The notes under the pieces are model-generated. The model did no database searches and was not told the origin of the DNA. It saw only the letters and a list, made by a program, of their open reading frames with translations. A DNA stretch of 37,528 nucleotides from assembly GCF_014196205.1 (NCBI RefSeq), contig NZ_JACIDE010000030.1, positions 1 to 37,528 of the forward strand, read 5' to 3'. Both the position numbers and the translations under genes were made by a program. Of the stretch, positions 1 to 37,528 are shown piece by piece. The stretch's first letter is position 1, and the number at the start of each line of letters is the position of its first letter. The stretch comes from Anoxybacteroides voinovskiense. Lineage in GTDB: Bacteria > Bacillota > Bacilli > Bacillales > Anoxybacillaceae.

Positions 1-92
<92 letters not shown>

Positions 93-100
93 GGACAACG

Positions 101-135
101 GTTAGAGAACGGAAAACCGGTCTCTAACTTTTTTT
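101..135 (+). terminator. rRNA operon terminator
   Basis: GTTAGAGA at 101-108 pairs with TCTCTAAC at 121-128. A further CGG/CCG pairing closes an AAAA loop, and seven T residues follow (129-135). This is a classic intrinsic terminator just after the 5S gene. Confidence 0.93.
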
Positions 136-214
136 GTCCAGTTTAATTTGCGTTTTTATTAACGCCATTAAAATCCTCTCCCCCATAAAAAGCACCGGCG
201 GAAAAAGGTGCAAA

Positions 215-256
215 TAAAAAAGCGGCTAGCCTGTGTACAGGGTAGTCGCTTTTCTT
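215..256. terminator. Bidirectional terminator between rRNA operon and hsp20 gene
   Basis: AGCGGCTA (221-228) pairs with TAGTCGCT (243-250) with one G-U pair, and CCTG/CAGG extends the stem. It has an A tract on the left and TTTTC on the right, so it can end transcription from both sides: the rightward rRNA operon and the leftward heat-shock gene. A smaller hairpin, GCACC/GGTGC, lies just upstream at 192-211. I see nothing else in 136-214. Confidence 0.75.
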
Positions 257-260
257 ATAA

Positions 261-415
261 GGTAAGAAAGTATAAAATTTTACGATTAGGTGGGGCGCTG
301 TCTAGCTCCAAGCGCCATCGGCTCGAGTTGCTCCGCCCCACGCTGCGGCGGCGAAGCCTCCTCGGTGGGGCTTGTGCGATCTTCGCCGATAGGCGGGCGC
401 TTTGCGCTTTTCTTA
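261..415 (+). repeat. 155-bp structured dispersed repeat, copy 1
   Basis: This 155-bp stretch recurs at 14060-14214 in the same orientation with only about four mismatches. It starts with a short hairpin around GTATAAAATTTT. GGCGCT/AGCGCC pairing around TCTAGCTCC follows, then GC-rich pairings (CCCCAC/GTGGGG and CGGCGAAG/CTTCGCCG), and it ends GCGCTTTTCTTA. Its right end supplies the TAA stop codon of the leftward heat-shock gene. The base composition and stem-rich design point to a dispersed non-coding repeat, not a gene. Similar repeats ending in GCGCTTTTCTTA are, from memory, common between genes in Bacillaceae. Confidence 0.9.
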
Positions 416-859
416 TTCCATCCGCTTAATTTCAATTCGCTTTTTCCGTTCTTCAGGGATTGCACGGTGGAGATGAATCATAAGCAGTCCGTGGTGATAG
501 GTCGCTTCCACTCGCTCTTCTTTTACCGCAAACGGCAGCGCAATCGTTTTTTCCCACGTTCCTTGAAAAATCCCTTCTTCTACTAGCTCAAACCCTTCGA
601 ATTGCAAGTTGATTGTCGCTTTAATTTCCAACGTTTTATAATAAGTATAAAGTTCTACATGTTCTAAACTTTCCAATCCTGGCAGACAAATAACAATTAA
701 TAACTCGTTTTCTTTTTTATATATGTTTAAGCCAGAGCTGTTTTCAGATTTTGGTTGCTGTTGGAAAAAGGGTTGAAAGCTCCCCCAAAAATCATGTTGA
801 AAAAACTGTTCCCACTGTTTTGTCCAGTCAGGAAATGCACCAAAAGGGTTTGTTTTCAT
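413..859 (-). CDS. Hsp20/alpha-crystallin family small heat-shock protein
   Basis: The 148-residue protein has the layout of a small heat-shock protein. An aromatic-rich N-terminal arm (1-40; many F, W and Q) is followed by an alpha-crystallin beta-sandwich at about residues 45-132, then a charged tail ending KRME. The motif HHGLLMIHL (122-130) matches the conserved A-x-x-x-n-G-v-L-x-v-x-l strand of the family. Such proteins hold unfolding proteins in an ATP-independent way; several Bacillus members (CotM, CotP) are found in spore coats. The start at 859 has a strong site, GGGGGAGGGAG, directly upstream. The gene reads away from the purine operon. Its stop codon lies inside the dispersed repeat, and the bidirectional terminator follows. 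The C-terminal IXI motif seen in many family members is present only as IEI. Which subfamily it belongs to is uncertain. Confidence 0.87.
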   Translation of the reverse strand: MKTNPFGAFPDWTKQWEQFFQHDFWGSFQPFFQQQPKSENSSGLNIYKKENELLIVICLPGLESLEHVELYTYYKTLEIKATINLQFEGFELVEEGIFQGTWEKTIALPFAVKEERVEATYHHGLLMIHLHRAIPEERKKRIEIKRME

Positions 860-945
860 CTCCCTCCCCCTTCTTTCCTTCGTATTCGCCCGAAACGAAT
901 CTACCTTATTTATATGTAGAAAATGACAATTGGTGAATTTAGCAA

Positions 946-987
946 AAACCGAACATTATCTATATTTTTTTGTCAAATGTTCGATTC
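946..987 (+). promoter_or_regulatory. PurR operator: inverted PurBox pair
   Basis: CGAACATT (950-957) and its exact inverse AATGTTCG (976-983) are separated by 18 bp just upstream of the -35 element. This matches the two divergent PurBoxes bound by the Bacillus PurR repressor, which PRPP releases. The spacing and place fit repression of the purine operon promoter. Confidence 0.85.
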
Positions 988-991
988 TATG

Positions 992-1022
992 TTGACATTT
1001 TAACAAAAACATTGATAAGATA
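992..1022 (+). promoter_or_regulatory. Sigma-A promoter of the purine operon
   Basis: A perfect -35 TTGACA lies at 992-997. A -10 region follows within GATAAGATAG (1014-1023); GATAAG at 16-bp spacing is the best single hexamer. The promoter lies between the PurBox pair and the riboswitch, so transcription should begin at about 1026-1030. Confidence 0.75.
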
Positions 1023-1039
1023 GTGGTAACTTCATTACA

Positions 1040-1113
1040 TTCCCTCATATAATCTTGGGAATATGGCCCAAAAGTTTCTACCCAATAACCGTAAATTATT
1101 GGACTATGAGGGA
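1040..1113 (+). promoter_or_regulatory. Purine riboswitch, guanine/hypoxanthine class (pur operon)
   Basis: All conserved parts of the purine aptamer are present: P1 TCCCTCATA/TATGAGGGA, junction TATAATC, loop L2 with ATATGG, GTTTCTACC, loop L3 CCGTAAA, and GACTATG in J3/1. The specificity base in GACTATG is C, which marks guanine/hypoxanthine binding; adenine switches carry GATTATG. Ligand binding would stabilise P1 and let the terminator at 1158-1206 form. Confidence 0.95.
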
Positions 1114-1157
1114 AAGGATCGGAACGGCTTTTTTTGCCATTCTATGGCCGAGGTATG

Positions 1158-1206
1158 CCCAGAACGATGCTTTCCCTTAGAACAGGAACGCTTGTTCTGG
1201 GTTTTT
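1158..1206 (+). terminator. Riboswitch-controlled attenuator before purE
   Basis: CCCAGAAC (1158-1165) pairs with GTTCTGGG (1194-1201), followed by TTTTT. An alternative inner pairing, AGAACA/TGTTCT (1179-1184 with 1193-1198), also exists. The terminator lies between the aptamer and purE, so it is the OFF element of the switch. Confidence 0.8.
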
Positions 1207-1234
1207 ATTATGGTAAAAGCATGGGGTGAAATGA

Positions 1235-1723
1235 ATGCAACCACTTGTCGGGATAATTATGGGAAGTCAATCGGATTGGGATACGATGAAATATGCCTGT
1301 GACATACTAACAGAGTTGGAAATACCGTTTGAAAAAAAAGTTGTTTCTGCTCATCGGACGCCTGACTACATGTTTGCATATGCCGAAACAGCCGAAGAAC
1401 GAGGAATTAAAGTCATTATTGCTGGCGCTGGAGGAGCTGCACATTTGCCGGGAATGGTGGCGGCGAAAACAACGCTTCCGGTTATCGGGGTGCCGGTACA
1501 GTCGAAAGCGTTGAATGGGCTCGACTCGCTTTTATCGATTGTTCAAATGCCAGGCGGCGTACCGGTGGCAACGGTAGCGATCGGCAAAGCGGGAGCTACG
1601 AATGCTGGGCTTTTAGCAGCCGCCATTCTTGGAACGTACGAACCGAAATATATGGAAGCATTAAAAAAGCGAAGAGAACGTATTCGCCAAGACGTATTAG
1701 AAAGTAGTGATCAGCTTGAGTAA
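1235..1723 (+). CDS. purE: N5-carboxyaminoimidazole ribonucleotide mutase PurE
   Basis: PurE moves the carboxylate of N5-CAIR to C4, giving CAIR, the step after PurK in purine synthesis. The 162-residue length is that of class I PurE. The phosphate/substrate loop [10 protein letters not shown] lies at residues 9-18 and the catalytic SAHRTP at 38-43. The start at 1235 follows GGGGTGAA at a suitable distance and gives the normal N-terminus [11 protein letters not shown]. This is the first gene of the operon, directly after the attenuator. Its 3' end overlaps the purK start, which suggests translational coupling. Confidence 0.97.
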
Positions 1724-2858
1724 GCGTACCATTCTCCCAGGGCAGACAGTAGGCATTATTGGCGGTGGACAGCTCGGCCGGATGATGGCCATTGCCGCAA
1801 AAGAAATGGGGTTTCGTGTGGCGGTGCTTGACCCGGTGCCTAATTCTCCTTGTAGTCAAGTAGCAGATGTCGAAATTATTGGAGAATATAGCGATTTGGA
1901 AGCAATTAAAACATTGGCAGATGTCAGCGATGTGATTACGTACGAGTTTGAAAACATTGATGCTCATGCGCTTGATTGGCTAGTTCAGCATGCCTACGTC
2001 CCGCAAGGTAGCCAATTGCTAGCGATTACCCAAGACCGTGCGATGGAAAAAAAAGCGATTACTAATGCAGGGCTTCCTGTTGCACCTTATTTAGAAATTC
2101 ACTCGGTGGATGAGTTATGGACGGGGGTGGAGCAGCTTGGCTTTCCGTGTGTGTTAAAAACGTGCCGCGGTGGGTATGACGGAAAGGGACAAGCAGTCAT
2201 TCGCTGCCAAGAAGATATAGAGAAAGCAGCCGTGTTATTACAAGCAGGCGCTTGCGTATTAGAAAGTTGGCTTTCTTTTGAAAAAGAAATTTCGGTAATT
2301 GTTGTCCGTAATGGATTAGGCGAAACGAGTGTTTTTCCAGTAGGGGAAAACATTCATGTGGAGAATATTTTACATCAAACAATCGTCCCTGCTCGTACAT
2401 CGGAAGCAGCGCAAGAAAAGGCCATCTCGTACGCGAAAACGTTGGCGCAACATTTTGAGCTTGTAGGTACGCTGGCGGTCGAAATGTTTTTAACAAACGA
2501 AGGAAATATATATATTAACGAACTTGCCCCTAGACCACACAACTCTGGTCATTATACAATTAATGCTTGTGCAACGTCTCAATTTCAGCAGCACGTTCGT
2601 GCCATTTGTAATTGGCCGTTAGGAAGTACGAAATTGTTGACGCCGGCAGTGATGGTCAATATTTTAGGTGAGCATGTGCAGCCGATCATGGACAATATTG
2701 CGAAACTACAACATGCCCATCTGCATTTGTATGGGAAAAAGGAAGCGAAGAAAAAACGGAAAATGGGGCATGTCACGGTGCTTGCGGAAACGGTGGAAGA
2801 CGCGTTGCAACTCATCAGCAGCTTTCACATTTGGAAAGAGGAGGATACACATGATTGA
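1716..2858 (+). CDS. purK: N5-carboxyaminoimidazole ribonucleotide synthase PurK
   Basis: PurK uses ATP and bicarbonate to turn AIR into N5-CAIR. An ATP-grasp fold is visible. The N-terminal glycine motif [12 protein letters not shown] is followed by the ATP-binding stretch [23 protein letters not shown], and the metal-binding [14 protein letters not shown] near the middle. I chose the TTG at 1716 ([13 protein letters not shown]) because it reproduces the usual family N-terminus and gives 380 residues. A GTG at 1707 would add three residues. Neither has a strong ribosome site, so translation probably depends on ribosomes ending on purE, which overlaps it by 8 nt. The stop overlaps the purB start. 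Confidence 0.95.
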
Positions 2859-4143
2859 ACGGTACACTAGACCAGAAATGGGAGCGATTTGGACTGAAGA
2901 AAATCGCTTTAAGGCATGGCTAGAAGTCGAAATTTTAGCGTGTGAAGCGTGGTCGGAGCTTGGAGTTATTCCAAAAGAAGACGTAGAGAAAATCCGAAAA
3001 CATGCTTCATTCGACATTCAGCGCATTAAAGAAATTGAGGAAGAAACGCGCCACGATGTTGTTGCTTTTACCCGAGCGGTTTCAGAAACGCTTGGTGAAG
3101 AGCGAAAGTGGGTGCATTATGGACTTACATCGACCGATGTTGTCGATACAGCATTATCGTATTTATTAAAGCAAGCCAATGAGATTTTATTGCGCGATTT
3201 AGAGAATTTTATTCACGTGTTAAAGGAAAAAGCGCAAGAGCATAAATACACAGTGATGATGGGGCGCACACATGGCGTTCATGCCGAACCGACGACGTTT
3301 GGCTTAAAACTAGCGCTTTGGTATGCGGAAATGCAGCGAAACTTAGAGCGTTTCAAGCAAGCGGCAGAAACGGTGCGTGTCGGAAAAATTTCCGGTGCCG
3401 TCGGAACGTATGCAAACATTGAGCCGTTTGTTGAAAAATATGTGTGTGAAAAACTCGGATTAGAGCCAGCGCCAATTTCGACGCAAACGTTGCAGCGTGA
3501 CCGCCATGCGCATTACATGGCGACGTTGGCGCTAATTGCGACATCGATTGAAAAGTTTGCCGTTGAAATTCGTGGGCTGCAAAAAAGCGAAACGCGCGAA
3601 GTCGAAGAATTTTTTGCGAAGGGGCAAAAAGGGTCATCCGCGATGCCACATAAACGCAATCCGATTGGTTCGGAAAATATGACAGGTATGGCGCGCGTCA
3701 TTCGTGGCTATATGCTAACGGCGTATGAAAACGTCCCGCTATGGCATGAACGGGATATTTCCCATTCGTCTGCGGAACGCATTATTTTACCAGATGCAAC
3801 GATTGCGCTCAACTACATGTTGAACCGATTTGCCAACATTGTGAAAAACTTGACCGTATTCCCAGAAAATATGAAGCGAAATATGGATCGCACGCTCGGG
3901 CTCATCTATTCGCAACGCGTGTTATTAGCGCTCATTGACACCGGAATGACGCGCGAAGAAGCGTATGATTTAGTGCAGCCGAAAGCGATGGAAGCGTGGG
4001 AAACGCAAGTTCCGTTCCGGACGCTAATCGAAGCCGATGAGGCGATTACGAGTCGCTTAACGAAAGAACAAATTGAGGACTGCTTTGATTACCACTACCA
4101 CTTGAAACATGTCGATACGATTTTTGAACGGTTAGGGTTATAA
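2851..4143 (+). CDS. purB: Adenylosuccinate lyase PurB
   Basis: PurB acts twice: it splits SAICAR to AICAR and adenylosuccinate to AMP, releasing fumarate each time. The 430-residue protein carries the fumarase/aspartase signature [11 protein letters not shown] (261-271) on the flexible catalytic loop. Histidines sit at the expected places: H68 in TRHDVVAF and H141 in [10 protein letters not shown]. The frame is open well upstream inside purK. The start at 2851 is clear, though, from GGAAAGAGGAGG ending about 7 nt before it and from the family N-terminus [10 protein letters not shown]. It overlaps purK by 8 nt. A long perfect hairpin follows its stop. Confidence 0.97.
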
Positions 4144-4170
4144 CATAGGTAAGGGACTCCTTACCTATGT
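4143..4170 (+). other. Intra-operon 12-bp perfect hairpin between purB and purC
   Basis: ACATAGGTAAGG (4143-4154) pairs exactly with CCTTACCTATGT (4159-4170) around a 4-nt loop. The stem starts on the last base of the purB stop codon. No T tract follows (AACAACAGG), so it does not look like a simple terminator. An RNA-processing or 3'-end-stabilising element, or a partial attenuator within the operon, is more likely. The purB-purC spacer (72 nt) is the longest gap in the operon. Confidence 0.8.
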
Positions 4171-4215
4171 AACAACAGGAAAATTCCTAATATTCTGTCT
4201 AGGAGGCCTTTTGTC

Positions 4216-4926
4216 ATGGTCAAAAAACTAGAGCTGCTTTACGAAGGAAAAGCGAAAAAAGTGTATAAAACGGATGACGAGAACGTCCTTTGGATTGCTT
4301 ATAAAGATAGCGCGACAGCATTTAATGGCGAAAAAAAAGCGACGATTGCTGGGAAAGGGCGTTTAAATAACGAAATTACGAGCTTGTTATTCTCGAAGCT
4401 ACACGAAGCTGGCGTCGAAAATCATTTTATTCAAAAACTTTCTGATACGGAGCAATTAGTCAAAAAAGTAACGATTATTCCTCTTGAAGTTGTTGTCCGC
4501 AATTATGTCGCTGGAAGTTTAGCGAAGCGGCTTGGCATCGCTGAAGGGACGAGTCTAGAAAAACCGCTTATTGAGTTTTATTACAAAAACGATGAACTTG
4601 GCGACCCTCTATTGTTGGAAGACCACATTGCCATTTTAAAGCTTGCCACTTCAGAACAACTTGCAGTGTTGAAGGCGTACGCTTTAAAGGTCAATGAGAT
4701 CCTCACCCAACATTTTCAACATTGTCGTGTCCGCCTCGTTGATTTTAAGTTGGAGTTTGGCTTTGATGCGGAAGGAAAGATTGTATTAGCGGATGAAATT
4801 TCACCGGATACGTGCCGGTTATGGGACATGGAAACAAATGAAAAGTTTGATAAAGATGTCTTTCGTCGGGATTTAGGAAGCTTAACGGATGCATACGAAA
4901 TTATTTTGCAAAGATTAGGGGGATAA
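4216..4926 (+). CDS. purC: SAICAR synthetase PurC
   Basis: PurC joins CAIR and aspartate with ATP to form SAICAR. The 236-residue protein shows LYEGKAKKVY at the N-terminus, the glycine-rich nucleotide loop, the signature IPLEVVVRNYVAGSL (about 92-106) and the second signature LVDFKLEFGF, followed by ADEISPDTCR. AGGAGG at 4201-4206 lies 9 nt before the start. The gene follows the purB hairpin, so it has its own strong initiation signal and no overlap with the gene before it. Its stop abuts the purS start directly. Confidence 0.97.
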   Translation: MVKKLELLYEGKAKKVYKTDDENVLWIAYKDSATAFNGEKKATIAGKGRLNNEITSLLFSKLHEAGVENHFIQKLSDTEQLVKKVTIIPLEVVVRNYVAGSLAKRLGIAEGTSLEKPLIEFYYKNDELGDPLLLEDHIAILKLATSEQLAVLKAYALKVNEILTQHFQHCRVRLVDFKLEFGFDAEGKIVLADEISPDTCRLWDMETNEKFDKDVFRRDLGSLTDAYEIILQRLGG

Positions 4927-5184
4927 ATGATGTATAAAGTAAAAGTCTATGTCACATTGCGTGAAAACGTATTAGATCCACAAGGGACGGCCGTGAAAGG
5001 AGCGCTGCATAGCTTATCGTATCGTGAAGTGCAAGATGTCCGCATCGGCAAATTTATGGAACTAGTGATTGAAAAAAGCGAACGGGATATTGAGGAGCTT
5101 GTTCGCGAAATGTGTGAAAAACTATTAGCGAATACTGTCATTGAAGATTATCGTTACGACATCGAGGAGGTCGTCGTCCAGTGA
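4927..5184 (+). CDS. purS: Phosphoribosylformylglycinamidine synthase subunit PurS
   Basis: PurS is the small structural subunit that bridges PurL and PurQ in the three-part FGAM synthase of Gram-positive bacteria. The 85-residue protein has the family pattern [20 protein letters not shown] followed by helices and strands ending in [12 protein letters not shown]. Two ATG codons (4927, 4930) are adjacent, and either could be used; family members often begin MYKVKV. It starts right at the purC stop and overlaps purQ by 4 nt (GTGA), so synthesis of the complex subunits is probably coupled. Confidence 0.96.
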
Positions 5185-5867
5185 AATTTGCGGTCATTGT
5201 TTTTCCAGGGTCGAACTGCGATGTCGATATGTATCATGCGATTAAAGATGAATTAGGGGAAGAAGTCGAATACGTATGGCATACAGCCGATTCGCTTGAT
5301 GCATTTGATGCGATTTTATTACCGGGCGGTTTTTCATACGGTGACTATCTCCGCTCAGGAGCGATTGCCCGTTTCTCTAACGTGATGAAAGCAATCCAAC
5401 AAGCAGCGGAGGAAGGGAAGCCGATTCTTGGCGTGTGCAACGGGTTTCAAATTTTATTAGAGGCGGGATTGTTGCCGGGAGCGATGCGCCGCAATAATAG
5501 CCTTAAATTCATCTGTCGACCAGTGACACTAAGGGTGGAAAATAATGAAACAATGTTTACGTCGCTATATGAACAAGGAGAAGTGATTACGATCCCAATT
5601 GCTCATGGCGAAGGCAATTATTATTGCGATGAAGAAACGCTACAAAAATTGATGGACAATCGGCAAATCATTTTCCGCTACCACGACGAAAATCCGAACG
5701 GAAGTTTAGACAATATTGCCGGGATTATGAATGAAAAAGGAAACGTGCTTGGAATGATGCCGCATCCGGAGCGTGCAGTTGATGCGTTGCTTGGAAGTGC
5801 GGACGGACTTAAGTTGTTCCAATCGATCGTGAAATATTGGAGGGTGAAACATGTCGTTACTTCTTGA
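5181..5867 (+). CDS. purQ: Phosphoribosylformylglycinamidine synthase subunit PurQ (glutaminase)
   Basis: PurQ is the glutamine amidotransferase subunit that hands ammonia to PurL. It is a class I (triad) domain of 228 residues. The nucleophile is C86 in GVCNGFQ, and the His and Glu are H195 and E197 in MPHPERA. The oxyanion region [13 protein letters not shown] is near residue 47. The GTG start at 5181 overlaps the purS stop, with GAGGAGG at 5164-5170. The gene end overlaps purL by 17 nt, consistent with equal supply of the two subunits. Confidence 0.97.
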
Positions 5868-8076
5868 GCCAAGTCCAACAACAATTAAGGAAGAAAAGCT
5901 CTATCGTGAAATGGGATTGACGGACGAAGAATTTGCGATGATAGAACGCATTCTCGGCCGTTTGCCAAACTATACGGAAACAGGTATTTTCTCTGTTATG
6001 TGGTCGGAACATTGTAGCTATAAAAATTCCAAGCCTGTGCTAAAAAAATTTCCGACTGACGGAGAGCATGTGTTGCAAGGTCCAGGAGAAGGAGCAGGCA
6101 TTGTCGATATTGGGGACGGGTTAGCGGTAGCGTTTAAAATTGAGAGCCATAACCACCCATCAGCGATTGAACCGTACCAAGGGGCAGCAACAGGGGTCGG
6201 TGGCATTATTCGCGACGTCTTTTCGATGGGGGCACGCCCAATCGCGCTATTGAATTCGCTTCGTTTTGGTGAACTAACATCGCCAAGGGTGAAATATTTG
6301 TTTGAACATGTCGTAGCAGGAATTGCTGGGTACGGAAACTGCGTCGGCATTCCAACGGTTGGCGGGGAAGTACAATTTGATGAGGCGTACGAAGGGAATC
6401 CGCTCGTTAATGCGATGTGCGTCGGGTTAATTCGCCATGAAGATATTCAACGTGGAGTAGCGTCCGGCGTCGGAAATACGGTGATGTATGTCGGAGCAAA
6501 AACTGGTCGCGACGGCATTCACGGAGCGACGTTTGCGTCGGAAGAGTTGACCGAAGCATCTGAGGCGAAACGTCCAGCGGTGCAAGTTGGCGACCCATTC
6601 ATGGAAAAGCTATTGCTTGAAGCGTGTTTAGAAGTTGTTCACTCCGATGCGTTAGTCGGCATTCAAGATATGGGGGCGGCAGGTCTCACTAGTTCTTCAG
6701 CGGAAATGGCGAGCAAAGCGGGCGTTGGGATTGAAATGAATTTAGACCTCGTTCCACAGCGTGAACTAGGTATGACACCGTATGAAATGATGCTTTCGGA
6801 ATCACAAGAACGAATGCTACTTGTTGTGAAAAAAGGGCGAGAACAAGAAATTAGCGATTTATTTGCCAAATATGGACTAGAGGCAAAAGCGATTGGCCAA
6901 GTAACGGACGATAAAATGCTTCGCCTTTATTTTCAAGGGGAAGTCGTCGCGGAAATCCCAGTGGACGCCTTAGCAAAAGATGCGCCTGTCTATCATAAAC
7001 CGTCTAGTGAGCCAGCGTATTATCGAGAATTTCAGCAAATGGACTATATTCCGCACATCGAAAACTATGAAGAAACGTTGCTTGCATTACTTGCTCAACC
7101 AACGATTGCAAGCAAAGAGTGGGTGTATGACCAATACGACTATATGGTGCGGACGAACACGGTCGTTGCGCCTGGTTCCGATGCGGCAGTCGTCCGCATT
7201 CGCGGAACAAAAAAAGCGTTAGCGATGACAACGGACTGCAACTCTCGCTACGTATATTTAGACCCAGAAACAGGCGGAAAAATTACTGTTGCTGAAGCGG
7301 CGCGAAACGTCGTTTGTTCGGGGGCTAAGCCACTTGCGATTACCGATTGCTTAAACTTTGGCTCCCCAGAAAAACCAGAAATTTTTTGGCAGCTAGAAAA
7401 AGCGGTCGATGGCATGAGCGAAGCGTGTCGTGCGCTTGCAACTCCTGTCATTAGCGGAAACGTATCGCTTTACAACGAAACGAACGGGGGAGCGATTTAT
7501 CCGACGCCAATTGTCGGTATGGTCGGGCTTATTGAAGACGTCGCCCATATTACGACGCAATCGTTCAAGCAAGCAGGCGATATTATTTATGTCATCGGTG
7601 AAGCAACCCAAGAATTTGGCGGGAGCGAATTACAAAAATGGTTAGAAGGGTGCATTTTCGGGAAAGCACCAAGCATTGACTTAGAAGTAGAAGCGGCTCG
7701 GCAAGAAGCGCTTCTTAAAGCGATTCGAGCGGGGCTCGTTGCGTCGGCGCACGATGTTGCGGAAGGTGGGCTGTCTGTAGCATTAGCGGAGTGTGTAATG
7801 AGCGCCGAAGGATTGGGGGCGAAAGTCACCATTAGCGGCGATTTCGTCGCAGAATTGTTTAGCGAAACGCAATCTCGTTTTGTCGTTTCGGTGAAAAAAG
7901 AAAACAAAGAAGCGTTTGAACAGCTTGTAGAAGCAAAAGCGATTGGTGAAGTGACCGCAGACGGAACGCTTTCTATCGAAAGCGAAGCAGGTGAGACGCT
8001 CATTTCTCTTTCGGCAGAACAACTGAGAAGCGTATGGAAAGGAGCTATTCCATGCTTGCTGAAATCAAAGGCTTAA
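5851..8076 (+). CDS. purL: Phosphoribosylformylglycinamidine synthase subunit PurL
   Basis: PurL is the ATP-dependent synthetase subunit converting FGAR to FGAM with ammonia from PurQ. At 741 residues it is the small Gram-positive type, which has no fused glutaminase. Visible motifs are [12 protein letters not shown] near residue 50, [10 protein letters not shown] near 93, the repeated AIR-synthase-like halves with [10 protein letters not shown] and [10 protein letters not shown], and [24 protein letters not shown] ribosome site overlaps the purQ end. The last 25 nt of the gene overlap purF in another frame. Confidence 0.97.
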
Positions 8077-9440
8077 ATGAAGAGTGTGGAATTTTTGGTA
8101 TTTTTGGTCATAAAGAGGCGGCACAATTGACGTATTACGGGTTGCATAGTTTGCAGCACCGCGGTCAAGAAGGAGCGGGCATTGTTGTCGCCAATGGCGA
8201 AACGTTAAAAGGCCATAAAGGGCTCGGCTTAGTAACGGAAGTATTTAGCGACGGAGCGCTACAACAATTAAGCGGGACAGCAGCAATCGGTCATGTTCGC
8301 TATGCAACGGCAGGAGGCGGGGGCTACGAAAACGTGCAGCCCCTCTTGTTCCGCTCCCAAAGCGGAAGCATTGCGTTGGCTCATAACGGCAATTTAGTAA
8401 ATGCTGCTGATCTGAAACTTCGTCTTGAACAACAAGGGAGTATTTTTCAAACGACATCCGATACGGAAGTGTTTGCCCATTTAATTCGGCGCAGCATGGC
8501 CCCGACGCTAAAAGAACAAATTAAAGTGGCGTTGACGTATTTAGAAGGGGCGTTTGCGTTTCTTCTTTTGACGGAAACAGAACTTTATATCGCTTTAGAC
8601 CCACAAGGATTTCGTCCCCTTTCGATTGGCCGTCTTGGCGATGCGTATGTTGTTGCATCGGAAACGTGTGCGTTCGATGTTGTCGGCGCTACGTATGAGC
8701 GGGAAGTGGAACCAGGAGAATTGATTATTATTAGCAAAGAAGGCGTTTATTCGGAACGCTATGCGGAAAAACGCCCTCGTTCGATTTGCAGCATGGAATA
8801 CATTTATTTTGCGCGTCCAGATAGCAATGTCGATGGCATTAATATTCATACGGCTCGCAAAAATTTAGGAAAACGTCTGGCGTTTGAGGCGCCAGTGGAA
8901 GCTGATGTGGTGACCGGTGTACCGGATTCGAGCATTTCTGTCGCGATCGGCTATGCAGAAGTAACAGGCATTCCGTATGAGCTAGGTTTAATTAAAAATC
9001 GTTATGTTGGGCGAACGTTTATCCAGCCGTCGCAATCGCTACGGGAACAAGGGGTGAAAATGAAGCTATCACCAGTGCGTGGGGTAGTGGCAGGTAAGCG
9101 AGTCGTGATGGTCGACGACTCGATTGTTCGCGGTACGACAAGCAAGCGGATTGTAAATATGCTGCGTGAAGCAGGGGCGAAAGAAGTGCACGTACGCATT
9201 AGCTCTCCGCCGATTACCCATCCATGTTTTTACGGCATCGATACCCCGACAAAAGCAGAATTGATTGCGGCTACCCATTCCGTCGAAGAAATTCGACAAA
9301 TGATTGGGGCAGATTCGCTTGCCTTTTTAAGTGAAGAAGGGCTATTAGAAGCGATTGGCCGCCCGAAAGATTCGAAATGGCACGGGCAATGTATGGCTTG
9401 TTTTACCGGAACGTATCCGACAAAGACGTATCACGAATAA
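8052..9440 (+). CDS. purF: Amidophosphoribosyltransferase PurF (self-processed, iron-sulfur type)
   Basis: PurF makes 5-phosphoribosylamine from PRPP and glutamine, the committed step. The start at 8052 ([11 protein letters not shown]) follows GGAAAGGAG and leaves an 11-residue propeptide before Cys12. That Cys would become the N-terminal nucleophile after self-cleavage. The glutaminase half ends near residue 240. The PRPP site is [14 protein letters not shown] in the C-terminal half. The four cysteines of the B. subtilis-type 4Fe-4S cluster are all recognisable: one in RSICSMEY, one in HPCFYG, and two in GQCMACF. The protein has 462 residues and should be feedback-inhibited by nucleotides, as known for the family. 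Confidence 0.97.
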
Positions 9441-9497
9441 GAACGCATTTATCATTTGGAAGTATCGCTCACGGACTGAGAAAAGGGGGAAACATAG

Positions 9498-10535
9498 GTG
9501 GCGGACGCATATAAACGAGCAGGAGTAGACATTGAGGCCGGATATAAAGCTGTATCGTTAATGAAAAAACACGTGCAAAAAACCGTTCGTCCGGAAGTAA
9601 TCGGTGGGCTTGGCGGGTTCGGCGGCATGTTTGATTTATCGAAATTTCGTTATGATGAGCCGGTGCTCGTATCAGGAACAGACGGGGTCGGCACAAAGTT
9701 AATGCTCGCGTTTTTGTTAGATAAACATGATACAATCGGCGTTGACTGTGTAGCGATGTGCGTCAACGATATCGTTGTGCAAGGGGCAGAGCCACTGTTT
9801 TTCCTCGATTATATCGCGTGCGGCAAAGCTGTTCCGGAAAAAATTGAGCAAATTGTGAAAGGTATTTCTGATGGCTGTGTACAAGCAGGCTGTGCGTTGG
9901 TTGGTGGAGAAACAGCGGAAATGCCGGGCATGTATCAAGAGGACGAGTATGATGTGGCAGGATTCGCCGTCGGCATTGCCGAGAAAGCGAAATTAATTAC
10001 AGGGGAAACGATTCAAGCGGGCGATGCGTTAATCGGGCTTGCCTCAAACGGCATTCATAGCAACGGGTATTCACTTGTGCGGAAAATTGTGTTAGAAGAA
10101 GCGCGGCTTGATTTGCAAGCAACATATGGTTTGTCGCTTCCGTTAGGCGAGGAATTGTTAAAGCCGACACGCATTTATGTCAAACCAGTGCTCTCCGTAC
10201 TGAAAGAGTTTCCGATCAAAGGAATGGCGCACATTACTGGCGGGGGATTTGTCGAAAATATTCCGCGCATGTTGCCGAAAGGGGTATGTGCAGAAATTGA
10301 TTACGGTTCTTGGCCGATTCCGCCGATTTTTGATTTGCTGCAGGAGAAAGGAAAGCTTGTCCGCCAAGAAATGTTTAATATTTTTAACATGGGCATCGGC
10401 TTAGTGATGGCGGTCGACAGCGAAGCGATCCAGCCGCTTCTCGAACGGCTCGAGCAACTTGGAGAGAAAGCATATTTAATCGGTCGCGTAAAACAAGGCG
10501 AAGGGGTCGTATTTGCAGGAGGGGCGATGGAATGA
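9498..10535 (+). CDS. purM: Phosphoribosylformylglycinamidine cyclo-ligase PurM
   Basis: PurM closes the imidazole ring, turning FGAM into AIR with ATP. The 345-residue protein has the family features GGFGGMFDL near residue 37, [11 protein letters not shown] near 55, [11 protein letters not shown] near 136 and [12 protein letters not shown] near 179. The start is GTG at 9498, placed 7 nt after AAAGGGGGA; the family N-terminus (A)[13 protein letters not shown] supports it. A 57-nt gap with no terminator separates it from purF. Its stop overlaps the purN ATG by 4 nt. Confidence 0.97.
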
Positions 10536-11102
10536 AGCTTGCGATATTTGCCTCTGGGAGCGGAACGAATTTTCAAGCGATTGTCGATGCCGTCAAACGT
10601 GGGGAACTAGCGATGGAAGTGGCGTTATTAGTATGCGACCGCCCCGAAGCAAAAGTGGTGGAGCGGGCGAAAAAAGAAGGGATTCCGACGTTTGTTTTTC
10701 GTCCGAAAGAATATGTGACAAAAGCGGATTTTGAACGTGACATTTTAGCGCAGCTTATCGCGCACGACATTGATTTTATTGCGTTGGCTGGCTATATGCG
10801 TTTAATCGGTCCGACGCTTCTTGCTGCTTACGACGGGCGAATCGTGAACATTCATCCGTCGTTGTTGCCAGCGTTTCCAGGAAAAGATGCGATTGGACAA
10901 GCGTACCGATATGGTGTCAAAATAACAGGTGTTACGGTGCACTATGTCGATGAAGGAATGGATACCGGACCGATTATTGCGCAACGAGCGGTTCTTATTG
11001 AAGAAGGGGAGTCGTTAGAAGAGGTGGAACAAAAAATTCACGCCATCGAACACGAACTATATCCAGCTGTATTAAAAACATTGCTTGAAAGGGTCGAAGC
11101 AA

Positions 11103-11110
<8 letters not shown>
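10532..11110 (+). CDS. purN: Phosphoribosylglycinamide formyltransferase PurN
   Basis: PurN passes a formyl group from 10-formyl-THF to GAR. The 192-residue protein has [12 protein letters not shown] at the N-terminus. The catalytic residues are N106 and H108 in [12 protein letters not shown] and D144 in DEGMDTGPI, exactly the numbering known for the E. coli enzyme. The ATGA overlap with purM and the 8-nt overlap with purH fit coupled translation. Confidence 0.97.
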
Positions 11111-13997
<2,887 letters not shown>

Positions 13998-14025
13998 ATC
14001 ATTCTCTCCTTGTTACATGGATTGG

Positions 14026-14053
14026 GGGTGTCCTAAATAGGGCACCCTTTTTA
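14026..14053 (+). terminator. Purine operon terminator
   Basis: GGGTGTCCT (14026-14034) pairs with AGGGCACCC (14039-14047) with one G-U pair and a 4-nt loop, followed by TTTTT. It lies about 95 nt after the purD stop, beyond the antisense small gene. Confidence 0.9.
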
Positions 14054-14059
14054 TTGAAT

Positions 14060-14214
14060 GGTAAGAAAGTATAAAATCTTACCATTAGGTGGAGCGCTGT
14101 CTAGCTCCAAGCGCCATCGGCTCGAGTCGCTCCGCCCCACGCTGCGGCGGCGAAGCCTCCTCGGTGGGGCTTGTGCGATCTTCGCCGATAGGCGGGCGCT
14201 TTGCGCTTTTCTTA
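14060..14214 (+). repeat. 155-bp structured dispersed repeat, copy 2
   Basis: This is the second copy of the repeat at 261-415, about 97% identical and in the same orientation. In this copy the opening hairpin is perfect (AATGGTAAGA/TCTTACCATT), where copy 1 has a G-U pair. It again lies at the 3' side of a leftward gene. GC content and folding are far above the flanks. Confidence 0.9.
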
Positions 14215-14265
14215 TATCTAAATTTAACCTATTTTGTATGAAAGATGAATTTCTAAATGCATTTT

Positions 14266-14511
14266 TTATGTGGGATTCGCCACTCCTGTTTCTTCTTTCT
14301 TTTCTTCTGCTTGTTGGTATTTTTCGAATATAGCGGTTAGCGGACAAAAACGAGTAATTCCTTCCGCTACTTTCATAGCAGCTAGCATCGCTATTACTAC
14401 ATATGAATCACGCCACGGACGTTTCACCATCTTCGCTGTTGCCCAAGCAAGCAATGTCAACCCGCACGTAATTCGAATCAAGGCGTTTCCAATTCCGATG
14501 TTTACTTTCAT
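14266..14511 (-). CDS. DUF2892/YgaP-like inner membrane protein
   Basis: The 81-residue protein has two hydrophobic segments (about 8-27 and 35-50), with the family layout NIGIGNALIRITCGLTLLAW followed by ITRFCPLTAIF. The latter corresponds to the G-x-CPLY-x-x-L end of the YgaP transmembrane domain family. The start at 14511 lies 7 nt after AGGAGG. No rhodanese domain is fused here, unlike in YgaP itself. The gene is divergent from yerA. The dispersed repeat lies downstream, 51 bp beyond the stop. Function unknown; membrane location is inferred from hydropathy. Confidence 0.82.
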   Translation of the reverse strand: MKVNIGIGNALIRITCGLTLLAWATAKMVKRPWRDSYVVIAMLAAMKVAEGITRFCPLTAIFEKYQQAEEKKEETGVANPT

Positions 14512-14534
14512 GTTTTTTCCTCCTCATTTTTTGT

Positions 14535-14579
14535 TTGTGAAAATGACTTTAATGCGGTAAAATGGTTACATGGTACAAT
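14535..14579 (+). promoter_or_regulatory. Candidate promoter(s) for yerA
   Basis: TTGTGA (14535-14540), 17 bp, then TAAAAT (14558-14563) is a good sigma-A match. A second possibility is an extended -10, TGGTACAAT, at 14571-14579. Either would give a short leader before the ATG at 14607. Confidence 0.55.
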
Positions 14580-14606
14580 TTAGGAAACAAAGGAACGGGG
14601 ATGGAC

Positions 14607-16346
14607 ATGGCAGAACAACGATACCGCTGGAGTAGCGAGCAGCTTCGCGAGCAATTGGCGATTATCGATGGAAAACGATCGCCGGAGAAAGTGCTGACGA
14701 ACGCTACTTATTTGCACACTTATTTGCACCAATGGAAAAAAGGGAACATTTGGATTGATCAAGACCGCATCGTGTATGTTGGCGAGCGGCTACCGAGCAA
14801 GCTAGAACAGTGCGAAGTGATCGATTGCAGCGGCTATTATTTAGTCCCAGGGTATATCGAGCCACATGCGCATCCATTTCAGTTATATAATCCCCAGACG
14901 TTTGCGGAATATGCAGCCAAATGGGGAACGACGACCATCATTAATGACAACTTAATGCTGGTATTACAATTGTCTAAAAAGAAAGCGTTTTCTTTTTTGC
15001 GCGCTGCTGAATCGTTTCCAGTGACGATGTATTGGTGGTGTCGTTTTGATGGACAAACCGAACTAGAAAACGAGGAAGAGAAGTTTTCGTATGCGGCAAT
15101 AAAAGAATGGTTACGACAAAAAACGGTTGTGCAAGGAGGCGAGTTGACCGGATGGCCACGGCTTCTTGCTGGTGATGATGCGATGCTTTATTGGATTCAA
15201 GAAGCAAAGCAAATGAAAAAACAAATCGAAGGCCATTTTCCTGGCGCTTCGGAGAAAACGCTTACAAAGATGATGCTTATCGGTGCGGACTGCGACCATG
15301 AGGCGATGACAGGAAAAGAAGTGTATGAACGGCTATTGCACGGATATACGGTGTCGCTTCGCTACTCGTCGATTCGCCCAGACTTGCCGGTGTTGTTGGA
15401 AGAAATGAAAGCGTTAGGTATTGGGCAATACGACCGCTTGATTTTTACGACGGACGGCTCAACCCCATCGTTTTACGAACATGGGATCATTGATCAAATG
15501 ATTCGCCTTGCGATAGAAAAAGGGGTGCCAATTATCGACGCTTACCAAATGGCGACAGTGAACGTCGCACGCCATTATCAGATGGAGCATTTGCACGGTT
15601 CAATTACAACAGGACGGATTGCCCATATTAACTTTTTACAGGCGCCAGATGACCCGACACCGGTTAGCGTGCTAGCGAAAGGGCAGTGGGTGAAACGGGA
15701 TGGTTATTCGAAAGCGGTTTCTTCTCTCGACTGGGGAGCGTTTGGCATGGCGCCACTTCGCCTAACGTGGCAGCTTTCGCTTGATGATTTGCAGTTTTCG
15801 ATGCCGTTAGGAATGTATATGGAAAACTCCGTCATTATGCGCCCGTACTCTATTTCCATTGATACATCGCACGACGAATTATCGACTGCCCATGATGAAA
15901 GCTTTTTCATGCTTGTCGATCGAAACGGAAAATGGCGAGTGAATACGGTCGTGAAAGGGTTCGCAACGCACGTGAAAGGGCTTGCTAGTTCCTACTCGAA
16001 TACGGGTGATTTATTGATCATTGGAAAAAGTAAACGCGATATGTTGCTGGCGTTCCAGCGCATGAACGAAATTGGTGGAGGCATTGTGCTTGTGGAAGAC
16101 GGGGAAGTCATTCATGAAATTCCGCTACCGCTTGGCGGGGTGATGTCGACGAAACCGGTCGAAGAACTGATGATGGAAGAAAAACGATTGAAAACGATGT
16201 TAGCCGAAAGAGGGTACCGTTTTGCCGATCCGGTGTATTCGCTTTTGTTTTTCCAATCGACGCATTTGCCGTATATTCGTATTACGCCAAAAGGAATTTA
16301 TGATGTCATGAACAAAACAATACTCTTTCCGTCGATAATGCGTTAA
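14607..16346 (+). CDS. yerA: Adenine-deaminase-like amidohydrolase YerA
   Basis: This 579-residue amidohydrolase-superfamily protein resembles B. subtilis YerA throughout (MAEQRYRWSSEQLRE; QLYNPQTFAEYA; GHFPGASEKTL). Metal ligands are expected at H87 and H89 in IEPHAHPF, in GHFPGAS, in CDHEAMTG and in FTTDGSTPSF. The ATG at 14607 matches the family N-terminus; an in-frame ATG at 14601 is also possible after GGAACGGGG. The protein is related to adenine deaminase AdeC, which is encoded separately at 27426-29138. Sequence alone does not show whether YerA deaminates adenine, so its substrate is open. The location between the purine operon and yerB-yerC is conserved in Bacillus. Confidence 0.88.
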   Translation: MAEQRYRWSSEQLREQLAIIDGKRSPEKVLTNATYLHTYLHQWKKGNIWIDQDRIVYVGERLPSKLEQCEVIDCSGYYLVPGYIEPHAHPFQLYNPQTFAEYAAKWGTTTIINDNLMLVLQLSKKKAFSFLRAAESFPVTMYWWCRFDGQTELENEEEKFSYAAIKEWLRQKTVVQGGELTGWPRLLAGDDAMLYWIQEAKQMKKQIEGHFPGASEKTLTKMMLIGADCDHEAMTGKEVYERLLHGYTVSLRYSSIRPDLPVLLEEMKALGIGQYDRLIFTTDGSTPSFYEHGIIDQMIRLAIEKGVPIIDAYQMATVNVARHYQMEHLHGSITTGRIAHINFLQAPDDPTPVSVLAKGQWVKRDGYSKAVSSLDWGAFGMAPLRLTWQLSLDDLQFSMPLGMYMENSVIMRPYSISIDTSHDELSTAHDESFFMLVDRNGKWRVNTVVKGFATHVKGLASSYSNTGDLLIIGKSKRDMLLAFQRMNEIGGGIVLVEDGEVIHEIPLPLGGVMSTKPVEELMMEEKRLKTMLAERGYRFADPVYSLLFFQSTHLPYIRITPKGIYDVMNKTILFPSIMR

Positions 16347-16374
16347 AATATAAAAGAAAAAGGTTGTGTGAGCA

Positions 16375-17382
16375 TTGAAGCGGTGGATACTTGCGATCAT
16401 TAGTGTACTTTTATTTAGCGGCTGTGCGAAACAAGAACAACCAAAGGAACGAACTGCTCCAGTGGAAGAAACGCCAAAGCAAGAAGAGAGTACGCCGAAA
16501 CAAACGTTTGTTTTTCCGCTGACAGGGAAACTTACAGAAACGAAACCAACTCATCGGGCAGTAGCGGTGATGATTAACAACCATCCGAAAGCAAGGCCGC
16601 AGTCGGGATTACCGAAAGCGGACATCGTGTATGAAGTATTAGCGGAAGGGGATTTGACGCGTTTTTTAGCCATTTTCCAAAGCGAATTTCCAGAAAAGGT
16701 CGGACCGGTTCGCAGCGCGCGTGATTATTACATTGAATTAAGCAAAGGGTTCGACGCTTTGTACATTTGCCACGGCTGGAGCCCAGAAGCGAAGCAAATG
16801 CTCGAATCAGGGGCGACTGATTATTTGAATGGATTGTTTTATGACGGAACGTTATTTAAGCGTGCTTCGTTCCGTAAAGCGCCCCACAACTCCTATATTA
16901 CGTTTGCGAACATTGAAAAAGGGGCAATAGAAAAAGGATATGCACTTGAAGAAAATATCGAGCCGTTGCCGTTTTTTGAAAACGAAGGGGACGGACAGCC
17001 GGCGAAACAAGTGGAAATTGCCTATTCTCGCCAAGCATACGCTCGCGTGCAATATATGTACATCCCAGAGAAAAAAGGGTATTTCCGGTATAGTGCAGGA
17101 GAACAAACAATGGATTATGATACGCACGAGCCTGTGTTTGTGCAAAATGTGTTTGTCGTCGCAGCCAAGCACACGATTAGTGACAGCTACGGTCGCCGCG
17201 ATATTGATTTAACATCAGGCGGAAAAGGGTATTTGTTTCAAAACGGAACCGTGCGGGCTGTCGAATGGAAAAATGTCAACGGTCGTCTATTGCCGTATGA
17301 AAATGGGGTGCCGGTCGGGTTTGTGCCGGGGAAAACGTGGGTAAATATTGTGCCGCAGCTAGACATTGTGCAATATCATTAA
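16375..17382 (+). CDS. yerB: DUF3048 lipoprotein YerB
   Basis: The 335-residue predicted lipoprotein has a signal peptide (KRWILAIISVLLFSGC) with lipobox cysteine C17, a Pro/Glu/Lys-rich linker (about 19-45), then the two-part DUF3048 domain (VAVMINNHPKARPQSGLPKA; PVRSARDYYIELSKG; KAPHNSYI; and a C-terminal part ending GKTWVNIVPQ). The start is TTG at 16375 with only a weak AAGG upstream. It is the only start that places the charged n-region before the hydrophobic core. It should be anchored on the outer face of the cell membrane. Molecular function is unknown. It is followed closely by yerC. Confidence 0.85.
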   Translation: MKRWILAIISVLLFSGCAKQEQPKERTAPVEETPKQEESTPKQTFVFPLTGKLTETKPTHRAVAVMINNHPKARPQSGLPKADIVYEVLAEGDLTRFLAIFQSEFPEKVGPVRSARDYYIELSKGFDALYICHGWSPEAKQMLESGATDYLNGLFYDGTLFKRASFRKAPHNSYITFANIEKGAIEKGYALEENIEPLPFFENEGDGQPAKQVEIAYSRQAYARVQYMYIPEKKGYFRYSAGEQTMDYDTHEPVFVQNVFVVAAKHTISDSYGRRDIDLTSGGKGYLFQNGTVRAVEWKNVNGRLLPYENGVPVGFVPGKTWVNIVPQLDIVQYH

Positions 17383-17396
17383 TGGAGGGTAAAAAA

Positions 17397-17705
17397 ATGC
17401 AAATTGATAAACTGAGAGGAAGAGAAGTGGATCAGTTGTTTAAGGCGATTTTGTCGCTTCGCGATCTAGAAGAATGTTATCGCTTTTTTGATGATTTATG
17501 TACGGTCAATGAAATTCAGTCCTTAGCGCAGCGATTAGAAGTAGCGCGCATGCTTCGTGAAGGGTATACGTACCATAAAATTGAAACAGAAACTGGTGCG
17601 AGCACAGCGACGATTTCGCGTGTGAAACGATGCTTAAATTACGGAAACGATGCGTATGGAATGGCGCTTGATCGCATTAAAGAGGAAACGAACCATGTAT
17701 CATAA
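17397..17705 (+). CDS. yerC: TrpR-related DNA-binding protein YerC
   Basis: The 102-residue protein belongs to the YerC/YecD family with a TrpR-like fold. RGREVDQLFKAILSL and CTVNEIQSLAQRLEVARML are followed by the helix-turn-helix YHKIETETGASTATISRVKR (59-78). The start at 17397 has GGAGGG at 17384-17389; upstream in-frame codons lie in yerB. Its target genes cannot be read from the sequence. Its terminator directly follows at 17704-17735. It probably shares a transcript with yerB. Confidence 0.93.
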   Translation: MQIDKLRGREVDQLFKAILSLRDLEECYRFFDDLCTVNEIQSLAQRLEVARMLREGYTYHKIETETGASTATISRVKRCLNYGNDAYGMALDRIKEETNHVS

Positions 17706-17735
17706 GGAGCATTCTTGACGGATGCTCCTTTTTTG
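17704..17735 (+). terminator. Terminator after yerC
   Basis: AAGGAGCAT (17704-17712) pairs with ATGCTCCTT (17722-17730), followed by TTTT. It overlaps the yerC stop region and separates yerBC from the pcrB operon. Confidence 0.9.
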
Positions 17736-17754
17736 GCGGAAACTAGGGGAGTTT

Positions 17755-17763
17755 TGCTATAAT
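17755..17763 (+). promoter_or_regulatory. Extended -10 promoter for the pcrB operon
   Basis: TGCTATAAT is a perfect extended -10 (TATAAT at 17758-17763 with an upstream TG). No good -35 hexamer is present at 17 bp, which extended -10 promoters can do without. Confidence 0.7.
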
Positions 17764-17796
17764 GAAATGATGGAGAGAATTAATGGAGGGTTTCGT

Positions 17797-18486
17797 ATGT
17801 ACGATGTTCGAAAGTGGCGCCACGTATTTAAGTTAGATCCGAATAAAGCGATTAGCGATGAGGCGCTAGAGCGTGTTTGTGAGTCTGGAACAGATGCGGT
17901 CATCGTCGGTGGAACGGATGGAGTGACACTTGAAAACGTGCTAGAATTAATGGCGCGCATTCGTCGATTTTCCGTTCCGTGCGTATTAGAAATCGCGAAT
18001 GTCGAGGCGGTGACACCGGGATTTGATTTTTATTTTATCCCGACGGTGTTAAATAGCCGACAGACGAAATGGATGATGGGGCTGCATCACGAAGCGATGA
18101 AACAATTTGGTGAACTCATGAATTGGGACGAAATTTTGATGGAAGGGTATTGCATTTTAAATCCAGAATGCAAAGCAGCCGTGTTGACCGAAGCGAATGC
18201 GGATCTTGCCGATGAAGATGTCGTTGCCTATGCTCGGATTGCAGAGAATATGTATAAACTGCCAATTTTTTATTTAGAGTACAGCGGAACGTACGGAAAC
18301 GTACAAACGGTGCAGCAAGTAAAGCAAGCATTAAATCATACGCAGCTGTTTTATGGCGGAGGCATTGAGACGCCAGAGCAAGCAAAGGAAATGTCGCAAT
18401 ATGCGGATACGATTGTCGTTGGTAATGCGGTGTATCGTGATTTATCGCGAGCGATCGCAACCGTACAGGCGGTTAAAGTTGTTTGA
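17797..18486 (+). CDS. pcrB: Heptaprenylglyceryl phosphate synthase PcrB
   Basis: PcrB attaches heptaprenyl diphosphate to sn-glycerol-1-phosphate, an archaeal-type ether lipid step known in Bacillaceae. The 229-residue TIM-barrel protein shows [10 protein letters not shown] near residue 8, [26 protein letters not shown], the signature [37 protein letters not shown] and IVVGNAVY at the phosphate site. GGAGGG lies 6 nt before the ATG at 17797. It starts the operon with pcrA and ligA, as in B. subtilis. Confidence 0.95.
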
Positions 18487-18537
18487 GGAGAAAAAATGTA
18501 GTAAAATAGAACAAATGTTTGTATGGTGGTGATTTCG

Positions 18538-20703
18538 TTGAGTTTTTTGTCAAATAAACTCCTCGCTAATTTAAATCCAGAGCAACAAGAGGCGGTGCGG
18601 ACGACGGAAGGTCCGCTTTTAATTATGGCGGGAGCGGGAAGCGGAAAAACGCGCGTATTAACGCACCGCATTGCGTATTTAATGGCAGAAAAACATGTAG
18701 CCCCTTGGAATATTTTGGCGATTACATTTACAAATAAAGCAGCTCGCGAGATGAAAGAGCGCGTGCAAGCGCTTGTCGGGGGAGCAGCGGAAGACATTTG
18801 GATTTCGACATTTCATTCGATGTGTGTGCGCATTTTGCGCCGCGATGTAGACCGTATTGGCATTAACCGAAATTTTTCGATTTTGGATACAACTGACCAG
18901 CTATCGGTCATTAAACATATTTTAAGCGAGAAAAATATTGACCCGAAAAAATTTGACCCACGCGCTATTTTAGGCACCATCAGCAGTGCGAAAAATGAAT
19001 TGCTTTCGCCAGAGCAATTTGCTAAAAAAATAGGAAGCTATTATGAAAAAATCGCAAGCGATGTGTATACAGAGTACCAGCAGCGGTTACTTCGCAACCA
19101 CGCCCTTGATTTTGACGATTTAATTATGACGACTGTTCATCTATTCGAACGCGTTCCTGAAGTGCTAGAGCATTACCAATACAAATTTCAATACATTCAT
19201 ATCGATGAGTACCAAGATACGAACAAAGCGCAATACAGGCTAGTGAAGATGCTGGCGGAAAAGTTGCAAAATATTTGCGTCGTCGGTGATTCAGACCAGT
19301 CGATTTATCGCTGGCGTGGCGCAGACATTCAAAACATTTTATCGTTTGAAAACGATTATCCGAAGGCGAAAGTGATTTTGCTTGAACAAAATTATCGTTC
19401 GACGAAGCGCATTTTGCAGGCAGCGAATGAAGTCATCAAAAACAACTACAATCGCAAGCCGAAAAAGCTATGGACGGAAAATCCAGAGGGAAAAAAAATT
19501 GTTTATTACGACGCAATGAGCGAGGCAGATGAAGCACAATTTGTTGTCGGCAAAATTAAAGAGTATGTCGAATCTGGTAAACGCTGTTATGCAGATTTTG
19601 CCGTTTTGTATCGCACAAACGCCCAGTCGCGGATGATCGAGGAAATGTTATTGAAAGCGAACATTCCGTACAAAATCGTGGGCGGATTGAAATTCTATGA
19701 CCGAAAAGAAATTAAAGACCTTTTGGCATACTTGCGGTTGATTGCTAATCCGAACGATGACATTAGTTTCACAAGAATTATTAATGTGCCGAAGCGAGGC
19801 ATCGGTGCTTCATCGCTCGAAAAAATTTCTCGATATGCCACCGAAAACGGCATTTCTTTATTTCAAGCGCTTGGCGAACTCGAAGAAATCGGGCTAAGTG
19901 CGCGTATTGCTGCACCGCTTACTGAGTTTCGCCGGCAAATCGAGCATTGGGGACAAATGCAGGAGTTTTTATCGGTGACAGAGCTTGTCGAAGACGTATT
20001 AGAAAAATCAGGCTACCGCGATATGTTGCGTGCGGAGAAAACGCTGGAAGCGCAAAGCCGCCTCGAAAACATTGACGAGTTTTTATCGGTAACGAAGCAT
20101 TTTGAAAATGTCAATGAAGACAAATCGCTCATCGCTTTTTTAACGGACTTGGCGTTAGTGTCCGACATCGACCAACTGAATGCGCCGGAGGAAAAAGAAA
20201 GCGAAGCAGTTGTACTAATGACGCTTCATTCGGCAAAAGGACTCGAATTTCCGGTCGTCTTTTTAATCGGCATGGAAGAAGGGATTTTCCCGCATAGCCG
20301 CTCGATTGACAATGAAGAAGAAATGGAGGAGGAGCGGCGTTTGGCGTATGTTGGCATTACACGCGCAGAAGAAGAACTGTTTATTACAAGCGCCCAAATG
20401 CGGACGTTGTTTGGCAGAACAACGATAAACCCATTGTCTCGCTTTGTGATGGAAATTCCGGACGAACTCGTCGAACAAGTGCATAAAAAAGCATGGACGC
20501 CAAAAGCGGCGACGGCACGAACGGCTACAGCTACCACGAAAGATTGGAAAGTAGGCGACAAAGTCGAACATAAAAAGTGGGGAATGGGCACAATTGTCAG
20601 CGTGCGCGGGGAAGGGGATGACCTTGAACTCGATGTCGCTTTCCCAAGTCCAACCGGTATTAAACGTCTATTGGCTCAATTTGCCCCAATTACAAAGGTG
20701 TGA
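18538..20703 (+). CDS. pcrA: ATP-dependent DNA helicase PcrA (UvrD/Rep family)
   Basis: PcrA is the essential SF1A 3'-5' helicase of Gram-positive bacteria, involved in repair, plasmid rolling-circle replication and clearing of RecA filaments. The 721-residue protein contains the Walker A motif AGAGSGKT with K37, [10 protein letters not shown] (Ia), the Walker B motif [21 protein letters not shown] (III), LEQNYRST (IV), [13 protein letters not shown] (V) and [13 protein letters not shown] (VI). The C-terminal Tudor-like part, [18 protein letters not shown], is also present and is thought to bind RNA polymerase. The TTG at 18538, preceded by GGTGGTGA, is chosen because it gives the lysine number K37 known for the Geobacillus enzyme. 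An ATG at 18523 would add five residues. Confidence 0.96.
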
Positions 20704-23879
<3,176 letters not shown>

Positions 23880-23888
23880 TGCTTGCGA

Positions 23889-23917
23889 TTGAATAAGTAC
23901 AGCATATTCGTTAGAAT
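23889..23917 (+). promoter_or_regulatory. Candidate promoter for rocA
   Basis: TTGAAT (23889-23894), 17 bp, then TAGAAT (23912-23917). Transcription would begin near 23924, just before the cre-like site. Confidence 0.55.
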
Positions 23918-23930
23918 GATAAATGTGGGT

Positions 23931-23944
23931 TGTAAACGTTTTTA
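23931..23944 (+). promoter_or_regulatory. cre-like CcpA operator candidate
   Basis: TGTAAACGTTTTTA matches the catabolite-responsive element pattern TGWNANCGNTNWCA at all but one fixed position. It lies about 14 bp after the -10, where CcpA binding would block transcription. CcpA control of amino-acid catabolism is known in Bacillus; this site is an inference. Confidence 0.5.
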
Positions 23945-23967
23945 ATTTTCGCAAAGGGGGCTTATAA

Positions 23968-25515
23968 ATGGTACAACCTTATAAACATGAACCATTTACC
24001 GATTTTACAGTAGAAACGAACAAAAAAGCGTTTGAAGAAGGGTTGAAAACGGTACAAGCTTATCTCGGTCAAGATTATCCGCTTGTCATTGGCGGCGAAC
24101 GAATCATGACAGAAGATAAAATTGTTTCGATCAATCCAGCGAATAAAACAGAGGTTGTTGGTCGCGTAGCGAAAGCGAATAAAGATTTAGCGGAAAAAGC
24201 GATGCAAGCAGCGGATGCAGCGTTTAAATGGTGGAGCAAAACGAAGCCAGAAATGCGCGCAGACATTTTGTTCCGCGCCGCAGCGATTGTGCGTCGCCGT
24301 AAACATGAGTTTTCCGCATTGCTTGTGAAAGAAGCAGGAAAACCATGGAAAGAAGCGGATGCCGATACAGCAGAAGCAATTGACTTTATGGAATATTATG
24401 CACGTCAAATGTTGAAATTAAAAGATGGCATTCCGGTGGAGAGTCGTCCAGGAGAAACAAACCGTTTCTTCTACATTCCGCTTGGCGTTGGCGTCGTCAT
24501 TTCGCCATGGAACTTCCCGTTTGCGATTATGGCAGGAACGACGGTTGCGGCGCTTGTGACAGGAAATACGGTGTTGTTAAAACCAGCAAGTGCAACGCCA
24601 GTGGTAGCGTATAAATTCGTGGAAGTGTTAGAAGAAGCAGGGCTTCCAGCAGGTGTATTAAACTACATCCCAGGAAGCGGTGCGGAAGTAGGCGATTATT
24701 TAGTCGACCATCCGCGCACTCGCTTCATTAGCTTCACAGGTTCTCGCGACGTCGGTATCCGCATTTACGAGCGTGCGGCTAAAGTGCATCCAGGACAACT
24801 TTGGCTCAAGCGCGTCATCGCAGAAATGGGCGGAAAAGACACAATTGTGGTCGACAAAGAAGCAGATTTAGAATTAGCTGCGCAATCCATCGTCGCATCC
24901 GCTTTTGGCTTCTCTGGGCAAAAATGTTCGGCATGCTCGCGTGTTGTCGCGCTTGAAGACGTGTATGACCAAGTATTAAACCGCGTTGTCGAGTTAACAA
25001 AGCAATTAAAAGTCGGCAATCCAGAAGAACAAAGCACATTTATGGGACCGGTGATTGACCAATCGGCGTACAACAAAATTATGGAATACATTGAAATCGG
25101 CAAGCAAGAAGGCAAGCTGATGACAGGCGGCGAAGGAGACGACTCCAAAGGCTTCTTCATCCAGCCAACGGTGTTTGCCGATGTCGATCCGAAAGCGCGC
25201 CTCATGCAAGAGGAAATCTTCGGTCCAGTCGTTGCTTTCACAAAAGCGAAAGACTTCGACCATGCGCTGGAAATCGCGAACAACACAGAATACGGCTTAA
25301 CAGGTGCCGTCATTTCGAAAAACCGCTTTAACCTAGAAAAAGCGCGTGAAGAGTTCCATGTCGGTAACCTTTACTTTAACCGCGGTTGCACAGGCGCGAT
25401 CGTCGGTTACCATCCATTTGGCGGGTTCAATATGTCCGGCACAGACTCGAAAGCAGGCGGACCAGACTACTTACTGCTTCATATGCAAGCAAAAACAGTA
25501 TCCGAAATGTTTTAA
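23968..25515 (+). CDS. rocA: L-glutamate gamma-semialdehyde dehydrogenase (RocA/PruA type)
   Basis: The enzyme oxidises glutamate semialdehyde (pyrroline-5-carboxylate) to glutamate with NAD+, completing proline and arginine breakdown. The 515-residue protein is the single-function Gram-positive form. The cofactor region is [18 protein letters not shown] (173-190), the general base E286 is in AEMGGKD, and the nucleophile C320 is in [12 protein letters not shown]. The start at 23968 follows AAAGGGGG. No proline dehydrogenase gene is adjacent, so substrate comes from genes elsewhere. The codons are strongly biased toward preferred synonyms at the 3' half, suggesting high expression. A terminator follows. 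Confidence 0.95.
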
Positions 25516-25519
25516 TGGA

Positions 25520-25554
25520 AAACCCCTCTTGGCGAAAATGCTAAGAGGGGTTTC
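25520..25554 (+). terminator. Terminator after rocA
   Basis: AACCCCTCTT (25521-25530) pairs perfectly with AAGAGGGGTT (25543-25552), and TTTC follows. The T tract is short, but the stem is strong and directly follows the stop codon. Confidence 0.82.
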
Positions 25555-25585
25555 ACATATGAACGTTAAGATAAGAGTGATAGGG

Positions 25586-25591
25586 TATAAT
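25586..25591 (+). promoter_or_regulatory. -10 element of the nucleotidyltransferase-HEPN gene
   Basis: TATAAT lies 48 bp before the TTG start and after the rocA terminator. No convincing -35 hexamer is seen, so strength cannot be judged. Confidence 0.45.
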
Positions 25592-25638
25592 GAAGAAAAA
25601 CATCTTTCATATGATATAGAAGTGGGTGGTGATGGGCG

Positions 25639-26382
25639 TTGAGTACAAACATGTACGGATTAAAAAAGCAAACATTTTATAACCTCATTTGTGTGTTTCA
25701 AAATTATGCGAACATCATTGAAAAAGTGATTTTGTTCGGATCAAGGGCAAGAGGCGATTATAAAGAAACGTCGGACATCGATATTGCGATTAAGTTTAGA
25801 AGCCATAACGACCAGCTGTACCGCATTCAAGACGATTTAGCAGAAGCAAATATCATTTATACGGTGGATGCTATTGATTATGAAAAGATCAGCAATGAAA
25901 AACTCAAATCGTATATTGATCTCGAAGGAAAGACAATTTTTTTAACGAATGAACGAGGCGAGACAATTGTGACGATGAATAAAATTATTGATAAACGATT
26001 TGACTTTGAAAAAGCATTAAATAAACTACATCAAAGCATTACGCGTGATGTGGAAAAAGACGACCTAGTTCTTGACGCGACAATTCAACGATTTGAATTT
26101 ACGTACGAACTAGCATGGAAATGGATGAAAAGCTACTTAGAATATAACGGAAACAATGAAGTGACAAGTCCGCGAAAAAAGATTAAACAAGCATTTAAAG
26201 AAGGACTTATTCAAGATGGAGAAGCGTGGATTCAAATGTTAGAAGATCGAAATAGGACATCACATACATACGATGAACAAATAGCGATGGAAATTTATGA
26301 ACATGTTCGCCAGCGCTATGTTCATTTATTTGATCAGTTATTAGTAGAGATGAAAAAACGAGTTTCTGAATTAGAAGAATAG
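25639..26382 (+). CDS. Fused MntA-like nucleotidyltransferase and HepT/HI0074-like HEPN protein
   Basis: One uninterrupted frame of 247 residues carries two domains usually encoded by adjacent genes. Residues about 12-105 form a minimal nucleotidyltransferase with the GSX10DXD motif (G34, S35, D46, D48) and a likely third acidic residue, D77. Residues about 118-240 match the nucleotidyltransferase substrate-binding/HEPN family of HI0074. They contain R204-x4-H209-x-Y211 (RNRTSHTY), the motif of HepT ribonuclease toxins, in which MntA adenylylates the tyrosine. The start is TTG at 25639 after GTGGGTGGTGATG. An ATG at codon 113 sits at the domain border and could be an internal start. A toxin-antitoxin or defence role is inferred, not shown. 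A small membrane protein gene follows. Confidence 0.85.
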   Translation: MSTNMYGLKKQTFYNLICVFQNYANIIEKVILFGSRARGDYKETSDIDIAIKFRSHNDQLYRIQDDLAEANIIYTVDAIDYEKISNEKLKSYIDLEGKTIFLTNERGETIVTMNKIIDKRFDFEKALNKLHQSITRDVEKDDLVLDATIQRFEFTYELAWKWMKSYLEYNGNNEVTSPRKKIKQAFKEGLIQDGEAWIQMLEDRNRTSHTYDEQIAMEIYEHVRQRYVHLFDQLLVEMKKRVSELEE

Positions 26383-26393
26383 GAGGAGAATAA

Positions 26394-26711
26394 GTGAAAA
26401 AATTTTTAGTAGAGGCTTTGCTGGCATTTGTCACGTTTGCTCTTTCCCTCTCGTTACTTAGCACTTTTTCTTTCTTTGTTGCCATTTTTCCAATTGTAGT
26501 ACTAGCTGTTCCGTTTATATGTGCAGTAACAGAAGCGTTTGTTTCTTTTGCTGATGAAAAATGGGGATTTAAATGGGATTGGGTGGTTGTTTTGGGGATC
26601 GCAACGATTACGTCGCTTCCTTTTTATCCTTCTTTTGTTTTTGTAGCCTCGATTTATATGGGAGCACTGGGATATTATATAGGGAGAAGACTATGTGCTC
26701 GATTACATTAG
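26394..26711 (+). CDS. Small multi-span membrane protein, unknown function
   Basis: The 105-residue protein is strongly hydrophobic, with about four probable spans (near 5-22, 26-48, 63-80 and 83-98) and a basic end, GRRLCARLH. It starts at GTG 26394 with AGGAGGAG at 26381-26388, which overlaps the stop of the nucleotidyltransferase-HEPN gene. The two genes are therefore surely transcribed together. I do not recognise a named family. The short gap suggests a linked role, but this could also be chance. Confidence 0.75.
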   Translation: MKKFLVEALLAFVTFALSLSLLSTFSFFVAIFPIVVLAVPFICAVTEAFVSFADEKWGFKWDWVVVLGIATITSLPFYPSFVFVASIYMGALGYYIGRRLCARLH

Positions 26712-26810
26712 AGGCAATGTAGGTGTGTTCGGGATTATTTAATCCATTTTTGCAAGTGATGTTATGTTTGATAGAGAGAATGATAAATGAAAGAAGTATA
26801 TGAATCGAAT

Positions 26811-26841
26811 TTCATAGAGAGGGAAATGCCCTCTCTATGAA
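26811..26841. terminator. Hairpin between convergent genes (possible bidirectional terminator)
   Basis: A 13-bp perfect stem (26811-26823 with 26829-26841, CATAGAGAGGG/CCCTCTCTATG core) has a 5-nt loop. It lies between the rightward membrane-protein gene and the leftward coiled-coil gene and overlaps the coiled-coil stop region. T tracts are weak on both sides. I see no gene in 26712-26810. Confidence 0.6.
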
Positions 26842-27356
26842 AACAACCGATTTCTCATTTTGAAAAGTTCGCGTTCCGTCATCGTTGTTTTATGAACGGT
26901 GAAATCAACGTCAAGTTGGAGGTTGTTAAGACGTTCGTTGAATTGTTCGTAGTGGGAGTCAATTTTTTCGTTTAGTGCGTGGATTTCTTGCTTCATTGCT
27001 GTCATCTCACCGCGCATATGATGGACGTCCATCGTTAAAGCTTCCAGTTTTGCATCCGTTTCGTCTTGACGATGGAGAAGAGCGTTCATAAGATCGTAAA
27101 GCTCTTTTTGTCCATTTTTTAATGCTTGTTGCTCTTCGCGAATGAACTGTTGCTCTTTGCGGAATGCATTCATTTCCTCCCGCAACGAGTTTATTTCTTC
27201 GCGGAATGTTTTCTGCTCTTCGCGAATAGCCATTTGTTCTTCGCGGATGGCACGTTGTTCCTCACGAATGGCTTTTTGCTCTTCACGAATGTCCTGCAAC
27301 TCTTTTTGGATGTCTGTGACGACGAGTAAAATTTTCTCCAATAATTGCTCGCTCAT
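26835..27356 (-). CDS. Heptad-repeat coiled-coil protein, unknown function
   Basis: The 173-residue protein is almost entirely predicted helix. After MSEQLLEKILLVVTDIQKEL, residues about 23-78 consist of near-exact seven-residue units of the form IREEQKA. A second coiled-coil (about 95-150) of lower regularity follows, with a basic end, MRNRLFS. There is no signal peptide and no membrane span, so it should be cytoplasmic. The start at 27356 has AAAGGAGGTGAG directly upstream; nine more codons are open upstream but lack a site. A perfect extended -10 precedes the gene. No enzyme motif is visible. The partner and role are unknown. Confidence 0.78.
   Translation of the reverse strand: MSEQLLEKILLVVTDIQKELQDIREEQKAIREEQRAIREEQMAIREEQKTFREEINSLREEMNAFRKEQQFIREEQQALKNGQKELYDLMNALLHRQDETDAKLEALTMDVHHMRGEMTAMKQEIHALNEKIDSHYEQFNERLNNLQLDVDFTVHKTTMTERELFKMRNRLFS
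27123..27290 (-). repeat. 21-bp tandem coding repeats (heptads)
   Basis: About eight units of 21 bp, each encoding a variant of I-R-E-E-Q-x-A, lie in the coiled-coil gene. Units differ mostly at the sixth codon and by synonymous changes. Expansion and contraction by slippage are likely. Confidence 0.8.
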
Positions 27357-27383
27357 CTTCTCACCTCCTTTGCACACAACCAT

Positions 27384-27392
27384 ATTATAACA
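27384..27392 (-). promoter_or_regulatory. Extended -10 promoter of the coiled-coil gene
   Basis: On the minus strand the sequence is TGTTATAAT, a perfect extended -10, with TATAAT at plus-strand 27384-27389. Transcription would start near 27377, about 20 nt before the ATG. Confidence 0.65.
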
Positions 27393-27401
27393 TCATTCGA
27401 C

Positions 27402-27426
27402 AAAAAAAGGGGATAAAAAATCCCCC
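27402..27426 (-). terminator. Terminator of adeC
   Basis: On the minus strand GGGGAT pairs with ATCCCC (27420-27425 with 27409-27414), followed by seven T residues (27408-27402). It begins at the adeC stop codon. Confidence 0.88.
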
Positions 27427-29138
27427 TATGCTTCCACATCCATAAATTGAAACGATGAAACGTCAAATAAGCCTTGGTCGGTTAATTTGAGTTCTGGAAT
27501 GACCGGTAGCGCTAAAAAGGCGAGCGTAATAAATGGGTTAAATTCGTTCGATGCTCCAATGGTTGTTAAAGCGTCGTGAATCGTTTGTAGCCGCTCTAAT
27601 ACTTCTTCATAACTTTTCGCTGTCATGAGCCCGCCGATTTCAAGCGGCAAGTATGCCAACACGCGTCCGTTTTCGACAACAGCAAGTCCACCGTTTATAT
27701 TTCTTATATGTTCAATCGCAACGAGGATATCGTCATCGTTCGTTCCGGTGGCGATGATATTATGCGAGTCGTGGGCAATCGATGAAGCAATCGCTCCTTT
27801 TTTCAGTTGAAAGCCGTTGACGATGCCAACGCCGACGCCGAGACCGCGATGACGCTCGACGACAACGAGCTTTAGTAAATCGTGTTCAGTTGATGGTTGA
27901 AAAACCCCATTTGCAACAGGTACTTCTGTAACGAGCCGTTTTGTATGCAGATGGTTTGGGATAATTCGGATGACATTTGCTTGATTTCCGCGTGTAAACG
28001 GAATTTGCACATCTTCTTTCGTTACCTTTTTAGCGTGAACCGATTGGGTAATCGTTTGATCGATTGAAGTTGCTTTCGTTACGGAAAAGGTAGCTCGTCC
28101 GTTTTCCGCAACGAGTACCCCTTTTTTATAGACGTGCGTAATGGAAAAAGACTGTAAATCATCCACAAGTAAAAAGTCGGCATCATACCAAGGAGCGATC
28201 GCACCTTTCGTATATAGGCGATAACATTCTGCCGCATTTAATGTTGCCATTTGAATCGCTGTAATCGGCTCTATGCCTGCTTGAATCGCTAGGCGAATAT
28301 GATGGTCAATGCTTCCTTCATTGACAAGTTCGTCAATATGTTTATCGTCTGTGCAAAATAAAAAGCGGCGTGCGTTATATGTATTGACAGCTGGAAGTAG
28401 CTTGTTCAAATCTTTTGCGACCGACCCTTCGCGAATTAAAACGTACATGCCACGTTGAACACGAGCGAGCGCTTCGTCCACTGTGACGCATTCATGGTCG
28501 GTATGAACATTTGCACTACGATACACGTTCACGGCTGTTTCATCCAAACCAGCTAAATGCCCGTCGATCAGTTTATTTGCTTCAATCGCGGCGGTTAGTT
28601 TCGCGAGCATCTGTTGTTTTCCTTCTAGAAGCGACGGATAGTCCATCACTTCCGCAAGCCCAAGCACGCGCGGATGGGAAAAAAACGGCGCTAAATGTTC
28701 GGCGTGCAATGTCGCGCCAGCATGTTCAAAAGCGGTTGCAGGTACGCACGATGGCAACATAACGTATACATCAAGCGGAATGTCATTCGAATCGTTTAGC
28801 ATAAATTCAATGCCTTTTGTCCCTAAGACGTTCGCAATTTCGTGCGGATCGGTGATGACGGTTGTGACGCCGTGCGGAACGACGACGCGGGCAAATTCGC
28901 TCGGTGTAACCATGGATGATTCAATGTGAACGTGTCCGTCAATGAGTCCAGGACAGACGTATTTCCCTTTGGCGTCAATGACGGTTTGCCCGTCATACTC
29001 TCCGACGCCGACAATTTTCCCATCGGCAATCGCAATGTCTGCTTCGACAATTTCATGTGTAAAGACGTTGACAATTTTTCCGTTTTTGACGACAACATCG
29101 GCTAATTGTTTTTTTGCAGCTACGGCAAGCTGTTTCAT
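27426..29138 (-). CDS. adeC: Adenine deaminase AdeC
   Basis: AdeC converts adenine to hypoxanthine and ammonia for salvage through guanine and IMP pools. The 570-residue amidohydrolase has the metal motif GLIDGHVHIESSM (H69, H71), then HGVTTVITDPHEIANV, DGHLAGL, FCTDDKHIDEL with the active acidic residue, and a C-terminal domain (HDSHNIIATGTNDDD). The start at 29138 follows GAGGAGG by 7 nt and gives MKQLAVAAKKQLAD. Thirteen more upstream codons are open but lie in the regulatory leader. A purine aptamer of the guanine class lies in the leader and appears to control access to this ribosome site. A terminator follows at once. Confidence 0.95.
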   Translation of the reverse strand: MKQLAVAAKKQLADVVVKNGKIVNVFTHEIVEADIAIADGKIVGVGEYDGQTVIDAKGKYVCPGLIDGHVHIESSMVTPSEFARVVVPHGVTTVITDPHEIANVLGTKGIEFMLNDSNDIPLDVYVMLPSCVPATAFEHAGATLHAEHLAPFFSHPRVLGLAEVMDYPSLLEGKQQMLAKLTAAIEANKLIDGHLAGLDETAVNVYRSANVHTDHECVTVDEALARVQRGMYVLIREGSVAKDLNKLLPAVNTYNARRFLFCTDDKHIDELVNEGSIDHHIRLAIQAGIEPITAIQMATLNAAECYRLYTKGAIAPWYDADFLLVDDLQSFSITHVYKKGVLVAENGRATFSVTKATSIDQTITQSVHAKKVTKEDVQIPFTRGNQANVIRIIPNHLHTKRLVTEVPVANGVFQPSTEHDLLKLVVVERHRGLGVGVGIVNGFQLKKGAIASSIAHDSHNIIATGTNDDDILVAIEHIRNINGGLAVVENGRVLAYLPLEIGGLMTAKSYEEVLERLQTIHDALTTIGASNEFNPFITLAFLALPVIPELKLTDQGLFDVSSFQFMDVEA

Positions 29139-29185
29139 TGCTGTTCCTCCTCTTTTTCCACTCGATACGAGGAGCATCCCTCGTA
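29139..29185 (-). promoter_or_regulatory. SD-sequestering expression platform of the adeC riboswitch
   Basis: Three mutually exclusive pairings can be read. TACGAGG (29185-29179), whose first six bases form the 3' strand of P1, can instead pair with CCTCGTA (29172-29166). When P1 holds that strand, CTCCTC (29174-29169) is free to pair with GAGGAG (29152-29147) of the ribosome site. No T tract lies between aptamer and ATG, so a transcription terminator is unlikely. Ligand should therefore turn translation off. Confidence 0.7.
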
Positions 29186-29248
29186 GTCAAACGATTTACG
29201 GTCGTTTGGTAGATACTTTCGGACCATATTCCCGAAATTATACGAGTT
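29178..29248 (-). promoter_or_regulatory. Purine riboswitch aptamer, guanine/hypoxanthine class (adeC)
   Basis: On the minus strand P1 CTCGTA (29246-29241) pairs with TACGAG (29185-29180). Between them are TATAATT, the L2 element AATATGG, GTATCTACC, P3 AAACGA/TCGTTT and the L3 element CCGTAAA, then GACTACG. The J3/1 base is C, as in guanine/hypoxanthine binders. One departure from the usual core is GTATCTACC in place of GTTTCTACC. Hypoxanthine is the product of AdeC, so product feedback is plausible. Confidence 0.93.
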
Positions 29249-29270
29249 GGTTGTGAACGAAATTTTTTTC

Positions 29271-29299
29271 ATTGTATGCCTATATGAGCATTTCGTCAA
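29271..29299 (-). promoter_or_regulatory. Sigma-A promoter of adeC
   Basis: On the minus strand TTGACG (29299-29294), 17 bp, TACAAT (29276-29271). Transcription would begin near 29264, giving a leader of about 126 nt with the aptamer close to its 5' end. No PurBox pair is seen here. Confidence 0.8.
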
Positions 29300-29327
29300 A
29301 CATTTTTCCGCTCATTCATGGCAAATG

Positions 29328-29357
29328 TTGCTTCACTCGGCGAAAGTTTGGTATCAT
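29328..29357 (+). promoter_or_regulatory. Candidate promoter of gatCAB
   Basis: TTGCTT (29328-29333), 18 bp, TATCAT (29352-29357). It lies back to back with the adeC promoter, with less than 30 bp between the two -35 elements. Confidence 0.55.
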
Positions 29358-29397
29358 CATAGTATTGCAAAGGTCGACAATATCGGAGGTGAAAGAA

Positions 29398-29688
29398 ATG
29401 TCACGAATTTCTATTGAGCAAGTAAAACATGTCGCGCATTTAGCGCGTCTAGCGATTACAGAAGAAGAGGCAGAAATGTTTGCGAAACAATTAGATGCGA
29501 TTATTACGTTTGCGGAGCAATTAAACGAACTAGACACCGAAAACGTTCCGCCAACGTCGCACGTATTGAACATGAAAAACGTCATGCGAGAAGATGTACC
29601 AACTGCTGGGCTTCCGCTAGAAGAAGTGTTGAAAAATGCGCCAGACCAACAAGACGGTCAGTTCCGCGTACCAGCGATTTTAGAATAA
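29398..29688 (+). CDS. gatC: Glu-tRNA(Gln) amidotransferase subunit C
   Basis: GatC is the small belt-like subunit that holds GatA and GatB together. The 96-residue protein has the family pattern [21 protein letters not shown], then [18 protein letters not shown] and the end [11 protein letters not shown]. The start at 29398 has GGAGGTGAA just before it; a longer open frame upstream crosses the promoter and is not credible. First gene of gatCAB. Confidence 0.97.
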
Positions 29689-29700
29689 GGGGGGAAAACG

Positions 29701-31158
29701 ATGTCACTGTTTGATTATAAACTATCGGAATTACATGGGATGTTACATAAGAAAGAAATTTCCGTATCTGATTTAGTAGATGAATCATTTAAACGGATTG
29801 CCGAAGTAGACGAAAAAGTACAAGCGTTTTTAACGTTAAACGAAGAACAAGCACGCGCGAAAGCAAAAGAGTTAGATGAAAAACTAGCAACGGAAAAGGA
29901 ATTTGGACTGCTTTTTGGGATGCCAATTGGCATTAAAGATAACATTGTGACAAAAGGGCTACGCACAACGTGTGCCAGCAAAATTTTGTACAACTTCGAC
30001 CCGATTTACGATGCAACGGTTGTAGAGCGTTTAAACCAAGCTGATGCAGTAACGATTGGTAAATTAAATATGGATGAGTTTGCGATGGGGTCTTCGACAG
30101 AAAACTCTGGATTTCAACTAACGCGCAATCCGTGGGATTTAGAGCGTGTACCAGGTGGTTCAAGCGGCGGTTCAGCGGCGGCGGTGGCGGCAGGCGAAGT
30201 GCCGTTTGCGCTCGGGTCAGACACGGGCGGTTCGATTCGCCAACCAGCAGCGTTTTGCGGTGTTGTTGGGTTAAAGCCGACGTATGGTCGTGTATCGCGC
30301 TATGGGCTTGTTGCGTTTGCGTCCTCGCTTGACCAAATTGGTCCAATTACGCGCAACGTGGAAGATAACGCGTATTTACTACAAGTCATTTCTGGTGTAG
30401 ACCCGATGGACTCTACTTCTGCCAATGTCGATGTACCTGACTACGTTTCTGCCTTAACAGGCGACATCCAAGGGCTAAAAATTGCCGTACCGAAAGAATA
30501 TTTAAGCGAAGGGGTATCAGAAGAAGTGCGCCAATCTGTCCTTCAGGCGCTAAAAGTGTTAGAAAGCCTTGGCGCAACGTGGGAAGAAGTATCGCTTCCT
30601 CATTCAAAATATGCGCTAGCAACATACTACTTATTAGCGTCTTCTGAGGCATCGGCAAACCTTGCGCGCTTTGACGGTGTGCGTTACGGCTATCGGACAG
30701 ACAATGCGAAAAACTTAATTGACATGTATAAACAAACGCGCAGCGAAGGGTTCGGCAACGAAGTGAAACGCCGCATTATGCTCGGAACGTTTGCGTTAAG
30801 CTCTGGCTACTATGATGCGTACTACAAAAAAGCGCAAAAAGTGCGGACGCTCATTAAACAAGATTTTGAAAACGTCTTTGAAAAATACGACGTCATTATC
30901 GGACCGACGACGCCAACGCCAGCGTTTAAAATCGGCGAGAAAACAAGCGATCCATTAACGATGTACGCAAACGACATTTTAACAATTCCAGTCAACCTTG
31001 CCGGTGTTCCAGGCATTTCGATTCCGTGCGGATTTGTCAATGGGCTTCCGGTTGGTTTGCAAATTATCGGCAAACATTTCGACGAAAGCACGATTTACCG
31101 CGTTGCTCATGCGTTCGAGCAAGCAACAGACTATCATAAACAAAAACCAACGTTGTAA
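29701..31158 (+). CDS. gatA: Glu-tRNA(Gln) amidotransferase subunit A
   Basis: GatA is the glutaminase of the complex and supplies ammonia for turning Glu-tRNA(Gln) into Gln-tRNA(Gln). The 485-residue amidase-signature protein has the full Ser-cisSer-Lys triad: K79 in GIKDNI, S154 in VPGGSSGGS and S178 in [16 protein letters not shown] precedes the ATG, 12 nt after gatC. Its presence with gatB indicates the indirect route to Gln-tRNA, as in most Gram-positive bacteria. Confidence 0.97.
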
Positions 31159-31172
31159 GGGGGGAATGAGGG

Positions 31173-32603
31173 ATGAATTTTGAAATTGTCATCGGACTTG
31201 AAGTGCATGTGGAGTTGAAAACGAAATCGAAAATTTTCTCCAGTAGCCCAAACGCATTCGGAGCGCCCCCAAACACGCAAACGAGCGTTATTGATTTAGG
31301 GTATCCAGGCGTTCTTCCGGTGCTGAACAAACAAGCGGTCGAATATGCGATGAAAGCGGCGATGGCATTAAACTGCGAAATCGCGACAGAAACAAAATTT
31401 GACCGAAAAAATTATTTTTATCCGGACAACCCGAAAGCGTACCAAATTTCACAGTACGACCAACCGATTGGACAAAACGGCTGGATTGAAATTGAAGTGA
31501 ACGGCAAAAAGAAAAAAATCGGCATTACGCGCATTCATTTAGAAGAAGATGCGGGGAAACTGACACATACAGGTGACGGCTATTCGTTAGTTGACTTTAA
31601 CCGCCAAGGCACACCGCTCATTGAAATCGTATCGGAGCCAGATATTCGTTCGCCGGAGGAAGCGTATGCGTATTTAGAAAAATTAAAGTCAATTATTCAA
31701 TATACAGGCGTATCGGATTGTAAAATGGAAGAAGGTTCGCTTCGTTGTGACGCGAACATTTCCCTTCGTCCAATCGGGTCGGACAAGTTCGGCACAAAAA
31801 CGGAATTGAAAAACTTAAACTCGTTTAACTTCGTTCGCCAAGGATTGGAGTACGAAGCGAAGCGCCAAGAGAAAATTTTGTTGTCTGGCGGCGTCATCCA
31901 GCAAGAAACGCGCCGTTTTGATGAAGCGACAAAAACAACGATTTTAATGCGCACAAAAGAAGGTTCGGAAGACTATCGTTACTTCCCAGAACCAGATTTA
32001 GTGATGCTTTATATTGATGATGAGTGGAAAGAACGCGTTCGCGCGTCGATTCCAGAGCTTCCGGATGCGCGCCAAAAACGGTATGTCGAAGAGCTTGGCT
32101 TGCCAGCATATGACGCAAAAGTATTAACGCTCACAAAAGAAATGGCGGACTTTTTCGAAGCAACGGTTGCGAACGGTGCGGATCCGAAGCTTGCATCGAA
32201 CTGGCTGATGGTTGAAGTATCTGCTTATTTAAACGCAGAACAAAAAGAACTGCACGACATCGCGTTAACGCCGGAGAGTTTAGCGGGCATGATTAAACTT
32301 ATTCAAAACGGCACGATTTCGTCAAAAATTGCGAAGAAAATCTTTAAAGAACTTGTGGAAAAAGGCGGCGATCCAGAGCAAATCGTCAAAGAACAAGGGC
32401 TTGTGCAAATTTCTGACGAGGCAACGTTGCGTAACATTGTATTAGAAGTGCTCGATGCGAATCCGCAATCGATTGAAGACTTTAAAAACGGAAAAGACCG
32501 TGCAATTGGCTTCTTAGTCGGTCAAATTATGAAAGCGACAAAAGGACAAGCAAACCCACCGCTTGTGAACAAGCTGTTGCTTGAAGAAATAAATAAAAGG
32601 TAA
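31173..32603 (+). CDS. gatB: Asp/Glu-tRNA(Asn/Gln) amidotransferase subunit B
   Basis: GatB binds the misacylated tRNA, activates the glutamate with ATP and receives ammonia from GatA. The 476-residue protein begins [20 protein letters not shown] and contains [15 protein letters not shown], the signature [20 protein letters not shown], and [16 protein letters not shown]. It ends with the YqeY-like tail domain (about 330-476). GGGGGGAATGAGGG lies before the ATG. It closes the operon and shares a hairpin with the convergent gene. Confidence 0.97.
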
Positions 32604-32607
32604 TTAC

Positions 32608-32632
32608 TACCCCCATGTATTACATGGGGGTA
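32608..32632. terminator. Bidirectional terminator between gatB and the Uma2 gene
   Basis: TACCCCCATG (32608-32617) pairs with CATGGGGGTA (32623-32632) around TATTA. The hairpin ends gatB from the left, and the stop codon of the leftward Uma2 gene lies in its loop. T tracts are short on both sides (ACTTTT on the right; AATTA on the left). Confidence 0.72.
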
Positions 32633-33189
32633 AATACTTTTGGCAACGCAATGAGGCAGTTTGGAAAGATATAAGGGCAAATCGTTTCATCTTTATAGTG
32701 CATCTGCACTTGGTGAAACTTTTTATCTTGCAACCCATATCTTTCGACTGTTTCATGAATCGGATCAACAATCCAGTATTCTTTGACGCCAGCTCGCTCG
32801 TAGCTGTGAAATTTCGTAATGCGGTCGTGTTTGGCGGTAGATGGAGAAAGAATTTCTATGATAAGATCAGGCGCTCCATAAATTCGTTCATCGCCAATTT
32901 TTTGATTGTCGCAAACAACGATTAAATCGGGAATGTACCAATCTTTAATGTCATGAAGAGGAGTATCTTTTGTTGCGAATAAACATACATCGATTGGTGC
33001 GACAAACACTTCACACGAGGAGTGTTGTAGAAAGTCGAAAAAATGTGCTGACAAAGCTGTAACAATACGTTGGTGTCTTGGTGTAGGTGAAGGAGTCATA
33101 AATAGGGCACCGTCAATTCCCTCATATCGTTTTTCCTCATGCAAGTTTGCGTAATCTGCATATGTCCAAAGACGTTTTTCATTTGGCAA
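32620..33189 (-). CDS. Uma2 family (PD-(D/E)XK fold) endonuclease-like protein
   Basis: The 189-residue protein belongs to the Uma2/DUF820 family of restriction-endonuclease-fold proteins. WTYADYANLHEEKRYEGIDGAL is followed by YIPDLIVVCD, PDLIIEILSPST, then KFHSYERAGVKEYWIVDP, the usual acidic and lysine positions of the fold. The family is expanded in cyanobacteria and some thermophiles, often linked to mobile DNA; its true substrates are unclear. The start is TTG at 33189, with AAGGAGGG 8 nt upstream. The gene is convergent with gatB, and its last codon and stop lie inside the shared hairpin. Confidence 0.88.
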   Translation of the reverse strand: MPNEKRLWTYADYANLHEEKRYEGIDGALFMTPSPTPRHQRIVTALSAHFFDFLQHSSCEVFVAPIDVCLFATKDTPLHDIKDWYIPDLIVVCDNQKIGDERIYGAPDLIIEILSPSTAKHDRITKFHSYERAGVKEYWIVDPIHETVERYGLQDKKFHQVQMHYKDETICPYIFPNCLIALPKVFTPM

Positions 33190-33719
33190 TATTGGTTCCC
33201 TCCTTATACTTTCATTTTATCGTATTTCTTTAAAGAAAAAAGGCGGCGAGTGCCAGTTTGATTCAAGAGTTTGTGGGAGATTTTTTTGATATTCCGATTC
33301 TCTGGATATATTCGGTTTAGACAGCGTTCCATTCAGCCTAGGCAAAGGCATGGACAGAGACACTCCAATCCAAAAAGAATTTACACAAAAATCCGGACTT
33401 GACCATGACGGGGCACAATATGATTGTGAAAATGTCCTCCAAAGCGATGTTTTTTTCGGCATCCATAAGCGGATATGAAACAAATCCTTGTACCAACTTG
33501 GCGCACCACCACCATCCGGCCACTATATCGCTATGGCACGCCATATCGGACGCCGTACCAGCTCTAAACTGTCCATAGTGCCGCAAATTTTTACATATTC
33601 GATAGAATTCGACGTACTTTGACAATGGTATGTTGGTACAATCTAGACAAATTTCGACTGGTCAATAAAACGGAAAATGTTACAAACTATCTGATATTTC
33701 CATGAGGGAGGAGAGGAAT
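33190..33719. other. 530-bp stretch with no assignable gene
   Basis: Between the Uma2 gene and the regulator I find no frame with both a credible ribosome site and a recognisable family. Both strands carry short open frames (for example leftward 33338-33625) whose composition, such as a WWWC run, is unlike a natural protein. It may be a decayed gene. The last part (33619-33642) holds TTGACA and TACAAT, but only 12 bp apart, so a promoter for the regulator is uncertain. Confidence 0.5.
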
Positions 33720-34406
33720 GTGGAAGTTGTGTTATATTCTAGGAGTTACAATCAGGCGTCATTGATCAAACTACTATTGGAAGCAGAGAAAATAAATATG
33801 CGGCACGTTACGGATCGCCAATTGGTTGAAGAAGCTCTCCACAAGCAGGATTGTATAGCAGTCATTATAGATATGCCAAAGCCCACATCCGAAGAAATTG
33901 CAGACTGGAACCAATTGGTGCAATCGTCATGCGTTCCTGTTTTATTATTAAGTTCTAACGAAACGGATGTCCAGTCTGTGCTTTTGCGGCAACAGGCAAC
34001 CCTTGAATTAGCCAAGCCATTTTCGGTTTTTTTCAAGTATCTTTATTTCATCCGAAAAGAGGAAGAAAAGGAAAATCAGGTAACAGTGGATCGGGAGTTG
34101 GTACAATTGATTCCTGGTGTGATCTTTGACGTGGGAGGACTCTGCGTTTGGCGGAATCAGAAATGCATACCGTTATCCGGAACCGAATTTAAACTGCTGT
34201 ATTTACTAGCCAAGAATAGCGGGCGCAGATTTACGGCCGATGAATTGATTGACTATATCGACCTTACAGGACACTCCTCTCTATATTTTCATATTAAAAA
34301 TCTGAGGGAAAAAATCGAAGAAGATCCCAGTCATCCTGTTGTCCTTACTCATCGGCGAGGCTACGGATATGGAATCTGTACACAAGAAATTACAAAGGGA
34401 GAATAG
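33720..34406 (+). CDS. Orphan OmpR/PhoB-type response regulator with degenerate receiver
   Basis: The 228-residue protein has a receiver-like N-terminal domain (1-115) and a winged-helix DNA-binding domain (about 130-222; IPLSGTEFKLLYLLAKNSG, and FHIKNLREKIEEDP followed by LTHRRGYGYG). The phosphate-accepting D51, S78/S79 and K99 can be lined up. The acidic pair that should bind Mg2+ near the N-terminus is missing (VVLYSRSYNQ), so ordinary phosphorylation is doubtful. I chose GTG 33720, because GGGAGGAGAGG lies directly before it; ATG 33702 would put this site inside the gene. No histidine kinase is nearby. Target genes are unknown; azlC-azlD and the aminotransferase remnant lie downstream. 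Confidence 0.8.
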   Translation: MEVVLYSRSYNQASLIKLLLEAEKINMRHVTDRQLVEEALHKQDCIAVIIDMPKPTSEEIADWNQLVQSSCVPVLLLSSNETDVQSVLLRQQATLELAKPFSVFFKYLYFIRKEEEKENQVTVDRELVQLIPGVIFDVGGLCVWRNQKCIPLSGTEFKLLYLLAKNSGRRFTADELIDYIDLTGHSSLYFHIKNLREKIEEDPSHPVVLTHRRGYGYGICTQEITKGE

Positions 34407-34421
34407 CCCGAATTTTCCCTT
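34395..34421 (+). terminator. Weak hairpin after the regulator gene
   Basis: AAGGGAGAA pairs with TTTTCCCTT (one G-U), overlapping the regulator stop codon, followed by ATAAAAATC. There is no T tract, so termination is uncertain. I assign no gene to 34422-34528. It holds a perfect palindrome, GCACGCGTGC (34492-34501). Confidence 0.4.
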
Positions 34422-34592
34422 ATAAAAATCTAAGGGTTATCTTAGAACCCATCTATTTACATATCATAAAATGGATTATAAAATCCAGGTAGCACGCGTG
34501 CCGAACTATTCTGAAAGGGGGTAATTTTATGAAAAAGATCAATCGTGAAGTACGTCGTTCTTGCGCACTTCTGCCAGTTCTCTCGAAGTATA

Positions 34593-34628
34593 TACATCCA
34601 AATTAAAATTTTAACCTCTGGTTCACGT
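34593..34628 (+). repeat. IS630 left terminal inverted repeat
   Basis: Begins TACATCCAAATTAAAA. It pairs imperfectly with the right end at 35742-35777. The transposase stop codon (34623) lies just inside it. Confidence 0.7.
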
Positions 34629-35135
34629 AGCACACCCGATGCGGCGTAACACCTCATCTGGGTGCTGTAAGACGTATTGTTCAAAACGAGTAATCGACTG
34701 GGCAATATCGTTTTGGTCTTTATGCAAGACGTTGGCGATGACTTCCTCTTTCAGCCACTTCCATAACCGTTCAATGGGGGTTAACTGTGGAGAATACGGT
34801 GGCAAAAAGATAAAGTGAAAGGCGGTGCCTTCTTCCCTTTGAAGGAAAGCTTGCACCATGTTGGCATGATGAATACGCGCATTGTCCAACACAAGCACGA
34901 TAAATCGATCCGAATATTTCTCTTTCAACAGGCGCAAAAAGTCAAGGAACGTTTCGGCATTGGCGGATGATGCGCGATGAAATACAACATCGCCTTGTTG
35001 AACGTCGACTGCGCCAAAAATAGAAACGTGGGCGTGGTGACCGTAGCTTGGCACTTGTTTTTGATGACCTACTTCTGCCCATGTCGTACGAAGCGCTTGA
35101 TACGCGCGAACATGTGTTTCGTCCACAAAAAACAT
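34623..35135 (-). CDS. IS630 transposase, second frame (DDE catalytic part)
   Basis: The 170-residue frame contains the catalytic triad of the DDE superfamily: D in FFVDETHV, D in VLVLDNARIHHA and E in PIERLWKWLKEE. Its own ATG at 35135 has no good ribosome site. The -1 frame is open from the A run at 35157-35165, so a -1 shift at A-AAA-AAC would give one transposase of about 353 residues, the usual family length. It is not clear whether the shift is programmed or the gene is simply broken; the slippery site favours the former. Confidence 0.85.
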   Translation of the reverse strand: MFFVDETHVRAYQALRTTWAEVGHQKQVPSYGHHAHVSIFGAVDVQQGDVVFHRASSANAETFLDFLRLLKEKYSDRFIVLVLDNARIHHANMVQAFLQREEGTAFHFIFLPPYSPQLTPIERLWKWLKEEVIANVLHKDQNDIAQSITRFEQYVLQHPDEVLRRIGCAT

Positions 35136-35152
35136 GGTGACGTTCTCGGTGA

Positions 35153-35683
35153 TTAGTTTTTTTTTATAAATTCGAGTTCCTTTTGAAAAGCAGCTTGATG
35201 TTCTGGATTCCCTTTCACAAGCTTATAAGTCGGACGTGTCCATGACAAGCGAAGACGATGCAATAACTTACGAATGCCTTCACGTGACATCGAAACGCCA
35301 TAGGTATGTTGGATGTAAGATTGCAACAGGCGTGTGTTCCATGACGAAGCAATGCCCCAACCGACCTCCACAGGGGTGGTGGTTAAGACGAGTTGTCTAA
35401 TTTCTTGTTGTTGTTCTTCCGTAAGAAACGGCATACGACCGGGTGGTAAGCGGCGATCGAGTAAACGATCGAGTCCCCCTTCGTTAAAGCGTGAGACATA
35501 GAGGGCAACCGATTGACGGCATAAATGGATCATTTTTGCGACGTCTTTGCCAAGATACCCTTCCATGACGAGACGAACGGCAGTCACCCGAGCGCGAAGC
35601 GAAGCATCTTTGATTTTCCGTTCTTGTTTCCGAAGGGTTCGAGGTGTCCAACCGTGATCATTTGTAATTTTAAGACGTTTCAT
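35153..35683 (-). CDS. IS630 transposase, first frame (helix-turn-helix part)
   Basis: The first frame encodes 176 residues with two DNA-binding helix-turn-helix units (VAKMIHLCRQSVALYVSRFN; LDRLLDRRLPPGRMPFLTEE), followed by a winged-helix part (YGVSMSREGIRKLLHRLRLS). It ends KELEFIKKN at a stop directly after a run of nine A residues. The DDE catalytic part continues in the -1 frame. The start at 35683 has AAAGGAG about 10 nt upstream. Alone this product could bind the ends but not cut. Confidence 0.88.
   Translation of the reverse strand: MKRLKITNDHGWTPRTLRKQERKIKDASLRARVTAVRLVMEGYLGKDVAKMIHLCRQSVALYVSRFNEGGLDRLLDRRLPPGRMPFLTEEQQQEIRQLVLTTTPVEVGWGIASSWNTRLLQSYIQHTYGVSMSREGIRKLLHRLRLSWTRPTYKLVKGNPEHQAAFQKELEFIKKN
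35156..35162 (-). other. Candidate -1 frameshift site A-AAA-AAC
   Basis: In the first transposase frame the codons before the stop are AAA-AAA-AAC-TAA. The heptamer A-AAA-AAC is the best known -1 slippery sequence, and the catalytic frame is exactly -1. Transcriptional slippage on the nine A residues is an alternative. Confidence 0.7.
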
Positions 35684-35741
35684 GTCATTTCCGCTCCTTT
35701 TATACGTGGGTATTTAGGAGCAGTATAACCATGGAAAAAGG

Positions 35742-35777
35742 TGTTCATACAGAAGTCATTACTTTAAAGTGCATGTA
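35742..35777 (-). repeat. IS630 right terminal inverted repeat
   Basis: On the minus strand it begins TACATGCACTTTAAAG, the partner of the left end. It lies about 60 bp upstream of the transposase start and probably contains or adjoins its promoter. Confidence 0.7.
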
Positions 35778-36209
35778 TATACATTCCAGTTCGCTTGACC
35801 AACAAGCCTTATACCAATTCCTAAATTTTTTCGATATAGATAGTCATATAATGAAAATTAGACAAGTATATCAACAACGAATGCGATTGATGATTGAGTT
35901 ACTGCAAGAACAAAATAGGGTAGGATTACACTGGAATGAACCAAAAGGAGGAATGTTTCTATGGATAGATTTTCCTGAAGGTCTCGATGCAGAGGTTCTC
36001 CTGAATCGTTCACTGCAAGAAGGCGTAGCATTTGTTCCTGGACGAGAATTTTTTGTGGAGGCACCTCGGCTCAATACAATTCGTATGAATTTCACTCATA
36101 CCTCCTAGGAAAAAATGATCATCGGTATTGAACGATTCGTTCGCTCGTTAAATTTGTTTGTTGGAATTGCTACGAAATAATAATGACATAGTATTGAAGG
36201 AGCCCTAAA

Positions 36210-36905
36210 ATGAATATGACGATTAAAACAATTAGAACAGGCATTTCTGAAGCATTACCGCTCGCGATTGCCATTGCGGCCTACGGATTGTCTTATGGAG
36301 TGCTAGGAATACAGGCCGGATTCGGATTGTTAGGTACGGTGTTAATGTCTTTATTGGTATTTTCTGGTTCGGTACAGATGGTAACAGTGGCGATGATTAC
36401 CGGAGGGGCCGGTATTTTAAGTATACTAGTCACAGCTACTTTGTTAAACTTACGAAACCTATTATATGGTGCCGCTTTGGCAGAAGGTATAGCTCCGGCA
36501 AAACGTTGGAGATGGTTGCTTTCTTTTGGTGTTTCAGATGAGCCGTTTGTTTTAGGGATATCGAGGTTTAAACAGTATGGCCCGGATCCAATTTATTTTG
36601 CAACGGTTGCAGGAACTTTCTATATCGCGTGGGTAAGTTCATCATTGATTGGGGCAATTATTGGTAACCAGATAATCGATCCTCAAAAATGGGGGTTGGA
36701 TCTAGCATTTCCAATTACTTTTGTCGCGCTACTTGTACCTAATCTTACGGAGAAACCCATCATTGCAACAGCCTTAACGGGTGCAGTTATAACGGTTATA
36801 CTCACAGTGTTATTCCCGGGAACGCCTTTGAATATTTTGGTAGCCGGTGTTTTGGCACCCCTAGTAGGGATTTATTTGAAGGAGAAGAATAAAAATGTGG
36901 ACTAA
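36210..36905 (+). CDS. azlC: AzlC family branched-chain amino-acid exporter subunit
   Basis: AzlC is the large subunit of the AzlCD exporter for branched-chain amino acids and their analogues. The 231-residue membrane protein opens with the family signature ALPLAIAIAAYGLSYGVLGIQAG, followed by LLVFSGSVQMVTVAMITGGAG, LLNLRNLLYGAALAE and SDEPFVLGISRF. It has about five or six spans. GAAGGAGCC precedes the ATG. Its end overlaps azlD by 11 nt, so the subunits are coupled. The base use (more TTA, AGA and GGT) differs from the pur genes. An aminotransferase remnant lies upstream; 36109-36209 holds no gene. Confidence 0.9.
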   Translation: MNMTIKTIRTGISEALPLAIAIAAYGLSYGVLGIQAGFGLLGTVLMSLLVFSGSVQMVTVAMITGGAGILSILVTATLLNLRNLLYGAALAEGIAPAKRWRWLLSFGVSDEPFVLGISRFKQYGPDPIYFATVAGTFYIAWVSSSLIGAIIGNQIIDPQKWGLDLAFPITFVALLVPNLTEKPIIATALTGAVITVILTVLFPGTPLNILVAGVLAPLVGIYLKEKNKNVD

Positions 36906-37206
36906 CTGGATATTGATTGGGCTTCTGGCGGTAACAACTTATATATCACGGATTATTGGAATCGAGGTCATGAAAGGACGTAAGACTAGTTCCACCTTGC
37001 GTCTGTATTTCAACTACGTTCCTGCCGGAATACTTTCTGCATTAGTCGTCTCACAATTGTTTATTTCTAAAGATTCACAAATACAAATTTCGTTTCCAAT
37101 CATTATTGGAGGTCTCGTTACAGCTTTAACAATCAAGATTTCCAAATCTTTTTTACCATCCGTTATTGTAGGTATAGTCTCCGGGTTATTAATTCGGAAT
37201 CTCTAA
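36895..37206 (+). CDS. azlD: AzlD family branched-chain amino-acid exporter subunit
   Basis: AzlD is the small partner of AzlC. The 103-residue protein has three to four hydrophobic segments, with the family pattern TYISRIIGIEVMKGR, LRLYFNYVPAGILSALVVSQL and IIIGGLVTALTIKISKS. The ATG at 36895 lies inside the end of azlC after GGAGAAG. It is the last gene before the structured non-coding stretch. Confidence 0.9.
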   Translation: MWTNWILIGLLAVTTYISRIIGIEVMKGRKTSSTLRLYFNYVPAGILSALVVSQLFISKDSQIQISFPIIIGGLVTALTIKISKSFLPSVIVGIVSGLLIRNL

Positions 37207-37221
37207 TAGCTTGGTGAACTT

Positions 37222-37267
37222 CCTCTCGCAGGAGGGGATTACCTAGGAACATCCAATATGCGAGAGG
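37222..37267 (+). ncRNA. Unassigned structured RNA region after azlD
   Basis: CCTCTCGCA (37222-37230) pairs exactly with TGCGAGAGG (37259-37267). Inside, GGAT (37236-37239) pairs with ATCC (37251-37254), with the palindrome CCTAGG between them. A competing small hairpin, CCTC/GAGG (37222-37225 with 37232-37235), would break the long stem. It lies 15 nt after the azlD stop. I cannot match it to a riboswitch or ribosomal-leader class that I know. It may be part of a longer regulated leader with the terminator at 37329-37367, or the relic of a mobile element end. Confidence 0.5.
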
Positions 37268-37328
37268 GTTCGGAGATTTGTGACATGAGCGGGAGCTCGC
37301 AAGAAATGTAGAGATGTTTCGTACTGTT

Positions 37329-37367
37329 ACCGCTCACGCTGTTTGACGGCGGATGAGCGGTTTTTTT
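37329..37367 (+). terminator. Strong terminator with a competing upstream strand
   Basis: ACCGCTCA (37329-37336) pairs with TGAGCGGT (37354-37361), with an inner CGC/GCG, followed by seven T residues. The left strand can also pair with an upstream TGAGCGG (37286-37292), which would prevent the terminator. It ends the azlCD transcript unless attenuated. Confidence 0.85.
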
Positions 37368-37368
37368 G

Positions 37369-37392
37369 TAAGATAGGAAAGTATAAAATTTT
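37369..37392 (+). repeat. Truncated head of the dispersed repeat (third trace)
   Basis: AGGAAAGTATAAAATTTT (37375-37392) differs from the head of copy 1 (AAGAAAGTATAAAATTTT) at one base. After it the match stops and IS-like sequence follows. The body of the repeat is absent in the visible part. Confidence 0.55.
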
Positions 37393-37440
37393 GCAGGCGT
37401 GTTGATTAACCAATAATATCCATAAAAAGCATGGAAAAAA

Positions 37441-37495
37441 GAGCACCTTTCCTGTAGAATGTAAGTAGCTACACAAACAAACCTAGGAGGTGCTC
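37441..37495 (+). promoter_or_regulatory. Hairpin that can hide the transposase ribosome site
   Basis: GAGCACCT (37441-37448) pairs with AGGTGCTC (37488-37495), and CCT (37451-37453) pairs with AGG (37485-37487). Together these bury AGGAGG (37485-37490). A -10-like TAGAAT at 37455-37460 lies inside the loop, so a transcript from it would lack the left arm. Confidence 0.55.
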
Positions 37496-37498
37496 TCT

Positions 37499-37528
37499 AT
37501 GCACAAGCATACCACACTCCCAAATTTG
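37499..37528 (+). CDS. IS4-family transposase, first ten codons (partial)
   Basis: ATG at 37499 follows AGGAGG by 8 nt and encodes MHKHTTLPNL before the window ends. This N-terminus matches, from memory, IS5377/IS4Bsu1-type transposases of Bacillaceae. Whether the gene is intact cannot be seen. Confidence 0.65.
   Translation, partial: MHKHTTLPNL

Follow-up and report, generated by a model that had tools for sequence, protein, structure and literature searches.

Background

The guanine riboswitches of Bacillus subtilis (xpt-pbuX, pbuG, pur and yxjA; RF00167) are described, in the part of PMC9495366 available to us, as OFF switches with a three-way-junction aptamer, a guanine-type cytosine and a downstream purine gene, in which the 3' strand of the P1 stem is taken by an alternative helix when the ligand is absent. 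These switches are transcriptional, as are four guanine switches of C. difficile, also OFF switches (PMC11477304, consulted in part), and transcription attenuation is dominant in Firmicutes (PMC2258182, in part). A purine aptamer controls ribosome access in the add adenine riboswitch of Vibrio vulnificus, which responds to adenine and whose ligand opens the Shine-Dalgarno (SD) sequence (PMC10907184, in part); PMC2258182 cites a title in which the add gene is called adenosine deaminase. In the translational OFF scheme of Barrick and Breaker (2007), as given in the same part of PMC2258182, the ligand breaks a mutually exclusive antisequestor and the sequestor forms; these authors also pointed out that other riboswitch classes have 3' ends resembling ribosome binding sites.

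The leader of adeC (adenine deaminase) in Anoxybacteroides voinovskiense shares the aptamer, the guanine-type cytosine, the downstream purine gene and the predicted OFF polarity with the B. subtilis switches, but no terminator was found and the strand freed by the ligand is predicted to pair with the SD. It resembles the add riboswitch in that a purine aptamer would control ribosome access, although it has the guanine-type cytosine and the ligand is predicted to close the SD rather than to open it. The predicted structures depart from the scheme of Barrick and Breaker in that each P1 strand takes a new partner and the P1 3' strand is itself SD-like. The kind of switch is known; what is unusual is the predicted rewiring of both strands of the sensor stem.

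No translational OFF guanine switch was described in the parts seen of PMC2258182, PMC10907184, PMC9495366, PMC9495176, PMC11477304, PMC9295807 and PMC3766115, and the word deaminase was absent from the main texts, in the form available, of PMC9295807 and PMC3766115. Searches of open-access literature listed no title or abstract dealing with adeC or with a guanine switch of the translational OFF type; subscription journals lie mostly outside that literature, and earlier reports may exist.

Anatomy of the adeC leader

The window, the whole stretch of 37,528 nucleotides that was analyzed (contig NZ_JACIDE010000030.1), carries adeC on the reverse strand behind a purine aptamer (Table 1). The RF00167 match was complete (aptamer positions 1-102 of 102), and UAUAA, AUAUGG, UCUACC, CCGUAAA and GACUA were all present in the Rfam alignment; J2/3 departed from the Rfam consensus at one base (GUAUCUAC instead of GUUUCUAC). 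The ligand-pairing position is a cytosine, which defines the guanine class (PMC11477304, in the part consulted). The adeC leader is probably a guanine-class purine riboswitch, with guanine or hypoxanthine as the ligand, in agreement with an earlier sequence-only reading of this DNA that had recognized a full aptamer with the guanine-type base.

Table 1. Features of the adeC leader and of the pur operon leader in the window
Feature	Position	Strand	Basis or remark
adeC, adenine deaminase, 570 aa	27426..29138	-	TIGR01178, 678.1 bits (cut-off 472.5)
Promoter-like TTGACG-17-TACAAT	29271..29299	-	Pattern match 10/12
Purine aptamer, RF00167	29164..29265	-	85.6 bits (gathering 37), E 2.7e-14
P1 5' strand, CTCGTA	29241..29246	-	Sequence and fold
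P1 5' strand, extended, CCAACTCG	to 29250	-	Also 5' strand of the alternative helix P1*
Junction J2/3, GTATCTAC	29209..29216	-	Rfam alignment
Guanine-type specificity C in GACTACG	29186	-	Position 74 in the usual numbering
P1 3' strand, TACGAG, with SD-like end	29180..29185	-	Sequence, folds, transcript-length series
Partners of the P1 3' strand	P1 5' strand (ligand-bound) or 29166-29172 (ligand-free)	-	Predicted
Anti-P1 hairpin, TACGAGG/CCTCGTA, putative ligand-free antisequestor	29166..29185	-	Transcript-length folds, conservation
Second CTCGTA copy	29171-29166	-	Sequence
Anti-SD strand, CTCCTC	29169..29174	-	Pairs with GAGGAG when P1 is locked (fold)
P1* 3' strand, CGAGTGG, putative ligand-free partner of the P1 5' strand	29158..29164	-	MFE, duplex scores, variants
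SD of adeC, GAGGAGG	29146..29152	-	Sequence and spacing
adeC start codon, ATG	29138-29136	-	Sequence
pur operon purine aptamer	1025-1126		Terminator-like hairpin at 1176-1201

The same reading had mapped two copies of CTCGTA, CTCCTC and GAGGAG, and all of these were located at the positions given; the TACGAG strand that it named lies at 29185-29180. Its SD spacing of seven nucleotides applies to GGAGG (29150-29146), counted to the A of the ATG, while GAGGAG itself (29152-29147) is 8 nt away and the ATG lies just beyond the span that had been considered. The distance from P1 to the start codon is 41 nt. An upstream adeC start at ATG 29177, given in the list of open reading frames and lying inside the expression platform, was rejected in favor of 29138, because the SD fits 29138 and an ATG at the equivalent position occurs in only one of 14 relatives (L005), several others carrying TTG.

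The promoter-like sequence matches the pattern at 10 of 12 positions, a quality of which shuffled sequences contain 0.9 on average, so that about one would arise by chance in a region of this size. TACAAT or TAGAAT followed by GAAAAAAATTT was found upstream of the leader in 13 of the 14 relatives, an A replacing that G in L096, and transcription would be expected to start near 29264. The absence of a terminator noted in the sequence-only reading was upheld, with no terminator-like site between 29050 and 29400 and nothing found when a hidden one was sought; a terminator-like hairpin was likewise flagged in none of 12 leaders of the Anoxybacillus group.

Predicted folding and access to the Shine-Dalgarno sequence

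The unconstrained leader folded without P1, the anti-P1 hairpin being closed by the pairing of CCAACTCG with CGAGTGG, whereas CUCCUC paired with GAGGAG when P1 was enforced. The proposals that the two CTCGTA copies vie for TACGAG and that CTCCTC pairs with GAGGAG when P1 wins were thus reproduced by the folds, in which P1 and the anti-P1 hairpin are mutually exclusive and the SD is buried once P1 is locked. At 37 C, GGAGG was fully open with a probability of 0.15-0.86 in the 12 distinct Anoxybacillus-group leaders when P1 was left unlocked, and of no more than 0.0004 when it was locked; the corresponding values at 60 C were 0.40-0.94 and no more than 0.0112. Locking P1 cost 0.95-4.0 kcal/mol at 37 C and decreased SD opening in all 12 leaders, at least 600-fold at 37 C and at least 70-fold at 60 C. 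Folding with and without the P1 constraint gives, as a prediction, the ligand-OFF polarity that had been suggested.

When the linker between P1 and the SD was replaced by dinucleotide shuffles (500 per run), the real open/closed contrast was matched by 0-2 of 500 in each of eight runs (four leaders, two temperatures), and for the window leader by 0 at 37 C and 1 at 60 C. The minimum free energy of the whole leader was ordinary (z -1.32). With the predicted 5' end at 29264 included, the 5' tail paired weakly with the SD region, and unlocked SD opening dropped to 0.007-0.028 (37 C) and 0.11-0.21 (60 C), compared to 0.00003-0.00007 and 0.0033-0.0045 in the locked state, which is about 30 to 800 times lower. 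The contrast thus persists, but how high the ON level is in absolute terms varies with where transcription starts.

In a growing transcript at 37 C, P1 had a probability of 0.90 until the end reached 29170, and the anti-P1 hairpin had one of 0.95 at 29166. Since P1 yields to the hairpin by 29166, the time for sensing before the swap would be short, although the small energy gap would also permit later re-equilibration. A gap of 2 kcal/mol, combined with aptamer affinities of about 5 nM for guanine and 100 nM for hypoxanthine (PMC9495366, in the part seen), would place the half-response near 0.15 micromolar guanine and 3 micromolar hypoxanthine.

A predicted second strand exchange

The competition among three strands that the sequence-only reading had described is recovered in the exchange of P1, anti-P1 and SD pairings; it did not include P1*, in which the P1 5' strand pairs anew with 29164-29158. 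At 37 C the probability of P1* was 0.64-0.95 in 11 of the 12 Anoxybacillus-group leaders and 0.01 in L009, where the helix is nearly absent.

How well the P1 5' region can pair with the linker was scored against mononucleotide shuffles (300 each). Five Halobacillus leaders gave z values of -1.9 to -2.5 and two Clostridium leaders (L032 and L037) -5.6 and -4.1. A P1*-type duplex scored -0.8 to 1.4 in 16 other SD-hiding leaders, and none of 26 terminator-type leaders fell below -1.4. Halobacillus and Clostridium adeC leaders appear to have a like second swap made from other sequences. In all five Halobacillus leaders (L014, L015, L017, L018 and L019) a G.A mismatch breaks up P1 (CCUUGCGUA with UACGAG), and the mismatched G pairs with C in P1*, using a downstream ACGC...GG sequence; no other single observation speaks as strongly for selection of P1*.

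A simpler switch without any function for P1*, in which partners change only among the P1 3' strand, CUCCUC and the SD, is unlikely. In its favor, L009 is nearly devoid of P1* and yet switches in the model, CGAG may be kept for a local CUCG-UAU-CGAG hairpin, and the P1* duplex is weak in the three leaders with CGAGTGG, where it was equalled by 25 (window, z -1.6), 60 (L005, z -0.8) and 35 (L009, z -1.2) of 300 shuffles. Against this, no more than 4 of 300 shuffles matched the duplex in the nine leaders with CGAGTTG (z -2.8 to -3.6), 5-15 were as good in Halobacillus and none in Clostridium, and in 11 of 12 leaders the ligand-free probability of P1 at 37 C, initially 0.002-0.24, rose to 0.33-0.97 under a penalty on P1*. 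In the model, P1* keeps P1 open without ligand in these 11.

The four Clostridium adeC leaders (L032, L037, L043 and L047, all on the forward strand) seem to represent a different translational arrangement that includes a decoy SD. In L032 (1365-1483) and L037 the P1 5' strand fits a downstream GGAGGTTA-like sequence, and in L032 this sequence falls within a hairpin loop; formation of that hairpin would hide the SD.

Conservation of the platform in relatives

Conservation was assessed in 15 leaders: the window leader, those of 13 relatives, and the decayed one of L100. The platform helices were kept in all, with loops that vary in length (4-5 nt and 10-19 nt, the value of 10 depending on the SD register chosen). 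All six positions of CTCCTC were paired with the SD in 15 of 15 leaders, and each of the seven pairs of the anti-P1 hairpin was kept in 14 or 15; L094, registered without gaps, has one broken pair in P1 and one in the anti-P1 hairpin, and L100 is broken at the optional outer anti-P1 pair. The P1* 3' strand was CGAGTTG in 12 of the 15. Within P1*, the third pair was broken in three leaders, among them the window, whose fold regains the pairing through a bulge; the outermost position was unpaired in 12.

The sequence-only reading had looked to covariation of CTCCTC with GAGGAG; among these close leaders the pairing is retained, but its changes are one-sided, to G-U, two of them hinging on which of two SD registers is used (L010 and L119). 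No two-sided change was found at any pair of P1, anti-P1, P1* or the SD helix in the 15 leaders. Halobacillus leaders form their platform from different sequences. Because the SD is fixed by the ribosome, one-sided changes in its helix were counted neither for nor against the pairing. L100, from the same genus (1341-1449, forward strand), keeps the platform with a shortened P2 and an altered P3 and scores 38.3 bits to our own model R1; it is apparently a riboswitch losing its sensor.

Distribution of SD-hiding and terminator-type leaders

An aptamer was found in the adeC leader of 29 of 80 named AdeC loci, which were kept from 283 found and scanned with Rfam (52) or with R1 (28). AdeC exceeded the cut-off in 25 of 41 genomes of the window's family. 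In 14 of these 25, adeC was immediately preceded by an RF00167 match (85-94 bits); one had the decayed aptamer of L100, and ten gave no R1 match. At the level of the order, adeC loci were found in 229 of 397 genomes, and 75 of the 130 loci examined had an aptamer in a non-random sample (30 loci plus 100 chosen rows) that favors close AdeC relatives.

These 75 were classed, partly by eye, as 28 SD-hiding leaders without a terminator, 36 of terminator type and 11 unclear. A terminator was accepted by eye in L126, L143, L152, L153 and L157, which were unflagged, and also in L213, while L175, L187 and L203 were flagged and placed in the SD-hiding group. The unclear leaders comprise five that were flagged (L206, L211, L218, L227 and L238), five that were not (L155, L179, L186, L224 and L240) and L239, which has no assigned start. 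The 28 SD-hiding leaders span five family labels (f1, 7; f7, 3; f20, 7; f44, 10; f22, 1), of which f7 and f22 also contain terminator types. In f44, one pair of the SD hairpin differs on both sides, C-G being replaced by U-A: L136 and L142 have CTTTATT/AATAAAGG-like strands, and the six others aligned have CTTCATT/AATGAGAGG. Putative SD-hiding adeC guanine switches are not rare and recur in other Bacillales families.

The CTCCTC strand, to which the sequence-only reading had drawn attention, does fit both P1 and the SD but is not diagnostic. Of 41 leaders in which a terminator-like hairpin was flagged, 34 showed a similar double fit sharing at least 4 nt when P1 was disfavored by an energy penalty; the 41 include four Halobacillus leaders read as translational. 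A strand that pairs with the P1 3' strand also fits the SD because the P1 3' strand ends in a GAGG-like sequence. The ratio of open to closed SD, scored in 91 distinct leaders (L043, L047 and L213 having no usable P1 run), was rejected as a classifier, 39 of the same 41 leaders having positive log ratios. The contrast in SD pairing was larger in the 12 Anoxybacillus-group leaders than in 37 of terminator type (Mann-Whitney p 3e-6 at 37 C), and it failed to separate the 26 SD-hiding leaders outside that group from the same 37 (p 0.91 at 37 C, 0.94 at 60 C). For these 26, the absent terminator and the visible SD hairpin suggest a translational output.

In Halobacillus the anti-P1 hairpin was flagged as terminator-like in four of five leaders. 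It was read as an antisequestor because its T run varies (TTGTTTTCT, TTAATATCT, TTGATTTCT and TTCATTTAT), and it may be a weak terminator of opposite polarity. Other Bacillales have the same aptamer before adeC, but with a terminator, and the OFF polarity proposed here fits that arrangement.

Other purine aptamers and neighboring features

Four purine aptamers were found in the genome, ahead of the pur operon, adeC and two genes that we take, from the downstream sequence, to be guaA and a purine-permease-like gene. The pur operon aptamer in the window is followed by a terminator-like hairpin (Table 1), as anticipated by the sequence-only reading, which had set a transcriptional pur switch beside the one on adeC. 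The guaA leader was considered as an ON switch and rejected; a second hairpin and T tract follow, as judged by eye in 18 relatives, so that it is an ordinary OFF switch. The guaA aptamer (L002, 1430-1602, reverse strand, own genome C34) is followed by an antiterminator hairpin and then a T run of its own, which is present in this genome and in 9 of the 18 relatives, absent from the other nine, and odd on an antiterminator.

The window holds two ade-like genes. The second encodes an adenine-deaminase-family protein (14562-16346, forward strand; TIGR01178 217.3 bits, below the cut-off of 472.5), presumably YerA-like, located after the pur operon. At 25639-26382 (forward strand), one open reading frame contains both an MntA-like nucleotidyltransferase part (residues 27-124, below cut-off) and a HI0074-type substrate-binding part (residues 122-238); such parts are usually separate genes. 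Downstream of adeC, an open reading frame of 182 aa (26835-27383, reverse strand) has weak SMC-like matches, all below cut-off. On the strand opposite to adeC, a c-di-AMP riboswitch lies upstream of the gene in Jeotgalibacillus (L044, L049, L051 and L053, reverse strand) and a T-box in Evansella (L074, 1090-1300, reverse strand). Since the window starts inside a 5S rRNA gene (1-92, forward strand), the contig probably broke at an rRNA operon.

Discussion

The adeC leader has the anatomy of a purine riboswitch with a platform conserved among relatives, has no detectable terminator and is predicted to be bistable. With a probability of roughly 0.78, we consider it a guanine-class riboswitch that turns adeC translation OFF and in which both P1 strands swap partner. 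In the absence of ligand, both P1 strands would part once the transcript passes 29166. The P1 3' strand, as TACGAGG, would form the hairpin with CCTCGTA and the P1 5' strand, CCAACTCG, would pair with CGAGTGG, tying up CUCCUC, leaving the SD freer and allowing adeC to be translated. If guanine or hypoxanthine binds first, P1 would stay shut and the released CUCCUC would pair with GAGGAG, blocking ribosomes. The identity of the ligand, the polarity in the cell and an output in translation rather than transcription are each probable on the present evidence.

The same aptamer and OFF polarity could act mainly on the level of the mRNA, with SD pairing as the trigger for RNase cutting or a Rho stop. 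An intrinsic terminator was not found, so any effect on the mRNA would require such factors, and translational switches are linked with Rho in a review (PMC10907184, in part), but nothing pointing to RNase or Rho was noticed on reading the sequence and we regard this mode of action as quite improbable. That the aptamer is a decaying relic on a constitutive leader is very improbable; L100 and the ten family genomes with AdeC but no aptamer match would be in its favor, but the aptamer in the window scores well above the gathering threshold with its loop and junction residues in place, and strong matches precede adeC in 14 of 25 family genomes. A ligand-ON switch, in which P1 formation exposes the SD, is hardly credible. 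The full predicted 5' end does leave the SD mostly closed in the unlocked state, but P1 locking lowered SD opening in all 12 leaders.

Returning to a translational OFF switch with two strand swaps, the adeC guanine switches may tentatively be seen as a natural series, a doubtful but possible reading in which aptamer and OFF polarity are fixed, the output shifts between transcription and translation, and the translational form gained a second swap in at least three lineages (the Anoxybacillus group, Halobacillus and Clostridium). Because the P1 3' strand resembles an SD, the antiterminator strand would already be an anti-SD, and loss of the terminator would leave a working translational switch; in the second swap, the P1 5' strand would move to a copy of its partner lying downstream.

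The leader is compact and its predicted energy gap is about 1-4 kcal/mol, which would suit it well to a test of whether translational switches operate close to equilibrium, and the mixed outputs on one gene across Bacillales make the evolution of expression platforms testable. For the organism, the proposed switch would lower the deamination of adenine when its product class is abundant.
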